Assembly (NCBI GenBank): GCA_028819075.1
Contig: JAPPMM010000065.1
Span: forward strand, 147,067 to 211,066
DNA length: 64,000 nt
DNA from: Gammaproteobacteria bacterium
GTDB lineage: Bacteria > Gemmatimonadota > Gemmatimonadetes > Longimicrobiales > Gaopeijiaceae
Direction: 5' to 3'
Each line of letters opens with the position of its first letter. The stretch's first letter is position 1. The notes under the pieces are model-generated. The model searched no databases and was not told where the DNA came from. It saw only the letters and a program-made list of their open reading frames with translations. This document shows positions 1 to 64,000 of the stretch, one piece after another. The position numbers and the translations under genes are program-made.

Positions 1-1010
1 GGGAGCAGTCCCCGATCGCGCAGCAACTCGGTGAGCACCACATCCCCCATTCCGAACCCCACCGCCGCAAGAGGTTCGCCGCCGACCCGCTCGAGCAGCT
101 GGTCGTAGCGGCCTCCCCCGCAGATGGCGCGCAGTTCGCCCCTGCGATCGAAAAGCTCGAAGACGATGCCGGTGTAGTACGCCAGCCCGCGCACGATGCG
201 CAGGTCGAAGCGAAGGAACGGACCGAGCCCCATCGCCGTCAGGTCCGCCTCGTAGCGGCGCAGTTCGGCAAGGCTGGCGCCCACGGCATCACGTTCGCCA
301 AGCAGGTCTTCGACCACGTCCAGCCCGGAACCGTCCAGGATCTCCAGAAGTGAATCCACGGCCCGGGGGGCCAGCCCGGCGGATTCGTGCAGCCGGGCGC
401 GCGTCAGATCCGGGCCCACCCGTTCGTACTTGTCTATGTGGACATAGGTTGCCGCGATCCGGTCTCCCGGCACGCCCAGCGCGTCGAGAATCGCGGACAG
501 CAGGCGGCGATCCGAGACCCGGGCCAGGAAGTCGTCCGGTCCAAGACCCAGCGCCCGCAGGGCGTCGACCGCCACCGCCAGGACTTCCGCGTCCGCGCCC
601 GTGCCGGCCTCGCCGAGGATGTCGACGTTCCACTGGAAGTGCTCCCGCAGACGCCCCCGCTGCTGTCGCTCGTAGCGAAAGAGCTGCGGGATCGAAAACC
701 AGCGGATGGGCTTCGCCATGGCCCGGCTCCGCTCGCCGAGCATGCGCGCCAGCGACGGCGTCATTTCAGGGCGCAGCGATACCTCACGCCCACCCTTGTC
801 GACGAATGCGTACAGCTGCCCGACGATTTCGTCGCCGCTCTTTTCCCGGTAGAGTTCCAGCGGTTCCAGCGGGGGACCGTCGTATTCCTGGAAGCCGTAG
901 CGACGCGCCATTCTGCGCCAGCTTCTGAACACGTGTTCCCGCTCGGCCAGGGCCTCTGGAGCGAAGTCCCGAAAGCCCGGAAGTCTGGGGAAGGCTTTCC
1001 CTTTTGGCAT
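1..1010 (-). CDS. hisS: Histidyl-tRNA synthetase (partial, C-terminus beyond left edge)
   Basis: Charges tRNA-His with histidine in the cytoplasm. About 336 codons are visible and no stop is reached, so the last quarter (the anticodon-binding domain) lies outside the window. The ATG at 1010 opens with MPKGKAFPRLPGFRDF, a usual HisRS N-terminus. Motif 2 is visible around LRPEMTPSLARM and the RYERQQRGRLREHFQ stretch. The HisRS-specific histidine-binding segment appears as RGLAYYTGIVFE, followed by GGGRYDQL. It is the last gene of the mreB-folC run and starts 31 bp after the folC stop. The motifs are diagnostic; only the missing end is unknown. Confidence 0.93.
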   Translation of the reverse strand, partial: MPKGKAFPRLPGFRDFAPEALAEREHVFRSWRRMARRYGFQEYDGPPLEPLELYREKSGDEIVGQLYAFVDKGGREVSLRPEMTPSLARMLGERSRAMAKPIRWFSIPQLFRYERQQRGRLREHFQWNVDILGEAGTGADAEVLAVAVDALRALGLGPDDFLARVSDRRLLSAILDALGVPGDRIAATYVHIDKYERVGPDLTRARLHESAGLAPRAVDSLLEILDGSGLDVVEDLLGERDAVGASLAELRRYEADLTAMGLGPFLRFDLRIVRGLAYYTGIVFELFDRRGELRAICGGGRYDQLLERVGGEPLAAVGFGMGDVVLTELLRDRGLL

Positions 1011-1041
1011 GGCGGCGAATCTATGCGCTTCGCTCGACGCG

Positions 1042-2325
1042 TCAAACCCGGAAAGGGGCTGGGAACGGCTGGATGCAAAGCTCGTCGAGAGCGCTGCCGA
1101 CCGTGTGGCAGGACCCCGTGACCACCGCCGTGCCGCCTTCCGCCCGTTCAGCCACTCTTGCCAGAGCGCTGCCGAAGTCCGCCTCCACCTCGAGCGTGAA
1201 CCGTGGTGCGAGCGCGGCCGCCACCTGTCCGGGGTTCCACCTCCGTTCGCCCGGCGCGGACGGGGGCTGGGTCAGGACCGCTGCGTCGGCGGTCGCGAGG
1301 AGACCCGGAAGCATGCCTCCCCAGTCCTTGTCCCCCAGGATGCCCGCGAGTACCACGATCGGCCGCGCAAGACCGAGTGACCGCAGGGTGGTGGCGAGCG
1401 TCTCCATTCCCGCGACGTTGTGAGCCACGTCGAAGACCCAGGTTACGCCGCTCTGCCGCACCAGTTGTACCCGGCCCGGCCAACTCACCCCCGCCAGGCC
1501 CCGCACGACGGCGCGTCGAGCGGGCCGGAGTTTCTCTGGAAGCGATTCGAGCGCCCTCGCCGCCAGCGCCGCGTTGGTCGCCTGGTGGCTTCCCGCCAAC
1601 GGCACCGAGAGTTCGAGGTCACCCCACGCGTCGGAGGACATGCGAAAGCTCGTGCGCGCCCTCGAGAGCTCCAGGTCCCGCAGGTCGCTGAGTGCGTCGA
1701 GCACGAAAAAGGGAGCCTCGGCCCGTGTTGCCCGATCCGTCAGGATTCGCAGCACGGGCCCGCCCGTCTCGCTCGTGTGGACGGGAATGCCCGGCTTGAT
1801 GATCCCGGCCTTCTCGCGGGCAATGTCCTCCACCGTGGGGCCCAGGTAGTCCGCGTGGTCGAGCGAGACGTTGGTGATGCAGGTCACCAGCGGGACGATC
1901 ACGTTGGTCGCGTCGAGACGGCCGCCCAGCCCGACTTCCACCACCGCGATGTCGACTTCCCGGTCGGCGAAGACCCCGAACGCCAGGGCGGTGGTCGCTT
2001 CGAAGAAGGTGGGCCCGATCCGGTCCACGGCGCCATGCAGGTCGGCCGCCACCCGCGTCATGGTCTCGTGTTCGACCGGACGGCCGTCGACCTGGATGCG
2101 CTCCCGAAAATCGCACAGGTGGGGCGATGTGTAGAGCCCCGTGCGCAGGCCGGCCTCCCTCAGCACCCCGGCGCACATCGCCGCTACCGACCCCTTCCCG
2201 TTGGTCCCGCCGATGTGGATCGACGGCCAGGCGAGCTGTGGCTGCCCCAGGGTCGCGAGCAGGGACCGGGTCCGATCAAGACCCCACTGGACGCCATGCC
2301 CCAGCCGTGGAAACAGGTCGTGCAT
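1042..2325 (-). CDS. folC: Bifunctional dihydrofolate/folylpolyglutamate synthase
   Basis: Adds glutamate to dihydropteroate and polyglutamylates folates (cytoplasm, ATP-dependent, Mur-ligase fold). The ATP loop GGTNGKGSV, the TSPHL substrate motif, the FEATTALAF segment and the central-domain FDVAHNV motif are visible; 427 aa from the chosen start. I chose the ATG at 2325 (MHDLFPRLGHG), which has GGAG about 8 nt upstream and begins where family homology begins. The frame is open to a GTG at 2415, but that would add 30 Gly/Ala/Pro-rich residues, has no Shine-Dalgarno and overlaps accD. The accD-folC pairing is common in bacteria. Confidence 0.93.
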   Translation of the reverse strand: MHDLFPRLGHGVQWGLDRTRSLLATLGQPQLAWPSIHIGGTNGKGSVAAMCAGVLREAGLRTGLYTSPHLCDFRERIQVDGRPVEHETMTRVAADLHGAVDRIGPTFFEATTALAFGVFADREVDIAVVEVGLGGRLDATNVIVPLVTCITNVSLDHADYLGPTVEDIAREKAGIIKPGIPVHTSETGGPVLRILTDRATRAEAPFFVLDALSDLRDLELSRARTSFRMSSDAWGDLELSVPLAGSHQATNAALAARALESLPEKLRPARRAVVRGLAGVSWPGRVQLVRQSGVTWVFDVAHNVAGMETLATTLRSLGLARPIVVLAGILGDKDWGGMLPGLLATADAAVLTQPPSAPGERRWNPGQVAAALAPRFTLEVEADFGSALARVAERAEGGTAVVTGSCHTVGSALDELCIQPFPAPFRV

Positions 2326-2387
2326 CGCGGGCGCTCCGGGCTCGGGCGCCGTGTTCTCCAGCGCTTGTGGAGCGGCGCCGGAGAGCT

Positions 2388-3245
2388 TCAGCCCTGGGGC
2401 TTCCACCCCGCCCACATGTGCCGCAGCAGAAGTGCCACGGTGGCCTTCAGTTCGCTGCGCGGCACGACGCAGTCGAGCATGCCGTGCTCGAGAAGGAACT
2501 CGGATCGCTGAAACCCGTCCGGAAGCTCCTGCCGGATCGTCTCCTCGATCACGCGGGGCCCGGCAAACCCGATGAAGGCGTCGGGTTCCGCGAGGTTGAC
2601 GTCGCCCAGCATGGCGTAGGACGCGGTGACCCCGCCCGCTGTCGGGTTGGTGAGGATGGATATGTGGGGCAGGCCGGCCTCGTGCAGCCGCGCCAGCAAT
2701 GTTGCCGTCTTCGCCATCTGCATCAGCGACAGGATTCCTTCCTGCATGCGGGCTCCGCCGGAGGCGCTCACGACGACAAGCGGGACACTCTCACCGAGCG
2801 ACCTGTCGATGATTCGGGCCAGCTTCTCCCCCACCACCGATCCCATCGATCCTCCGATGAAGGAAAAGTCCATCACCGCCAGCGACACCGGGATGCCGTC
2901 CAGCTTGCCCGAACCCACCACCATGGCTTCCGGCCGTCCGGCACGCTGCTCGGCCACCTGCACCCGGGCGGTGTAGGGCTTCGAGTCGACGAAGCCCAGG
3001 GGATCGGCGCTGGCCAGGCCCGCGTGCTCCTCGCTGAAGGAGCCTTCGTCCATCAGCAGACTCAGATAGTCGGAGGCCTCGAATCTGAAGTGGAACCCGC
3101 ACTCCGGACACACGGAGAGATTCTGCCTGAGTTTTTCGCGGTATACGATGGCGCCGCAGCCCGGGCACTTCCTGAAGACGTCGCTCGGAACATCCCGGCG
3201 ATCCTGGGCGCGCAACGGCTTCTTGGGCTTGTTGAACCAGGCCAT
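2388..3245 (-). CDS. accD: Acetyl-CoA carboxylase carboxyltransferase subunit beta
   Basis: Beta subunit of the carboxyltransferase that moves CO2 from carboxybiotin to acetyl-CoA, giving malonyl-CoA for fatty-acid synthesis. It is 285 aa, normal length. The N-terminal four-Cys zinc ribbon typical of bacterial AccD is present (CPGC, 17 residues, CPEC). The crotonase-like core shows MDFSFIGGSMG and the SASGGARMQEG oxyanion-hole segment, then NPTAGGVTASYAMLGD. It starts 7 bp after the rodA stop, so it is very probably co-transcribed with the cell-wall genes, linking membrane-lipid supply to envelope growth (inference). No accA or biotin subunit is in the window. Confidence 0.96.
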   Translation of the reverse strand: MAWFNKPKKPLRAQDRRDVPSDVFRKCPGCGAIVYREKLRQNLSVCPECGFHFRFEASDYLSLLMDEGSFSEEHAGLASADPLGFVDSKPYTARVQVAEQRAGRPEAMVVGSGKLDGIPVSLAVMDFSFIGGSMGSVVGEKLARIIDRSLGESVPLVVVSASGGARMQEGILSLMQMAKTATLLARLHEAGLPHISILTNPTAGGVTASYAMLGDVNLAEPDAFIGFAGPRVIEETIRQELPDGFQRSEFLLEHGMLDCVVPRSELKATVALLLRHMWAGWKPQG

Positions 3246-3252
3246 GGCTTGT

Positions 3253-4509
3253 TCAGTTCTGCCGGGCGACGCGCACGGCGAGCGCCGCAGCCACCCAGCA
3301 CATCAGCAGAAAGGAGCCCCCGTAGCTGATGAACGGAAGGGGAATGCCGGTCACCGGCACCAGCCCGACGGTCATTCCGGTGTTTACGAAGACGTGGGTA
3401 ATCCAGGCGCCGAAGATACCGAAGAGCACGAAGCTTGCAAAGTGACTGGCGGTTCCGGTCGCCATGCGGATGAGCCGGAACAGAACATAGGCGAAGCCGG
3501 AGAGAACCAGCAGCGTGCCCATGAAACCGAACTCCTCCCCGATCACCGCGAAGATGAAATCGGTGTGCTGCTCGGGCAGGAAGTTGAACCGCTTCTGGGT
3601 GCCCAGCGTAAACCCCTTGCCGGTCAATCCACCGCTGCCGATGGCAACCTTCGACTGGACGAGGTGGTAACCCGCCTGCTGCGGGTCGAGGCCAGGATCG
3701 AGAAACACCAGCACCCGGTTCTGCTGGTAGGGTGCCAGGGAGTCCCAGAGGAGCCGGGCGACCGTGCCCACGGCCAGATTGAACACGAGCACCGCCACGT
3801 ACTCGAAGGTGTAGAGGCGGGAGCGGCGCAGATAGAGAATCCCGATCAGCGCCACCATGTACGCCGAGAACAGCCAGGTGTTGAAGGAGACGACCAGCGC
3901 GATGGCGGGACTCACCAGCAGGAACAGATAGGTCAGCGGTATTCCCGACCAGAAGAGCACCGCCATCAGGATGCCCACGAAGGCCATCGCGGTGCCCAGA
4001 TCCGGCTGTAGCAGCACCAGGACGAGAGGGAGCCCCACCAGCGCGCACGGCCCGATGACATCGGTCAGCTGCCACGATCGCCGGGAACCAGGTCCGGGCG
4101 CTTCCAGCCGTGAGGCCATGAGGCGCGACAGCGCCAGGATGGTTGCAATCTTGGCGACTTCCGCCGGCTGGAACTGAAAGCCGCCGAACTGCAGGAAGCT
4201 GGTCACCCCGGCCGCGGTGCCACGGCCGGTACCAACGACCAGTGTGACGGCCAGCAACACTACCGCCAGCACATAGGCGGGCACCGAAGCCCACTCGATC
4301 CAGTTGCTCGAGATCCGGCTGATGACGGTGAAGGCCGTCAGCCCGAATGCGAACCATACCAGCTGCCGGATCCACACGCCTTCGACGACCGGGCTGGGCA
4401 CGTTCAGCTGGCCGGTCGAATAGATCATCGCCACGCCGAAGGCGGAGAGCGCGAGCAGGGCGAGGATGAGGCCGCTGTCGAGTGCCCACCGCGAGAACAG
4501 GGCCTTCAT
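3253..4509 (-). CDS. rodA: Rod-shape peptidoglycan polymerase RodA (SEDS family)
   Basis: Integral membrane SEDS glycosyltransferase that polymerises lipid II during side-wall elongation with PBP2 and MreBCD. It is 418 aa, with about ten hydrophobic segments starting at residue 12. SEDS signatures are visible: QFGGFQFQPAEVAKI, the QPDLGTAMAF motif with its conserved Asp, the GGLTGKGFTLGTQ loop, LPEQHTDFIFAVIGEE, and the terminal TGIPLPFISYGGSFL. It follows mrdA by 28 bp. The order mreB-mreC-mreD-mrdA-rodA identifies it as RodA rather than the division paralogue FtsW. Confidence 0.95.
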   Translation of the reverse strand: MKALFSRWALDSGLILALLALSAFGVAMIYSTGQLNVPSPVVEGVWIRQLVWFAFGLTAFTVISRISSNWIEWASVPAYVLAVVLLAVTLVVGTGRGTAAGVTSFLQFGGFQFQPAEVAKIATILALSRLMASRLEAPGPGSRRSWQLTDVIGPCALVGLPLVLVLLQPDLGTAMAFVGILMAVLFWSGIPLTYLFLLVSPAIALVVSFNTWLFSAYMVALIGILYLRRSRLYTFEYVAVLVFNLAVGTVARLLWDSLAPYQQNRVLVFLDPGLDPQQAGYHLVQSKVAIGSGGLTGKGFTLGTQKRFNFLPEQHTDFIFAVIGEEFGFMGTLLVLSGFAYVLFRLIRMATGTASHFASFVLFGIFGAWITHVFVNTGMTVGLVPVTGIPLPFISYGGSFLLMCWVAAALAVRVARQN

Positions 4510-4537
4510 CGGGCAGGCTCCACGGCGTCGGAGGGAG

Positions 4538-6382
4538 TCACCAGATTGCCCACGGAGCAGGCGTGCCCGTCAGGAGGTGTTCGCCAAGCGTCTGTATGGT
4601 GTCGGTGGGGATGCCGTAGCGCTTGCGCAGGAAGTAGTCCGCGGACTTGGCGGCGAGCGGCGCGGCCACGATGGATCCGCTTTCTCCGAGCTCCACAAGC
4701 ACCACCACGACGATCTCGGGCGGTGCGTCCCGGGGGCCCGCCATCGCCGCGAACCACGCGTGGCTGCGATCCGGATCCTGTGCGTTCTGGGCGGTGCCCG
4801 ATTTGCCCAGGAGTGCCCAGTGCTCGACCGACGACATGTACGCAGTGCCGCCCGGCATGAAGACCCGCCTGAGCCCTTCCATCAGAATCTCGCCGTGCTC
4901 CGGTGAAATCCCGATGTCCCAGGTGTCGCCCGCCTCTTCCCCCTGCAGGATGCGTGGCGCCGGAGCCTGCCCGCCCCGGGCCATGGCGAGGTAGAACTGG
5001 GCGATCCCAAGCGGTGTCTGGTCGTTGGGGCCCTGCCCGATCGCGAGCGACAATACCTCCGTTTCCTGCGCGCGATACCCGAACCGCTCCTCCCAGAAGC
5101 CGAGATCGCTCGGAAACACCCCCGGCGATTCGCGGGGCAGGTCGATGCCGCACTGCCGCGCGAAGCCCATTTGGTTCGCGTTGGCCAGAAGACGCTCGAG
5201 CCCGATCCTGAGGCCCAACTGGTAGAAGTACACGTTGCACGAGTGCTGGATCGCCTCCACGAGATCGAGAGACCCGTGACCGGCTTCGTTCCAGCAGCGG
5301 AACAGGCGGTTGCCTACGAACATCGCTCCCGTGCACCCCCGCGACATGTGTTCGTGCGCCTCCACCAGGCCGAGCTGCAGACCGATGGCCGCGACCGCGA
5401 GCTTCCACGTGGATCCGGGGGCGTAGCGTCCCACGACTGCGCGATTGAAGAGCGGCTGGTCCGGGTCGCTGTTGAGGGACGCCCACTCGTCGGGCTCGAT
5501 CCCACCCACGAAGCTGTTGGGATCGAAGGTCGGGGCCGAATACAGCGCGAGCACGCCACCGTCTTCGACATTCAGCGCCACTACCGCGCCGCGCATGGAG
5601 TCGGGGAAGATGTGATGGATCCACTCCATCAGATCAAGGTCGAGATTCAGTTGCATGTCCACCCCGGGCTCGGGCGCCTGCACGACCTGCCCGAACGGAG
5701 AGCTCACGACCCGGCCCAGCGCGTCCACCTCCGAATAGCGCAGGCCCCGCTTCCCCTGAAGGCGGGCTTCATACTGCCGCTCTACACCCTCCTTGCCCAC
5801 CGTCATCCCGCTCGAGTACTCCGAATACAGTTCCTGCTCCAATTCCTCCGCCGTCACTTCGCCTACATACCCCATGAGGTGGGAGACCGCGCGCGCAGCC
5901 TGGTACTGGCGCTTCGGATCCATCCGCACCACCACGTTCGGCAGTTCCGCGCGGTGCTCCTCGAGCGTGGAGACGAGATCGAAATCGGCGTCGCCGTCCA
6001 CCAGGAGCGGCTGATAGGGTTCGCGGCGGGCGCGTTCGAGCAGCAGTTCGATCCTCGCATCGTCCAGATCGACATACGATTGCAGGCGCTCGAGCGTGGT
6101 CTCCATGACCCCGGAAGCAGAGGAAGGGAACACGTGCAGCGAATAGCCCGGGACGCTGCTCGCGACGACCCGCCCGCTACGATCGAAGACGGCGCCACGG
6201 GGAGCTTCAATGGGAAACGGCCGCAGCCGGTTCGACTCCGAGCGAAGCTCGTATGTGTTGGCCTCGAGCACCTGGAGGCGGAAGAAGGCGACGGTGAGGA
6301 CCGCGAAGAGCGCTATGAGGCCGACGACGGCGATGCGGGCGCGCTGCGACGCCTCCGGACCGGGAACCTGGAACTGATTCAT
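4538..6382 (-). CDS. mrdA: Penicillin-binding protein 2 (elongasome transpeptidase)
   Basis: Class B PBP that cross-links peptidoglycan during rod elongation; one N-terminal membrane anchor (about residues 15-36) with the rest periplasmic. 614 aa. The dimerisation/pedestal region is followed by a transpeptidase domain with Ser324 in GSTWK (the SxxK box, Lys327), the SCN triad (SHSCNVYFY) and KSG in GKSGTAQN. The start overlaps the mreD stop by 4 bp (ATGA), which implies translational coupling. All three active-site motifs are intact. It is the partner of the RodA encoded just downstream. Confidence 0.95.
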   Translation of the reverse strand: MNQFQVPGPEASQRARIAVVGLIALFAVLTVAFFRLQVLEANTYELRSESNRLRPFPIEAPRGAVFDRSGRVVASSVPGYSLHVFPSSASGVMETTLERLQSYVDLDDARIELLLERARREPYQPLLVDGDADFDLVSTLEEHRAELPNVVVRMDPKRQYQAARAVSHLMGYVGEVTAEELEQELYSEYSSGMTVGKEGVERQYEARLQGKRGLRYSEVDALGRVVSSPFGQVVQAPEPGVDMQLNLDLDLMEWIHHIFPDSMRGAVVALNVEDGGVLALYSAPTFDPNSFVGGIEPDEWASLNSDPDQPLFNRAVVGRYAPGSTWKLAVAAIGLQLGLVEAHEHMSRGCTGAMFVGNRLFRCWNEAGHGSLDLVEAIQHSCNVYFYQLGLRIGLERLLANANQMGFARQCGIDLPRESPGVFPSDLGFWEERFGYRAQETEVLSLAIGQGPNDQTPLGIAQFYLAMARGGQAPAPRILQGEEAGDTWDIGISPEHGEILMEGLRRVFMPGGTAYMSSVEHWALLGKSGTAQNAQDPDRSHAWFAAMAGPRDAPPEIVVVVLVELGESGSIVAAPLAAKSADYFLRKRYGIPTDTIQTLGEHLLTGTPAPWAIW

Positions 6383-6909
6383 GACTCGCCCTCGCTGAAG
6401 GGACCGATGAGCTTCACGACGAGCACGCCCACCAGGGCGGCATAGAGCGCGGCCGGAGCCGCAGTGAGAATCATCGGTTCGATGAACCCGCTCGTGACGC
6501 CGGCGGCCTGCTGCAGGATCCAGTGGATGAAGTCACGCAGCCACTTGCCGGTGACGAAATAGATGATGTGAAAGGAAAGCGAGGTGGTGGGTACGAAGAA
6601 TGCCCTGGTCTGCACGCCCAGAATGCCCACCACGGTCATCGCCACGGTGTTCGCGCCAAAAGCTACCAGCGCGAACGCGTCTTCCAGCATGCCCAGGGCG
6701 AAGCCGACGCATGCCGCGGTCCCGAAACGGACCCTGCGAACGTGGAACAGGAGCGCGACGGTCAGGAGATCGGGAGCTGCGGCACCCATCCCCAGGCCGA
6801 GCCTCAGAACGAAGTGGAAGAAGACCAGAATCAGGGTGACTGCAACGACCACGCCCGGCCCGATTCCCAGCCGCGGGGAGCCGGGGAGCGGACGGTCAAC
6901 CACGGCCAT
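6379..6909 (-). CDS. mreD: Rod shape-determining membrane protein MreD
   Basis: Multi-pass inner-membrane component of the elongasome. 176 aa from ATG 6909 (MAVVDRPLPG), with about five hydrophobic segments and the usual MreD length of 160-180. The frame stays open further upstream, but that extension is the out-of-frame Arg-rich shadow of mreC, so the ATG that overlaps the mreC end by 14 bp is preferred. MreD sequences are poorly conserved. The call rests on the hydrophobic profile, the FALGMLEDAF segment (comparable to MreD GxxxG/D motifs) and its position between mreC and mrdA. Confidence 0.88.
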   Translation of the reverse strand: MAVVDRPLPGSPRLGIGPGVVVAVTLILVFFHFVLRLGLGMGAAAPDLLTVALLFHVRRVRFGTAACVGFALGMLEDAFALVAFGANTVAMTVVGILGVQTRAFFVPTTSLSFHIIYFVTGKWLRDFIHWILQQAAGVTSGFIEPMILTAAPAALYAALVGVLVVKLIGPFSEGES

Positions 6910-7822
6910 CGGCACCGGGCGCGCCACCGGGCCCGGCTTGTCGAGCGGAGTCCGGGATCGGCGACGTTGCTCGCGGGAACAGGCGTGACAGGTCCGCTTC
7001 CTCCCCCGGTCCGGCCGTGTCGGCAATGCCGACCAGCGCGTGCGTGACGGAGGCCGGATGCACCGTCGGGTACACCCAGTAGCTCCGGTGCCATCCTTCC
7101 TCGACGTCGGCCAATCCGCCGATCCGGCCCACGGGCACGCCGCGCGGATAGACACCGCCACGGCCGCTGGTAACCATCAGCGTGCCGTCCTCCAGGACGT
7201 TGAAGTACGGGATGCCGGTCAGAATGAGCCGCTCGGCTTCCCCGAACGTGGCCGGTTCCGGGCCGACAATGCCATAGAGCTCACCGTCCTCCGACATGAC
7301 GGAGGCCCGGAAGTCCGGGTGCGACCAGTCCATGCCGATCGAAAGCGAGGGGTGGGCTTCGAGAACCCTGCCGGCGAGCCCATCGGCCGTAATGATCGGG
7401 GACAACCCATGGACGCCCTGCTCATGGCCGAGGTCGAGCACGACCGTGCTCTGAGAACCCAGGTTCCCCGGGCGATGCACGCTCACCGCGCGATACGACC
7501 GCTCCACCAGCGGCGCCAGTCCGATCAGGACTCGAAGGCGTCGGTTCTCCTCTATCGCCGGCGCATTGTTGGCAACCCAGGCGCGCAGGGAGTCCACCTG
7601 CGCGCGGAGCATGTCCGCTTCGCGGCTCATCGACCGGGCCGCGGACAGTGCGCTGCGTATGTCCACGAACGGGCGCAGCAGGGTCAGGCGAATGCCGGAC
7701 GCGATATTCTGCTGGGGCCCCGTGGGAATCAGGTAGAAGAACAGGCCGGCCAGCAGGCAGGCGGCCGCCAGAAGGAACTGCGTCCGCAGTCCGTTACCGC
7801 CGGCGCCGCCGTATTCGCGCAT
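6896..7822 (-). CDS. mreC: Cell shape-determining protein MreC
   Basis: Periplasmic scaffold of the elongasome, with one TM helix near the N-terminus (about residues 15-32 of MREYGGAGG...), a coiled coil (about 55-90), then the beta-rich MreC core. Core motifs include VVLDLGHEQGV, GLAGRVLEA and the TSGRGGVYPRGVPVG loop. 308 aa from ATG 7822; a GTG three codons upstream (7831) is the alternative. The C-terminus is a short Gly/Pro/Ala tail overlapping mreD. It follows mreB by 72 bp in the same operon. Confidence 0.93.
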   Translation of the reverse strand: MREYGGAGGNGLRTQFLLAAACLLAGLFFYLIPTGPQQNIASGIRLTLLRPFVDIRSALSAARSMSREADMLRAQVDSLRAWVANNAPAIEENRRLRVLIGLAPLVERSYRAVSVHRPGNLGSQSTVVLDLGHEQGVHGLSPIITADGLAGRVLEAHPSLSIGMDWSHPDFRASVMSEDGELYGIVGPEPATFGEAERLILTGIPYFNVLEDGTLMVTSGRGGVYPRGVPVGRIGGLADVEEGWHRSYWVYPTVHPASVTHALVGIADTAGPGEEADLSRLFPRATSPIPDSARQAGPGGAPGADGRG

Positions 7823-7894
7823 CAACCCCACCCGTCGGGCTCAAGGCCTGCCCTGCCGCCTCGACCGCTCCGCGAGCTGGTCGACGATCAGCGG

Positions 7895-8989
7895 TCAAGC
7901 CGTCAGGATCTTACGAAACGTGTGCAGATCCTCCAGAATCCGGCCCGCCCCGCGCACAACGCAGGTCAGAGGATCTTCGTCAACATGCACGGTCAGGTTG
8001 GTCTCGAATGTGATCAGCTGGTCAAGGCCCTGAATCATCGCGCCACCACCGGTCATCAGGAGGCCCCTGTCCACGATGTCCGCGGAGAGCTCCGGGGGCG
8101 TCGACTCGAGCGCGCGGCGCACGGCGTCCACGATGGACCTGATGGGCTCCTGAATCCACTCCCGAACCTCCGAAGAGCCGATACGGATCATCTTGGGCAT
8201 TCCGCTGACGAGATCGCGACCCTTGACGTCCATCTCCTGTTCCTCGCCGGTGTCGAAGGCGGAGCCGATCTGGATCTTGATCATTTCGGCGGTGGATTCT
8301 CCGATGAGCAGCTTGTAGTGCCTGCGCATGGAGTCTTCGATCGCATGATCGATCTTGTCGCCGCCCACGCGGATCGAGGAGTTGGCGACGACGCCCGACA
8401 GGCAGATCACGGCGATCTCGGTGGTGCCGCCTCCGATGTCGATCACCATGTTCCCGGTCGGCGACTCGATGGGCAGGCCCATGCCCACCGCGGCCGCGAC
8501 CGGCTCCACCACCATGTACACGGACTTCGCGCCCGCCATCAGTGCCGACGAGCGCACCGCGCGCCGCTCGAGCTCGGTAATGCCCGAAGGAACGCCCACG
8601 ACCACACGGGGCTTCATCCGGAACATGCGCCGGGACGTGACCCGCTTGAGGAAGTGGCGCAACATCATCTCGGTGATGTCGACATCCGCGATCACGCCGT
8701 CCTTCAGAGGACGAATCGCCTCGATGTCCTCCGGCGTGCGTCCGAGCATGCGCTTGGCGTCCAGGCCTATCCCGAGGATCTTGCGCGAGGTCTTTTCCAC
8801 GGCGACCACGCAGGGCTCGTTCACCACAACCCCCTCGCCCCGGACGTACACGAGCGTATTCGCGGTTCCCAGGTCCACTGCGATGTCGTGGACGGGAACG
8901 AGGCTGCGGCGCGGCTTGAACCAACTCGAAGAAAGCACTCTAAATCTGTTATTTACAATGGCTTGTTGAGATTCGCGCCCAAGGAGCAA
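7895..8989 (-). CDS. mreB: Actin-like rod shape protein MreB
   Basis: Actin homologue that forms membrane-associated filaments and orients side-wall synthesis. ATP-binding motifs are visible: HDIAVDLGTANTLVYV (phosphate 1), VIDIGGGTTEIAV (phosphate 2), and the adenosine motif LLMTGGGAMIQGLD. It is 364 aa using the TTG at 8989, about 17 residues longer than usual. The TTG has CGGAG 5 nt upstream and a promoter at 9023-9051. A GTG at 8938 would give the more typical 347 aa but has a poor ribosome-binding site and sits just after an A/T-rich patch. The start is therefore uncertain; identity is not. Confidence 0.94.
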   Translation of the reverse strand: MLLGRESQQAIVNNRFRVLSSSWFKPRRSLVPVHDIAVDLGTANTLVYVRGEGVVVNEPCVVAVEKTSRKILGIGLDAKRMLGRTPEDIEAIRPLKDGVIADVDITEMMLRHFLKRVTSRRMFRMKPRVVVGVPSGITELERRAVRSSALMAGAKSVYMVVEPVAAAVGMGLPIESPTGNMVIDIGGGTTEIAVICLSGVVANSSIRVGGDKIDHAIEDSMRRHYKLLIGESTAEMIKIQIGSAFDTGEEQEMDVKGRDLVSGMPKMIRIGSSEVREWIQEPIRSIVDAVRRALESTPPELSADIVDRGLLMTGGGAMIQGLDQLITFETNLTVHVDEDPLTCVVRGAGRILEDLHTFRKILTA

Positions 8990-9022
8990 GCAGGCTCCGG
9001 GCAGTCCCCGGGAAGTGCCCGC

Positions 9023-9051
9023 ATCTTAAGTAGTGGCGTGGTCCGGAGCAA
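9023..9051 (-). promoter_or_regulatory. Candidate sigma-70 promoter for the mreB operon
   Basis: On the minus strand TTGCTC (9046-9051) and TAAGAT (9023-9028) are separated by exactly 17 bp. Transcription would start near 9016. A GC-rich imperfect inverted repeat (8998-9021: arms CGGGCA and TGCCCG) overlaps the predicted start and precedes the TTG codon at 8989. It lies in the 115-bp gap between ald and mreB, the right place to separate the two units. Confidence 0.5.
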
Positions 9052-9104
9052 GATTGGGAGTCGGCCTCAAGGGGAGTACGAAGGGTGCCACCGGTCGACA
9101 CGGT

Positions 9105-10217
9105 TCAGAGACAACTGCTGAGCGGCGTGGACCGCAGGCCGAACGCATCCGCCACCGCTCCGTGAACCACCTCGCCCCGAACCACGTTGAGACCACGGGC
9201 AAGGGCAGGATTGCGGCGACAGGCATCCCGCCAGCCCCCGCCCGCGAGCTCGAGGACATAGGGCAGCGTGGCGTTGGTCAGGGCCAGCGTGCTCGTCCGA
9301 GGTACGCTGCCCGGGATGTTGGTGACGCCGTAGTGGATCACGCCGTCGACCACGTAGGTGGGAGCTTCGTGCGTGGTCGGCCGAATGGTCTCTACGCACC
9401 CGCCCTGATCGACGGACACGTCCACGATCACCGACCCTGGGCGCATGGTCGCGAGATCCTCCTCGAACACCAGGAACGGCGTCCGCGCACCCGGCAGGAG
9501 CACCGCCCCGATGATCAGGTCCGAATCGCGCAACTGCTTGCGCACCGCGTAGCGCGTGGAGTAGAGGGCATGGACGCCCGCGGGCATCACATCCGCCAGA
9601 TGACGGAGCCGGGGAAGCGACGTGTCCAGAATGGAGACGCGCGCTCCAAGCCCTGCCGCCACCTTCGCCGCCTGGGTGCCCACGACGCCGCCCCCCAGAA
9701 TCAGCACCTTGCCGGGCATGACCCCGGGAACGCCCCCGATGAGGATTCCGCTGCCGCCGGAGGAGCGGGTCAGGTATCGGACACCCTCCTGCACGGCCAT
9801 TCTTCCGGCCACCTCGCTCATCGGCGTAAGGAGGGGCAGCGCGCCCTTGTCGGTGGCCACCGTCTCGTATGCGATGGCCACGGTGCCGGACTCCATGACC
9901 GCCCGGGTGAGGGCTTCGGATGCGGCGAAGTGGAAATAGGTGAAGACGATCTGCCCCGCACGCATGTCGGGCCACTCTGCGGCGAGAGGCTCCTTCACCT
10001 TCAGTATCATCCCCGCGCGCGCCCACAGCTCAGCCGCGCTGTCGACCACTTCCGCGCCCGCGCGCTGGTAGAAATCGTCGGTAAATCCGCTGGCCAGCCC
10101 GGCGTCCTTCTCGATGAGCACCTGATGGCCGGCCTGGGTCAGGGCTTCGACGCCCGCCGGAACCAGCGCGACCCGGTATTCGTGTGTCTTGCGCTCGGCG
10201 GGAACTCCGATCAGCAT
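9105..10217 (-). CDS. ald: Alanine dehydrogenase
   Basis: NAD-dependent interconversion of L-alanine with pyruvate and ammonia (cytoplasm). 370 aa, the family's normal length. Substrate residues match the family numbering: Lys75 in KVKEPL and His96 in YFHFAAS. The Rossmann NAD motif is VLILGGGVVGTQAAKVA, and the later VDVSVDQGGCVET and TNIPGSVPRTST segments are typical. It is the last gene of the rpsO-pnp run, 16 bp after the M16 peptidase gene. Nothing visible suggests a link to pnp beyond co-transcription. Confidence 0.96.
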   Translation of the reverse strand: MLIGVPAERKTHEYRVALVPAGVEALTQAGHQVLIEKDAGLASGFTDDFYQRAGAEVVDSAAELWARAGMILKVKEPLAAEWPDMRAGQIVFTYFHFAASEALTRAVMESGTVAIAYETVATDKGALPLLTPMSEVAGRMAVQEGVRYLTRSSGGSGILIGGVPGVMPGKVLILGGGVVGTQAAKVAAGLGARVSILDTSLPRLRHLADVMPAGVHALYSTRYAVRKQLRDSDLIIGAVLLPGARTPFLVFEEDLATMRPGSVIVDVSVDQGGCVETIRPTTHEAPTYVVDGVIHYGVTNIPGSVPRTSTLALTNATLPYVLELAGGGWRDACRRNPALARGLNVVRGEVVHGAVADAFGLRSTPLSSCL

Positions 10218-10233
10218 GGCGTCCGCCGGGGCT

Positions 10234-11451
10234 TCAGGGTCCCAGACGCAGCAGGCACTGGCGGTCGGGATGAAAGAACTCGGCCGCGGATTCGGCGACC
10301 TCCGCTTCCGTCACGCGATCGATGCGTGACAGAAGTTCGTCCAGCGTGGTGAAAGGCTCCTGGTGAAGGGCGAAGCCCGCCAGCCGATACAACCGGGCGC
10401 CGGGGCTCTCCAGGGAGAGCATGATCTGCCCCTTGACCTGACTCTTGACCTGGACGAGGTGTTCGCGCGGAAGGCCTTCGCGCGCCAGGGTGGCCAGCTC
10501 TTCCCTGATGGCGTCGATGACCTGGCCGGCCCCGTCGTGACGGGTGCCCGCGTAGATGCCGGATATCCCCGCTCGGGAATAGAAGGACTGGAAGGTATAC
10601 ACCGAGTAGGCCAGGCCCAGTTCTTCGCGAATGCGCCGGAACAGCCGCGAACTCATGCCGCCCCCCATCGCCGCGGCGAGCAGCACCAGGGGGTATCGTC
10701 TGCGGTCGGCCCTGGGAGGGGTTACGGTTCCGGTCACAATGTGGGTCTGGGCCGTCTCCCGCCGGACATGAACCTCCCTCCCCTCCACCGACCCCGGGTC
10801 GGGGATCGGGGTCTCGGGAACGCCGTCGGCTGCGCTGCGGAAGTAGTGTGCGGCCAGTTCCACCACCCGATCGTGCGCCACGTTGCCGGTGGCGGCGACG
10901 ACCATGCCTCCCGCGCCATAGCGGCTCCGGTGCAGATCGCGCAGGGAATCTCCCTCGACCGCCGAGACGGTGTCGCGGGTGCCCAGAATGGATGTCCCGT
11001 AGGGATGCCGGTCCCACAGGTGTTGGCCGTGCAGTTCGAAGGCGAAGTCCTCCGGAGCATCCTCGACCGCGGAGATCTCTTCGAGCACGACGCGCCGCTC
11101 AAGCTCCAGATCTTCGTCGAAGAGCGTGGGGAAAAGCACCAGGTCGGCGAGCACATCGAGCGCCTGGGGCAGGTGCTCATCCAGCACACGGGCCTGGAAG
11201 CTCGTGTGTTCCCGGCTGGTGAAGGCGTCGAGGGAACCACCCAGGCTCTCGAGGGCGAGCGCGATCTGCTCGCGTGAACGGTGTTGCGTTCCCCTGAAGA
11301 CCATGTGCTCGAGCAGATGACTCGCCCCCAGCACATCTTCGCCATCGTGCGCCGAACCCTGTGGGACCCAGACGCCGACCGCCGCGGAGCGGACCCCCGG
11401 AATCGATTCGCTGAGGACCTGGATGCCGGAGTCGAGCGTGGTGACCGCCAT
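10234..11451 (-). CDS. M16 family zinc metallopeptidase
   Basis: Zinc peptidase of the pitrilysin/processing-peptidase family. 405 aa from ATG 11451 (MAVTTLDSGIQVLSE). The inverted zinc motif HLLEH (His45, Glu48, His49) is intact, with the downstream Glu in the VVLEEI helix. The C-terminal M16 half, with the REHLVQVKSQVKGQ helix, is also present. The frame continues up to a GTG at 11544 that overlaps the pnp stop (GTGA), but the extra 31 residues look non-homologous. Position right after pnp matches the B. subtilis rpsO-pnpA-ymxG neighbourhood. The substrate is unknown. Confidence 0.92.
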   Translation of the reverse strand: MAVTTLDSGIQVLSESIPGVRSAAVGVWVPQGSAHDGEDVLGASHLLEHMVFRGTQHRSREQIALALESLGGSLDAFTSREHTSFQARVLDEHLPQALDVLADLVLFPTLFDEDLELERRVVLEEISAVEDAPEDFAFELHGQHLWDRHPYGTSILGTRDTVSAVEGDSLRDLHRSRYGAGGMVVAATGNVAHDRVVELAAHYFRSAADGVPETPIPDPGSVEGREVHVRRETAQTHIVTGTVTPPRADRRRYPLVLLAAAMGGGMSSRLFRRIREELGLAYSVYTFQSFYSRAGISGIYAGTRHDGAGQVIDAIREELATLAREGLPREHLVQVKSQVKGQIMLSLESPGARLYRLAGFALHQEPFTTLDELLSRIDRVTEAEVAESAAEFFHPDRQCLLRLGP

Positions 11452-11540
11452 GCGGTCCCGGTTTCGGGTTGTGGCGGGAGCGGCAGGAACCAGCGCGGCC
11501 GGGCCGGTGGGCCGCTGGGATCGGCGGTATCGGCCAGGTG

Positions 11541-13667
11541 TCACCGGCGGGCCCGGGACGCCGTTCCGCCCCGGGTGTTGTCGGCAAGAGCCGCGCGCCT
11601 GGAGAGGCGCAGCCGGCCCTTTTCGTCGATCGCGAGCAGCTTGACCCGCGTGATTTCGCCGACCTTGAGGACGTCTTCGGTCTTGCCCACCCGCCCTTCA
11701 GCGAGTTCGGAAATGTGGCAGAGCCCTTCGGTGCCCGGGAAGATCTCGATGAATGCCCCGAAAGTGGTGGTGTTCTTGACGGGACCTTCGTAGATGCGTC
11801 CGACCTCGGGCTCCTGAGCGATGGCTTCGATCATTTCGCGGGCGCGTACGCCGGCCTCGCCCGAGACGGCGGCGATCTTCACGACGCCGGAGTCCTCGAT
11901 GTCGATCTTGGCTCCGGTTTCATCTTGTATCGCCCTGATGGTCTTACCCTTGGGGCCAATGATCTCACCAATCTTCTCAGGGTTGATCGAGATCGAGATG
12001 ATGCGGGGGGCGTACTGGGACAGGTCGGTGCGGGCCGCCGGGATGGCGTGGTCCATGGCATCCAGAATGCGGCGTCGCGCCGTGCGCGCCCTGCCCAGCG
12101 CTTCCTGCATGATCGCCAGATCGAGCCCCTCGATCTTGATGTCCATCTGAATCGCGGTGACGCCCTTGCGCGTCCCGGCCACCTTGAAGTCCATGTCCCC
12201 GAGGGCGTCTTCGAGCCCCAGAATGTCGGTAAGCACCGCGAAGCGGTCGCCCTCCTTCACCAGCCCCATCGCCACCCCGGCGCACGACGCCTTGAGCGGC
12301 ACGCCCGCATCCATCAGCGACAGCGAAGCAGCGCAAACGGAGGCCATGGACGAGGAGCCGTTCGATTCGAGAACGTCGGACACCACGCGGATCGTGTACG
12401 GGAAGTCGTCGTAGTCGGGAAGCAGGGGCTGAATGGCGCGCTCGGCCAGATTGCCGTGTCCCACTTCGCGCCGCGACGTCCCGCGGATGGGCCTCGCTTC
12501 GCCCACCGAGAAAGGCGGGAAGTTGTAGTGAAGCATGAACGACTTCGTGGTTTCCTCGAGGGTATCGATCGAATCGATGCGCTGTTCGTCGCGCGAGGTG
12601 CCGAGGGTGACCACGCCCAGGGCCTGCGTCTGTCCGCGCGTGAAGAGGGCCGATCCGTGCGGCCGTGGCAGGACGCCCACCTCGCAGCCGAGCTGCCGGA
12701 TGTCGTCGACGCCACGACCGTCGGCGCGCCTGCCCTGGTCGAGGATGCCCGCACGCACGTGCTGCTTCTCTAGCTTGCGCAGGACTCCCTTCACTGCGGC
12801 GCGGACTTCTTCAATCTCCGTCCCTTCGGTCTCCAGTTGGCCGGCCACCTCATCTCCGAGCTCGGCCAAGGCCGCGGCCCGGGCCTGCTTTTCCTCCACC
12901 TCGAACGCGGCCGCCACCCCGTCCCGGGCGAGCGCTTCGACCTGGCCGACCAGCTCCGGAGCCGGCTCCACGCTGGTCCACTCCATCTCGTCCTCGTAAG
13001 CCCCGGCGACGAGATCACGCTGCATGGCCACCAGCTCGCGGATCGCTTCGCGGGCGACGCCCAGCCCTTCGAGGAGATCCTCTTCGGGCACCTCCACCGC
13101 GGCGCCTTCGACCATGGTGATCGCCTCGGCCGATCCCGCCACCACCAGGTCGACATCCGAATACTCGAGCTGCTGGAAGGTGGGATTCACGATCCAGGAG
13201 CCCTGAATCCGGCCCATGCGCACCGACGCCACCGGGACATGGAAGGGAATCTTCGACATGTTGAGCGCCACCGAGGCGCCCATCAGGCCGAGGACGTCCG
13301 CATCGTTCTCCTGATCCGCGCTCAGGATGTAGCAGATGATCTGGGTCTCGTTCATGTACCCTTTCGGGAACAGCGGACGGATGGGGCGATCGATCGAGCG
13401 CGCCGCCAGGATCTCCTTCTCGCCCGGGCGGCCCTCCCGCTTGAAGAAGCCCCCGGGAATCTTGCCGCCGGCGTAGGTCTTCTCGCGGTACTCGACGGTG
13501 AGGGGGAAAAAGGGAAGATGGGTTGGCTTCATCTGTGCCGTGGCCGTGCACAGCACCATCGTATCGCCAAAACGAACGAGGCAGGCCCCGTGGGCCTGCT
13601 TCGCCATGCGCCCGGTCTCCAGGACCAGGGTGCGTCCTGCAAACTGTCGCTCGATTCTTTTCAGCAT
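11541..13667 (-). CDS. pnp: Polyribonucleotide nucleotidyltransferase (PNPase)
   Basis: Phosphorolytic 3'-5' exoribonuclease of mRNA decay, a trimer. 708 aa, normal length, with the full domain set: first RNase PH-like core (residues about 1-145), helical linker, second catalytic core (about 320-540, with RGTSRREVGHGNLAERA and the FKVAGTRKGVTAIQMDIK catalytic region), KH domain with GPKGKT (about 560-615), and S1 domain (about 620-690, GPVKNTTTFGAFIEIFPG). It begins 8 bp after the rpsO stop, the classic rpsO-pnp arrangement. Confidence 0.97.
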   Translation of the reverse strand: MLKRIERQFAGRTLVLETGRMAKQAHGACLVRFGDTMVLCTATAQMKPTHLPFFPLTVEYREKTYAGGKIPGGFFKREGRPGEKEILAARSIDRPIRPLFPKGYMNETQIICYILSADQENDADVLGLMGASVALNMSKIPFHVPVASVRMGRIQGSWIVNPTFQQLEYSDVDLVVAGSAEAITMVEGAAVEVPEEDLLEGLGVAREAIRELVAMQRDLVAGAYEDEMEWTSVEPAPELVGQVEALARDGVAAAFEVEEKQARAAALAELGDEVAGQLETEGTEIEEVRAAVKGVLRKLEKQHVRAGILDQGRRADGRGVDDIRQLGCEVGVLPRPHGSALFTRGQTQALGVVTLGTSRDEQRIDSIDTLEETTKSFMLHYNFPPFSVGEARPIRGTSRREVGHGNLAERAIQPLLPDYDDFPYTIRVVSDVLESNGSSSMASVCAASLSLMDAGVPLKASCAGVAMGLVKEGDRFAVLTDILGLEDALGDMDFKVAGTRKGVTAIQMDIKIEGLDLAIMQEALGRARTARRRILDAMDHAIPAARTDLSQYAPRIISISINPEKIGEIIGPKGKTIRAIQDETGAKIDIEDSGVVKIAAVSGEAGVRAREMIEAIAQEPEVGRIYEGPVKNTTTFGAFIEIFPGTEGLCHISELAEGRVGKTEDVLKVGEITRVKLLAIDEKGRLRLSRRAALADNTRGGTASRARR

Positions 13668-13675
13668 TCTCTGAC

Positions 13676-13936
13676 CTAGTGGCGGAGACCGAGGTCCGCG
13701 ATGAGTTCGCGGTACTTCTCGTAGTCGGTCCGCTTCATGTACTCGAGGAGCCGCCTTCGCCGGCCCACCATCTTGAGCAGGCCCTGGCGGCTGTGATGGT
13801 CCTTCTTGTGCGCGCGGAAGTGACCTTGGAGATGATTGATTCGGTGGGTCAGGATCGCGATCTGAACGGGTGCACTGCCCCGGTCACCATCATGAACCTG
13901 ATACTTGCGGATGACTTCTTCCTTAACGAATCCCAT
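13676..13936 (-). CDS. rpsO: 30S ribosomal protein S15
   Basis: Primary 16S rRNA-binding protein of the small subunit platform. 86 aa (family usually 88-89). Conserved features include the [20 protein letters not shown] core and [17 protein letters not shown] near the C-terminus. An AGGAGG sits 10 nt before the ATG at 13936, a slightly long spacing. The immediate upstream RNA can form small hairpins, and S15 genes are often autoregulated by leader structures, but I cannot show that here. Confidence 0.96.
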
Positions 13937-14015
13937 CGCGGGACCGCCTCCTCAAGAGTCTTACGCTGCAAGGGAAGCCGGGGCGCGAACCCACTGACTT
14001 GTAAAACGGCGACCA

Positions 14016-14044
14016 AAGCTAGCCATAAGGGATGGGGGCTACAA
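14016..14044 (-). promoter_or_regulatory. Possible promoter in the 136-bp rpsO upstream gap
   Basis: Minus strand TTGTAG (14039-14044) and TAGCTT (14016-14021) are 17 bp apart, each matching about half of consensus. This would give rpsO-pnp its own transcript within the nusA operon, with a leader of roughly 70 nt. The remaining gap (13937-14072) holds a few short GC hairpins but no T-tract terminator. Weak evidence. Confidence 0.3.
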
Positions 14045-14072
14045 GGCGCGCGCCCCAACCGGGCGACACGGC

Positions 14073-14417
14073 TCAGCCTCCGCCGAACGCCGCGTCGGTC
14101 CTGGCGGCCATGACGAAGTCGTTGACATGGAGGTTGCGAATCTTGTGGGTCCACCAGGAAACGGTGACCCGCCCCCATTCCGTCAGGAGCGCCGGGTGAT
14201 GTCCCTGCTCCTCGGCGAGCGCGCCCACGCGGTTGGTGAACGACAGCGCCTGGACGAAGTCCGGGAAGGAGAAGACGCGCTCGAGACGGGGAATGCCGTC
14301 GCGCTCTACGATCTCCCAGTCGGGAATCTGTGGACGCCACGCCGAGACTTCGGCTTCGCTGGCGGGAGGAGCTCCTGCCCTGCACGGTTCACAGGTCTGA
14401 CGGGTCAGTTCGGTCAT
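14073..14417 (-). CDS. phhB: 4a-hydroxytetrahydrobiopterin dehydratase (pterin carbinolamine dehydratase)
   Basis: Dehydrates 4a-hydroxy-tetrahydropterin to recycle the cofactor of aromatic amino-acid hydroxylases. 114 aa from ATG 14417, which overlaps the ribF stop (ATGA). Motifs include [12 protein letters not shown], the [10 protein letters not shown] segment with the catalytic histidine pair, and VSWWTHKI (the family's V-x-x-x-T-H element). No phenylalanine hydroxylase is in the window, so the substrate pathway is unclear. PCD-family proteins are also found without one and can have other pterin roles. Confidence 0.9.
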
Positions 14418-15436
14418 GGTGTCATCCGGGATCTGGTCTGTGGAGAGGAATCGCGTTCGCGGTATTCGGCCAGGATGCGGCGGGCAAGCCGGACATCCTC
14501 GTTCATCCGGCCGACCAGCTCCGCCACGCTGGCAAAGGATCGCACCTCGCGGAGCCGCTCGATCAGATCCAGCCGGATTTCGGTTCCGTAGAGGTCGGCA
14601 CCGCGCAGGTCGGCACTGTAGTCGAGAAGATGCACTTCTATCGACGCACGGGAACCGGGGAAGGTAGGGCGCGGGCCGATGTGCAGGGCTCCGTCCCACC
14701 TCCCTGCGGGCAACCCGGCGCGCACCGCGTAGATGCCTTCGCCGGGAATCAGCTTGCCGGGGTCCCGAATCTCGAGGTTGGCGGTGGGGAAACCCAGGCG
14801 CCGCCCGCGCCCGTCACCCCGGACGACCACCCCGCGCAGCGAATACGGGCGCCCGAGCCCGGTGTGCGCGGCACGCACGTCGCCTTCCAGCAACGCCCTG
14901 CGAATCCTGCTCGACGACACGGGACCTCCCCCGGCGACGACGGGCGGTACGACCTGGACGTCGAAGCCCAGCTCCGTTCCCATCGCATCCAGGGTTTCCG
15001 CATCTCCCGACCGCCCCCTGCCGAATCCGTGGTCGTAGCCGATCACGAGTTCCCTCACCCTCATGCGGGCAACGAGGATCTCCTCCACGAAGCGCCGGGG
15101 AGTGTAGCGGGCCAGCGCCCGGGTGAACGGCAGGAAGACGGCGTAGTCGAGGTCGCTCTGCGCGAGGATCTCCTTCTTCTCGATCGAACTGGTCAGAAGT
15201 CCGGGCGCGTCCTTCGGCCTCAGGACCTGGAGCGGATGGGGGCGGAAGGTCACCAGGACGCTGGGCCTGCCCGTTTGTCGGGCTCTCCGGCCCATTTCGC
15301 GCAATACCTCCCGGTGGCCCAGATGGACGCCGTCGAAGGTCCCCACCGTAACCACGCTCCCCCGTTCGCAGCGCGGGACCAGTGCGGGTCGGGCGGATCG
15401 CGCGGCGCGACCCTCCATGCGGTCGGACGCCGTCAC
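14414..15436 (-). CDS. ribF: Bifunctional riboflavin kinase / FMN adenylyltransferase
   Basis: Makes FMN and then FAD. 340 aa. The N-terminal adenylyltransferase domain shows [10 protein letters not shown], the FRPHP motif and the SSSRIR signature. The C-terminal kinase domain shows GFPTANLEI (GxPTAN) and the EVHLLDY segment. The GTG at 15436 overlaps the truB stop (GTGA); an in-frame ATG at 15418 is an alternative. truB-ribF-rpsO order is widespread in bacteria. Here phhB is inserted between ribF and rpsO. Confidence 0.95.
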
Positions 15437-16311
15437 AGGAACACCTTGCGCGGTTGCAGCACGCCCCCCCGGCCGACCCCGATCGCGACCAGGGTTCCCT
15501 GCGCGAGCGCAACCACCGGATCGGCCTCGGGAACGGGCTCAAGGGTCGGTTCGATGGCCTGTCCGCACGCCAGGCGCGCGGCGTCCTCCTCGCCCACGCG
15601 CACGGCCGGAAGGTGCGCCAGCGCCCTCGCGGCTGACAGGTGTGCGACCGGGGGAAGCTCGTCGCGTAGCCCGTCGGCAGCCGCCGCGTCGCGAACGCTC
15701 AGCGAGCCCACCGCCGTGCGCCGGAGCGCAGTCAGGTGGGCTCCCGTCCCCAGCGCCTCGCCGAGATCGCGCGCCAGCGCCCGAACGTAGGTCCCGGAAG
15801 AACACCGAACCGCAAACGTGACCAACGGAAGGGCGCAGCGGATCTCCCCCACCCCGTACACCTCGACCGGCACCGGCTCGAGCTTGACCGTCTCGCCCTG
15901 GCGAGAGCGGCGGTGGGCGGCGGTCCCGCGCACCTTCTTGGCGGAATAGCGCGGCGGAACCTGGAGGATGGGGCCCTGGAACGCCTCGAGGGCGTGCCGG
16001 ACGGTGCGCTCGTCCAATTCACGCCATCGAGGGCTTCCGCCCACCACGTCCCCGTCCATGTCGTGCGTGCTGGTCGACACGCCAAGGCGGGCGGTCGCCA
16101 GATAGGTCTTGTCCATCGCCGACAGGTACTGCGAAATGCGGGTGGAAGGACCGAGGCAGAGCAGGAGCAGCCCCGAGGCGAAGGGGTCCAGGGTTCCTGC
16201 ATGGCCGACGCGCCTGAGGCCCAGGCGCGCGCGCGCTTCCCGGACGATGTCGTGGGAGGTGGGGCCGATGGGCTTGTCGACCAGCAACACGCCGTCACGG
16301 GCGCGGCTCAC
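15433..16311 (-). CDS. truB: tRNA pseudouridine-55 synthase
   Basis: Isomerises U55 in the T-loop of tRNAs. 292 aa from the GTG at 16311, which overlaps the rbfA stop (GTGA) and follows a strong GGAGGAGAC ribosome-binding site. The long open frame upstream of this is a shadow of rbfA. Family motifs: VDKPIGPTSHD, GHAGTLDPFASG with the catalytic Asp (residue 42), KTYLATARLG, and the RYSAKKVRG segment. It belongs to the conserved infB-rbfA-truB-ribF module. Confidence 0.95.
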   Translation of the reverse strand: MSRARDGVLLVDKPIGPTSHDIVREARARLGLRRVGHAGTLDPFASGLLLLCLGPSTRISQYLSAMDKTYLATARLGVSTSTHDMDGDVVGGSPRWRELDERTVRHALEAFQGPILQVPPRYSAKKVRGTAAHRRSRQGETVKLEPVPVEVYGVGEIRCALPLVTFAVRCSSGTYVRALARDLGEALGTGAHLTALRRTAVGSLSVRDAAAADGLRDELPPVAHLSAARALAHLPAVRVGEEDAARLACGQAIEPTLEPVPEADPVVALAQGTLVAIGVGRGGVLQPRKVFL

Positions 16312-16679
16312 GTCTCCTCCCCTTCCCCGGCTGCGCCGTCGCCGGGGAGAACATCCTTGAGGATCTGTTCGATACGTGCGGCGTGTTCCAGCGACGTGTC
16401 TTCGACGAAGCGCAGTTCGGGTACGCGCCGGATGTGGAGCTCCGCGCCCAGCGATCCCCTGATGAACGCGGCCGAGGCGGCGAGCCCCTTCATGGCCCGA
16501 TCGCGTTCCCGGCCGTCGCCCGCCAGCCTTACGAACACCCGCGCGAAAGAGAGGTCGGAGGTCACGCGGACTTCCGTAACCATCGGCATGCCCACCCGGG
16601 GATCGCGCACCTCGCTGCGGAGGATGCGCGTGATCTCCCGCTGCAGCTGGCTGTTCACCCGGGCGAGCCTGCGAGCCAT
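16308..16679 (-). CDS. rbfA: 30S ribosome-binding factor A
   Basis: Small KH-like protein needed for late 30S maturation and 16S 5' processing, also a cold-adaptation factor. 123 aa, normal. It begins MARRLARVNSQLQREI and contains DPRVGMPMVTEVRVTSDLSFARVFV, the AAFIRGSLG segment, and RVPELRFVEDTSLE near the end. The short C-terminal tail is acidic. The start is 68 bp after the DUF503 stop; that gap contains nothing I can support as a gene. Confidence 0.95.
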   Translation of the reverse strand: MARRLARVNSQLQREITRILRSEVRDPRVGMPMVTEVRVTSDLSFARVFVRLAGDGRERDRAMKGLAASAAFIRGSLGAELHIRRVPELRFVEDTSLEHAARIEQILKDVLPGDGAAGEGEET

Positions 16680-16747
16680 CTGCGCTCAGCGGCCGCGGCC
16701 GTTGAACCATGCGCCCACGTCGACCTCCATGCGCTTCCGCGCGCGCT

Positions 16748-17029
16748 TCAGGCCAGGGGGTCGCGGACCGAGAGTACGACGACGCGGCCATCGGCCTCCA
16801 CGAAGCCGGCGAGACGGCCGCGAATCGACTCGGCGTGACGCCCTTCCGTGGTCACGAAGACCGCCGTAAGACCCGCTCGCGCGTGCAACTCGCGCATATG
16901 GGTCTCCGAAACGCCGACGTTGAAGCGATGGCGCATGCGGTCCTTCAGGGAACGCACGACGTTGCGCTTGTCCTTGAGGGACACGCATCCCGGAAGCAAA
17001 AGGTCCCAGGAGATCGCCCCGATCACCAC
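16748..17029 (-). CDS. DUF503 / YlxP-like protein
   Basis: 93-aa protein of the DUF503 (YlxP) family, found beside infB and rbfA in many bacteria; it is thought to relate to ribosome maturation, with no established biochemistry. Visible family features: SLKDKRNVVRSLKDRMRHRFNVGVSE and a second half with AVFVTTEGRH. The start is the first of two tandem GTG codons at 17029, 30 bp after the infB stop, without a clear Shine-Dalgarno. Identity comes from the N-terminal motif plus position. Confidence 0.85.
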   Translation of the reverse strand: MVIGAISWDLLLPGCVSLKDKRNVVRSLKDRMRHRFNVGVSETHMRELHARAGLTAVFVTTEGRHAESIRGRLAGFVEADGRVVVLSVRDPLA

Positions 17030-17059
17030 GGCCGGCGAACCGCCGGACCGCCCGCGGCC

Positions 17060-20044
17060 TCATCGCGCGTGAGCACTTCCGGCCAGGGTGCGCGCGACTT
17101 CCTCGACCACGAAGCACTCGATGACATCACCCACTTTCACATCGTTGTAGTTGGCGATTCCAATCCCGCACTCGAGCCCGTTGCGGACCAGCTTCACATC
17201 GTCCTTGAACCGCTTGAGCGAACTGATCTCTCCCGTGTACACCACGACGCCGTCGCGGATCAGACGCACCGTCGACGGGTGTTCCACAGCCCCCTCGCTG
17301 ACGTAGCAGCCCGCGATGGTGCCGACCCTCGTCACCCTGAAGGTCTCGCGCACCTCCGCGCTTGCCACGACCTTCTCGAGGCGCTCCGGGGCGAGCATGC
17401 CTTCCAGAGCGGCGCGCACGTCGTTTTCCGCGTCGTAGATGACGTCGTAGACCTGGATGTCCACGCCCTCACGCTCGGCCAGCTGCCGGGCGTTGATGTT
17501 CGGACGCACCCTGAAGCCGATGATGACACCCCCGGCGGTGCGCGCGAGCAGGACATCCTCCTCGTTGATGGCTCCCACCGCCCGGTGGACGATCTCCACC
17601 CGCACTTCCGCGGTGCTGAGTCGCTGGAGCGTATCCGACACCGCCTGTACGGAGCCGTCGACGTCGCCCTTGATGATGAGCGGCAGAGTGCTGACTTCAC
17701 CCGCGGACAGGATCTGGGAGAAGTCCCCAAGCCTGATCCCGCGATCCTTGATGCGCAGGAGCTTCTCGCGCTCCAGGCGCTGGCGGGTGCTGGCGATCTC
17801 GGATGCCCGCATGGCCTCCATGACCTGCAGCGTGTCGCCCGCCTGGGGCACGCCCCTGACGCCCAGAAGCTGCACCGGAGTGCCGGGGCCCGCCTCTTCC
17901 ACGACCGCCCCGCGCTCGTCCAGCAGCGCGCGCACGCGGCCGTCGAACTTGCCGCAAATGAAGTCGTCGCCCACTCGAAGGGTACCCCGCTGAACCAGCA
18001 CGGAAACGACGGGGCCCTTCCCGACATCCAGTCTGGCCTCGATCACGGCGCCCGTTGCCGGGCGGTTCGGGTTGGCCTTCAGTTCGAGCAACTCCGCCTG
18101 CAGCAGCACCTTCTCCAGAAGCTCGTCCATGCCCGCTCCGGTGCGGGCGGAGATCGGCGCCACCAGCACGTCGCCCCCGAAATCCTCTACGGTGACGTCG
18201 TGACTGAGAAGCTGCTGCTTGACGCGTTCGGCGTCTGCCGCCGGCAGATCCATCTTGTTGATGGCCACCACGATGGGGACGCCGGCGTTGCGCGCGTGGG
18301 AGATCGCCTCGATGGTCTGCGGCATGACGGAGTCGTCCGCCGCCACCACCAGGATCACGATGTCGGTGACGTCGGCGCCCCGCGCGCGCATGGCGGTGAA
18401 CGCGGCGTGGCCCGGCGTATCCAGGAACGTGAGCGAGCGGTCGCCGTCCACCTGGACGTGGTAGGCCCCGATATGCTGGGTGATGCCACCGGACTCGCCC
18501 GCGACGACGTTGGTGTCCCGGATCGAGTCGAGCAGCTTCGTCTTTCCGTGGTCCACGTGACCCATGACCGTGACCACGGGTGGGCGTGGCATAGCCAGCT
18601 CGGGATCGTCCTCCTCCTCCACTTCACCGTCTTCCGCGGCGCCGTACTCCTGCTCGCGGACGGCGGTAAAGTTGAACTCCTCCAGCAGCATTTCGATCTG
18701 GTCGAAATCCAGCCGCTGGTTGATCGTGACCATGAGGCCCAGGCTCTTGAAGGCCGAGCCGATGAGTTCGGTTGAAGATATGTCGATGAGTTCCCCGAGT
18801 TCGGCCACGGTCAGAAACTCGTTCACGCGCACGGTGGTGGCTTCGCGCTCCTCCTGCTTGCGGGCTTCCTCCTTGCGAGCCTCCTTTTCCTCCACCCTGG
18901 GACGCGTATCACGGCTCTTGCGCCGACGCCGGCCCCCGCCCTTCAGTTCGGCCATCACGCGCTGGATGTTCTCCTGCACGGCGCCCTGGTCCACCCGCTG
19001 GCGCCTTCTGCCCTTCTTCCGTCCCCGCTTGCGTCTGCCGTCGGGCCCGTACCCTTCGGCCTGGATGCGCACCTGGCCTCCGGGCCCGGCGCTGGCTGCG
19101 GGAGCCAGTCGGGGTGACTGGCGCACGACCCGCACGGGACCTTCGGGCCCCTGACTGCGCGCCGACCGCAGCTTGGGTCGGGCCGCAGCCGGGAAGGTCT
19201 CGGCCGAAGTGACGTTCGCGTCGTGGGCCGGGGCCGCATGGCCAGGGTCGGAGGAAGCCCCGGCCGGTGGCTGCGCGGAGGCTGAGGGCGGGGTCGGCGG
19301 CTCCGGCGATGCGCCAGAGGCGGTCGGGGCGGCAGCTTGGCTCCCGGACCGTGGGTCGGGGACCGCGTCGCGATGGTCGGCCGGGTGCGATGCGGATGCG
19401 GACCCGTCTTCCGCGCGCCGTGCCGTACCCGGCCCATCGCCGGCGTCGGCAACCTGCGCCGCGGCGGCCGCGTCCGCGGCCACGGCATCCTGCCCGGCGG
19501 TGGCCCCGGCCGCGCCGCCATCGAGCTGGTCTGCCCCGGCCGGCGGCGACTCGCTTCCTGCGCCGGGCATGTCCGGACCCGATGCTGCGGTCTCGGGAGA
19601 GGACGTCTCGCCATTGGGCGCGTGGTGTCCCGCGGAACCGGCGTCCTCGGCGGGTTCCGCCGCATCGCCCGCGGAGGGCGGTCCGGCGGCCACCTGTACG
19701 GAATCGGCCTGCTCGGTCACCGGATCCGAGTTCTCCGCCGTCCCGACCGGGGACGCAACGGCTACAACTTCGGCTTCGCTCGGCGTCACGCGCCGGATTC
19801 GCCTGCGACTGCGCCTCCGCCGGACATGGGTTGACCGAACATCTTCCAGCGCGGCCTGCACGGCTTCACGGGTTCCGAAGCCGCTTTGTCGCCGCTCGCG
19901 CTCGATTCGCGCCAGGAGACGCGAGACGTCGTCGCCGGGCACAAAATCCCTGTCTCCGTGCAGCGCTACGCCCATCTTGCGCAACAGCGTCAACAGCATC
20001 CGCGACGAGACCCGCAAATCTCTCGCAAGCTCAAACACCCGCAT
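17060..20044 (-). CDS. infB: Translation initiation factor IF-2
   Basis: GTPase that brings initiator tRNA to the 30S P site and promotes subunit joining. 994 aa. The N-terminal IF2_N domain begins [15 protein letters not shown] long Ala/Pro/Gly/Glu-rich disordered linker (about residues 90-330) is followed by Arg/Lys-rich blocks. The G domain starts near residue 488 with [12 protein letters not shown] (G1), then DTPGHAAF (G3) and NKMDLP (G4). Domains II, III and the C-terminal tRNA-binding domain follow, with [17 protein letters not shown]. The start is 74 bp after nusA. There is no ylxR gene between nusA and infB. Confidence 0.97.
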
Positions 20045-20118
20045 GCCCCTGGACTTCCTCCCTGGTTGGCTTCCCCGGCCCGGCCGACGAACTCCGTCTG
20101 CGCCGTGCCCCGGCTATC

Positions 20119-21465
20119 TCATCCGTCTGTGTGCTCTCCGTCCGCAAGAGCTTCGGGTTGCGCGTCTTCCTCGCCCTCGATCACGGTCAATTCGTCGATC
20201 AGCCCGACGATCTGGTCTACGGCGTCAGTAGAGAGTCCCGGTATCGCCAGAAACTCGCCCCTCTCCAGGTTAATGATCTGGAGGAAGGTGGTGTATCCCG
20301 CCCCTCCGAGCGCCTGCAGCGCGTCGGCCGGCAACTCCAGTTCCGAGAGCGGAAAATCGGACGTTTCGTAGTTTTCCTCGGCGTCCGGGAAGATGGCCGT
20401 GTCCGCTCCCCGCTCAAGCCACTCGCGAGACCCGTAGAGGTCGATCTGCCACCCGATCAACTGCGACGCCAGACGAACGTTCTGTCCATTCCGGCCGATC
20501 GCCAGGGACAACTGATCCTCGTCCACGATCGCGGTGATTACCTGGTTGTCGTAGTTGCTGATGACCTTCGCAACCCGCGCGGGCGCAAGCGCCCTGCGGG
20601 CGAAGACTTCGGGATCGGGATGCCAAGGCACGATATCGATCCGCTCTCCGCCCAGCTCGGAAACGACGGCCTGTACGCGGGATCCTTTCAGCCCTACGCA
20701 CGCGCCCACGGGATCGATGGATTCGTCACGCGACGACACCGCGATCTTGGTTCTGCCGCCGACTTCCCTGGCCTTTTCCCGGATGTCGACGATGCCCTGG
20801 TAGATCTCCGGCACCTCGAGCCTGAAGAGGGACTCGACGAAAACGGGGTCCGCGCGCGACAGAATGAGCCGGGGCCCCTTGGGAGACTCCTCGATCTTCT
20901 TCAACACGGCGCGGATCGGATCGCCCTGGCGGAAACGCTCCCGGGGGTTCTGCTCCTTCCAGGGGATGATGGCGTCCGCGTCCTTGGCGAGGTTCAGCAT
21001 CACCACCACCTTGCCCCGCTCGATCTGCTGCACGTCGCCCGAAAGCAGCTCGCCGACCCGGTCCGCGAACTCTTCGCGAATCCGGTCGCGCTCGTTCTCG
21101 CGAATACGCTGGACGATGCGCTGCTTGGTCGCCATCACCGCGTTGCGTCCGAACTCGGTGAAGTCCATGGGGATTTCCATGAGATCCCCGATTTCGAAGG
21201 CCTCGTCGTCCCAGCGGGCTTCCTCCAGGGAAATCTCCGCGGAGCCGTCCTCGACCTGGTCTACGACACGCTTGAGGACGACGATGTCGATCGCTCCGCT
21301 CATGTCGTCCACGTCGATCTCGGCGCGCACGTTGGGCCCATGGATGCGTGCGAGGCCGGCCATGATCCCGTCCTCGATCAACTCGTTGAGTTCGTCCACG
21401 GACAGGTTCTTGGTGGCGGCCATGTCCCGGAATGCCGCAATTATCTGGCCCGAGTTCGCTATCAT
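20119..21465 (-). CDS. nusA: Transcription termination/antitermination factor NusA
   Basis: RNA polymerase-associated factor controlling pausing, intrinsic termination and antitermination. 448 aa. N-terminal RNAP-binding domain (about 1-125), S1 domain (about 130-200), then KH1 and KH2 (about 225-345, with DPVGACVGLKGSRVQAV and AIGRNGQNVRLA, both KH loops). The C-terminal region (about 370-448) resembles a helix-hairpin-helix repeat (GLSTDAVDQIVG) and ends acidic. rimP, which normally precedes nusA, is not here. Instead a 255-bp leader carries a promoter and an intrinsic terminator. First gene of the operon. Confidence 0.96.
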   Translation of the reverse strand: MIANSGQIIAAFRDMAATKNLSVDELNELIEDGIMAGLARIHGPNVRAEIDVDDMSGAIDIVVLKRVVDQVEDGSAEISLEEARWDDEAFEIGDLMEIPMDFTEFGRNAVMATKQRIVQRIRENERDRIREEFADRVGELLSGDVQQIERGKVVVMLNLAKDADAIIPWKEQNPRERFRQGDPIRAVLKKIEESPKGPRLILSRADPVFVESLFRLEVPEIYQGIVDIREKAREVGGRTKIAVSSRDESIDPVGACVGLKGSRVQAVVSELGGERIDIVPWHPDPEVFARRALAPARVAKVISNYDNQVITAIVDEDQLSLAIGRNGQNVRLASQLIGWQIDLYGSREWLERGADTAIFPDAEENYETSDFPLSELELPADALQALGGAGYTTFLQIINLERGEFLAIPGLSTDAVDQIVGLIDELTVIEGEEDAQPEALADGEHTDG

Positions 21466-21572
21466 CGACTCCGTTCACCCTGCCGACACACGCGGATCGT
21501 CCGCCCGTCCCGTGCAAGTCGGGATCATGTCACGGGTGGCCCGCCCGCGCGGCGCCGCCCGGCTTGCCGGGT

Positions 21573-21600
21573 AAAAAAAAGCGGGGGCCACTGGCTCCCC
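21573..21600 (-). terminator. Intrinsic terminator / attenuator in the nusA leader
   Basis: On the minus strand a hairpin (GGGG, bulged A, GCC, loop AGT, GGC, CCCC; 7 bp) spans 21600-21583. Two bases and eight consecutive T follow (21580-21573), a textbook rho-independent terminator. It lies downstream of the predicted promoter (21641-21669) and about 110 nt before the nusA ATG. It would end transcripts from the upstream coiled-coil gene and could also attenuate nusA itself. No competing antiterminator was identified. Confidence 0.65.
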
Positions 21601-21608
21601 ACTCTCAA

Positions 21609-21626
21609 GATCGTCGGCCGACGATC
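21609..21626 (-). repeat. Perfect 18-bp palindrome in the nusA leader
   Basis: GATCGTCGGCCGACGATC is exactly self-complementary. It lies about 8 nt downstream of the predicted transcription start and 8 nt upstream of the terminator hairpin. In RNA it can form a 7-bp stem with a GGCC loop; in DNA it could be a dimeric-protein operator. Its role is unknown. Confidence 0.6.
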
Positions 21627-21640
21627 CGCCCGGACCCTGA

Positions 21641-21669
21641 ACAATAAGGGTTTGTCCACCCCCGTTCAA
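21641..21669 (-). promoter_or_regulatory. Sigma-70-type promoter for the nusA-infB operon
   Basis: Minus strand TTGAAC (21664-21669) and TATTGT (21641-21646) with exactly 17 bp between. The predicted start is near 21634, giving a leader of about 170 nt before nusA. It sits in an A/T-richer pocket of an otherwise GC-rich gap. Confidence 0.55.
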
Positions 21670-21720
21670 GGCTTCGGAGCCGGCCGCGCGGCTCCGGCTG
21701 CCAGCGTGGCGCGTCCCCGG

Positions 21721-22041
21721 TCACGGGGTCGGGTCTTGCCGCTCCAGGCGCTCGATCCTCGCGGCGAGACGCTCTACCGCCTCCCGCAGCTGGTCCATCT
21801 CGCGACGGGTCACGAAGTCCAGGCGATCACGGGCGGTCTCGGCCGCCGCCTGAGCCCTGGACAACGCGCCCTTCACCGCATCGCGCGCCGCTTCGGCGTT
21901 CGGCCCGCCCTGCTCGCGGGTCTCGGCCAGGGTTTCCTCAATGGCGTCCTTGAGCGCCGAAAGAAAACCGAGCCCCTGACTCAACCCTTCGCGAATGCCC
22001 TTTCTCCTGCGACGCTCGCCGTCGCTTCCCTCTTCCTTCAC
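21721..22041 (-). CDS. Small coiled-coil protein, phasin-like
   Basis: 106 aa, highly charged and almost entirely helical by appearance. An Arg/Lys-rich N-terminus is followed by GLGFLSALKDAIEETL, a helix rich in Ala/Arg/Glu, and a heptad-like C-terminal segment (MDQLREAVERLAARIERLE). This resembles the short phasin-like or BMFP-type accessory coiled coils, but I cannot assign a function. The GTG start at 22041 has GGGAGG 7 nt upstream. It follows murA by 66 bp and probably shares its transcript, which would end at the terminator at 21573-21600. Confidence 0.7.
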   Translation of the reverse strand: MKEEGSDGERRRRKGIREGLSQGLGFLSALKDAIEETLAETREQGGPNAEAARDAVKGALSRAQAAAETARDRLDFVTRREMDQLREAVERLAARIERLERQDPTP

Positions 22042-22107
22042 GGTGTACCTCCCTGCCCCTGGTGTCGTGTGTCAGCCGGATTCCACACCCCGTGCAGGAC
22101 CCGGTGT

Positions 22108-23385
22108 TCAACCCACGCGCTCGATGTGCGCTCCGAGTCCGCGCAGGCGTTCGTCGATCTGCTGATAGCCGCGTTCGATCTGGGCGATGTTGTGAATCTC
22201 GCTGGTTCCCCTGGCAGCCAGAGCGGCGAGCAGGATCGCCATGCCCGCGCGAATGTCCGGGCTCTCGAGGCGTCCGCCCCGCAGTTGCGCGGGGCCGACC
22301 ACGACCGCGCGATGCGGATCGCACAGGATGATCTGCGCCCCCATGGAAACAAGCTTGTCGGTGAAGAACATGCGTGACTCGAACATCTTCTCGTATACGA
22401 GCACGGTGCCGTGGCACTGCGTGGCCGTGACCAGCGCGATCGACGTGAGGTCGGCAGGAAACGCCGGCCAGGGCCCGTCGTCGATCTTGGGCACGTGGCC
22501 GAAGGCGTCCGGCCGGATCCCGAGCTCGCGATCGCCCCGCACGACCAGCGACCCGTCGACAGGTTCGCACTCGACGCCAAGGCGCCGGAAGCCCAGCAAG
22601 GTCGAATCCAGATGCTCGATCGGGACATCCTCGATGACCAGTCTGCTTCGCGTCACTGCCGCGAGGCCGATGAAGGAACCGATTTCGATGTGGTCGGCGC
22701 CGATCCGGTATCTGGCTCCGCCCAGCTCTCCGACGCCCTCGATATCGAGGACATGCGTGCCGATGCCTCGGATGCGCGCACCCATCGCATTCAGCAGGTG
22801 GCACAAGTCCTGGACGTGCGGTTCGGCCGCCGCGTTTCGAATCCGGGTTCGGCCGCGGGCCAGCGTGGCCGCCATCACGGCGTTCTCCGTGCCGGTCACC
22901 GAAGGCTCGTCCAGGAACATCGAGGCGCCCTTCAGGCTGGACGCGTGGATCTCGAACTCCCTTCCCAGCCGCGTCTCTCCCCCCAATGCCGCAAGCGCCA
23001 TGAAGTGGGTGTCCAGCCGGCGGCGGCCGATCACGTCACCCCCGGGAGGGGGAAGCAGGACGCGTCCGAAGCGCGCCAGCAACGGCCCGGCGAGCAGAAT
23101 CGAGGCCCGAATGCGCTCTGCGAGCGCGCGCGGGGGACGGACGTCGCTGACCTGTCCCGCATCCACGGTGACCACGTTGGGCCCCTCCCAGGACACTTCG
23201 GCGCCCAGGGCGCGCAGGATCGCGGCCAACGCCTCCACATCCTTGATGCGGGGGACGTTCTCCAGGGTGACCGGCTCTGTCGCGAGGAGCGTCGCCGCAA
23301 GTGCCGGCAACGCCGCGTTCTTGTTTCCTGCCGGCCTTATGGTCCCGCTGAGGGGGTGGCCGCCTTCGACCAGGAAGTGTGCCAT
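22108..23385 (-). CDS. murA: UDP-N-acetylglucosamine 1-carboxyvinyltransferase, Asp-type active site
   Basis: First committed step of peptidoglycan synthesis: enolpyruvyl transfer from PEP to UDP-GlcNAc. 425 aa, normal. [11 protein letters not shown] near the N-terminus carries the conserved Lys22/Asn23 pair, and the terminal [22 protein letters not shown] is typical. The catalytic loop reads PPPGGDVIG. Asp117 stands where most MurA enzymes have the Cys that fosfomycin alkylates (Cys115 in E. coli). The Asp form is active in Mycobacterium and Chlamydia and confers intrinsic fosfomycin resistance. All other motifs look intact, so a working, drug-insensitive enzyme is expected. Confidence 0.96.
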
Positions 23386-23586
23386 GACATGGGGGTGGAA
23401 TGGTGGACCAGGTGGAAGCTACGGGAGCGCGGCCAGCGCCGGGACCTTGGGGGCGGTCGCGCGTCGGGTCGCTGGTCGCATTGCCGCGCCAACATACCGC
23501 GTCGCCGACGCCCCGGCCAGCGGGATCAGGACGTGCATGGAAGTTCTTGCAGCGCAAGCCCCGAATGCGCTACCATTGGAGAACAG
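23386..23586 (+). other. Divergent intergenic region between murA and the plus-strand genes
   Basis: This stretch separates murA (minus) from the plus-strand pair starting at 23587. An A/T-rich patch at about 23565-23615, continuing into the small ORF, contains sub-consensus promoter pieces on both strands. On minus these are TTGACA and TAGAAT, too close together to pair with each other. On plus, TTGCAG lies 18 bp before TACCAT at 23571-23576. No convincing hairpin terminator or RNA gene is seen. Confidence 0.35.
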
Positions 23587-23697
23587 ATGATTCTACAAGT
23601 TATTGTCAATACGTCAGATGCACCCTTCGGTGAGGCGCTCTCCGAGGGAGGCCCCGCCAATCTTCTCGGCTCCACGCCGCTCCTGATCATACCATGA
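23587..23697 (+). CDS. Possible 36-aa leader peptide or small protein
   Basis: Starts MILQVIVNTSDAPFGEAL. The ATG at 23587 has GGAG at a 5-nt spacing, and its TGA overlaps the ATG of the next gene (ATGA at 23694-23697), the same coupling used by real gene pairs throughout this window. Against it: the first third uses A/T-ending codons unlike neighbouring genes, and there is no recognised domain. It could be a coupled leader peptide or a chance frame. Confidence 0.35.
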   Translation: MILQVIVNTSDAPFGEALSEGGPANLLGSTPLLIIP

Positions 23698-24335
23698 TTG
23701 CAACGGTTTGGACGATAGCGGCCGCGGCATCCGCCCGGGTGTCGGGGCAGGAACCGGCGCCCGACACGGTTTTCGTCATGGTCGCGCCCTCGGGGATCGC
23801 GAACGTCAGCGAGTGGGGCCTCCTGGCCCTCGTGGTCCTGGCCTCGCTCGGCGCCGTGGCGCTGCTGGCCTTCCTGAGGCGGCTGGACAGGCACGGGCGC
23901 CGGCTCACCGACATCGCGCGCCGGCTGGAAGAGCACAGCCGGCCGGTGCTCGAACGGGCTGCCGGCGTCGCGGACAACGTGGATGCCGTCTCCCGCTCGC
24001 TGCGCGACGAGGCGCGGCACCTCACAGGGTCCGTGCGGGCGCTGTCCGACCGGCTGAGGCAGGCATCGACGCACATGGAAACCCGCATCGATGAGTTCAA
24101 CGCGTTGCTGGAAGTGGTGCAGGCCGAGGCTGAAGAGACTTTTCTCAAGACGGCTGCGGCCGTTCGCGGGGTGGGCGCCGGCGCCCGCGCCCTTGAGCGC
24201 ACGCGCGGCGGCGCCCGCTCCGTGCTCCCGGTCGAAGAGGATGCCGCGTCGGGGCCCCCAGGCGATGAGCCGGCTGACACCCCCGCCGTCACAGGGCCGG
24301 ATGACGGGCGCGAGCCGGCTGGCGAGACCGGATAG
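23694..24335 (+). CDS. Membrane-anchored coiled-coil protein of unknown function
   Basis: 213 aa. A weakly hydrophobic N-terminus is followed by one clear TM helix (about residues 42-61, LLALVVLASLGAVALLAF). A long charged helical region (about 65-165) contains repeated spacing of Leu/Val that suggests a coiled coil, then a Pro/Gly/Glu/Asp-rich disordered tail. The layout resembles DUF948-type proteins, which have a TM followed by a coil. The gene is monocistronic apart from the small ORF, divergent from murA and convergent with gatB. The function cannot be inferred. Confidence 0.7.
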   Translation: MIATVWTIAAAASARVSGQEPAPDTVFVMVAPSGIANVSEWGLLALVVLASLGAVALLAFLRRLDRHGRRLTDIARRLEEHSRPVLERAAGVADNVDAVSRSLRDEARHLTGSVRALSDRLRQASTHMETRIDEFNALLEVVQAEAEETFLKTAAAVRGVGAGARALERTRGGARSVLPVEEDAASGPPGDEPADTPAVTGPDDGREPAGETG

Positions 24336-24382
24336 CGGCGGCGGGCAGCCCGTGGGTCAACTCGGCCGGCGATCCGCCGACT

Positions 24383-25822
24383 TCAATCGGCATCGGCGTC
24401 CAGCGCGGCCCGCAGCAACTGGCTCACGCGGCGCGGGTCGGCCTTGCGCCCGGAGGCACGCATGACCTGGCCCATGAGAAACCCGAAAAGGCGCGTCTCC
24501 CCCGCGCGGTAGCGGGCGACTGCCTCCGGATGCGCCGTCACCGCGTCCGTCACCCACCTGTCCAGCACCTGGTCTTCCCGTACCTGCCTGAGCCCTTCCC
24601 GCTGGACGACCGCCCCGGGCGCGTCGCCGGTGCGCGCCATGCCGGCGAGGACCGTCTTTGCCGCCGTGGCCGACAGCGTCCCCTTGTCCACCAGCACAAG
24701 CAGTTCGGCGAGTCGCCCGGGTGCCAGCCCCGGTGAGGAAAGGTCGGCGATTCCTCGTTTCACCGTCTCGAGCACCGGCCCCATCACCCAGTTGGACACC
24801 GTCTTGGGCTGCCTACCGCACGCGACAACGGCTTCGTAGTAGTCCGCGAGTCCCCGGGACGAAGTAAGCACGTCCGCGTCGTATGCGGGCAACTCGTACT
24901 GACGCCGAAAGCGCTCGCGCTTTGCACGCGGAAGCTCGCCCAGTTCCGCCCGCAGCGACGCGACGCGCGCGGCCGAGAGGACGAGAGGCGGGAGGTCGGG
25001 ATCGGGGAAATACCGGTAGTCCTGGCTGTCCTCCTTGTCCCGCATCACCCGCACGTCGCCTCCTGCGGCATCCCAGAGCAGGGTCTGGCGGGTCACGGCG
25101 CGGCCTTCGGCGCGAAGCCGGGTCTGGCGCCAGATCTCGACGCCGAGCGCCTTTTCCACCGCCGAGAAACTGTTGAGGTTCTTGACCTCGGTGCTGGCCT
25201 CGAGGCGCTCGCTTCCCTTCTTCCGCAGGGACACGTTCGCGTCCACGCGCAGGCTGCCTTCTTCCATGTTGCAATCGGATATCCCCAGGTATTCCATCAG
25301 CCGCTTGAGGAGCTGGAGATAGGAGCGCGCCTCCCGGGGAGAGCGCAGGTCCGGCTCCGAAACGACTTCGATCAGCGGGGTGCCGGTCCGGTTCAGATCG
25401 ATGGCGGTCGCGGAGGCGAAGCGGTCGTGTAGCGACTTTCCGGCGTCCTCTTCCATGTGCACCCGCCGGATCCGCACCCGCCGGCCGCCATCCAGTTCCA
25501 CGGCACCCCGGGTGGCCAGGGGGCGTTCGAACTGGGAGATCTGATATCCCTTGGGCAGATCGGGATAGAAGTAGTTCTTGCGGGCGAAGACGGAGACGGG
25601 GTGGATGGTGCAGTCCAGCGCGAGCGCCGCCCGGAGCGCGAGATCGACCGCTCCCGGGTCGAGCACGGGGAGCGCGCCGGGCAGCCCCAGGCAGACCGGG
25701 CACACGGCCGTGTTGGGCGGTGCTCCGAATGCGGTTGAATCCGCGCAGAACAGCTTGCGCCCGGTGTCGAGCTGAACGTGGACCTCCAGGCCGATCACGG
25801 CTTCCAGCCGCGAATCCTTCAT
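24383..25822 (-). CDS. gatB: Asp-tRNA(Asn)/Glu-tRNA(Gln) amidotransferase subunit B
   Basis: tRNA-binding and kinase subunit of GatCAB, which activates misacylated Glu-tRNA-Gln/Asp-tRNA-Asn for amidation. 479 aa from ATG 25822, overlapping the gatA stop (ATGA). The open frame upstream of that is an antisense/alternate-frame shadow. Motifs: [30 protein letters not shown], the [16 protein letters not shown] signature, and HMEEDAGKS. The YqeY-like tail domain follows and ends in DADAD. Presence of GatCAB implies indirect Gln and/or Asn tRNA charging. Confidence 0.96.
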
Positions 25823-27276
25823 GCAGCACTTGCGCCGGACGGAACCGGGGGAGATCCCACCGTCCCCAGTTCGGCTTCGAGCGCCGCGGCCGCGGTCAGC
25901 AGCGTGTCCTCCCGCCAGTGTGCGGCCATGAGTTGACCCCCAACGGGCAATCCTTCCGCCAGCCCGATGGGAACGGACATTGCGGGTACCCCGGCCAGGT
26001 TGGCGGTCACGGTGAAGACATCGGACAGGTACATCTGGTAGGGATCGTGGATGCGCTCTCCCAGCTTGAAGGCGGGGGTCGGCGCAGTCGGGGTGAAGAG
26101 CACGTCCACGCCATCCCCGAATGTCCGCTTGAAATCCCGGGCGACGGCAGCCCGCGCCTCCTGCGCACGGCCGTAGTACGCGTCGTAGTAGCCTGCCGAC
26201 AGCGCGTAGGTACCGAGCAGGATGCGCCGCTTGACCTCGGTGCCGAAGCCCTCGGAGCGGGAGAGTTCGTACAGTCGCTCGGTAGTATCCGCCTCCCGGC
26301 AGCGGCGCCCGAAGCGGACACCGTCGTACCGGGCCAGATTGGACGAAGCTTCGGCGGGCGCGATGATGTAGTAGGCGGGAATTGCGTATCGGGTGTGCGG
26401 CAGGGACACCTCCCGCAACTCGGCGCCCGCTCCCTCCAGGGCACCGAGGGCGTGCTCCGCCAGCCGGCGCACCACCGGGTCCAGGCCGGCGGGGAAGTAC
26501 TCGCGCGGAACGCCGACGACCAGCCCGCGCACCCCCCGCTCGCAGGCCGCCGTCAGAGGCGGTACGGGGCGGTTGACCGAGGTGGCGTCGCGCGGGTCGT
26601 GGCCGCTCAGGACTTCGAGCAGGGTGGCCGCGTCGCGCACAGTGCGGCCGAGGGCGCCCACCTGGTCGAGCGAGGAGGCGAAGGCGACCAGCCCGTAGCG
26701 GCTCACCCGCCCGTAGGTGGGCTTGATGCCCACCACCCCGCAGAACGACGCCGGCTGGCGAACCGAACCACCTGTGTCCGAGCCCACCGCGACCGGCACG
26801 ATGCCCGCGGCCACCGCCGCCGCCGACCCGCCGGAGCTTCCGCCGGGAACCCGTTCCGCATGCCAGGGATTGCGCGTGGGACCGAAGGCGGAGTTTTCGG
26901 TCGACGACCCCATGGCGAACTCGTCCATGTTGGTCTTGCCGACGATGACCGCGCCCGCTCCGCGAAGCCGACGGACGGCGGTGGCTTCGTACGGGGAACG
27001 GAACTCCTCCAGGATGCGGGAGCCGCAGGTGGTGGGGAAGCCGGCCGTGGCCAGGTTGTCCTTGACCGCGACCGGTATGCCCGCGAGCAGGCCGTCGCGC
27101 GGACCGCGTTGCCGATCCGCGTTCGCATCCACGGCGATGAAGGCGTTGAGCGGAGCGGGGCCCCGCTCCCACGTCCCGTGCGCCTCCAGCGCCTGCGCCG
27201 CCATCGAGCCCCAGGCGAGTTTCCCGTTCCGGACCTCCGCGGCCCTCGCCGCCACGCCGCCCGCATTCGCCTTCAC
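25819..27276 (-). CDS. gatA: Asp-tRNA(Asn)/Glu-tRNA(Gln) amidotransferase subunit A
   Basis: Amidase-signature glutaminase that releases ammonia for transamidation on GatB. 485 aa. The Ser-cisSer-Lys triad is intact and correctly spaced: Lys72 in VAVKDNL, Ser147 in [10 protein letters not shown], Ser171 in [12 protein letters not shown]. The nucleophile loop [18 protein letters not shown] is typical of GatA. The start overlaps gatC (ATGA) and the end overlaps gatB. The order C-A-B supports equimolar complex assembly. Confidence 0.97.
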
Positions 27277-27665
27277 GGCGAGCTCTTCCGTTCGCCGGGT
27301 GCGCCCGCCACACCTGGAAGCCGGGGGACGATGAAGAGACCATCCCGCCAGTCGGGAGCGATGCGCGCGAGCGGCCGCTCGAGAGGATCCGGCGTCGTTG
27401 CACCTTCTCCGGCCGGAGGACCGCTCCGGTCCGAGGCTTCCCCGAATGGTCGCGTGGAGCCCTCGTCCTGCGGGACGCCGGATGTGGGAGCAGGCTCCGG
27501 CGCGACCCCGCTCAACACCGCCATGTGCTCCAGGATCGAGCTCATGTCGCGCGCCATGCGCTTCGCCTCCCCCTGGTCGAGGCGGACGCGAGCGAGGGCG
27601 GCGATTCGGTGAATCTCCTCAATGGTTACGGTCACGCCCGGCTCCGTCCCATCCGGTCTGTTCAC
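27273..27665 (-). CDS. gatC: Asp-tRNA(Asn)/Glu-tRNA(Gln) amidotransferase subunit C
   Basis: Small stabilising subunit that wraps GatA and GatB. 130 aa, longer than the usual 95-100 because of a Pro/Gly/Ser-rich insertion (about residues 55-95). The N-terminal helices show [15 protein letters not shown] and a Met-rich helix. The C-terminal arm [14 protein letters not shown] is close to the canonical GatC ending. The GTG start at 27665 overlaps the pcrA stop (GTGA). Confidence 0.92.
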
Positions 27666-29932
27666 TCGAACGCCCTCTCGAGACCCGCGAAGCGCGCTAC
27701 CAGTTTCTTCCTCCCCACGTCATCGAAATCCACCGTCACCCTGAGGTCCGGACCGAACCCCGAGATATCCAGGATCGATCCGAAGCCGAAGGTCCCGTGA
27801 ACCACGCGTTCACCTTGCCGGTAGCGGGGAGCGTCCTGGTTCAGATCATCGTATCGGGCCGGATCCGGGTCCGCATAGGCCTGGCTCCGGTCCAGGGACT
27901 CGCCACCATGCCTGCCCTCCCGGTACGCGCCTCTCGCGCGATACCGGTGGCGGGACAACTGCAGCCGCGACGAGCGCCGGTATTCCACCAGCGTGTCGGG
28001 AATCGTGCCGAGGAACGACGAGGGCCTCGATGTCATGCCCTCGCCGGCTCGCCATCTTCGCTCCGCGTAGCTGAGATAGAGTTTCTCCTCGGCCCGCGTG
28101 ATGCCCACATAGAAGAGCCTCCGTTCCTCCTCCAGTTCCTCGGGCAGTTCCAGCGCCCGCGACAGCGGAAACAGCCCCTCCTCCATTCCGGCGAGAAAGA
28201 CGCACGGGAACTCGAGCCCCTTCGCGCTGTGGAGGGTCATGAGGGTGACCGCGTCGGCCCCACTGTCGTGCGCGTCGATGCCCGTGACCAGCGCCGTGTG
28301 CTGAAGGAACAGATCCAGCTCGCTGGCCTTCGCGATCTCCTCCTCTTCGCCCAGATCATGCTCCGAGGGGTCGAAGCGGAAGGCGGCGGCGATCAACTCC
28401 GTCACGTTCGCGGCCCTGTCCTCGCCCTCCGGCCCCTCTTTGCGCAGCCGCTCCCGCAGGTCCAACCCGGTGACCACCGCCTCCGTGACCTCGCCCGCAT
28501 TGCGTTCCCGGGCGAGGGAGCGCCAGTCACCGATCATGCGCGCGAAGCGCCCGAGCGTGCGGGCGGTGGACGGCCGGATGCCTTCCGCCGCGCGCGCCTC
28601 CGCCGCAGCCTCGAGCAGCGACACCCCGCGTCCTCGTGCCCACGCCGTCAACCGGCTGCGCGACACCGTGCCGATTCCGCGTTTCGGATAGTTGACGACG
28701 CGGTTGAACGCCTCTTCGTCCCGGGGGTTCGAGATCAGCCGCAGATAGGCCAGCACGTCGCGGATCTCGCGCCTCTCGTAGAAGCGCACCCCTCCGACGA
28801 TCTGGTAGGGGATGAAGCGCCGCATCAGCTCTTCCTCGAGCGCGCGCGACTGGGCGTTGGTGCGGTAGAGGACGGCGAAACTCCCGAACGGCCATCCGTT
28901 GGCCTGCTTCAGCGACTCGGCCTCATCGGCGATGCAGCGAGCCTCGTCGGTCTCGGTCGCGGTGTGCAGAACGCTCAGCATTTCGCCGTCCGGGCGGCGC
29001 GTATGCAGCGTCTTCGCCTTGCGGGCAACGTTGTGCGAGATCGCGGCATTGGCCGCGTGGAGGACGTGTCCGGTAGACCGGTAGTTGCGCTCCAGCCGGA
29101 CGACGCGGGCGCTGGGGAAGACCGACTCGAACTGGAGGATGTTGCGGATGTCGGCCCCCCGCCATCCATAGATGCTCTGATCGTCGTCGCCCACCACCAT
29201 GAGGTTGCCGTGCGCACGCGCCAGCAGGTCGAGCAGCCGGAACTGGGCATGGTTGGTGTCCTGGTACTCGTCCACCAGCATGAACGCGAAGCGGTCCGAG
29301 TACCGGTACAGGATATCGGGATACGACTCCAGCAGCTCCACCGGCTTCATCAGCAGATCGTCGAAGTCGAAGGCGTTCTGGCGCTCCAGGGCAGCCTGAT
29401 ACTCGGGGTACACGAGCGCCGCGGCCGCCGCCAGCGGGTCGGCACCGTCCGCGTTCTCTTCATGAAACCGCTGCGGGCCGGCAAGCACGTTCTTGGCGGC
29501 ACTGATGACGCCCTGCACCGATCGCGGATTCCATCGCTCCGGGTTGACGCGGACGGCCTTCTGGGCCCGCTTGACCTGGTTCAGGCTCTGCTCGGAATCG
29601 AAGATTGTGAACGGGGCCACCCGGCCGACCTCGCCCGCGTGGATTCGCAGAAGACGAGCGCCCAGGGCGTGAAAGGTGCCGAGCCACATCCCCCGCGGCT
29701 CTTCTCCCAGGTAGTTGGCGACGCGCTCCCGCATCTCACCCGCCGCCTTGTTGGTGAAGGTGACGGCGAGGATGCGATGCGGCGGAACGCCGTGCTCGCG
29801 CACCAGATGGGCGATCCGGCAGGTAAGCGCCCGGGTTTTTCCGGTCCCTGCGCCGGCGAGCACCAGCAGAGGCCCCTCGAAGTGGAGCACGGCGGCCCGC
29901 TGCTCGGGGTTCAGCCCCTCCAGGTGATCCAC
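27662..29932 (-). CDS. pcrA: UvrD/PcrA-type 3'-5' DNA helicase
   Basis: SF1A helicase for excision repair and removal of proteins or RNAP from DNA. 756 aa from the GTG at 29932, with GAGG 9 nt upstream, just after the histidine-kinase stop. The apparent longer frame upstream is a shadow of that gene. Helicase motifs: GLNPEQRAAV (Q motif), GAGTGKTRAL (Walker A), VDEYQDTN (DExx box), DDDQSIYGWRGA, and TLHSAKGLEFPCVFL. The C-terminal region (last about 80 residues) ends in the Tudor-like domain typical of PcrA (GERVVHGTFGFGSI). Translationally coupled to gatC. Confidence 0.94.
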   Translation of the reverse strand: MDHLEGLNPEQRAAVLHFEGPLLVLAGAGTGKTRALTCRIAHLVREHGVPPHRILAVTFTNKAAGEMRERVANYLGEEPRGMWLGTFHALGARLLRIHAGEVGRVAPFTIFDSEQSLNQVKRAQKAVRVNPERWNPRSVQGVISAAKNVLAGPQRFHEENADGADPLAAAAALVYPEYQAALERQNAFDFDDLLMKPVELLESYPDILYRYSDRFAFMLVDEYQDTNHAQFRLLDLLARAHGNLMVVGDDDQSIYGWRGADIRNILQFESVFPSARVVRLERNYRSTGHVLHAANAAISHNVARKAKTLHTRRPDGEMLSVLHTATETDEARCIADEAESLKQANGWPFGSFAVLYRTNAQSRALEEELMRRFIPYQIVGGVRFYERREIRDVLAYLRLISNPRDEEAFNRVVNYPKRGIGTVSRSRLTAWARGRGVSLLEAAAEARAAEGIRPSTARTLGRFARMIGDWRSLARERNAGEVTEAVVTGLDLRERLRKEGPEGEDRAANVTELIAAAFRFDPSEHDLGEEEEIAKASELDLFLQHTALVTGIDAHDSGADAVTLMTLHSAKGLEFPCVFLAGMEEGLFPLSRALELPEELEEERRLFYVGITRAEEKLYLSYAERRWRAGEGMTSRPSSFLGTIPDTLVEYRRSSRLQLSRHRYRARGAYREGRHGGESLDRSQAYADPDPARYDDLNQDAPRYRQGERVVHGTFGFGSILDISGFGPDLRVTVDFDDVGRKKLVARFAGLERAFE

Positions 29933-29936
29933 CGGA

Positions 29937-31115
29937 TCAGGCCTCGGACGGAAGTCGTATGTTGAAGGTCGCGCCTGGCTCCCACTCCGACACCAGCTCG
30001 AGCTTCCCGCGGTGCACGCCCTGCACGATGCGGCGCGCCAGCGTGAGCCCCACGCCCCAGCCGCTCGCCTTGGTGGTAACACCGGGTTCGAAGATGTCGT
30101 CGCGCACGGCGGGATCGATTCCGGGACCGGTATCCGCGATGCGCACATCCACCCATCCCGCACCCGACCCGGAGCATGTGATCGAAATCCGGCCCCCGCG
30201 CCCGGCCAGGGCGTCGAGCGAATTCTTGAGCACGTTCTCGAGAGCCCAACTGAGCAGGACATGGTGTCCCCTGACCGCGGGCAGATCGGGGGGAACTTCC
30301 ATCACCAGTTCCACTTCCGACGCCAGGCTGGGGAGGCGGGAACGGAAGTAGCCCTCCAGCTCCTCCAGCACGCGGGTCAGGTCGACCCGCCCGAGGGCAG
30401 GCTCCCGGCCGATCAGTTCGAATCGGCGGGTAACGCGTTCGAGGCGCTCGACATCATCGTCGAGCTCGTGCAGGATCTCGCGCTCGGACAGCTCTCCGGG
30501 CCGCTCGGGCGCGGGCAGCTTGAGGAGTTCGACCCAGCCGTGCAGCGAAGAGATCGGTGTACCCAGCTGGTGTGCGAGTTCCCGGGCCATCACCGTCCAG
30601 GCCCGCTCTCCAGCCACTCTGCGCTGGTATCGCACCAGTCCCGCCAGCATGAGCACGACCAGCGCCAGCCCCCCCGCCTGAAGCCATGGAATCCAGCGCA
30701 GGCGCGTCAGAATCGGAGGTGGGCCGTAGTGGATGAGCTGGACTTCGGGATCGCCGACCGGGGGACTGCGCTGATCCAGGGTGTTGATGTAGCCGCGCAC
30801 CCGCTCCTGCCCCTGCGCCGAGCCGAGATCCACATCGAAGGGAAGGTTCTCGACGGCCAGCACGGTGTCTCCTGGTCCGGTCATTACGAACGGCACGCCC
30901 GACTCGGTGATCAGCAGTTGAAGCCCCCTGAGCGCCTGGATGGAACTGCCTTCCTCGGGGTCGGTCAGGCCTTCCATGACCTCGGCATAGATGCGCGTGA
31001 AGATCTCGCTGTCGGCCCGCAGTGCGCGCACGATCTGCTGCGTGTAGAGCAGATACCATCCGGCCAGTGCCACGAAGAGCGCCGCGAGCCCGACGTACCA
31101 GCGCTTCGGCGACAC
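29937..31115 (-). CDS. Two-TM sensor histidine kinase with HQxGTP H-box
   Basis: 392 aa. TM helices at about 7-25 and 142-162 enclose a periplasmic sensor of about 115 residues with no recognised ligand motif. The cytoplasmic part has His182 in ELAHQLGTPISSL, where the usual Glu after the His is Gln. The catalytic domain has ENVLKNSLDAL (N box), IADTGPGI (G1) and GWGVGLTLARRIV (G2). There is no receiver gene beside it: it sits between serS (15-bp gap) and pcrA (4-bp gap). The stimulus and partner cannot be told from the sequence. Confidence 0.88.
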   Translation of the reverse strand: MSPKRWYVGLAALFVALAGWYLLYTQQIVRALRADSEIFTRIYAEVMEGLTDPEEGSSIQALRGLQLLITESGVPFVMTGPGDTVLAVENLPFDVDLGSAQGQERVRGYINTLDQRSPPVGDPEVQLIHYGPPPILTRLRWIPWLQAGGLALVVLMLAGLVRYQRRVAGERAWTVMARELAHQLGTPISSLHGWVELLKLPAPERPGELSEREILHELDDDVERLERVTRRFELIGREPALGRVDLTRVLEELEGYFRSRLPSLASEVELVMEVPPDLPAVRGHHVLLSWALENVLKNSLDALAGRGGRISITCSGSGAGWVDVRIADTGPGIDPAVRDDIFEPGVTTKASGWGVGLTLARRIVQGVHRGKLELVSEWEPGATFNIRLPSEA

Positions 31116-31130
31116 CCGCCCGTCGCCTCC

Positions 31131-32408
31131 TCAGGGCAGCAGGCGACCGGCCCCGAGTCGCTCGGCCAGCGGCTCCGGCAGGGTCACGCTGCCGTCCTCA
31201 TCCTGGCCGGTCTCCAGCAGGGCCACCAGCAGCCGCGGCAGAGCGAGCGCCGAACCGTTCAACGTGTGCACGAATTCCGGCTTGCGGCCGGGATGGGGCC
31301 GATACCGCAGGTTCGCGCGCCGAGCCTGGTAGTCGGTGGTAGTGCTGACGCTCGACACTTCCAGCCAGCGGCGCACGCCCGGGGCCCAGACCTCCAGATC
31401 GTAGGTCATGGACGACCAGAAGCCCAGATCGCCCGTCGCCAGGCTGAGAACCCGATAGGGAAGCCCCAAGCGCTGCAGAACCACCTCGGCTTCCGCGGTC
31501 ATCTCCTCGAGTGCCTCTCGGCTGCGCTCGGGGGTCTCGTAGCGCACCAGCTCGACCTTGTCGAACTGATGCACGCGCAGCAGGCCGCGGGTATCGGCGC
31601 CCGCAGCGCCCGCTTCGCGCCGGAAGCAGGGTGAATAGGCGGTGTAGCGAAGAGGCAGTTCGTCCGCGGAGAGGATCTCGCCCCGGTGCATGTTGGTGAG
31701 CGGCACTTCGGAAGTGGGGATCAGCCAGAGGTCGTCCAGGGTCGTGACGTACGCATCCTCCTCGAACTTCGGGAGATGGCCGGTGGCGGTGAGGCTCTCG
31801 CGGGTGACCATGTAGGGCACGCGCATCTCGGTATAGCCGTGCTCGCGGACATGCAGATCGAGCATGTAGCCGATCAGCTCCCGCTGCAGGCGGGCGCCCC
31901 GGCCCGTGAGAACCGGAAATCCCGAACCCGAGATCCTTGCCCCGCGCGCGAGGTCGAGGAGCCCCAGGCCCTCCCCCAGCTCCCAGTGTGGTCTGGGCTC
32001 GAAATCGAAGTTCCGCTTCGTCCCCCATTTGCGCACAAGCGCGTTGGATTCCTCCCCCCCATCCGGTACTTCCGGCAGCGGCAGGTTGGGCATCTCCAGC
32101 AGGATATCGCGGATGTGCGCCTCCGCATCCTGCACCACTTCGCCGAGCGCGTCGATGCGGCCGCCCACCTTGCGCATTTCGTCGATCAGCCCGTCCGCCG
32201 ATTCACCCTTCCGCCTCAGTTCCCCGATGCGGCGGGAAACGGTGTTGCGGTGCGCCCTGAGCTCATCGGCTTCTCCGATCGAGGACCGGCGCCGCTCGTC
32301 GAGCGCGAGCAGGTGTTCGACCAGGGCGGCCCCGCCGGCGATGCCGCGCCGCGCTATTCCGGCACGAACCAGATCCGGTCGCGCCCGAATCATCCGCAGG
32401 TCGAGCAT
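31131..32408 (-). CDS. serS: Seryl-tRNA synthetase
   Basis: Class II synthetase charging tRNA-Ser (and Sec tRNA where present). 425 aa from ATG 32408 (MLDLRMIRARPDLV), the usual SerRS N-terminus; the 38 extra in-frame residues upstream are not homologous. The N-terminal coiled-coil arm (about residues 30-100) is followed by the catalytic core. Motif 2 is YSPCFRREAGAAGADTRGLLRVHQF, and motif 3 lies near the end (HTLNGSALALPRLLVALLE). First housekeeping gene after the lipoprotein. Confidence 0.96.
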   Translation of the reverse strand: MLDLRMIRARPDLVRAGIARRGIAGGAALVEHLLALDERRRSSIGEADELRAHRNTVSRRIGELRRKGESADGLIDEMRKVGGRIDALGEVVQDAEAHIRDILLEMPNLPLPEVPDGGEESNALVRKWGTKRNFDFEPRPHWELGEGLGLLDLARGARISGSGFPVLTGRGARLQRELIGYMLDLHVREHGYTEMRVPYMVTRESLTATGHLPKFEEDAYVTTLDDLWLIPTSEVPLTNMHRGEILSADELPLRYTAYSPCFRREAGAAGADTRGLLRVHQFDKVELVRYETPERSREALEEMTAEAEVVLQRLGLPYRVLSLATGDLGFWSSMTYDLEVWAPGVRRWLEVSSVSTTTDYQARRANLRYRPHPGRKPEFVHTLNGSALALPRLLVALLETGQDEDGSVTLPEPLAERLGAGRLLP

Positions 32409-32439
32409 GGCCCAGGAAGGGTTTGGGGGCAGATGGGGT

Positions 32440-33000
32440 TCAGGGGAAGATGTCCGGCTGCATCTTGCGGCTGTTGCAGATCCCGTTGGTGTCGAACACG
32501 AAGACCACGGTGCGTTCAACACGGTCCACGTCCAGGGGGACCATCTTCGCGTAGTGGTTGCAGAGCTGCCCGTAGTTGGAGCGCAAGCGCCGCGTGCGCA
32601 CCACGTAAAGGCTCCCGAGGTTCACCGGTACCGCCTGGTCCTCGATGTACACGTCATCGTCCTCGGGGGCTTCCTCGATGTCGTCGAAGTTCTCGTCGGG
32701 CAGCTCCACCAGCGCCGCATCCGAGTCGACGCCGAAGAATCCGGGGGTCAGGAAGACGGCCCTGCCGCCTTCGATGTCCACGGCCAGGTCCCAGGCTGAG
32801 GTGGTGGCGGGGGCTTCGATGCGGACCGCGTGCCGGGCACCGAAGTCGAAGCCTGTTTCGACGTTGGGCTCGGGGCGGGAGATCGCGTACAGGCGCACCG
32901 TATCGGCGGAGGCGATCCACTCGAGCGCGAAAGGATCTCTTCCGCACGCAGCGGTGGCAATCAGCGAAGGGAGAAGGAGGATGATCCCGAGCGAACGCAT
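32440..33000 (-). CDS. Putative lipoprotein of unknown function
   Basis: 186 aa. A hydrophobic signal (residues about 4-18) ends in a lipobox, ATAAC, with Cys19 followed by Gly, so the mature protein is probably a lipid-anchored envelope protein. The rest is acidic in the middle (DENFDDIEEAPEDDD, about 101-115) with beta-type segments, and has two further Cys in the C-terminal quarter (GQLCNHY and GICNSRKM) that might form a disulphide. I recognise no family. It is divergent from manC, has its own promoter candidate and is followed by serS after 31 bp. Confidence 0.75.
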   Translation of the reverse strand: MRSLGIILLLPSLIATAACGRDPFALEWIASADTVRLYAISRPEPNVETGFDFGARHAVRIEAPATTSAWDLAVDIEGGRAVFLTPGFFGVDSDAALVELPDENFDDIEEAPEDDDVYIEDQAVPVNLGSLYVVRTRRLRSNYGQLCNHYAKMVPLDVDRVERTVVFVFDTNGICNSRKMQPDIFP

Positions 33001-33068
33001 GACGACTGTTTGGCAACGGAGGAAGGGCTGGCTCCCGCGAACCGACAGCCTGCTCGCGGAGCGCGCAA

Positions 33069-33097
33069 AGACTACCCCGACGGCTCCGGCGGGTCAA
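33069..33097 (-). promoter_or_regulatory. Candidate promoter for the lipoprotein-serS-gatB operon
   Basis: Minus strand TTGACC (33092-33097) and TAGTCT (33069-33074) with 17 bp between. The start would fall near 33062, about 60 nt before the lipoprotein ATG. It lies in the 130-bp divergent gap with manC. A good -35 but only a half-matching -10. Confidence 0.4.
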
Positions 33098-33130
33098 CCC
33101 CGGCGCGGTGAATTCCGTTGATTTTACACT

Positions 33131-34258
33131 GTGCCGCGGGTAAGTTTCCGCGTGCATTCCGACCCGCATCAGCGAGCGGCGTTGACCCCCGCCGACCCCC
33201 ACCTCCGGGTCGTCATCCTCGCGGGTGGCGCCGGTTCCCGGTTCTGGCCCGCCAGCACGCCCACTCGCCCCAAGCAGCTCCTGCCGCTGGCATCGAGCCG
33301 CCCCCTCGTAGCCGACACGGTCCTGCGCGCGCTGGAGCTGGTCCCGGCCGGCCGGTTGCGGATCGTCGCGGGACGGCACCTGGAGTCACCACTGACTTCC
33401 GCGCTGCCGGAGTTACCTCCCGGTTGCTTCCTCTGGGAATCGCGGCCGCGCAGCACGGCACCGGCACTCACCTGGGCGACCTGGCGCGCCTGGCGAAGCG
33501 ATCCGGACGCGGTGATCGTTTCCCTGCATTCGGACCATGTCATACGTCCCGCCGCCGCGTTCCGATCGCTCGTCGCGCGCGCGTTGCGGATCGCGGCCCG
33601 AGACGATGTCCTGCTGACCGTCGGGGCCCGGCCGGATCGTCCCGATACCGGCTACGGATACCTGCAACCCGGCGACGCGCTGGACGGATCCGCCCGTGGC
33701 GGGGCAGGCGAGCCTCCCCGGCGTGTGCTGCGCTTTCACGAGAAACCCGACGCCGGGCGGGCCGCCGAGTACATTCGCCAGGGGTTCCTGTGGAACACGG
33801 GCATCTTCGTCTGGCGGGCATCGGTGTTCCTGAAGGAGCTGCGCGCGCACGCTCCCGGCATCGCCGCCCTGCTTCCGCGACTCGAGGACGGCGACGTGAA
33901 CGGCTTCTTCCGCCACGCGCCTACGGTCAGCGTCGACGAGGCCGTGCTGGAACGCAGCCGCTCGTGCGCCATGCTTCCGGTATCCTTTGACTGGGATGAT
34001 GTGGGCAGCTGGGAGGCGCTCGCCCGGACGCGGACGCCCGACCACCGCGGGAACACCCGGGCCGGCGATGTCGTCTGCGTTGAGAGTGACGACAACATCG
34101 TGTACAGCGAAGGCGGGCGGGTGGTGTTGTTCGGCGTCCGCGAGATGGTCGTGGTCGTCGCGGGGGACGTGACGATGGTCACGACCCGCGAGCACGCCCG
34201 CGAACTCAAGCGCCTCGTGCAGCGGCTGCCCTCCTCGTCGCGCGCCCAACGGACGTGA
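33131..34258 (+). CDS. manC: Mannose-1-phosphate guanylyltransferase
   Basis: Makes GDP-mannose for polysaccharides or glycosylation. 375 aa, without the C-terminal isomerase domain of bifunctional ManC/AlgA enzymes. The nucleotidyltransferase signature AGGAGSRFWPAST and PKQLLPL are clear, with HSDHVI, FHEKPD and the NTGIFVW motif. The frame starts at a GTG at 33131. Homology only begins near residue 25, so a GTG at 33152 is also possible. It overlaps the next gene by 4 bp (GTGA), indicating a polysaccharide-precursor pair. Confidence 0.92.
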   Translation: MPRVSFRVHSDPHQRAALTPADPHLRVVILAGGAGSRFWPASTPTRPKQLLPLASSRPLVADTVLRALELVPAGRLRIVAGRHLESPLTSALPELPPGCFLWESRPRSTAPALTWATWRAWRSDPDAVIVSLHSDHVIRPAAAFRSLVARALRIAARDDVLLTVGARPDRPDTGYGYLQPGDALDGSARGGAGEPPRRVLRFHEKPDAGRAAEYIRQGFLWNTGIFVWRASVFLKELRAHAPGIAALLPRLEDGDVNGFFRHAPTVSVDEAVLERSRSCAMLPVSFDWDDVGSWEALARTRTPDHRGNTRAGDVVCVESDDNIVYSEGGRVVLFGVREMVVVVAGDVTMVTTREHARELKRLVQRLPSSSRAQRT

Positions 34259-35547
34259 GCGCCCGTCTCTACCTGTTCGACGACGCCCGCGCCCGGCGCT
34301 GGGAGCCGTTTGCCCTGACACGCCCCGCAGCCGAACTGGTGCTTGGCGCGCTACGGCTCTGGGAGCGGGCAGCCCGCGCGTGGGGTGTGGAGTACGGCGG
34401 TCATCTTGCAGGCGCCCGCCTCGCCGGTTTCCGGGAAGACGAAGCGCCCGAGGCACTCGTGGCCTCCGACGTGGGGCGCGGCCTCCACCGCATCCTGATG
34501 TCCAGCCGGGCCGTGGTGCGGAGCCGGCCGCGGCAGCTGCCTCCGGTCCCCGCCGAACTGCGCATCGACGGCACGACCGTCGGGTGGAGCCTCCCTTCCG
34601 GTGCCCCGCTTCCCCAACCGCTTGACATCGCGGATCCCGCTGCCGCTCCCCGGACGAAGGCCGGAATCGAGCTGGAAGGATTCGTGCTGGAGCACGTCTG
34701 GGAGCTGGTGTCACGGATGCCCGCGCAGCTCCGTGAAGACCTCGAGGCCGGGATGTTCGCCCCTCTCGCGTCCACGCCGTCGAGCCGGGCCGGGGGGCGG
34801 CCGGTGGGGGCGCGCGAGGGTGGAATGGCGATCCCACCCTCGGGGTCCTCCCTCCCCCCCGGCGTCCACCTGCTGGGAGACGGCCTCTTCACCCTGGGCC
34901 CCGGTGCCGCCGTCGAGCCGGGCGTGATGCTGGACACGGGCCCGGGGCCTATCGTCCTCGGCGAGGGCGTGCGCGTGTGCGGGCCGGCTCGCCTGGAGGG
35001 TCCGCTGTATGTGGGACCCGGCTCGACCGTCCTCGGTGGAAGGATATGCGCTTCCTACGTGGGTCGGGCATGCAGAATCCGCGGCGACATCGAGAAGAGC
35101 GTCCTGCTCGGCTACGACAACAAGGCCCACGGCGGCTTCCTGGGCCGCTCGTACCTCGGCCGCTGGGTGAACCTGGGCGCGATGACCACGAACAGCGATC
35201 TTCGCAATGACTATCGCGACGTGAAGGTCCGTACGGGCGAAGGCGCCGTGCCATCCGGTCTGGGCAAGCTGGGCTGCCTTCTGGGCGACCACGTCAAGAC
35301 CGGCATTGGAACGCTCCTGAACACCGGCGCGGTCATCGGAGCAGGCTGCAACCTGTTCGGCGCAACGGCCCCGACGAGCCATCTCCCGCCCTTTCGATGG
35401 GGCGCGGCGCCCGAAGCGCCGCTCTTTGAGCTGAACCGCTTTCTGGACACGGCGGCGCATGTCATGAGCCGCAGGGGCGTTCGGCTTGCGCCGGAGATGC
35501 AGGCCGTTCTCGAGCGTGCCTGGCTCAGCGTGGCCGGCGCCGACTAG
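34255..35547 (+). CDS. GlmU-like sugar nucleotidyltransferase/acyltransferase
   Basis: 430 aa. The N-terminal half (LYLFDDARARRWEPFALTRP and AELVLG) matches the NTP_transf_4 type of putative sugar nucleotidyltransferase, which lacks the classical GxGTRM loop. The C-terminal half (about 215-400) is a left-handed beta-helix of hexapeptide repeats (PGPIVLGEGVRV, GPLYVGPGSTV), ending with the GlmU-like DHVKTGIGTLLNTG and GATAPTSH segments. This suggests nucleotidyl plus acyl transfer on a sugar phosphate. The substrate is unknown. Coupled to manC, so related to mannose or nucleotide-sugar metabolism (inference). Confidence 0.82.
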   Translation: MSARLYLFDDARARRWEPFALTRPAAELVLGALRLWERAARAWGVEYGGHLAGARLAGFREDEAPEALVASDVGRGLHRILMSSRAVVRSRPRQLPPVPAELRIDGTTVGWSLPSGAPLPQPLDIADPAAAPRTKAGIELEGFVLEHVWELVSRMPAQLREDLEAGMFAPLASTPSSRAGGRPVGAREGGMAIPPSGSSLPPGVHLLGDGLFTLGPGAAVEPGVMLDTGPGPIVLGEGVRVCGPARLEGPLYVGPGSTVLGGRICASYVGRACRIRGDIEKSVLLGYDNKAHGGFLGRSYLGRWVNLGAMTTNSDLRNDYRDVKVRTGEGAVPSGLGKLGCLLGDHVKTGIGTLLNTGAVIGAGCNLFGATAPTSHLPPFRWGAAPEAPLFELNRFLDTAAHVMSRRGVRLAPEMQAVLERAWLSVAGAD

Positions 35548-35567
35548 CCGGCGGGTCCGGAGCGGTC

Positions 35568-36389
35568 GTGCAGATCTGCGTGCTGGGCAGCGGCAGCAAG
35601 GGCAACTCGATTCTGGTCCGCTCCGGACGTGCGGCCGTGTTGGTGGACGCCGGCTTCAGCGCGCGCGAGACCGAGCGCCGCCTGCGGCTGGTCGGGGCCG
35701 AGGCGAGTGAGCTCGCGGCCATCATTCTCACGCACGAACATGGGGATCACACCCGCGGCAGCGGAGTGCTGGCGCGACGTCACGGTATCCCCGTCTGCCT
35801 CACCGAAGCCACCCGCAAGGCGTGCGGCCGCCTGTTCCGCGGGTCGGAACAGGTTGTGGAATACCGGCCCGGGCGAGCCTTCGGCGTCGAGGACCTGCGC
35901 GTGGAACCGTTCATGACCGTACACGACGCGGCCGATCCGGTGGCCATCGCCCTGGTCGATGTCGGATCCGGCGCCCGCGTCGGGCTCGCGACCGATCTCG
36001 GCCGGTCCACCGCGATCGTACGCCACGCGCTCGCGGGCTGCGACTTCCTGGTCCTGGAAGCCAATCACGACGAGACGCTTCTCCACCAGAGTTCCTACCC
36101 CGCCGCCGTCAAGTCGCGCATCGCATCCAGCCACGGGCACCTGTCCAACCGCGCGGCCGCCCGTCTTGCCCGGGATCTCCTCCATCCCCGCCTCGCCGGC
36201 ATACTGCTCGCCCACCTCTCTGCGGAGTGCAACACACCCGAGCTGGCGCGTGAAACCGTCTCTCGGGCACTGGCCAGGGCGGGATACCGGGGCTTTCTGG
36301 GCGTTGCCCGGCAGGAGGAGCCTACGGAGATGCTGTGCGTCGACACCCTGCGCCGGGAACGCGGTCCCGAGCAGCTGTCGTTTCTCTGA
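35568..36389 (+). CDS. MBL-fold metallo-hydrolase, WalJ/YycJ-like
   Basis: 273 aa metallo-beta-lactamase-fold protein. It starts QICVLGSGSKGNS, the WalJ/YycJ N-terminus, and has the metal motif THEHGDH, a later metal histidine in TVHD, and SHGHLSNRAAA near the C-terminus. Family members are thought to act as DNA exonucleases or in the coordination of cell-wall and replication control, but the activity here is unproven. It follows the GlmU-like gene by 20 bp and is convergent with rseP. Confidence 0.87.
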   Translation: MQICVLGSGSKGNSILVRSGRAAVLVDAGFSARETERRLRLVGAEASELAAIILTHEHGDHTRGSGVLARRHGIPVCLTEATRKACGRLFRGSEQVVEYRPGRAFGVEDLRVEPFMTVHDAADPVAIALVDVGSGARVGLATDLGRSTAIVRHALAGCDFLVLEANHDETLLHQSSYPAAVKSRIASSHGHLSNRAAARLARDLLHPRLAGILLAHLSAECNTPELARETVSRALARAGYRGFLGVARQEEPTEMLCVDTLRRERGPEQLSFL

Positions 36390-36428
36390 AGCCGTCGTTC
36401 CAGGCCCTGCCGCCGGGGCGGTTCGGCG

Positions 36429-37787
36429 TCACAACCCCAGCACGCGCAGGATGTCGTTGGAGAGCGCCCAGACCATGATGCCCATGAGCACCAGGAAGCC
36501 GACCCGGCTCCAGCGCAGCCGCTGCTCCAGGCTGAGCGCCCTCCCTCTGACGGCCTCGATCCCGAGAAAAACGAGATGTCCGCCGTCCAGTATCGGAATG
36601 GGAAGCAGGTTCAGGATCGCCAGATTCACCGAGAACAGAGCCATGAAGCGCAGGAAGGTCTGAATCCCCGCCTCTGCCGCTTGGCCGGACAGCGTTCCGA
36701 TGGTGACGATGCTGCCCACATTGCGCGGGGAGACGCTCCCGGTCACGAGATCGCCGAGGAACGCGAGGATCATGCGGGTGGTGCCCACGGTGTCCCGATA
36801 TCCGATGACCGCAGCGCGGGTCAGCGGAACGGGCACGTACACCGGATCGGCCACCGGAGCCAGAATGCCGACCTGACCTACGGTCCTGATCTCCCCGTCG
36901 GGCCCCCTTTCCTCACGCGTTGCGAGGGGCACCGCGATCTCTATCAGAGCGCCGTCGCGCGCCAGTTGAAGTTCGACCGTGCGACCGGGACGGCGCATGA
37001 TCTCCTGCCGGAACAGCGCCCAGTTATCCACGGCTACACCGTCCACGGCCAGCACGCGGTCCCCCGGCTGCACGCCCGCGCCCGCCGCGGGCATCCCGAG
37101 CTCGACGTCCAGGACTTCGGCTTCGATCCAGTAGTCGAGGGCCAATGCCAGGCGCTCGCGCGCGGAAGGATCGTCGGGCACCGGCACCGAGACCGTCACG
37201 CGCGGGGACTCGGTTTCCACCGTGATCGTCTCGCCCCGTGCCGACAGGAATCCCTCACGCACATCCCCCCAGTGGACCACATCGCGGTCGCCCACCCGCG
37301 TAACGCGCGCGCCGACGGGAAGCCCCCCCAGCGGTTCCGCGCCCGGGGGCAGCAGCTCCATGTCCACGTAGCCGAGCCGGGTCTCGTCCGCCTCCACCCG
37401 GCCCCAGCCCGCGGCGATCGTAGTATACGCCGCGAAGGCGAAGATCATGTTCATGATCACGCCCGCCGACAGCACCAGCGCGCGCGCCCAGACCGGCTTG
37501 CCGTCGAAGTCCGTTGGCGCGGGTCCCCGCCGCACCTCGCCGCCACCTCCCTCCACCTGGTCCATGACCTCATCGGCCATGCCGCTCATCTTGACGTACC
37601 CGCCCAGCGGAATCGCCGAGATCACGTATTCGGTATCGCCGCGGCGAAAACCGAGAACCCGCGGCCCCAGCCCGATGGAGAAGCGCAGGACCTTTACGCC
37701 CACGGCCTTGGCCGCCCAGAAGTGGCCAAGTTCGTGGACGAGGATCAGAACGCCCAGGACAACGATTGTCGCCAGCAACGCCATCAT
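36429..37787 (-). CDS. rseP: Site-2 protease RseP (M50 family, PDZ-containing)
   Basis: Intramembrane zinc protease that cleaves membrane-anchored substrates such as anti-sigma factors. 452 aa. The first TM carries HELGHF (His18, Glu19, His22). The third metal ligand is in the C-terminal LLPIPILDGGH (LDG motif). Two PDZ-like regions lie between (about 125-190 and 215-285, the latter with GVQPGDRVLAVDG). It follows dxr by 39 bp. The frr-uppS-cdsA-dxr-rseP order is highly conserved in bacteria and supports the call. The sigma/anti-sigma target is not in the window. Confidence 0.95.
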   Translation of the reverse strand: MMALLATIVVLGVLILVHELGHFWAAKAVGVKVLRFSIGLGPRVLGFRRGDTEYVISAIPLGGYVKMSGMADEVMDQVEGGGGEVRRGPAPTDFDGKPVWARALVLSAGVIMNMIFAFAAYTTIAAGWGRVEADETRLGYVDMELLPPGAEPLGGLPVGARVTRVGDRDVVHWGDVREGFLSARGETITVETESPRVTVSVPVPDDPSARERLALALDYWIEAEVLDVELGMPAAGAGVQPGDRVLAVDGVAVDNWALFRQEIMRRPGRTVELQLARDGALIEIAVPLATREERGPDGEIRTVGQVGILAPVADPVYVPVPLTRAAVIGYRDTVGTTRMILAFLGDLVTGSVSPRNVGSIVTIGTLSGQAAEAGIQTFLRFMALFSVNLAILNLLPIPILDGGHLVFLGIEAVRGRALSLEQRLRWSRVGFLVLMGIMVWALSNDILRVLGL

Positions 37788-37826
37788 CCCTCTCCCTGTA
37801 TGCGCCCGCTCACGAGCCGCGCGCCA

Positions 37827-38975
37827 TTACGCGACCACCGCCTCGATGGATTCCCGGGTCACGCGCCGGGCCTCGGCATCCACGCCGAGCACGTCTTCGA
37901 CCGACCTGATCCTTCCTGGAGGAGTTCGCTCCAGCGCCGCTCCCACCACCACCGCCATCTCTCTGAAGGGTAGCACGCCCTCCAGGAATGCGTGCACAGC
38001 CACCTCGTTGGCCGCGTTGAAGACCGTCGGCGCCCAGCCACCGGCGCGCCCGGCCTGCACGCCCAGTTCGAACAGGGGGAACCGCGGCCGGTCCAGTTCC
38101 TCGAACGTGAGATCCGACAGGCGCGAAGGACGGAATGTTCGCAGGCGGACGTCGTCGATCCGTTCCGGATGTGTCAGCGCGTACAGGATGGGCAGTTCCA
38201 TGGTGGGAAGGCCGAGTTGCGCCACGACCGAGCCGTCCGTGAATTCCACGAAGGAGTGGACGATCGATTGCGGATGAACGACCACGTCGATGCGTTCATA
38301 CTCCATCCGATACAGGAAATGTGCCTCGATGACCTCCAGCGCCTTGTTCGCGAGCGTGGCCGAGTCGATGGTGATCTTGGAACCCATGTTCCAGGTGGGA
38401 TGGCGCAGCGCGTCGGCGGGCGTGACGTCGTTCATTCGCGACGCGTCCCAGCGGCGAAAAGGACCGCCCGAAGCGGTCAGCACGATGCGGGCCACATGCC
38501 CGGGGTCGCTGCCGGCGAGACACTGCAGAATCGCGCTGTGTTCCGAATCGACCGGCACCAGCTCACCGCCTCCCGAACGCGCCGTTTCGTTGACGAGTTC
38601 GCCTCCGGCCACCAGCGACTCCTTGTTGGCCAGCGCGAGACGCTTGCCCGCCCGCAGCACGGCGAGGGTGGGCTCCAGGCCCGAGACTCCCACCAGGGCA
38701 TTGACGACCACATCCGCGTCGCTGTTCCCCGCGAGTTCGATCAGAGCCTCGCGGCCGTAGGCGGACGACACGCCGGGGAGGTCGAGCCTCCCGGCGCCGG
38801 GGTCGGCGACCACCACCCGGCGCGGCCGATGCAGCGCCGCCTGCTCGCGAAGCACGGCTACCGAGCGGTTGGCGGCCAGCGCGACCACGCGGAAGCGCTC
38901 CGGATGCCGGCCCATGACCTCGAGCGCGCTGCGCCCGACGGATCCCGTGGATCCCAGGATCGCGACCCGGATCAC
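37827..38975 (-). CDS. dxr: 1-deoxy-D-xylulose 5-phosphate reductoisomerase
   Basis: Second step of the MEP isoprenoid pathway (DXP to MEP with NADPH). 382 aa, normal. It starts VAILGSTGSVGRSALEV (NADPH loop) from a GTG at 38975. Substrate and metal motifs include ANKESLVAGG and PVDSEHSAI, and the flexible-loop region TWNMGSKITIDSATLANKALEVIEA is nearly invariant in Dxr. It feeds uppS in the same operon with isoprenoid precursors. Target of fosmidomycin in this family. Confidence 0.97.
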   Translation of the reverse strand: MIRVAILGSTGSVGRSALEVMGRHPERFRVVALAANRSVAVLREQAALHRPRRVVVADPGAGRLDLPGVSSAYGREALIELAGNSDADVVVNALVGVSGLEPTLAVLRAGKRLALANKESLVAGGELVNETARSGGGELVPVDSEHSAILQCLAGSDPGHVARIVLTASGGPFRRWDASRMNDVTPADALRHPTWNMGSKITIDSATLANKALEVIEAHFLYRMEYERIDVVVHPQSIVHSFVEFTDGSVVAQLGLPTMELPILYALTHPERIDDVRLRTFRPSRLSDLTFEELDRPRFPLFELGVQAGRAGGWAPTVFNAANEVAVHAFLEGVLPFREMAVVVGAALERTPPGRIRSVEDVLGVDAEARRVTRESIEAVVA

Positions 38976-39012
38976 GTCGACGCACCCTTCGCCTCGGGGA
39001 CCGCCACCCGGC

Positions 39013-39897
39013 TCATGGCGACACCGAACCGGCGAGCTGAAGCGCCGCGTAGGCGAGCGGCAGCGTCACCAGCACGGCGTCGAGCCGGTCGAGCACTCCG
39101 CCGTGGCCGGGAAGCATCGACCCCGTGTCCTTGACGCCGGCTTCGCGCTTGAGCAGCGAAACGGCCAGATCCCCCGCCAGTCCGCCCGTGCCGATCAGGA
39201 GCGCGATGCCGACGAGCCAGCCCGGCCCAACCCCCAGCAGGACGAACGGCTCGGCGGCCGCCACCGCGAAGAACAGGCCCGCCGCCCCGGCGGCAAGGAT
39301 TCCGGCGACGGTGCCTTCCAGCGTCTTGCCCGGGCTGACGGCCGGAAACAGGCGGCGAGTTCCCCACAGGCTGCCCGCGAAGTATGCGGCGATGTCCCCG
39401 ACCCAGGTGACCGTCAGCGGGAAGAGCAGCAGCAACGGGCCTTCGAGCGGGCCGGGGGCTCTGACGGCGACCCCCGTCTCCGGCAGGTGGCGCAGCAGCA
39501 CCGCGAAGCAGAGCCCGCCTCCCACATAGAGAGCCGCCGTCAGCGTCGAGCAGACGGACGCGAGCGGCTTGTCCGTCACCTTGCGCGCGCGCACGGCGGC
39601 GACAAAGAGCGCTACCGTGGCCCCCATGAGGACCGTCAGCGCGAGCGGGGCGAAACCGGTGAAGAAGGGCTCCGCCGTCGCTGCCAGGACGAGCGCTGCC
39701 GTGACGGCCATGGCCGTGCGGGTAAAGGTCCGTACACCCGTCCGCCGGGCCAGCAGGCAGAACTCGCGGGTGGCCAGCATGGCCAGCGCCGCCGCAAGCG
39801 CACCCATGAGCCACCCGCCCCGGTAGATGACCGGAAGGACGACGAGCAGCGCGACCACCGCCACCACCGCGCGGCGCGAAAGGTCGGCCATCGCCAT
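39013..39897 (-). CDS. cdsA: Phosphatidate cytidylyltransferase
   Basis: Integral membrane enzyme making CDP-diacylglycerol from phosphatidate and CTP, the branch point of phospholipid synthesis. 294 aa with about eight hydrophobic segments. The C-terminal CDS signature is complete: SLLKREAGVKDTGSMLPGHG followed by GVLDRLD. The ATG at 39897 overlaps the uppS stop (TGATG); a second ATG lies two codons later. A much longer frame upstream is an out-of-frame shadow of uppS. Confidence 0.95.
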   Translation of the reverse strand: MAMADLSRRAVVAVVALLVVLPVIYRGGWLMGALAAALAMLATREFCLLARRTGVRTFTRTAMAVTAALVLAATAEPFFTGFAPLALTVLMGATVALFVAAVRARKVTDKPLASVCSTLTAALYVGGGLCFAVLLRHLPETGVAVRAPGPLEGPLLLLFPLTVTWVGDIAAYFAGSLWGTRRLFPAVSPGKTLEGTVAGILAAGAAGLFFAVAAAEPFVLLGVGPGWLVGIALLIGTGGLAGDLAVSLLKREAGVKDTGSMLPGHGGVLDRLDAVLVTLPLAYAALQLAGSVSP

Positions 39898-40640
39898 CAG
39901 CCGGAAGTGATCCGGCCGAAGCGGCGGTCGCGGCGCTGGTAGTCCAGGACGGCCGCAAGGAGGTCGTCCCTGGAGAAATCCGGCCACAGCACGGGGGTGA
40001 TGTGGATCTCCGAGTACGAAATCTGCCAAAGCATGAAGTTGGAGATTCTGCACTCCCCGGAAGTCCGGATGAGAAGGTCGGGATCGGGGATGCCGCTCGT
40101 CAGCAGCGCCCGCTCCAGGCACGCTTCGTCGATCTCCGCGGGATCCAGTTCTCCGGCCCGGGCGCGCGCGGCCAGACGGCGAACCGCGGTCAGGATGTCT
40201 TCCCTTCCGCTGTAGGAGATCATCAGATTGAGCCTGAGCGTCGTTCCGCCCTCGGTCTCCCGCATGATGCGCTCCACGGCCTCGCGCGCTGAAGGCTGCA
40301 TTCTGGCCAGGGTCCCGAGCACACGTACTTCGACGCCCTTCTCGACAAGCTCCGAGCACTCCCGCTCCGCATACGCCTTCAGGAGCGACATCAGAGCCGA
40401 CACCTCCTCCGACGGACGATTCCAGTTGTCGGTGGAAAACGCAAAGAGGGTGAGGATCTTGATGCCGGCGTCGACCGAAGCCTCGATGGTCGTGCGTACG
40501 GCGTTCATCCCGGCCTCGTGCCCCGTCTTGCGGGGCAGGCCCTGCCGCCGGGCCCAGCGTCCGTTGCCGTCCATGATGACGGCCACGTGACGCGGCATGG
40601 GCCCGCTCATGTCAATCCGGGCCGGCACGTTGGACTTCAT
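39897..40640 (-). CDS. uppS: Isoprenyl (undecaprenyl) diphosphate synthase
   Basis: cis-Prenyltransferase that builds the C55 lipid carrier for peptidoglycan and O-polysaccharides. 247 aa. Motifs: HVAVIMDGNGRWARRQGLPR with the catalytic Asp, GHEAGMNAVR, FAFSTDNWNRP, and the C-terminal DLLIRTSGECRISNFMLWQ substrate loop. It follows frr by 2 bp and is coupled to cdsA. The product chain length (C55) is assumed from the family. Confidence 0.96.
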   Translation of the reverse strand: MKSNVPARIDMSGPMPRHVAVIMDGNGRWARRQGLPRKTGHEAGMNAVRTTIEASVDAGIKILTLFAFSTDNWNRPSEEVSALMSLLKAYAERECSELVEKGVEVRVLGTLARMQPSAREAVERIMRETEGGTTLRLNLMISYSGREDILTAVRRLAARARAGELDPAEIDEACLERALLTSGIPDPDLLIRTSGECRISNFMLWQISYSEIHITPVLWPDFSRDDLLAAVLDYQRRDRRFGRITSG

Positions 40641-40642
40641 GG

Positions 40643-41194
40643 CTAGATGGCCATGACCTCCTCCTCCTTGGCCTTCATGAGCTCGTCCAGCGAGGCCACG
40701 TAGCGGTCGGTGAGGTTCTGAATCCCGCCCATCATCTGGTGACCCTGGTCCTCGCTGATCTCGTGCTCCCTGATGCGACGCTTCACCTCGCCATTGCCCG
40801 CACGCCGGGCGTGGCGGATCGAGATCCGGGTATTCTCCGACATCTTGTGGATGATGCGCACGTATTCCCGGCGTCGTTCCTCGGTGAGTGGAGGAATCGG
40901 TACGCGTATGAGGTTGCCGTCGTTGGAGGGATTAAGCCCGAGGTTGGCGGACATGATCGCCTTCTCGACGGAGGACATCAGCGACTTGTCGTATGGCTGC
41001 ACCACCAGCAGGCTCGCGTCGGCCGCAACCACCGTCGCGAGCTGATTCAGGGGCATGCTGGCCCCGTAGGCGTCGACCCGGACGCTGTCCAGCAGAGCCG
41101 GGGTCGCCTTGCCGGTTCGAACGGTTGCGAACTCGCGCCGGGCAGCATCGAGCGCGGCGTCCATGCGCTCCGTGAGTTCTTCCATGAGTCCCAT
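40643..41194 (-). CDS. frr: Ribosome recycling factor
   Basis: Splits post-termination ribosomes together with EF-G. 183 aa (usual 185). The helical hairpin of domain I contains RRAGNGEVKR and the invariant DALLDSVRV-like segment (ALLDSVRVDAYGASMPLNQLA). IPPLTEERRREYVRI is diagnostic. It lies 48 bp downstream of pyrH, the classic pyrH-frr pairing. Confidence 0.97.
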   Translation of the reverse strand: MGLMEELTERMDAALDAARREFATVRTGKATPALLDSVRVDAYGASMPLNQLATVVAADASLLVVQPYDKSLMSSVEKAIMSANLGLNPSNDGNLIRVPIPPLTEERRREYVRIIHKMSENTRISIRHARRAGNGEVKRRIREHEISEDQGHQMMGGIQNLTDRYVASLDELMKAKEEEVMAI

Positions 41195-41242
41195 GACAGC
41201 CTCCCGCGCGCGTGTGATACCGATCGGAGAGCAGATACCCGG

Positions 41243-41965
41243 TCAGGATACCAACGTGCCTATGCGCTCCCCTCTGATGGCGGCCCCGACCGCTCCTCTC
41301 TCGCCGAGATTGAGTACGATGATGGGCAGCTTGTTGTCCTTGCAGAGCGACACCGCCGGGGCATCCATGACCCCCAGTTCCCGCGCGATCACTTCCTGAA
41401 AGCTGATGCGCCGGATGAACTGCGCGGTCGGGTCCAGGAGAGGATCGGCGGTAAAGATTCCCGCCACCTTGGTGGCCTTGATGATCACGTCGGCTTCCAT
41501 CTCGATCGCCCGCAGAGCGGCCGCGGTGTCGGTCGAAAAGTACGGGTTCCCCGTGCCTCCGGCGAAGATCACCACCCTGCCCTTCTCCAGGTGGCGAATC
41601 GCCCGGCGGCGGATGTAGGGCTCCGCGAGCTTTTCCATGCGAAAGGCGGTCAGCACGCGCGTGGTGACGTTCTTGCGCTCGAGCAGATCCTGAAGCGCCA
41701 ACGCGTTGATGACGGTGGCGAGCATGCCCATGTAGTCGGCTGTGACGCGGTCCATGCCCTGACGGCTGGCCAGCGCCCCGCGCATGATGTTGCCGCCCCC
41801 GATGACGATGCCGAGGGCCACGCCCAGGTCGGCGAGCGTCCCGATCTCGTCGGTGAGCCGGTCCACGACCGGCGGAGAGATGCCGAATCCCTCCTCTCCC
41901 GCGAGCGCTTCGCCGGAGAGCTTCAGGAGAACCCGCGAGTACCGGAATTCCGACGAGCCGCTCAT
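41243..41965 (-). CDS. pyrH: Uridylate kinase
   Basis: UMP kinase (amino-acid-kinase fold, hexameric) making UDP for RNA, DNA and nucleotide sugars. 240 aa. Motifs: RVLLKLSGEALAGEEGFGI at the N-terminus, VIGGGNIMRG, VFAGGTGNPYFSTDTAAALRA, and MDAPAVSLCKDN near the end. It follows tsf by 20 bp in the rpsB-tsf-pyrH-frr cluster. Confidence 0.97.
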   Translation of the reverse strand: MSGSSEFRYSRVLLKLSGEALAGEEGFGISPPVVDRLTDEIGTLADLGVALGIVIGGGNIMRGALASRQGMDRVTADYMGMLATVINALALQDLLERKNVTTRVLTAFRMEKLAEPYIRRRAIRHLEKGRVVIFAGGTGNPYFSTDTAAALRAIEMEADVIIKATKVAGIFTADPLLDPTAQFIRRISFQEVIARELGVMDAPAVSLCKDNKLPIIVLNLGERGAVGAAIRGERIGTLVS

Positions 41966-41985
41966 CGTCCCGCGGGCGTGCGCCG

Positions 41986-42585
41986 TCAGCCGCGCTGCCC
42001 GACCGCGAACCTCGAGAAGCGGGCGACTTCGATCCTCTCGCCGGTTTTCGCCGATACCTCGGTCACGAGCTCGCCGATGGTCCGGTCCGTGTCCTTGATG
42101 AAGGGCTGCTCCAGCAGCACCTGATCCTTGTAGAAGGCCTTCAGCTTCCCCTGGACGATCATGTCCTGAATGCGTTCCGGCTTCCCCTGGGCACGCACCT
42201 GCTCCCGGTAGACCGCCTTCTCACGCTCGACCACGTCCTGCGGCAGATCTTCCGCGCGCACGGCAATCGGGTCCTGGGAGGCGATGTGCAGGGCGATGTC
42301 CTTGGCCAGCGCCCGGAAGTCGTCCGTGTTGGCGACGAAGTCGGTCTCACAGTTGACTTCGACGATGACGCCCACCCTTCGGTCGAAGTGGACGTAGCTG
42401 CCGATGGTTCCCTGGTTCGTATCCCTGCCCGCTCGCTTGGAAACCTTCGCCGCACCCCTGGCACGGAGGAGATCGACCGCGGCCTCGAGATCGCCTCCCG
42501 TCTCTTCGAGAGCGCGCTTGCAATCCATCATGCCCCCGCCTGTACGGTCGCGCAGGGCCTTCACCATCTTTGCGGGAATCGTCAT
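41986..42585 (-). CDS. tsf: Elongation factor Ts (short form)
   Basis: Nucleotide exchange factor for EF-Tu. 199 aa from ATG 42585 (MTIPAKMVKALRDRTG), shorter than the 280-300 aa E. coli type because one core subdomain is missing, like the Thermus/cyanobacterial short form. The UBA-like N-terminal domain has TGGGMMDCKRALEE. The core has VNCETDFVA, the conserved TDFV contact with EF-Tu. The 27 in-frame residues upstream of the ATG look like shadow sequence. A 115-bp gap separates it from rpsB. Confidence 0.96.
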   Translation of the reverse strand: MTIPAKMVKALRDRTGGGMMDCKRALEETGGDLEAAVDLLRARGAAKVSKRAGRDTNQGTIGSYVHFDRRVGVIVEVNCETDFVANTDDFRALAKDIALHIASQDPIAVRAEDLPQDVVEREKAVYREQVRAQGKPERIQDMIVQGKLKAFYKDQVLLEQPFIKDTDRTIGELVTEVSAKTGERIEVARFSRFAVGQRG

Positions 42586-42700
42586 GTGGAGTATCCGCCT
42601 GGTGATCGTTTCGAGGTTACGGGACGCGGGATCCGGTGGCGACGCTTTCCCGCGACCCTCGTCCATACTTCCCTGTCCCGGCAGTCGCCGGCAGGAAGGA

Positions 42701-43726
42701 TCAACTGGTCCGGGACGCTACCGGCTTGGGAGGCGCGCGCCGGACCCGGGACGGCTTCGGTTCGGCTTCCTGGCTGGTCGACGGCTTCGCGGGCGCTCCG
42801 CCGGAATCCGATTCGGCCGCGTCGCCCCCCGGCTTCCTGACCAGAACGCGGGCCCTCCTGACTCGCTTTTGCGAATCCCCTCGACCGGGGCTGCCCGTCT
42901 GGCGTTCCGCGATGACGCCCGGACGGGGCCGCCGGCGCGCTCGACGGCGCGGATGCTCCTCCACCGCGGCGGCCTTCTCGCCTGTCTCGGTCGAATACGT
43001 CGTGGCCTCCAGGTCCTCCACCCGACGGCGTTCATCTTCCGGCACCTCTTTGCGGGCCTGGCTGATGGCCTCGGCGATGGCGCCGCTGATCAGGCTGACC
43101 GAGCGTATCGCGTCGTCGTTCCCCGGAATCGGGTAGGTGATGAGATCCGGATCGGCGTTGGTGTCGGTGATGGCGATGATCGGGATACCAAGCCGGTGGG
43201 CCTCCCTGACCGCGATCGCCTCGCGCCGGGCATCGACGACGAAGATGGCGCCCGGGAGCCGGGCCATGTCCTTCACCCCGGAAAAGTACTTCTCCAACTT
43301 CAGCCGCTCGCGCTCGAGCAGAAGGCGTTCCTTCTTGGTGTAGAACTCGAAGGCGTTCTCCTCCTGCCCCCGCTCCAGCTCCTTCAGGCGGCGGATCTGG
43401 CGACGAATGGTCTGGAAGTTGGTGAGCATGCCGCCCAGCCAGCGCTCCGTCACGAACAGGCTGCGGGACCGGGCGGCGTCCTCTTCAATGATCCCGCGCA
43501 ACTGCGGCTTGGTGCAGACGAACAGGAGGCGTTCGCCCGAAAGCACCAGTTGGCGTGCGATCTTCCGGGCCGCGATCAGCCGATCGAACGTCTTGCGCAG
43601 GTCGATGATATGGATGCCGTTCCGCTCCGTGAAGATGAAACGGCGCATCTTGGGGTTCCATCGGCGCGTCTGGTGTCCGAAGTGGACCCCGGCCTCAAGC
43701 ATCTGGTTCAGAGAAACCTGCTCCAT
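42701..43726 (-). CDS. rpsB: 30S ribosomal protein S2 with long basic C-terminal tail
   Basis: Small-subunit protein binding the head/body junction and needed for S1 attachment. The first 235 residues are canonical S2 (LEAGVHFGHQTRRWNPKM, ERWLGGMLTNF, IPIIAITDTNADPDLITYPIPGND). The protein continues to 341 aa with about 100 extra residues rich in Arg, Ala, Pro, Glu and Ser (ERRRVEDLEAT onward, then RRRARRRPRP), low-complexity and probably disordered. Most S2 proteins end near 240-260. The tail shares GC-rich codon use with its neighbours and lies in one uninterrupted frame. Confidence 0.96.
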   Translation of the reverse strand: MEQVSLNQMLEAGVHFGHQTRRWNPKMRRFIFTERNGIHIIDLRKTFDRLIAARKIARQLVLSGERLLFVCTKPQLRGIIEEDAARSRSLFVTERWLGGMLTNFQTIRRQIRRLKELERGQEENAFEFYTKKERLLLERERLKLEKYFSGVKDMARLPGAIFVVDARREAIAVREAHRLGIPIIAITDTNADPDLITYPIPGNDDAIRSVSLISGAIAEAISQARKEVPEDERRRVEDLEATTYSTETGEKAAAVEEHPRRRARRRPRPGVIAERQTGSPGRGDSQKRVRRARVLVRKPGGDAAESDSGGAPAKPSTSQEAEPKPSRVRRAPPKPVASRTS

Positions 43727-43749
43727 GCGTCTCCAGGCAGTCCTCGGGT

Positions 43750-44145
43750 TTATCGCTTGCTGAACTGGAAGCGCTTGCGGGCCTTCGGACGGCCGGGCTT
43801 CTTGCGCTCCACCTTGCGCGGATCACGTGAGAGAAACCCGCCCTGGCGAAGCGGGCCCATCGCGTCTTCGTCTTCCTCGACCAGCGCTCGGGCAACCCCC
43901 AGGCGGATGGCGTCGGCCTGACCGGTCATCCCGCCCCCGTGCACGCGCACGACGACATCGAAGCGGGCGTCGGCGTCAACGACCTGCATCGGTTCGGTGG
44001 CGCGCTTGCGATGCACCAGCCGCGGAAAATAGTCGTCCAGTTCCCGGCCGTTGATCAGCCACCTTCCGATTCCCGGTCGCAGCATGATGCGCGCTACGCT
44101 GCTCTTGCGCCGGCCTACGGCCTGAACCTGTTCTACGTATGGCAA
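43750..44145 (-). CDS. rpsI: 30S ribosomal protein S9
   Basis: Small-subunit head protein whose C-terminal tail reaches the P-site tRNA. 131 aa from a TTG at 44145, preceded by GAGG 11 nt upstream. This gives the family length and starts next to QAVGRRKSSVARI. An ATG at 44190 would overlap rplM by 32 nt, lacks a Shine-Dalgarno and adds non-conserved residues. The C-terminus KKPGRPKARKRFQFSKR is the invariant S9 ending. Immediately follows rplM, as nearly always. Confidence 0.94.
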   Translation of the reverse strand: MPYVEQVQAVGRRKSSVARIMLRPGIGRWLINGRELDDYFPRLVHRKRATEPMQVVDADARFDVVVRVHGGGMTGQADAIRLGVARALVEEDEDAMGPLRQGGFLSRDPRKVERKKPGRPKARKRFQFSKR

Positions 44146-44158
44146 TGAACCCGTGACC

Positions 44159-44587
44159 TCAGAACGTGAGTTGGCCCGGACGCTGGCCATGATGAGGATG
44201 CTCGGCCCCGGCATAGACGCGCAGCCGGCGGCGTAGTCGGCGACCCAGGCGTGCTTTCGGGAGCATGCCGCGTACGGCGCGCTCGATCACCCGCTCGGGA
44301 TGCCGCTCCAGCATCGTCCTGAAGGGAATATGGCGCTCGCCGCCCATGTAGCCCGAATGACGGAAGTAGGTCTTCTGCGCCGCCTTGTTGCCGGTGAGCT
44401 TCACGCGGGCGGCGTTGATCACCACCACGTTGTCCCCCGTGTCGAGATGAGGCGTGAAGATGGGCTTGTGCTTGCCGCGCAGCACGCGCGCGACCTGCGC
44501 CGCCAGACGCCCCAACGGCTGTCCCGCAGCATCAACCACCCACCACTGGTGCTCGATGTCGCTCGCCCTGGGCGTATATGTCTTCAC
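44159..44587 (-). CDS. rplM: 50S ribosomal protein L13
   Basis: Early-assembly large-subunit protein. 142 aa, normal length. It begins with a GTG at 44587 (KTYTPRASDIEHQWWVVDA). HLDTGDNVVVINAARVKLTGNK and the terminal RLRVYAGAEHPHHGQRP are typical. First gene of the operon that runs to rseP; the strong promoter at 44678-44706 lies about 90 bp upstream. The ribosome-binding site is weak (GGGTGAAC). Confidence 0.97.
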   Translation of the reverse strand: MKTYTPRASDIEHQWWVVDAAGQPLGRLAAQVARVLRGKHKPIFTPHLDTGDNVVVINAARVKLTGNKAAQKTYFRHSGYMGGERHIPFRTMLERHPERVIERAVRGMLPKARLGRRLRRRLRVYAGAEHPHHGQRPGQLTF

Positions 44588-44677
44588 GTACGGTTCACCC
44601 GCGATTTGCCGGGGAGACGTTCTTCCGCGGTCTCGTCCTCGTCGTCGAACCCACGGAGTGGAGTAACAAAGCAGTCA

Positions 44678-44706
44678 AGGGTATCAGACAGGCCGCATGG
44701 TGTCAA
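44678..44706 (-). promoter_or_regulatory. Strong sigma-70 promoter of the rplM-rseP operon
   Basis: Minus strand consensus TTGACA (44701-44706), a 17-bp spacer, and TACCCT (44678-44683) preceded by TG at the extended -10 position (TGATACCCT). The predicted start is near 44671, with a leader of about 84 nt. A second perfect TTGACA lies 19 bp further upstream (44720-44725) because the -35 block is duplicated. Among the promoters found here this is the closest to consensus, as expected for ribosomal-protein genes. Confidence 0.72.
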
Positions 44707-44726
44707 CCAGGCCGCATGGTGTCAAC
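44689..44726 (-). repeat. Two tandem 19-bp repeats covering the rplM promoter -35 region
   Basis: On the plus strand CAGGCCGCATGGTGTCAAC occurs twice without gap (44689-44707 and 44708-44726), followed by a further CAG. Each copy contains a TTGACA on the minus strand, so the promoter has two identical -35 boxes, only the inner one 17 bp from the -10. The repeats sit between the lepB stop (44745) and the promoter -10. Confidence 0.85.
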
Positions 44727-44744
44727 CAGTACCCGCGCCCGTGT

Positions 44745-45539
44745 CTACCGGACAATCCCGCCGATCCTGCCCCAGCGCACGTCCCTCATCCACGCAGCCT
44801 CCCCATCGGAAGACGCGTCGAAGGAGTAGTAGACGAACCAGGGCCGCCCCCGCACCGAACCCTTGTCGACGAATCCCCAGTAGCGCGAGTCTTCGCTGTT
44901 GTCGCGGTTGTCGCCCAGGACGAAGTAACTGTCCTCCGGAATCCGGATCGGACCCCAGTTGTCCCGCGTCGGCCGGTAGGACGCCGGGTCGCGGCCGTCG
45001 GCGAGGAAACCGGCCTGCCACGCCATGTCGGGATGATACTCGTCACGCCGCGGGTCCACGTGGCGAACGTACGGCTCGTCGAGCTGCACCTCGTTCAGGT
45101 ACAGCGTCTTGGCCCGCATCTCAAGGACATCCCCGGGCACCCCGACCACGCGCTTCACATAGTTCTTTCCGGGGTCGTGCGGAGGCGTGAACACGATGAC
45201 GTCGCGCCGCTCGAGCTCCGCGAATGCGGGAAGGTGCAGCGCCGTCCCCGGAACCTCGGCGCCGTACACCGCCTTGTTGACCACCAGGAAATCTCCCACC
45301 AGCAAGGTGTTCTCCATGGAGGCGGTGGGAATCTTGAAGGCCTCCACCAGAAACGCTCTGATGATCAGGAAGAGCGCGAACGCAATCAGAACCGACCGGC
45401 ACCACTCCCACGCCGTCCGGGCCAGCGACTTCATGGGTGCTTCCGCCGACGGTTCGGAGTCGCGTCCGCCATCCCCCGCCCCGTCACCGGTCCGCAACGG
45501 ATCCTCCCGTTCTCCGTCCCGTCCCGCTGCCCGCCTCAC
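44745..45539 (-). CDS. lepB: Signal peptidase I
   Basis: Membrane serine protease that removes signal peptides from exported proteins. 264 aa. The polar, Asp/Gly-rich N-terminus is followed by one TM helix (about 47-62). Catalytic Ser74 is in PTASMENTL and Lys129 in NYVKRVVGVPGD; the C-terminal box is VLGDNRDNSEDSRYWGFV. The GTG at 45539 overlaps the stop of the sigma-54 activator gene (GTGA). An in-frame ATG at 45434 would give a shorter 229-aa protein without the polar extension, and is a reasonable alternative start. Confidence 0.95.
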   Translation of the reverse strand: MRRAAGRDGEREDPLRTGDGAGDGGRDSEPSAEAPMKSLARTAWEWCRSVLIAFALFLIIRAFLVEAFKIPTASMENTLLVGDFLVVNKAVYGAEVPGTALHLPAFAELERRDVIVFTPPHDPGKNYVKRVVGVPGDVLEMRAKTLYLNEVQLDEPYVRHVDPRRDEYHPDMAWQAGFLADGRDPASYRPTRDNWGPIRIPEDSYFVLGDNRDNSEDSRYWGFVDKGSVRGRPWFVYYSFDASSDGEAAWMRDVRWGRIGGIVR

Positions 45540-46891
45540 GACTCCCGCTCCAGCCCGTACTTGTTGATCTTCTTGTAGAGGTTGGAGCGCGGCATGCCCG
45601 CCGACCGGGCGGTCTCGGTGATGTTCCAGTCGTGCTCGCGCAGCTTGTGCTCGATGAACGCCCGCTCCGCGCGGTCCTTGAAGTCGGCGAAGGAAGGCGC
45701 GGCCAGCAGTTGGTGGACGACCGCGCCCGGGCTGCCTCCGGAGAGCAGTCGGACGTCTTTCGTGCGGATCTCGTCGCCCTCCGAGAGAATCAGAAAGCGC
45801 TCCACGGCGTTGCGCAGTTGGCGCACGTTGCCCGGCCAGTCCATCGCCTTGAGCCGGTTCAGGGCACCCTCCGTGAAGTGCTTCCGGGATGCCCGCCCGG
45901 TCCGCACCATCAGCGTGGTGAAGTGCTTCACGAGCATGGGAATATCACACCGACGCTCGCGAAGCGGAGGAAGCTCGATGGGAACGACGTTGAGACGATA
46001 GTAGAGATCCTCGCGGAACCGGTCGTTCCTGATCTCTTCGGCGAGGTCCTTGTTGGTGGCCGCGATGACGCGCACGTCCACCTGCAAGGTCCGGGAGCCT
46101 CCCACGCGGACCACGACGCCCTGCTCCAGGACGCGCAGCACCTTCGCCTGGGCCGCGAAGGACATGTCTCCGATCTCGTCCAGGAAGAGCGTGCCGCCGT
46201 CCGCCTGCTCGAACTTCCCCGCGCGGTCCGCCACCGCCCCGGTGAACGACCCCTTCATGTGGCCGAAGAGCTCCGATTCGATGAGCTCCGAGGGGATCGC
46301 GGCGCAGTTCACTTCCACGAACGGCCGGTCGCGCCGGTCCGACAGCCTGTGGACCGCCCGCGCCACCAGCTCTTTTCCCGTGCCGTTCTCGCCGGTGACG
46401 AGCACGCGCGCCCGGGTCGGCGCCACCTTCTCGATACGCATCAGCATCTGATGAATCCGGGGCGAGGAACCGACGATTTCGTACCGGCTCTCCACTTCGG
46501 TCTGCAGCGATTCGACGCCGCGCTTGAGCCCGTGCATGTCGAGGGCGTTGCGCAGGGTAACGAACAGGCGCGCCGTGTCGAGGGGTTTCTCCAGGAAGTC
46601 GTACGCGCCCCTGCGCGTGGCCTCCACGGCGGTATCGATGTTCCCGTGCCCGCTGATCATGATCACCGGGGTGCGGGAGTCCAGCTTCCTCATCCTCGAC
46701 AGGACTTCCAGGCCGTCCATCTCCGGCATCTTGACGTCGAGAAAGACGACATCGGGATTGTCGTCGACGAGGCGCTCGAGGCCGACGGGGCCGTTGGGGG
46801 CGATCGTCACGCGATGCGACTCGTACTCGAAGACCTGACGCAGCGCGCCGCTGACCGAGGCGTCGTCGTCGACGATCAGGATGTTTGCCAT
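45536..46891 (-). CDS. Sigma-54-dependent response regulator (NtrC/NtrX family)
   Basis: 451 aa. Receiver domain (1-120) with Asp52 in VVFLDVKMPEMDG and Lys in LEKPLD. AAA+ domain (about 145-375) with Walker A GENGTGKE, Walker B GGTLFLDEIGD and the sigma-54 contact loop HMKGSFTGA, where the usual GAFTGA reads GSFTGA. The C-terminal Fis-type helix-turn-helix ends NITETARSAGMPRSNLYKKI. It activates RpoN promoters when phosphorylated. No cognate kinase is adjacent. It is coupled to lepB, so it may act on envelope genes, but that is guesswork. Confidence 0.92.
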   Translation of the reverse strand: MANILIVDDDASVSGALRQVFEYESHRVTIAPNGPVGLERLVDDNPDVVFLDVKMPEMDGLEVLSRMRKLDSRTPVIMISGHGNIDTAVEATRRGAYDFLEKPLDTARLFVTLRNALDMHGLKRGVESLQTEVESRYEIVGSSPRIHQMLMRIEKVAPTRARVLVTGENGTGKELVARAVHRLSDRRDRPFVEVNCAAIPSELIESELFGHMKGSFTGAVADRAGKFEQADGGTLFLDEIGDMSFAAQAKVLRVLEQGVVVRVGGSRTLQVDVRVIAATNKDLAEEIRNDRFREDLYYRLNVVPIELPPLRERRCDIPMLVKHFTTLMVRTGRASRKHFTEGALNRLKAMDWPGNVRQLRNAVERFLILSEGDEIRTKDVRLLSGGSPGAVVHQLLAAPSFADFKDRAERAFIEHKLREHDWNITETARSAGMPRSNLYKKINKYGLERES

Positions 46892-46941
46892 GAAGTCGGG
46901 TCAGGGGCCGAGCATCGGGGAGCCCGCGCGGATCGTGGCCA

Positions 46942-47526
46942 TCAGGCGTTGGGCTGCGCCGGTTCCGGCGTCTCGAGCGCCGCCGAGGATACGACACTGT
47001 AGCGGGCGCCGGCGCGGGAGAGATGACTGCGCATGAGTTCCACCGACGTCACGTCGATGTGATGGCGGAAGTCCAGGTCGGCAACCAGGGCATCCAGTCC
47101 GCGGAAGGCGCCGGCGCCGGTCTCCGCCCTGGCGCGGCCCACGGTGATGTGAGGATGGAAGGCGCTCGTCTCCCGGCTGAAGCCCAGGCTGGCCAGCCCC
47201 CACTCCACATCCTGCTTCAGACAGCGCAGGGCGAGGACCGGCTCCACCCCGGCCCACAGCACCCTTGGGCGGCGAATCGTGGGAAAGGCGCCGAAGGCGC
47301 GGATCTCCATCGAGAAGGACCGGTTCTTGCCCCCGACTTCGTCGATCGCCTCCGACACGCGGGGCGTAAGGTCCGGATGTGGATTCCCGAGGAACTTGAG
47401 GGTCAGGTGATACGTTTCGGGATCCAGCCACCGCACCGGCAAGCCGGCCTCTCTGAGGGGCCGAGCGGCGGCGTACACGCCTTCCTTCGCGCCATCGGAG
47501 AGATTCAGCGCGATGAATAGTCGCAT
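46942..47526 (-). CDS. thpR: RNA 2',3'-cyclic phosphodiesterase (2'-5' RNA ligase family)
   Basis: 2H-phosphoesterase that opens 2',3'-cyclic phosphates on RNA; historically called 2'-5' RNA ligase. 194 aa from ATG 47526 ([12 protein letters not shown]); the 31 in-frame residues upstream are not homologous. The two HxTx motifs are HLTL (His40) and HITV in [11 protein letters not shown], spaced as in the family. The gene is 50 bp upstream of the response-regulator gene. The physiological substrate is unknown. Confidence 0.9.
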
Positions 47527-47589
47527 GCGGGACTCTTGAAAGGAGGGTGGTCGGGGATTGTGGCGCCGGCGCGCCGCGATACCGCGATT

Positions 47590-47619
47590 AATGTACCCGT
47601 ACCCGCAGGACCGAATCAA
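47590..47619 (-). promoter_or_regulatory. Candidate promoter for thpR-regulator-lepB
   Basis: Minus strand TTGATT (47614-47619) and TACATT (47590-47595), 18 bp apart, about 64 bp before the thpR ATG. It lies in the 234-bp divergent gap with fhs (47527-47760). I saw no clear plus-strand promoter, riboswitch or hairpin terminator in that gap. Confidence 0.38.
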
Positions 47620-47760
47620 GGAAATCGCCGTTCCCCGCCGGACTCGTTTCCTGCGCCTATTCCCAAATCAGGCCGCGGAGGGAATCTTTCTGGCGCATCC
47701 GCGAGCGCCGAGTTGTTGCGCGACGAATCCGTCGGCCTCCGACGCTGGCGTCCCGAAACC

Positions 47761-49677
<1,917 letters not shown>

Positions 49678-49779
49678 AAGGCGCGACTACCCCCGATCGG
49701 CCATCGGCGGTGCCGAGCCAAATCAGGCACGGCCGGACGTAGCGACTACGACAACCGCGACACCACCTCCCAGGAGGCC

Positions 49780-50967
49780 ATGATGCCGGCGCACCAAAAG
49801 ACGACGATCACGGCAGGAGCGGCACCGAATTTCCATTCCGACCCGCACCCGGGCACCCATGGCGGCAAGCGCCGGCGGAAGCGGCGGCCGGATTCGAAGG
49901 CATCCGCAAGGACGGCGCTCGGAGGCATGCTGCTCGCAGCCATGGCGTTCTCCTCCTCCGCACTCCAGGCCCAGGATCCGCCCTTCCGGTCCTATGGCGG
50001 CTCCAGTGTCTCATTCGATGCGCGCGTGCACGCGCAGTACGAGGCGCCGAGCACCGAGGGCGCCGTCTCGACGTTTTCCATGCGGCGCGCCTGGATCACG
50101 CTGGACGGGCGCTACAACGACTTCGTCAGCGGTCGCCTCCAGTTCGAGGCGCTGCGCGGAGGCACGGTGCTGGACGCGTGGCTCACGTTGAGCTTCTCGG
50201 AGGCCTTCGTGCTCAACATGGGTCAGTTCAAGCGCGGCATCTCGTACTTCTGGCTGGTGCCCAACTCGGACCTGCCGCTGATCGAGCGGGACGCGAGGGT
50301 ATCAGGGATAGCAGAGGAGCATGCGTGCCCCGGGATTGGAGGAGTCTGCTCGTTCGGCAACCTTGCCTTCAGGCTCGGCCTGAACGGGTACGAGCCCGGG
50401 TTGCTGATGACGGGCCGCCTCGGCAGCCGCGCGAGCTACCGCGTCACGCTCACGAACGGGGAAGGCATCGACAACCGGGACGCCAACAACTGGAAGTCGA
50501 CCACCACGCAGCTGTCCTTCGACCTCACCGAAGACAGCCGTTTCGCGGCCTACGCCTCATTCGACGAAACCCACTTCGACCACGGGTCGGCCTGGACCCC
50601 GGCCTACGGGCTCGAGTTCGAGGCGGGGACATGGCGCGACGGGGGCCACCTGCTGCTGGGGGCGATCCGGGGGCGGAACTGGAGGGTGTCCCAGAACACC
50701 CCGTTCACGGCGTTTCAGGCGATGGGCCTCTGGTATGCGCGGCTGCCGGAGACCGCCCGCTTCGAGGCCATCGAGCCTCTGCTGCGCCTGAGTTGGGCCA
50801 GGACCGAGGATGGCGACGGCGGGGACTTTTCCGGCTTCACGATCACCCCCGGCTTCATGCTTTATGCCTTCGGGAAGAACGGCATCTCCACCAACCTGGA
50901 TATCTACCGGTCCTCGCTCGACCGCACCGAATGGTCCCTGAAGGTCCAGGCGTTCACGTACTTCTAG
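49780..50967 (+). CDS. Porin, phosphate-selective porin O/P-like
   Basis: Outer-membrane beta-barrel of about 395 aa. A long basic N-terminus precedes a signal helix (about residues 47-63, LGGMLLAAMAFSSSALQAQ), so the true start may be downstream, although AGGAGG at 49772-49777 supports the first ATGs. After the signal, alternating-residue strands appear (RRAWITLDGRYNDFVSGRLQFE and LNMGQFKRGISYFW; the latter with SDLPLIERD resembles porin O/P). It ends in Phe (AFTYF), the aromatic signal for barrel insertion. The transported solute cannot be read from sequence. It is followed by the signalling locus. Confidence 0.85.
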   Translation: MMPAHQKTTITAGAAPNFHSDPHPGTHGGKRRRKRRPDSKASARTALGGMLLAAMAFSSSALQAQDPPFRSYGGSSVSFDARVHAQYEAPSTEGAVSTFSMRRAWITLDGRYNDFVSGRLQFEALRGGTVLDAWLTLSFSEAFVLNMGQFKRGISYFWLVPNSDLPLIERDARVSGIAEEHACPGIGGVCSFGNLAFRLGLNGYEPGLLMTGRLGSRASYRVTLTNGEGIDNRDANNWKSTTTQLSFDLTEDSRFAAYASFDETHFDHGSAWTPAYGLEFEAGTWRDGGHLLLGAIRGRNWRVSQNTPFTAFQAMGLWYARLPETARFEAIEPLLRLSWARTEDGDGGDFSGFTITPGFMLYAFGKNGISTNLDIYRSSLDRTEWSLKVQAFTYF

Positions 50968-50986
50968 CCTGAAACCGAAATCTGCG

Positions 50987-51008
50987 GGCTCGGTGGCCGG
51001 GTCGAGCC
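50987..51008. terminator. Inverted repeat in the porin-STAS convergent gap
   Basis: GGCTCG (50987-50992) and CGAGCC (51003-51008) form a 6-bp stem with a 10-nt loop just after the porin stop (50967) and before the STAS gene stop (51032). It could act as a shared terminator for the two convergent transcripts. No T-tract follows on either strand. Confidence 0.3.
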
Positions 51009-51031
51009 TCGCCCCCCCCTGCCAGCCGCCT

Positions 51032-51364
51032 TCAGAAGCTGTCGATCGCCTGCTCGACGGTGTCACGAACCGTCATGATGCGCGTGAAACCGCTGACCTC
51101 CAGCACCTCCCGGACGTGGTCCTGCACTTGGCACAGCGCCACTCCCCCACCCTGCGCACGGGTCTTCTTGACCGCGAGGAGGAGAATGCGCAGGCCGGCG
51201 CTGCTGATGTACGACAGCTCGCCGCAATCTACGACCAGACGGCTGGAACCGCCCTCCATGGCCTTGCTCAACTCCTGTTCGAAGGAGGTCGCGTTTACCG
51301 AATCAACGCGGCCGCTTACGGCCGCGATCACGGCGTCCCCGGACTGACTGGCTGTGACTTTCAC
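51032..51364 (-). CDS. STAS-domain anti-anti-sigma factor (RsbV/SpoIIAA-like)
   Basis: 110 aa, exactly the single-domain length. The GTG at 51364 overlaps the stop of the kinase gene (GTGA) and begins VKVTASQSG. The longer frame to 51415 is less likely. The switch motif YISSAGLRILL carries the phosphorylatable Ser (54/55), the residue that an RsbW-type kinase modifies and a PP2C phosphatase restores. Both enzymes are encoded next door (51361-51807 and 52164-53315). When dephosphorylated it should sequester the kinase and free its target. The target sigma factor is not encoded here. Confidence 0.92.
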   Translation of the reverse strand: MKVTASQSGDAVIAAVSGRVDSVNATSFEQELSKAMEGGSSRLVVDCGELSYISSAGLRILLLAVKKTRAQGGGVALCQVQDHVREVLEVSGFTRIMTVRDTVEQAIDSF

Positions 51365-51807
51365 GGATTTGGATCCCCTGTCGCGCCCTGCAGCGGCTGT
51401 GTGAGGGTCAGGCAATTTCGCTTTTTATCGCGTCGATAGGATATGTCGTGCACGAGGTTCTTGGCAAGGTGGATGCCGAGCCCTCCGATGGGTCGCTCGT
51501 CCACCGGCAGCGTGAAATCCGGGAGCGGCGCGTCGGCCAGCGGATTGAACGATCGTCCGTTGTCTTCGATGCGGACTTCCAGCAGTTCGTCTCCCAGCCC
51601 GAAGTCCACGCGAATCCTCGGTTCCTCCGGCGCTTTCTCGAACCCGTACGAGATGACGTTGGTGAGGATTTCGTCCAGCGCCAGACAGAACCTCTGCACT
51701 ACGAGATCGCTTACGCCGTTCGCTGTGGCGAAGCGCTCGAACACCTCCACGACCCTTCGAGGCTCGTGCTGGTCCGTCCCCACATCAATCCCAAGCGTGA
51801 CATCCAT
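51361..51807 (-). CDS. RsbW-like anti-sigma factor / serine kinase (HATPase_c_2)
   Basis: 148 aa GHKL-fold kinase. The N box LALDEILTNVISYGF, the G1 motif EDNGRSF and the glycine-rich G2 GGLGIHLAKNL are typical of RsbW/SpoIIAB. There is no TM segment or extra domain. It is followed by, and translationally coupled to, the STAS gene (4-bp overlap). Expected action: phosphorylate the STAS protein and bind a target (usually a sigma factor) in alternate states. No sigma gene lies in the window, so the client may be encoded elsewhere or be something else. Confidence 0.9.
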   Translation of the reverse strand: MDVTLGIDVGTDQHEPRRVVEVFERFATANGVSDLVVQRFCLALDEILTNVISYGFEKAPEEPRIRVDFGLGDELLEVRIEDNGRSFNPLADAPLPDFTLPVDERPIGGLGIHLAKNLVHDISYRRDKKRNCLTLTQPLQGATGDPNP

Positions 51808-52163
51808 GCGTCGATCCGCCGCTGTGCCCCAACGACTGCGCCATTCTCCCTTTGTTCCGCACCCGGTTCCTCCGCCGACCTGTGCCGGGCGCCGACGGCT
51901 TCCGGATTTGCCGGCCTAACAACCTATCACGGCAGGCTCGAATGCGCATCCCTCGATACCCCGGCGTCACCACCACGCGCCGGCAACGCCAAACCGGAAG
52001 CTGATCTCGAACATTTGCGAGCTCGGACAAGTGCGGATCGTTGTTGCCAACGGGCGCGCAAAGAGTAGTTTTGGGCGACGCCAACGCCCGATCAGGCTCC
52101 CGCGCCAGCCGGCCGCCGGCCCCAGCGGAATGCATCGGGATCGCTTCTCTTTCGGGAGGACGT
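51808..52163 (+). other. 356-bp divergent control region of the partner-switch locus
   Basis: No gene is supported here. On the plus strand TTGCCA (52044-52049) lies 16 bp before TAGTTT (52066-52071), a weak promoter candidate for the phosphatase operon, followed by GGGAGGACGT before its ATG. The minus strand has an extended -10-like TGATAGGTT (about 51920-51930) without a good -35. A GTTG/CAAC inverted repeat lies at about 52040-52051. An operator shared by both directions is possible but unproven. Confidence 0.35.
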
Positions 52164-53315
52164 ATGAAGAAGATTCTTGTGGTGGACGACGAGCCGGATC
52201 TCGAGCTTCTCCTCAGGCAGAAGTTCCGCCGCAAGATGCGCCGGCGGGAGATCGAACTCGTCTTCGCCAGCAATGGTGTCGAAGCGCTCGACAAGCTGAA
52301 CGAGCAGGACGACATCGACATGGTCCTGTCGGACATCAACATGCCGGAGATGGACGGGCTGACGCTCCTCAGCCAGATCAACTCTCTGGACCTGGACCTG
52401 CGCGCGGTGATCGTCACGGCGTACGGCGACATGGAGAACATCCGCACCGCCATGAATCGCGGCGCGTTCGACTTCCTCACCAAGCCGATCAACTTCGACG
52501 ATCTCGAGACCACGATCGACAAGACGATCCGTCATCTGGAGGTGATGCGCGAAGCGCTTCGGTCCCGCGACGAGCTCGTTGCCCTGCGCCAGGAGCTGGG
52601 GGTGGCGGCTCAGATGCAGGACTCGATCCTGCCCAAGGTCTTCCCGCAGCATCCCCGTTACGGCCTGTTCGCCTGGATGACCCCGGCCAAGGAGGTGGGC
52701 GGCGACTTCTACGACTTCTTCCCGGTGGAGGATGAGGGGTTTGCCGTGGTGGTCGCGGACGTCTCCGGCAAGGGAGTTCCCGCCGCGCTGTTCATGATGG
52801 TCAGCCGGACCCTCGTCAAGGGATCCGCCCTTGGCGAACGGGAACCCGTAAAATGCATAACCGAGGTCAACCAGCTACTCTACGAACAGAACAAGGAGTC
52901 GATGTTCGTAACCATGTTCTACGCGGTGCTCGATCCGGCATCGGGGCTTCTGCAATACGTAAACGGAGGCCACAACCTCCCCTGTCTGGTCAAGCCCTCG
53001 GGCGAGGTGACATGGCTGCCGGGGGACAGCGGCATCGTTCTCGGCGTGATCGACGAATTCCCCTATCAGCAACACTCGATGCAGCTGGAGGAGGGCGATG
53101 TCGTCTTCTTCTACACGGATGGCGTGACGGAAGCGATGGACGAGGCCGGAAACCAGTTCGGGGACGATACCCTGCTGGATGTCCTGCGAAGGGCGGCCGG
53201 CGCGGACCCCGAGGACATGACGCGCCAGGTGGTCGATGCTGTCCATGAGCATGCCGGCGGCGCACCCCAGTCCGACGACCTGACCTGTCTGGCGCTCCGA
53301 TACGGGGGAGACTGA
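52164..53315 (+). CDS. Response regulator with PP2C/SpoIIE phosphatase output
   Basis: 383 aa from ATG 52164, with a strong GGGAGG site 5 nt upstream. Receiver domain (1-120): Asp57 in MVLSDINMPEMDG and Lys107 in FDFLTKPI. A linker helix (about 122-150) precedes the SpoIIE/PP2C domain (about 160-383) with metal-binding Asp in GGDFYDFF, VVADVSGKG, and SDDLTCLALRY at the end. The receiver should be phosphorylated by the histidine kinase of the same operon and then activate dephosphorylation of the STAS protein (51032-51364), as in the RsbP/RsbU logic. It overlaps the next gene by 1 bp (TGATG). Confidence 0.93.
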   Translation: MKKILVVDDEPDLELLLRQKFRRKMRRREIELVFASNGVEALDKLNEQDDIDMVLSDINMPEMDGLTLLSQINSLDLDLRAVIVTAYGDMENIRTAMNRGAFDFLTKPINFDDLETTIDKTIRHLEVMREALRSRDELVALRQELGVAAQMQDSILPKVFPQHPRYGLFAWMTPAKEVGGDFYDFFPVEDEGFAVVVADVSGKGVPAALFMMVSRTLVKGSALGEREPVKCITEVNQLLYEQNKESMFVTMFYAVLDPASGLLQYVNGGHNLPCLVKPSGEVTWLPGDSGIVLGVIDEFPYQQHSMQLEEGDVVFFYTDGVTEAMDEAGNQFGDDTLLDVLRRAAGADPEDMTRQVVDAVHEHAGGAPQSDDLTCLALRYGGD

Positions 53316-54532
53316 TGAGACGCGGGACGGGGTGCCGGCGCGCAAGGCCCGCGACCCATGCTGTGACGCCTCGCCATGCTGCCACCGCGGTCTTTCTGGG
53401 GGTCCTGGTCGGCGCTCTGGCGGGCTCGCCGCTGGCGGCCCAGTCGGAAGCGGAGGGCGTCTTCGCGGATTCGATCGTGTTCGGGCAGTCGGCCGCCTTC
53501 ACCGGCCCCACGAGCGAGCTTGGTTCCAACATGAGGCTCGGGATACTCGCGGCGTTCGAGGAAGCCAACCGGCGCGGGGGCGTCCAGGGACGGATGCTTC
53601 GGCTTCGTTCGCGTGACGACGGATACGAACCGGAAGCCGCTTCCGACAACACGCACACGCTTATCGCCGAGGGAGTGTTCGGGCTGGTGGGCGCGGTGGG
53701 AACTCCCACCTCCACCGCGGCCGAACCGGTCGCGAGCGCCGCGGGCGTCCCCTACATCGGGCCGTTCACGGGCGCGGAATTCCTGCGTGAGAACCGCGAC
53801 TTCGTAGTCAACCTGCGCGCATCCTACTTCCAGGAAACCGAAGAGATGGTCGAGCGCCTGACCACGGACCTCGGGTTTACGCGCTTCGCGGTCCTGTATC
53901 AGGACGACAACTACGGCAACGCCGGACTGACCGGCATGCGCCGCGCTCTGGGCAGGCGCGACATGGTCCTGGTGGCCGAGGGAGCATACGTCCGCAACAC
54001 CACGGCGGTGAAGCGGGCACTTCTCGACATCCGCGAAGGCAGCCCCCAGGCCGTGATCATCATCGGCGCTTACCAACCCGCAGCCACGTTCATCAGATGG
54101 GCGCGCCGCATCGGCGTGAACGCCATCTTCGTGAACATCTCGTTCGTGGGCAGCAACGCGTTGCTCAACGAACTGGGGGCAGCGGGCGAGGGTGTCGTGG
54201 TTACCCAGGTCGTCCCGTTCCCCGGGGACACTTCCGTTCCCGTGGTGGCCCGCTACCACGAGGCGCTGGAAGTCGTGGACCCGGATGCGAGTCCCGGCTT
54301 CGTCTCGCTCGAGGGCTACCTGGCCGGACGTCTGATTGTCGAAGGGCTGGACCGGACGGGCCCGGAGCCGACCCGCGAGAGCTTCCTCGGGACGCTGCGG
54401 GAAGCAGGGCCCATCGATCTGGGCGGGTTCGAGGTGGAGTATGGCGAGCGGGACAACCAGGGCTCGGACCGCGTGTTTCTGACCCGGATCCAGGCTGGCC
54501 GTTTCCGGGCCATGGAGCGGCTCTCGCGATGA
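53315..54532 (+). CDS. Periplasmic Leu/Ile/Val-type substrate-binding protein
   Basis: 405 aa. Signal sequence to about residue 42 (VFLGVLVGALAGSPLAAQ), then a type I periplasmic-binding fold: IVFGQSAAFTGPTSELG, AFEEANRRGGVQGR, LVGAVGTPTSTAAEP, VLYQDDNYGNAG, FVSLEGYLAGRLIVEGL. No permease or ATPase gene is nearby. It is instead translationally coupled to a receiver-phosphatase (upstream) and a histidine kinase (downstream). It is therefore likelier to be a sensory ligand-binding partner than a transport component, analogous to TorT with TorS. The ligand is unknown; amides, amino acids and small acids are common for the fold. Confidence 0.9.
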   Translation: MRRGTGCRRARPATHAVTPRHAATAVFLGVLVGALAGSPLAAQSEAEGVFADSIVFGQSAAFTGPTSELGSNMRLGILAAFEEANRRGGVQGRMLRLRSRDDGYEPEAASDNTHTLIAEGVFGLVGAVGTPTSTAAEPVASAAGVPYIGPFTGAEFLRENRDFVVNLRASYFQETEEMVERLTTDLGFTRFAVLYQDDNYGNAGLTGMRRALGRRDMVLVAEGAYVRNTTAVKRALLDIREGSPQAVIIIGAYQPAATFIRWARRIGVNAIFVNISFVGSNALLNELGAAGEGVVVTQVVPFPGDTSVPVVARYHEALEVVDPDASPGFVSLEGYLAGRLIVEGLDRTGPEPTRESFLGTLREAGPIDLGGFEVEYGERDNQGSDRVFLTRIQAGRFRAMERLSR

Positions 54533-56772
54533 CTCCTCCGGTTCAGGAGGGTCTGGACTCCAGAATCCATTCCACCTTCGAGTGGGTTCTGGCAAAACTG
54601 CCGTCCGGATGGGGGACCAGGGTCCGCAAAGCCACGGGCAACCGTTTCGGGATCGCGAGTCAGATCTGGGTGGGGCTGGGTGGGGGCGTGACCCTGACTC
54701 TGGTGGCGAGCGTGCTGGCGCTGGGTCTCATGACGATCGTCAACGCGAGCCAGCGGGATGTCACCGGCACCTATATGCCGGGGATGATCGCCGCCTTCGA
54801 CGTAGCGCAAAGCAGCTCGGAACTGGTGCGTGCTTCGCCCAGGCTGATCGCGGCCGATACGCCGGAAGACCTGGCGCTGGTCGAAACCGACGTGATGCGG
54901 GAGGAGGAGTTCCTGCGAACCCGCCTTGGGGAAATGACCGGGACCGGCATGCAGGGCGCGCTGCAGGATTCGGTGGTGGTGCTTGCATCCAACCTGGTGG
55001 AAAGCATCGACCTCATCCGGGAATCGGTGGCCAGGCGCCTGACCTATCGCGCCCGGGTCGGCGACCTTGAGCGCGAAGTGCTGGAGCTCACGCTGGGAGC
55101 CGAACTCCTCCTGGTCGCCGCAATCGACGATCAGGACTTCTTCATGGCAACGGGATTGCGGGAGCTCACGGACCAGCCGGCGCCGACTTCCGCCAGGAAC
55201 GCGCCCGAGCAACTGGACCAATACAGAGGGCTGCTCAATTACCAAACGAATCAGAACGCGGTTTCGTTGCTCATCCAGCGAGCCCTTACCCAGGACGACC
55301 CGGGTCTCCTGCAGACCAACCGGGAGCGGGTAACGGCCGCCATGGGCAACCTCCAGAGTGACCTGGATGACCTGTTGCCCGCGACGGCGGCCCTGCTGCG
55401 GCCTTCCTTCGAGCGTCTCGGGGATCTCTATTCGGCCGCGAACGGGATATACACCATTCGCACCCTCGAGCTGGCCGAGCTGGCCGAGTCCGAGGAGTAC
55501 CTGGCCCTCAACGAAGCGACCACCAACGACCTGAACGCGCTCGTTCAACCATTGGTGGAGAACGCGGAGATCTCGACCCGGGAGGCGGCGGACCGGTCGG
55601 CCACTCTCCTGCAGATCGGCTGGTGGACGATCCTTGCGGTCAACGTCCTGGCTGTGCTGGCGGCCGTCTTCGGAGGCTGGAAGTTCTTCGGTGAGCGCCT
55701 GCTGGTCCGGCTGCGCCACCTCTCCGACGTGATGCGCCGCATGTCCAGGGGCGAACTGGAAGCGAAGCTGGAGATTGCCGGCAACGACGAGGTCACCGAC
55801 ATGGCGGGCGCTCTCGAGGTGTTCCGCCAGCACGCCATCGAAGTTCAGCGCCTGAACCTGGTGGAGGCGCTTGCCACCGAAGTCCAGGACAAGAACGCCG
55901 AGCTTGAGAGCACGCTCGACGAGCTGCGGCGCACGCAGGAACAGGTCATCACCCAGGAGAAGCTGGCATCGCTCGGCGCACTGACGGCGGGCGTAGCCCA
56001 CGAGATCCGCAACCCGCTCAACTTCGTCAACAACTTCGCGGCGCTCTCCGTCGAGTTGATCGACGAGTTGCGGGAGGAACTCGGCATGGAAGGAGAGAGC
56101 GGCAACGGTGACGGCGCGGGACCGCTCGCCGCCGCCGGCGACGAAGAGTTGACCGAAATCGTGGACGAGATCCTGGGCGACCTCCAGCTCAACATCTCCA
56201 AGGTCAAGGAGCACGGCGACCGGGCGAACCGCATCGTCGACGGCATGCTGGCCCACTCCCGCGACGAGGCCGGCCAGATCGAGTCCATCGACATCAACCT
56301 GCTGGTGGAGGAATACACCAAGCTCGCCTACCACGGGATGCGCGGCACCGACGCCACCTTCAACGTCACCATCACCCGCGAACTCGACCCCGAGGCAGGC
56401 CGCGTCGACGGCATCGCGCGCGATCTCAGCCGGGTCATCCTGAACATCGTCACCAACGCCTGTCAGGCCACCCAGATGCGCGGCAAGGCGGAAGGCCGCG
56501 GGTACTCGCCCACCCTGCTCGTGTCCACCGAGGGACGGGGCGACACCGTGTGCATCAAGGTGCGGGACAACGGCACCGGCATGCCCGAGAGCGTCGTGCG
56601 CAAGATCTTCGACCCCTTCTTCACCACCAAGTCCGGCACCCAGGGCACCGGCCTCGGGCTGTCGATCTCGCACGAGATCGTCCGCGAGCACGAAGGGCAG
56701 CTCGCCGTGGAAACCGAAGAGGGCGAATTCACGGAGTTCACCATCATCCTCCCGCGGGTGAAAGGGAAATAG
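54529..56772 (+). CDS. Large sensor histidine kinase with TorS-like periplasmic domain
   Basis: 747 aa from ATG 54529, overlapping the binding-protein stop (ATGA); the open frame upstream is a shadow. TM1 at about 46-71 and TM2 at about 364-383 enclose a 290-residue, almost all-helical periplasmic sensor with short motifs (SSSELVRASPRLIAADTPED) resembling TorS-type sensors that bind a PBP. HAMP (about 385-438), coiled coil, DHp with His491 in GVAHEIRNPLNFVNNF, an insertion of about 35 acidic residues, then HATPase motifs (NIVTNACQAT, DNGTGMP, GTGLGLSISHEIV). Its likely receiver is the phosphatase encoded two genes upstream. The 3' end overlaps comM on the opposite strand. Confidence 0.92.
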   Translation: MTPPVQEGLDSRIHSTFEWVLAKLPSGWGTRVRKATGNRFGIASQIWVGLGGGVTLTLVASVLALGLMTIVNASQRDVTGTYMPGMIAAFDVAQSSSELVRASPRLIAADTPEDLALVETDVMREEEFLRTRLGEMTGTGMQGALQDSVVVLASNLVESIDLIRESVARRLTYRARVGDLEREVLELTLGAELLLVAAIDDQDFFMATGLRELTDQPAPTSARNAPEQLDQYRGLLNYQTNQNAVSLLIQRALTQDDPGLLQTNRERVTAAMGNLQSDLDDLLPATAALLRPSFERLGDLYSAANGIYTIRTLELAELAESEEYLALNEATTNDLNALVQPLVENAEISTREAADRSATLLQIGWWTILAVNVLAVLAAVFGGWKFFGERLLVRLRHLSDVMRRMSRGELEAKLEIAGNDEVTDMAGALEVFRQHAIEVQRLNLVEALATEVQDKNAELESTLDELRRTQEQVITQEKLASLGALTAGVAHEIRNPLNFVNNFAALSVELIDELREELGMEGESGNGDGAGPLAAAGDEELTEIVDEILGDLQLNISKVKEHGDRANRIVDGMLAHSRDEAGQIESIDINLLVEEYTKLAYHGMRGTDATFNVTITRELDPEAGRVDGIARDLSRVILNIVTNACQATQMRGKAEGRGYSPTLLVSTEGRGDTVCIKVRDNGTGMPESVVRKIFDPFFTTKSGTQGTGLGLSISHEIVREHEGQLAVETEEGEFTEFTIILPRVKGK

Positions 56773-58285
56773 GCACCCGGCTTCGGTACTGGATGGCCTC
56801 CCCGACGTGTGAAGCACCTACGCGCTCGCTCCCGCACAGGTCGGCGATGGTGCGAGCCACGCGCAGAATCCGGTGATGGCCGCGTGCCGAGAGACCCAGA
56901 TTACGCACGGCACCGCGCAGCAGCCGGCGACCTTCCGACCCCGGCAGGCACCAGCGTCGCATCTCCCTGGATCCGAGGCGACCGTTGAAGAGAGCGGTCC
57001 CGTTCCGGCTTCTGCGCTGTTGTTGCCGGCGCAGGGCGCCCGCGACCTGCGCACGTGACTCAAGGCTCGTCATCCCGGCGGTGCGCCCATGGAGTTCCTC
57101 GATCGGCACGGCCGGGATGTGCACATGGAGGTCGACGCGATCCAGCAACGGCCCGGACACCCGGTTGCGATAGCGGCGGATGGTGGCCTCGGTGCAGGAG
57201 CAGCGTCCCGATCCATCACCGTGGAACCCGCACGGACAGGGGTTCATCGCGGCGACCAGGGTGAAGCGGCAGGGATAGGTGACCGCCTGACTGGCGCGCG
57301 AGATCGTAACGGCTTCGTCCTCCAGCGGTTGCCGCAGGGCTTCGAGCACGTTCCGGCGGAACTCCGGAAGCTCGTCGAGAAAGAGAACCCCCTGATGCGC
57401 GAGGCTGACTTCGCCGGGTCGCGGCACGCGGCCGCCGCCGACCAGCCCCGCGTCGCTGATGGTGTGGTGGGGGGCACGGAACGGGCGGCGCGTCACAAGC
57501 GCCTCTCCGGGGGGCAGGCGTCCGGCCACGGAATGCACCTTCGTCGCCTCCACCGCCTCCTGCAGCTCGAGGGGCGGGAGGATTCCCGGCAGGCGCCGCG
57601 CGAGCATGGTCTTGCCCGCTCCGGGCGGCCCGGTCAGCAACAGATTGTGCCCTCCCGCGGCCGCCACCACAAGCGCGCGCTTGGCGTGGGCCTGACCCCG
57701 GACGTCGGCCAGGTCCGGCGCGTCCCCGGCGCTACCGCCCAGAAGAGCGACGCCGTCCACGGTGGCCGGGCTGATCGGGCCGCTCCCGGTCAGATGCCGG
57801 ATCACCTCCGGCAGACACGACGCCCCGATCACCTCCACCGCCCCCGCCACCGCGGCCTCGCGCGCGTTCGCGGAAGGAAGCATCAGGCCCTGCATCCCGC
57901 GGCAGCCGTTTGCGATGGACAGCGCTCCGCGCACCGGGCGCAACTCGCCGTCGAGCCCTAGTTCGCCGACGAACACAAGGCCGTCGGCTTCCTCCGCCCG
58001 CAGGTGGCCGCCGACGATCAGAAGCGCGATCGCGATGGGGAGGTCGAAGGCGCTGCCGGTCTTGGGCACGTCGGCCGGCGCCAGGTTGATGGTGACCCGG
58101 CGATGCGGGACCGGGAATCCCACGCTGGCGAGCGCGGCGGTCACCCGCTCGCGGCCTTCGCGCACAGCGCCTGCCGGCAGACCGACGATCGAAAACGACG
58201 GGAGGCCGGACGTGAGGCTCGCCTCGACGCTGACCGGAAAGCTGTCGACTCCGCTCAGGGCGGCCGAACGGACCTGAGTGAACAT
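56744..58285 (-). CDS. comM: ComM/YifB-like Mg-chelatase-family ATPase
   Basis: AAA+ helicase-like protein that aids branch migration during natural transformation in Haemophilus and Vibrio; other roles are unknown. 513 aa. N-terminal Lon-like substrate domain (about 1-170), Walker A GPPGAGKTMLARRL, Walker B GVLFLDELPEF, sensor FTLVAAMNPCPCG and a Cys cluster (NPCPCG and GRCSC) that may bind zinc, then RVDLHVHIP and a C-terminal lid. Its last 29 bp overlap the 3' end of the histidine-kinase gene on the plus strand. It may indicate competence, but no other competence gene is in the window. Confidence 0.93.
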   Translation of the reverse strand: MFTQVRSAALSGVDSFPVSVEASLTSGLPSFSIVGLPAGAVREGRERVTAALASVGFPVPHRRVTINLAPADVPKTGSAFDLPIAIALLIVGGHLRAEEADGLVFVGELGLDGELRPVRGALSIANGCRGMQGLMLPSANAREAAVAGAVEVIGASCLPEVIRHLTGSGPISPATVDGVALLGGSAGDAPDLADVRGQAHAKRALVVAAAGGHNLLLTGPPGAGKTMLARRLPGILPPLELQEAVEATKVHSVAGRLPPGEALVTRRPFRAPHHTISDAGLVGGGRVPRPGEVSLAHQGVLFLDELPEFRRNVLEALRQPLEDEAVTISRASQAVTYPCRFTLVAAMNPCPCGFHGDGSGRCSCTEATIRRYRNRVSGPLLDRVDLHVHIPAVPIEELHGRTAGMTSLESRAQVAGALRRQQQRRSRNGTALFNGRLGSREMRRWCLPGSEGRRLLRGAVRNLGLSARGHHRILRVARTIADLCGSERVGASHVGEAIQYRSRVPISLSPAGG

Positions 58286-58406
58286 CGCCCCCCGCTGCCA
58301 TGCCTGACGTGGTGCCGGACGGCGGGGCCTTTCCCCGCGCAGGAGAAAGGTGGCGACGTTACCGGGGCGTCCCCATGGCGAAATGGGAAGACTTGGCTAC
58401 CTGCCG

Positions 58407-59138
58407 CTACGGAGCCGGGTTGCTCAGACCGAGCGAGAGACCCAGGCGGAACGAGAGGAAGTTGGTCTCGCCCAGGCGCGGGAACATGTCGATGCCCCCT
58501 CCGGGGAGGTCCTCGATATCGACCTCGGTCAGGTACTCGGCCACCCCGTTGCGATGGTAGAAGGCCGCCATATCCAGATCCAGAAAGACCTCTCCGCGCA
58601 CCAGCCTCAGGAGGATTCCCCCGCCCGCGCGCCAGGCCAGCGAGGTATCCTTGAAGTTGGTGGTCTCGCCGAAGCCGTCCTCGTCGTGCTCGTCCACGCC
58701 CTTCAGGTACGAGTGCGTGTAGAAGTGGGCTAGCCCGACATTGCCCGCCACGTAGGGCCTCGCCGGCCCGCCCGGCAGTACCCACTCCGGGCCGAGACTG
58801 AACAACAGGATGTCGTTCGCCGTCACCACGTCCAGCTGGATCCGGCACCCCACGGTCACGCTGAAGCAGGCGGGCTGGGTATTGGACCCGTAGCGGATGA
58901 AGCCGAAATCGGCGCGCAGGCCGAATCCCGCCCCTCCGGACGGGTTGTAGCGGACGTTCACACCCAGGCCCGGCGCCGTCCCCACGGCCTCGGCGAACGC
59001 TCCCTGCGGCTCGCTGATGATGCCGCCGAGGCCCAGGAACCATTGCGGGGCGGGCTCTTCGAACACCTGCGCGCGCAGGTGCCCGGTCAGGATGAGGACC
59101 GCCGCAAGCTGCACCAGAACGAAACGCATGCCGCGCAT
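58407..59138 (-). CDS. Outer-membrane beta-barrel protein of unknown function
   Basis: 243 aa from ATG 59138, which has GGAGGTG 5 nt upstream. A signal peptide of about 23 residues (VLVQLAAVLILTGHLRAQ) precedes a mature chain of alternating hydrophobic/polar strands with many Gly and aromatic residues (WFLGLGG, LGVNVRYNP, AWRAGGGILLRLV, FLSFRLGLSLGL). This is typical of the small OmpA/OmpW-like barrel fold. Two Cys lie in a loop (QPACFSVTVGCRI). The chain ends AP rather than Phe. No specific family is recognised. It is separated from comM by 121 bp and from pntB by 109 bp. Confidence 0.75.
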   Translation of the reverse strand: MRGMRFVLVQLAAVLILTGHLRAQVFEEPAPQWFLGLGGIISEPQGAFAEAVGTAPGLGVNVRYNPSGGAGFGLRADFGFIRYGSNTQPACFSVTVGCRIQLDVVTANDILLFSLGPEWVLPGGPARPYVAGNVGLAHFYTHSYLKGVDEHDEDGFGETTNFKDTSLAWRAGGGILLRLVRGEVFLDLDMAAFYHRNGVAEYLTEVDIEDLPGGGIDMFPRLGETNFLSFRLGLSLGLSNPAP

Positions 59139-59247
59139 TTCACACCTCCGCGCATCAGGGACCGGTGCCCCGCCGGGGATGGTCCCGGGAGGGTTCCGGG
59201 AAACGTCCCTGCAGAAGTCGTGCCGGACGAGCGGCAACCCGCGTGCT

Positions 59248-60633
59248 TCAGACCTCCTTGGTCTCGCGCACCAGGTCCACCATCGAACCCTTGGCATCAC
59301 CGAAGAACATCATCGTGCGGTCGAGATAGAAGAGCGGGTTGTCGATCCCGGCGAAGCCCGGGCTGAGGCTCCTCTTCATGACGATGACGTTGCGCGCCCG
59401 ATCGACGTCGAGGATGGGCATGCCGGCGATCACGGAGGAGGGATCGCGCGCGTCGGGATTCACCACGTCGTTGGCTCCCACGATCAGGGCCACGTCGGTG
59501 GTGCTGAATTCGTCGTTGATCTCGTCCAGGTCGAAGAGCTGGGTGTAGGGCACGTCGGCTTCCGCAAGCAGCACGTTCATGTGCCCGGGCATGCGCCCCG
59601 CCACCGGATGAATGGCGAACTTGACGGTGACGCCGCGTTCCTGAAGCAGGTCCGAGAGCTTGCGGATGTCGTGCTGCGCCTGGGCCACCGCGAGGCCGTA
59701 GCCGGGGACCACGATCACCGACTGGGCGTACGCGAGCACCATGGCTGCCTGTTCGGCGTCCACGTCCCGTACGCTCTTCCCTTCTCCGGGAGTGATTCTG
59801 CCGCCGGTCGAATCGGCCGCGCCGAAGGCGCCGAAGGCGACGTTGGCCAGCGACCGGTTCATCGCCTTGCACATGAGGTTGGTGAGGATCAGCCCGGCGG
59901 CGCCCACCAGCGCCCCCGAGATGATCAGGATCATGTTGCCGAGCACGAATCCGGCCGCCGACGCCGCCAGCCCCGAGTACGAGTTCAGGAGCGAGATCAC
60001 GACCGGCATGTCGGCCCCGCCGATGGGGGTGACCAGCAGGATCCCCAGCACGAGGGCGAGCCCGGTCAGGACCAGATACATCGTGACCGTAGCTTCGCCC
60101 GTCACCTGCATCGCGCCGATGACCAGAATCGCCGCGAAGAGCAGGGCGTTCAGGGTTCTGGAGAAGGGAAACGTGAGCGGCGCCCCTGAGATGAAGCGCT
60201 GCAGCTTGCCGAAGGCGATGAAGCTGCCCGAGAGCGTTACCGTCCCGATCAGGGTCGACAGGAGAATGGTGATCCCCGCCTCCAGGCCGAGCTCCCCGCC
60301 GCCCCGCCGGAAGAACTCGGCCGCCGCCACGACTCCGGAGGCCCCGCCGCCGAGCCCGTTGAAGATCCCCACCATTTGCGGCATGTCGGTCATCCTGACC
60401 GTGCGCGCCGCGATTGCACCCGCGAGCGATCCCAGGATGATCCCGAGGGCGATGAGCTGCCAGTTCAGGATCTCCTGCTCGACCAGGGTCGCGACGATGG
60501 CGATGAGCATGGCGAGTGCGGCCATGCGGTTGCCCTGCCGGGCAGTGGCGGGCGAGCCCAGCCGCTTGAGCCCGAACACGAAGAGGGTCGCGGAAAGAAG
60601 GTAGACGAGTTGCAGCAGGGTATCGGGGTTCAC
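59248..60633 (-). CDS. pntB: NAD(P) transhydrogenase subunit beta
   Basis: Membrane plus NADP(H)-binding subunit of the proton-translocating transhydrogenase, which drives NADPH formation from NADH using the proton gradient. 461 aa. About nine N-terminal TM helices, then the dIII NADP domain with VIVVPGYGLAVAQAQHD, HPVAGRMPGHMNVLLAEA, and the GANDVVNPDARDPSSVIAGMPIL motif near the end. The GTG at 60633 has GGAG 6 nt upstream. Last gene of the pntA1-pntA2-pntB set. Confidence 0.96.
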   Translation of the reverse strand: MNPDTLLQLVYLLSATLFVFGLKRLGSPATARQGNRMAALAMLIAIVATLVEQEILNWQLIALGIILGSLAGAIAARTVRMTDMPQMVGIFNGLGGGASGVVAAAEFFRRGGGELGLEAGITILLSTLIGTVTLSGSFIAFGKLQRFISGAPLTFPFSRTLNALLFAAILVIGAMQVTGEATVTMYLVLTGLALVLGILLVTPIGGADMPVVISLLNSYSGLAASAAGFVLGNMILIISGALVGAAGLILTNLMCKAMNRSLANVAFGAFGAADSTGGRITPGEGKSVRDVDAEQAAMVLAYAQSVIVVPGYGLAVAQAQHDIRKLSDLLQERGVTVKFAIHPVAGRMPGHMNVLLAEADVPYTQLFDLDEINDEFSTTDVALIVGANDVVNPDARDPSSVIAGMPILDVDRARNVIVMKRSLSPGFAGIDNPLFYLDRTMMFFGDAKGSMVDLVRETKEV

Positions 60634-60718
60634 CGTGACTCCTCGGAAATCCGGGTATGCATGGGAGTTTGCCGGGTGGCGGGCGCGCAGGACCCGCCCG
60701 GGCGGTCAGGGCCCGACG

Positions 60719-61006
60719 CTACTTCTTCCGGCCGGGCTTGAACATCTCGAGCATGCGGTCGGTGACCATGAAGCCGCCGACCACGTTGACCATCGCCATG
60801 ACGATCGCCACCACGCCGAGCACCTGCCCGGTGGTTTCGCCTGCCTGGGCGGCCACCACCAGTGCGCCGATGACGGCGATGCCGGAGATCGCGTTGGCTC
60901 CCGACATGAGCGGCGTGTGCAGCGTCGGGGGCACCTTGGTGATGACTTCGAATCCGACCATCACGGCCAGAACGAACACATAGAGACCGATCATCAACTC
61001 ACCCAT
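60719..61006 (-). CDS. pntA2: NAD(P) transhydrogenase subunit alpha part 2 (membrane)
   Basis: 95-aa integral membrane piece carrying the TM helices of domain II (three to four hydrophobic segments, starting IGLYVFVLAVMVGFEVITKVPPTLHTPLMSG). PPTLHTPLMSGANAISG is the diagnostic motif. In many bacteria the alpha subunit is one polypeptide. Here it is split into soluble and membrane genes, as in the three-gene Rhodospirillum form. It lies 22 bp after the soluble part and 85 bp before pntB. Confidence 0.94.
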   Translation of the reverse strand: MGELMIGLYVFVLAVMVGFEVITKVPPTLHTPLMSGANAISGIAVIGALVVAAQAGETTGQVLGVVAIVMAMVNVVGGFMVTDRMLEMFKPGRKK

Positions 61007-61028
61007 GGGTTCTCCGCTGGGTTGGGGG

Positions 61029-62177
61029 TCAACTCGACATACGCTCCAGAGCGCGGGCGTGCACGACCTCGCCGTCGTGCGTCACGCACGAACCGGAGAC
61101 CACCTCGTCGTCGAAGTCGAGCTTGAGTTCCCCGTCCTCGACGATGTCCTGGAGAAAGGAGGTGACGTTGCGCGCGTACATCTGGCTGGCGTGCGTGGGC
61201 AGTTCGCTGGGAAGGTTGTCCGGGGCGGCGATGATCACCCCGTCGTGGACCACCACCTTTCCGTGCTCGCTCAACTCGCAGTTTCCGCCGGATTCGCCCG
61301 CGAGATCGATGATGACCGATCCGGGACGCATGGTCGCAACCATGGCCGAGGTGATGAGCACCGGCGCCCGCGCACCGGGGATGTTGGCGGTGGTGATGAC
61401 CGCGTCCATGTCCGGCAGCCGGCCGCCGATCAGCTCGAGCTCCTGCTGGTGCTTTTCCTCCGACAGCGCGCGTGCGTAGCCGCCCTCGTCCTCGGCCGAC
61501 TCGTCCAGCTCGGCCTCCAGGAACTTGGCGCCCAGGCTCTGGACCTGTTCCTTTACCGCGGGGCGGATGTCGAAGGCTTCGACCACGGCGCCCAGACGGC
61601 GAGCGGTCGCGATTGCCTGAAGGCCGGCCACGCCGGCGCCGAGAATCAGGACCTTGCCGGGGGGTATGGTGCCCGCCGCGGTCATGAACATGGGCAGGAA
61701 CTTGCCCAGGTGGGTCGCCGCGAGCAGCGAAGCGCGATAGCCGGCCACCGTGGCCTGCGACGAGAGGGCATCCATCTTCTGGGCCCGGGTGATGCGGGGC
61801 ACCTGGTCCATGGCCAGCGTCGTAACGCGGGCTTCCGCCAGCCGGCGTACGAGCTCCAGGTTCGCTACCGGCGAGACGAACGAGATGAGCACGATGCCTT
61901 CGGGGAGGGCGGCGACTTCGTCGGCGCTTCCGTTGGCGCCGGTGGAAGGCGGGTTGATCTTCACGACCACGTCGCTGCCTTCGAGCGCCTGGGCGGCACT
62001 CTCGCACACCGACGCGCCCGCCTCACGGAAGGCATCGTCGAGGAAGGAGGCCTCTTCCCCCGCCCCGGACTCCACCGCGACCTCGACGCCCACCTTCGCC
62101 AACGCGGCCACTTCAGCGGGAACCAGCGCCACCCGGCGCTCTCCCGCGCGGCTCTCCCGCAGTACGCAAACCCTCAT
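61029..62177 (-). CDS. pntA1: NAD(P) transhydrogenase subunit alpha part 1 (NAD-binding)
   Basis: Soluble NAD(H)-binding domain I of the transhydrogenase. 382 aa from ATG 62177, with GGAGAGG 4 nt upstream; the in-frame extension to 62264 is rejected. It is related to alanine dehydrogenase: SRAGERRVALVPAEV, VVVKINPP, PRITRAQKMDALSSQATVAGYRA, and the nucleotide loop VLILGAGVAGLQAI. VIDLAGESGGNCELS is typical of PntA. The promoter at 62263-62293 heads the three-gene operon. Confidence 0.95.
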   Translation of the reverse strand: MRVCVLRESRAGERRVALVPAEVAALAKVGVEVAVESGAGEEASFLDDAFREAGASVCESAAQALEGSDVVVKINPPSTGANGSADEVAALPEGIVLISFVSPVANLELVRRLAEARVTTLAMDQVPRITRAQKMDALSSQATVAGYRASLLAATHLGKFLPMFMTAAGTIPPGKVLILGAGVAGLQAIATARRLGAVVEAFDIRPAVKEQVQSLGAKFLEAELDESAEDEGGYARALSEEKHQQELELIGGRLPDMDAVITTANIPGARAPVLITSAMVATMRPGSVIIDLAGESGGNCELSEHGKVVVHDGVIIAAPDNLPSELPTHASQMYARNVTSFLQDIVEDGELKLDFDDEVVSGSCVTHDGEVVHARALERMSS

Positions 62178-62262
62178 CCGCCTCTCCGCTGGAATGTCAG
62201 AACGTGCCCTCTTGCGGGTCCGGAGACCCGTCCCGCCGCCGTCCCCCGGGGAAAAACCCCCC

Positions 62263-62293
62263 ATTAGATAACGAGCCCGCGAGATGGCCGCAA
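62263..62293 (-). promoter_or_regulatory. Candidate promoter of the pnt operon
   Basis: Minus strand TTGCGG (62288-62293) and TATCTA (62265-62270) are 17 bp apart. The -10 can also be read as TCTAAT (62263-62268) at 19 bp, 5 of 6 to consensus. A GGGG-TTTTT-CCCC hairpin overlaps the predicted start region (about 62246-62262) and would lie in the leader. Confidence 0.45.
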
Positions 62294-62324
62294 CGGGCGC
62301 GCGGATGCCGCCGCAGCACGGTTT

Positions 62325-63791
62325 CTATTTCAACCGCGCCGCCTCCAGTTCGAGCCTGCGCCACGCCAGTTCCACATGCTCGCGCCGGGTGCGCAGGTTG
62401 CCGACGGAAAGGCGGAGAACGTAGCGCCCATCGAGGACCGTATGCGACAGGAAGACGTCTCCGGAGGCGTTGACCGCGTCGAGGATGCGCTCGTTGGCCT
62501 GGTTGTTCCGATCACGTCCCATCTCCGGATCGCGGTATCGAAAGACGACCAGGCTCAGCAACGTCGAACTCATCAGTTGCCACCGGTCCGAAGCCTGCAC
62601 CCACCCTGCGAACCGGCGCGCCAGGCGACAATGTTCGCGAAGCCGGTCCGCAAGCCCGTGGCCGCCGAAGTAGCGCAGCACGAACCAGAGCTTGAGCGCG
62701 CGAAAGCTGCGGCCGAGCGCCACGCCGTAGTTCATCAGGTCACGCGCCTCGTCCGCTTCGGGGGTGCGCAGGTAGGGCGGGACCAGGGAGAACGCGTCGG
62801 CGAGAGCCTCCGGACGCCGGCAATAGAGGAGCGCGCAGTCCATGGGCGTGAAGAGCCACTTGTGCGCATTGAGCACGATGGAGTCGGCGCGCTCCCACCC
62901 GGCCAGCAGCGGGCGGAGTTCCTCGACGATCGCCGCCACGCCCGCGTACGCGGCGTCGACGTGCAGCCAGATCCCGTGCTCCTCGCAGATGCGGGCGATC
63001 TCCGGCATGGGATCGATGCTCGCCGTCGAAGTCGTCCCGGCGACGGCCACCACCGCCACCGGACGCACCCCGGCGGCCAGGTCTTCCGCGATCGCGGCGC
63101 GCAGGGCTTCCGGCTTCATGCGATAGCCGTCGTCGGCGGGGAGGTGGCGCACGCCCCGGCGGCCCAGCCCGAGGGTAACGACGGCCTTGTCGATGGAGGA
63201 GTGGACGTGTTCCGAGGCGTAGATCCGCCCCGCCGGCAGTGAATGAAGCCCCTGCTCGCCCGCTTCCGGAAACGCCTGGGCACGAGCGGCGGCGAGCGCG
63301 TACAGGGAGTTGTGCGAAGCCGTGTCGTTGACGAATCCGGCGAAGCCGTCCGGCAGGCCGAGGAGCTGCCGGAGCCAGTCTGCCGTCAGGCCTTCCAGCT
63401 CGGTCGCAGCGGGAGACGTCCTCCAGATCATCGCGTTCGCGTTGACCGCCGCGGCCAGCAATTCGGCGAGAATGGCCGGGGAGGAAGCCGTATTTGCGAA
63501 GTACGCCAGGAAGCCCGGATGATTCCAGTGCGTGAGGCCCGGAACCACCCGTTCCTCGAAGTCACGCAGGATGTCGTCCAGGGACTCGCCCTCCCGCGGA
63601 GGAGAAGGCGCCAGCGAGGCACGCACCTCCCCCGGCCGCACGCGGGCCAGAACGGGATATCGTCCCGCGGAGCCAAGGTACTCCGAGATCCATTCCAGGA
63701 TGCGCCCGCCCTGGACCAGGAATTCCTCGGGAGGCATGTCTCCCAGCTCCGCGACAGGCAGGGCCGGAAGGCCGGCTTCGGAAGATCGCAT
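62325..63791 (-). CDS. Group II PLP-dependent decarboxylase (aromatic-L-amino-acid type)
   Basis: 488 aa fold-type I PLP enzyme. Motifs: HPGFLAYFANTASSPAIL, TSPAATELE, FVNDTASHNSL, HVDAAYAG with the PLP Asp, and the Lys of NAHKWLFTPMDCALLY (about residue 308) that forms the Schiff base. SFRALKLWFVLRYFG is typical of AADC/tyrosine/tryptophan decarboxylases, so an aromatic amino acid is the best guess. Other amino-acid substrates exist in the family. It starts 5 bp after the preceding gene's stop. Confidence 0.92.
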   Translation of the reverse strand: MRSSEAGLPALPVAELGDMPPEEFLVQGGRILEWISEYLGSAGRYPVLARVRPGEVRASLAPSPPREGESLDDILRDFEERVVPGLTHWNHPGFLAYFANTASSPAILAELLAAAVNANAMIWRTSPAATELEGLTADWLRQLLGLPDGFAGFVNDTASHNSLYALAAARAQAFPEAGEQGLHSLPAGRIYASEHVHSSIDKAVVTLGLGRRGVRHLPADDGYRMKPEALRAAIAEDLAAGVRPVAVVAVAGTTSTASIDPMPEIARICEEHGIWLHVDAAYAGVAAIVEELRPLLAGWERADSIVLNAHKWLFTPMDCALLYCRRPEALADAFSLVPPYLRTPEADEARDLMNYGVALGRSFRALKLWFVLRYFGGHGLADRLREHCRLARRFAGWVQASDRWQLMSSTLLSLVVFRYRDPEMGRDRNNQANERILDAVNASGDVFLSHTVLDGRYVLRLSVGNLRTRREHVELAWRRLELEAARLK

Positions 63792-63796
63792 GGACT

Positions 63797-64000
63797 TCAG
63801 CCGCGGCCGCTTCCCACGATGTCGCGGAATTCGCGTCGGATCGCGCGAAGCTGCTCGGCGACCCGGGTGAGCAGTTCCTCCGTCACCGATTCCGGAACAC
63901 CCGGCCCGGCAACCAGCGCCGAGACCAGACTGTCGGTGTAGCCGATGGACGCATGCGTGACGCCCTGGTCAACGAGCCGGTTCAGGCGCAGCACCTCACG
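63797..64000 (-). CDS. C-terminal end of an unrecognised gene (partial)
   Basis: At least 67 residues are in frame from the right edge, beginning REVLRLNRLVDQGVTHASIGY and ending FRDIVGSGRG. The start lies outside the window, although a GTG at 63994 is in frame. The visible part is helical with no recognised motif. It is immediately upstream (5 bp) of the decarboxylase, so probably co-transcribed. The family is not recognised. Confidence 0.6.
   Translation of the reverse strand, partial: REVLRLNRLVDQGVTHASIGYTDSLVSALVAGPGVPESVTEELLTRVAEQLRAIRREFRDIVGSGRG

Follow-up and report, generated by a model that had tools for sequence, protein, structure and literature searches.

What feeds into a partner switch is seldom known, and in many Gram-negatives neither is its output. 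The RsbK-RsbY-RsbV-RsbW-SigB system of Bacillus cereus joins a histidine kinase, a receiver-PP2C phosphatase, a STAS protein and RsbW in a single chain. A Gram-negative set of receiver-PP2C phosphatase, STAS protein and RsbW, with no linked sigma gene, is RbaY-RbaV-RbaW of Rhodobacter capsulatus, in which rbaY lies apart from rbaVW (PMC3999984), and in Synechocystis the STAS/RsbW switch Slr1861/Ssr1600 has SigC as its client (PMC12329169). No periplasmic binding protein (PBP) takes part in the B. cereus or the R. capsulatus system, and neither a PBP nor a linked sensor kinase is described for that of Synechocystis. A periplasmic binding protein does signal to a helical sensor domain in TorT-TorS, where TorS is a hybrid kinase with receiver and Hpt domains and the output is a DNA-binding regulator. 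The locus described here carries elements of all these systems side by side.

The window, that is, the whole 64,000-nucleotide stretch of DNA that was analysed, contains five intact genes at 51032-56772, whose coordinates and Pfam matches agree with the layout given in an earlier sequence-only reading: a STAS/RsbW-like pair divergent from an operon of three genes. The STAS gene (51032..51364, minus strand, GTG start; a longer open frame extends to 51415) encodes a 110-aa protein resembling anti-sigma-factor antagonists of the RsbV/SpoIIAA type, and its neighbor (51361..51807, minus strand) a 148-aa RsbW-like serine kinase or switch protein of the HATPase_c_2 type. A putative divergent promoter region (51808..52163), in which a four-way alignment reveals two blocks strongly conserved within the genus, separates this pair from the genes for a receiver-PP2C phosphatase of the SpoIIE/RsbU type (REC-PP2C; 52164..53315, plus strand, 383 aa), a type I PBP of the Peripla_BP_6 family with an export signal (53315..54532, plus strand) and a sensor histidine kinase (HK; 54529..56772, plus strand, 747 aa). 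The overlaps of 1-4 bp by which these genes had been said to be coupled measure 4 bp (RsbW-like/STAS), 1 bp (REC-PP2C/PBP) and 4 bp (PBP/HK). Neither an ABC permease gene nor a sigma factor gene lies next to the locus.

The combination of genes had been called unusual. A neighborhood search for PBP, HK, REC-PP2C, RsbW and STAS shows instead a widespread cassette that looks odd only in a single genome. Across two families of Gemmatimonadota, 20 of 20 orthologous loci retain the set, and the linkage persists even with 3-5 kb of other genes inserted in the gap; at one locus (L079) RsbW is missing and is located elsewhere in the same genome. Of the 42 sampled Gemmatimonadota genomes that encode a REC-PP2C orthologue (at least 62% identity), every one encodes the PBP orthologue too, so that loss of the PBP or kinase from a phosphatase keeping another sensor, which the sequence-only reading had named as evidence against itself, was not found in them. 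A wider scan, seeded with the PBP only, covered 80 loci in eight phyla beyond Gemmatimonadota; 47 of them contain the module, with all five genes within the stretch in 36. The usual form there is one operon, STAS>REC-PP2C>RsbW>PBP>HK, and REC-PP2C stays with the PBP and kinase except at contig ends. Coupling is tight: the PBP and HK genes share exactly 4 bp in 40/65 cases, and the RsbW and PBP genes in 22/37. The RsbK/RsbY type of linkage, a histidine kinase beside REC-PP2C, STAS and RsbW, is found in Gemmatimonadota and eight further phyla. Together, the Gemmatimonadota loci and the 47 loci of other phyla exclude chance as the source of the arrangement. The cassette recurs in at least nine phyla with its order shuffled and its parts intact, which makes it a general design for signalling rather than a curiosity. 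Each of its parts was already known; no description of the whole PBP-kinase-REC-PP2C-STAS-RsbW cassette was found in the open-access literature. Several of the carriers are sponge-derived genomes.

The same comparison bears on whether two separate systems merely adjoin here, a PBP-kinase-receiver phosphatase and a STAS/RsbW pair that works with other phosphatases. Such a division would suit the divergent orientation of the pair in the window, the second STAS-RsbW-GAF-PP2C module and further STAS genes in the same genome, and the seven gammaproteobacterial loci in which no local STAS gene was seen (two of them on contigs ending inside the module); one alphaproteobacterial locus is without both STAS and RsbW. 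We nevertheless consider it improbable, given that most other phyla have all five genes in one operon with short overlaps and that the linkage of the two halves outlasts insertions in Gemmatimonadota. Correlations between the pairwise-distance matrices of the five proteins lie at r 0.78-0.91, and since every pair correlates highly, these distances mostly show joint inheritance; the partial correlation of PBP and sensor is only 0.09, and mirror-tree partial correlations do not single out this pair.

An RsbU/V/W-type set is complete at the sequence level, with a SpoIIE-type PP2C, a phospho-Ser-type STAS protein, a GHKL serine kinase and all catalytic residues. REC-PP2C matches Response_reg (9.8e-26; receiver at about 52173-52517, plus strand) and SpoIIE (4.2e-57; phosphatase at about 52731-53303, plus strand), both above the curated Pfam cut-offs, and residues D8, D9, D57 and K107 of the receiver and D181, D199, D319 and D371 of the PP2C domain are conserved throughout the module loci. 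The STAS protein exceeds the curated cut-off of Pfam STAS (1.2e-21) and scores 83.7 bits against NCBIfam ant_ant_sig (cut-off 53.45); its candidate phospho-acceptors, S54 and S55 in the motif SSAGL, are both invariant in 57/57 module loci. In the product of 51361..51807, which matches HATPase_c_2 above the curated Pfam cut-off (1.4e-23), N-box residues E46 and N50 and the G-box residues are invariant (63/63). Its score of 36.3 bits against the NCBIfam RsbW equivalog, with a cut-off of 145 bits, makes it RsbW-like, not RsbW by name.

The HK comprises two transmembrane helices flanking a periplasmic helical domain (about 54742-55644), followed by HAMP, HisKA (H491) and HATPase_c; HAMP and HATPase_c lie above the curated Pfam cut-offs and HisKA just below. 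The sensor profile matches that of TorS (3o1h) with an E-value of 1.3e-05, PF21689 is matched in 50 of 63 HK members, and the top Foldseek matches of the AF2 model (mean pLDDT 87.1) are the TorS-TorT complexes 3o1i/3o1h, at TM 0.81-0.84 by target length. Profile, Pfam and predicted fold all identify the outer domain as a TorS sensor domain, in agreement with the TorS-like kinase described earlier. The whole protein scores 147.1 bits against the TorS equivalog TIGR02956, whose cut-off is 676.5. Unlike TorS, the HK contains no receiver or Hpt domain detectable with Pfam, the PBP here belongs to Peripla_BP_6, and the output is a phosphatase rather than a DNA-binding regulator.

The PBP itself matches Peripla_BP_6 at 3.8e-56, above the curated cut-off, with 4kv7 as the nearest solved structure (E 2.5e-71), and eleven motif residues that were checked are kept in 67/67 module loci with one exception at D101. 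Its closest general families are binding proteins of branched-chain amino acid transporters, as would be expected of an ABC transporter component placed here by accident. We rejected this origin as extremely improbable: no permease adjoins the PBP in any module locus, cassette genes flank it, and a LivH gene occurs at one locus only (L180), roughly 4 kb past the kinase. Permease association in relatives, which the earlier reading had regarded as damaging, was therefore not seen in the module loci. Moreover, a complete LivHM locus, with a PBP of its own that is 24% identical, is present separately in the window's genome; the ABC transporter (HAAT) subfamily score is 60.3 bits against a cut-off of 477; and in a PBP tree built without two paralogue rows, module and other PBPs are split by 2 changes, compared with 29.4 for shuffled labels. 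Sister-group PBPs adjoin chemoreceptors bearing the same sensor domain as the HK, which argues that PBP and sensor form a pair. The PBP of the window lacks a plausibly placed lipobox; in most Acidimicrobiia and many Chloroflexota module loci the PBP bears a lipobox or membrane anchor, as fits a receptor adjoining a membrane kinase.

Gene linkage across phyla, the catalytic residues, the lack of an adjoining permease, the TorS sensor domain and the PBP-chemoreceptor pairing together give good support to the reading of the five genes as a conserved cassette that encodes a single signalling pathway, a reading to which we assign a probability of roughly 0.75. The comparison upholds the proposed chain from solute through kinase, receiver-phosphatase and STAS to RsbW; each binding and phosphorylation step, and their order, we infer from family knowledge. 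A ligand reaching the periplasm would be bound by the PBP, which would dock onto the TorS-like outer domain of the HK; the HK would alter phosphorylation of the REC-PP2C receiver and so turn on the phosphatase domain. The phosphate placed on the STAS serine by the RsbW-like kinase would be taken off by REC-PP2C, and STAS without phosphate would bind RsbW, which would release its client. As the cassette encodes a soluble receptor, whose ligand should be findable by simple binding screens, a defined set of five proteins opens the input of a partner switch to direct testing.

Pocket residues of the PBP did not fix the ligand class. The neighbors of the cassette are suggestive: AmtB is encoded at 12 of 20 Gemmatimonadota loci, GlnE at 4 and GlnA at 2, and in four relatives glnE, with or without glnA, is inserted between the RsbW-STAS pair and the REC-PP2C operon. 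Outside the signalling chain, a recurrent neighbor is a CP-ATP-grasp/Alpha-E/transglutaminase operon, often with amtB; CP-ATP-grasp, in several distinct arrangements, occurs in 12/47 module loci and 0/33 other PBP loci (p 0.001). In Burkholderia, NtrC/sigma54 activates this Anbu-associated operon (PMC5491218), and P. putida has more Anbu under nitrogen limitation (PMC5666114); the passages on it mention no signalling cassette. About three quarters of the non-Gemmatimonadota module loci have no nitrogen genes within the fetched stretch, and in the window's own genus the nitrogen operon lies elsewhere in the genome (C2). Recurrent linkage to AmtB, GlnE/GlnA and an operon that NtrC activates in Burkholderia suggests a nitrogenous ligand, and from this linkage we give an even chance to a nitrogen-status signal (amino acid, amide, urea, polyamine or similar) with an output that adjusts nitrogen acquisition.

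At the output, the cassette is less self-contained than had been claimed: the input half stands, and the output half lacks a sigma client near the locus. Such a client had been declared missing, and indeed no SigB/F/G-type sigma factor was found in the window's genome, which besides ECF-type factors encodes two that are RpoD/RpoS-like; that the client is a sigma factor was itself an assumption. This would leave the second RpoD/RpoS-like sigma factor, of group 2, or a non-sigma protein as the client. Control of protein activity in place of transcription, with a non-sigma client such as an enzyme that serves second-messenger signalling, transport or peptide ligation, is a serious candidate, though at somewhat below even odds. 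It accords with the sigma factor content of the genome, the linkage of AmtB and the CP-ATP-grasp operon to the cassette in several phyla, and the precedents of SypE/SypA (PMC12826045) and PA3346/PA3347-FlgM (PMC8256260), although the linkage may reflect co-regulation only. Release of a sigma factor and with it a nutrient or stress regulon, as in Bacillus, with the input half as proposed, is more doubtful. Two RpoD/RpoS-like factors are available for this role, the second being the best candidate (G000 C43:264877), and the Synechocystis switch acts on a group-2 factor tied to nitrogen deficiency (PMC12329169); against this, the loci examined contain no sigma gene linked to the cassette, partner switches of Gram-negatives often have other clients, and a search for the RbaVWY client in R. 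capsulatus failed (PMC3999984).

That amtB and the CP-ATP-grasp/Alpha-E/transglutaminase operon keep turning up beside the cassette gives a concrete lead on what this operon does. Tentatively, and with the odds against it, we suggest that the nutrient-receptor cassette moves horizontally, is common among sponge-associated bacteria in many phyla, and couples a periplasmic nitrogenous ligand to a partner switch that controls no SigB-type sigma factor and governs ammonium uptake and this peptide system; if so, the enigmatic peptide system would gain both its signal and its regulator. Convergent with the STAS gene lies a putative outer-membrane porin gene (49780..50967, plus strand), OprO/OprP-like with a Pfam Porin_O_P match of 0.002 that is below the cut-off, which adjoins the cassette in 15 of 21 Gemmatimonadota loci and whose product is possibly the entry channel for the ligand.

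The five-gene locus proposed in the sequence-only reading, comprising genes for a STAS protein and an RsbW-like kinase divergent from genes for a receiver-phosphatase (REC-PP2C), a periplasmic binding protein (PBP) and a TorS-like histidine kinase, was found with all five genes intact and in the positions originally described (window 51032-56772; the window spans G000:C65:147067-211066 in a genome of 4.4 Mb and 97.6% completeness). The STAS gene starts with a GTG at 51364, and neighboring genes overlap by 4 bp (RsbW/STAS), 1 bp (REC-PP2C/PBP) and 4 bp (PBP/kinase). Each domain of the five proteins was confirmed with Pfam and NCBIfam. The RsbW-like protein scores far under the NCBIfam RsbW equivalog cut-off, and "RsbW-like" is therefore the right name. 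Within the genus, two blocks of the divergent intergenic region (51808-52163), one around CCGGATTTGCCGGCCTAACAACCTATCACGG and the other around CGTTGTTGCCAACGGGC, show near-perfect conservation. A GTTGTT element on both strands possibly marks two promoters of one type.

RsbK/RsbY/RsbV/RsbW and TorT/TorS are established families, and the proposed order of steps is modelled on them: by analogy, ligand binding by the PBP would act on the kinase, which would signal through REC-PP2C and the STAS protein to the RsbW-like protein and its client. The parts and sub-chains are already known; no description of the complete ligand-to-switch cassette, its spread or its nitrogen linkage was found in the literature searched.

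For the sensor of the kinase, a profile of 63 sensor domains best matched TorS sensor structures (3o1h, E 1.3e-05, near full length), and PF21689 (TorS_sensor_domain) matched 50 of the 63; the window's own sensor scored 19 bits, under the curated cut-off of 27 bits. Its AlphaFold2 model (mean pLDDT 87.1) gave TorS sensor-TorT complexes as best Foldseek matches (E about 1e-06, TM 0.81-0.84 by target length).

Elsewhere in the genome, a canonical LivHM locus (C43) has its own PBP, 24% identical to that of the cassette, and another permease pair lies on C16. Two closer paralogues (C24 and C47; 40-41% identity) have no adjoining permeases. SpoIIE-type phosphatases and strong HATPase_c_2 proteins number two each, one in the cassette and one in a second partner-switch module on C14 (L025:4536-6983, minus strand; STAS, RsbW, GAF-PP2C), flanked by coaD-like and ksgA-like genes. 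Sixteen proteins contain Sigma70_r2: two are RpoD/RpoS-like, neither reaching the SigB/F/G cut-off, and the others look ECF-type.

A search of 395 Gemmatimonadota genomes revealed PBP orthologues (63-100% identity) among several family f1 genera and, within family f7, in genus g73, with three more copies at 57-61% and all others at or below 45%. In 20 orthologous loci, STAS, REC-PP2C, PBP and kinase were always retained, and RsbW was in place in 19; the exception, G035, encodes a strong RsbW relative elsewhere. Each of the 42 genomes with the REC-PP2C orthologue carries the PBP orthologue as well. Linkage persists even where glnE (four loci), together with glnA in two of these, occupies the divergent gap. 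AmtB is a near neighbor of the cassette in 12/20 loci, as is the putative porin gene (49780-50967, plus strand, in the window) in 15/21, window included.

Other phyla were scanned once, at the level of genome contigs, using a PBP alignment headed by the portion of PDB 4kv7 that could be aligned; at least 80 loci matched, and the counts apply to the 80 listed, a sample biased towards that sequence. Among the matches listed, profiles built from Gemmatimonadota genes recognized the module in 47 of 80 loci, in Actinomycetota (Acidimicrobiia), Chloroflexota, Acidobacteriota, Latescibacterota, Rhodothermota, Nitrospirota, Binatota and Pseudomonadota, with all five genes inside the fetched stretch in 36. 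STAS, REC-PP2C, RsbW, PBP, kinase is the commonest order outside Gemmatimonadota; some Gammaproteobacteria and Binatota have RsbW, STAS, REC-PP2C, PBP, kinase instead, and in Nitrospira RsbW is divergent. Overlaps are tight, the larger ones being unreliable since starts were script-chosen. No local STAS was seen in seven gammaproteobacterial module loci (two on contigs ending inside the module), STAS and RsbW were both missing from one alphaproteobacterial locus, and acidobacterial L179 had STAS, RsbW, PBP and kinase with no PP2C match. PBPs from most Acidimicrobiia loci and from several in Chloroflexota bear a lipobox; those of three Chloroflexota loci have an N-terminal membrane helix instead. 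Three Chloroflexota loci (L131, L140, L143; about 4.3-6.2 kb) have three extra STAS genes or domains upstream, one fused to a receiver, an unusual direct join of two-component system and partner switch.

Catalytic residues do not vary across module loci, one alignment gap aside: this holds for the serines of the STAS SSAGL motif, the N-box and G-boxes of RsbW, the aspartates and lysine of the receiver, the metal aspartates of PP2C, and the H, N and G residues of the kinase. Eleven checked PBP motif residues were conserved in 67/67 loci with one substitution, at D101, which would fit a single ligand class; several are also common to non-module PBPs. On a 104-row PBP tree the module label changes twice, versus 29.4 times with shuffled labels. 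Branching departs from phyla: an earlier build nests Nitrospira among Gammaproteobacteria and Binatota and joins a Latescibacterota row to Rhodothermales, which suggests that the cassette was transferred as one unit. Across the parts, distance matrices show pairwise correlations of 0.78-0.91, consistent with a unit though no proof of contact between any two proteins.

The 33 non-module PBPs adjoin chemoreceptors, hybrid kinases or, in Bradyrhizobium and a planctomycete, GGDEF-EAL proteins; some of these PBPs have no signalling partner in view. The chemoreceptor cases are alphaproteobacterial, with the PBP directly upstream in L113, L125, L127, L137, L139, L141 and others; these pairs are candidates for PBP-fed chemotaxis, and several of the chemoreceptors share the cassette kinase's TorS-like sensor domain. 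At L156:7869-10973 and L184:7752-10972, where no signalling partner was seen near the PBP, it is followed by a probably secreted protein of ~625 residues with repeated, adhesin-like GLVG motifs.

CP-ATP-grasp genes lie inside the stretch at 12/47 module loci versus 0/33 other PBP loci (Fisher p 0.001, uncorrected for relatedness); about 0.2 would be expected at one gene per 3.5 Mb. The accompanying set, its gene names confirmed by Pfam, includes AmtB at five module loci. Its position differs between loci: it may follow the kinase, precede RsbW, diverge from REC-PP2C, or lie past STAS or the porin; this varied placement argues for repeated linking to the cassette rather than a single inherited accident. 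In the window's genome the AmtB-CP-ATP-grasp-Alpha-E-transglutaminase operon is on C2 (L192:7037-11849), not at the cassette, and its neighbors are a glutamine synthetase-like gene and one encoding a small, conserved outer-membrane-like protein. Earlier studies report 6- to 9-fold decreases of DUF404/407, DUF403 and transglutaminase-like genes in a Burkholderia cenocepacia ntrC mutant (PMC5491218) and a rise of Anbu, which in other genomes belongs to operons of this type, when Pseudomonas putida is limited for nitrogen (PMC5666114); in marine metagenomes, domains of this operon cluster with urea metabolism (PMC3597751).

Several cassette carriers were recovered from metagenomes of sponges. One such specimen, 277c, belongs to Petrosia ficiformis (PMC8941161), and the bin names RHO, CAR, COS and APA fit species studied in PMC8163846, a correspondence that we infer from name matching.
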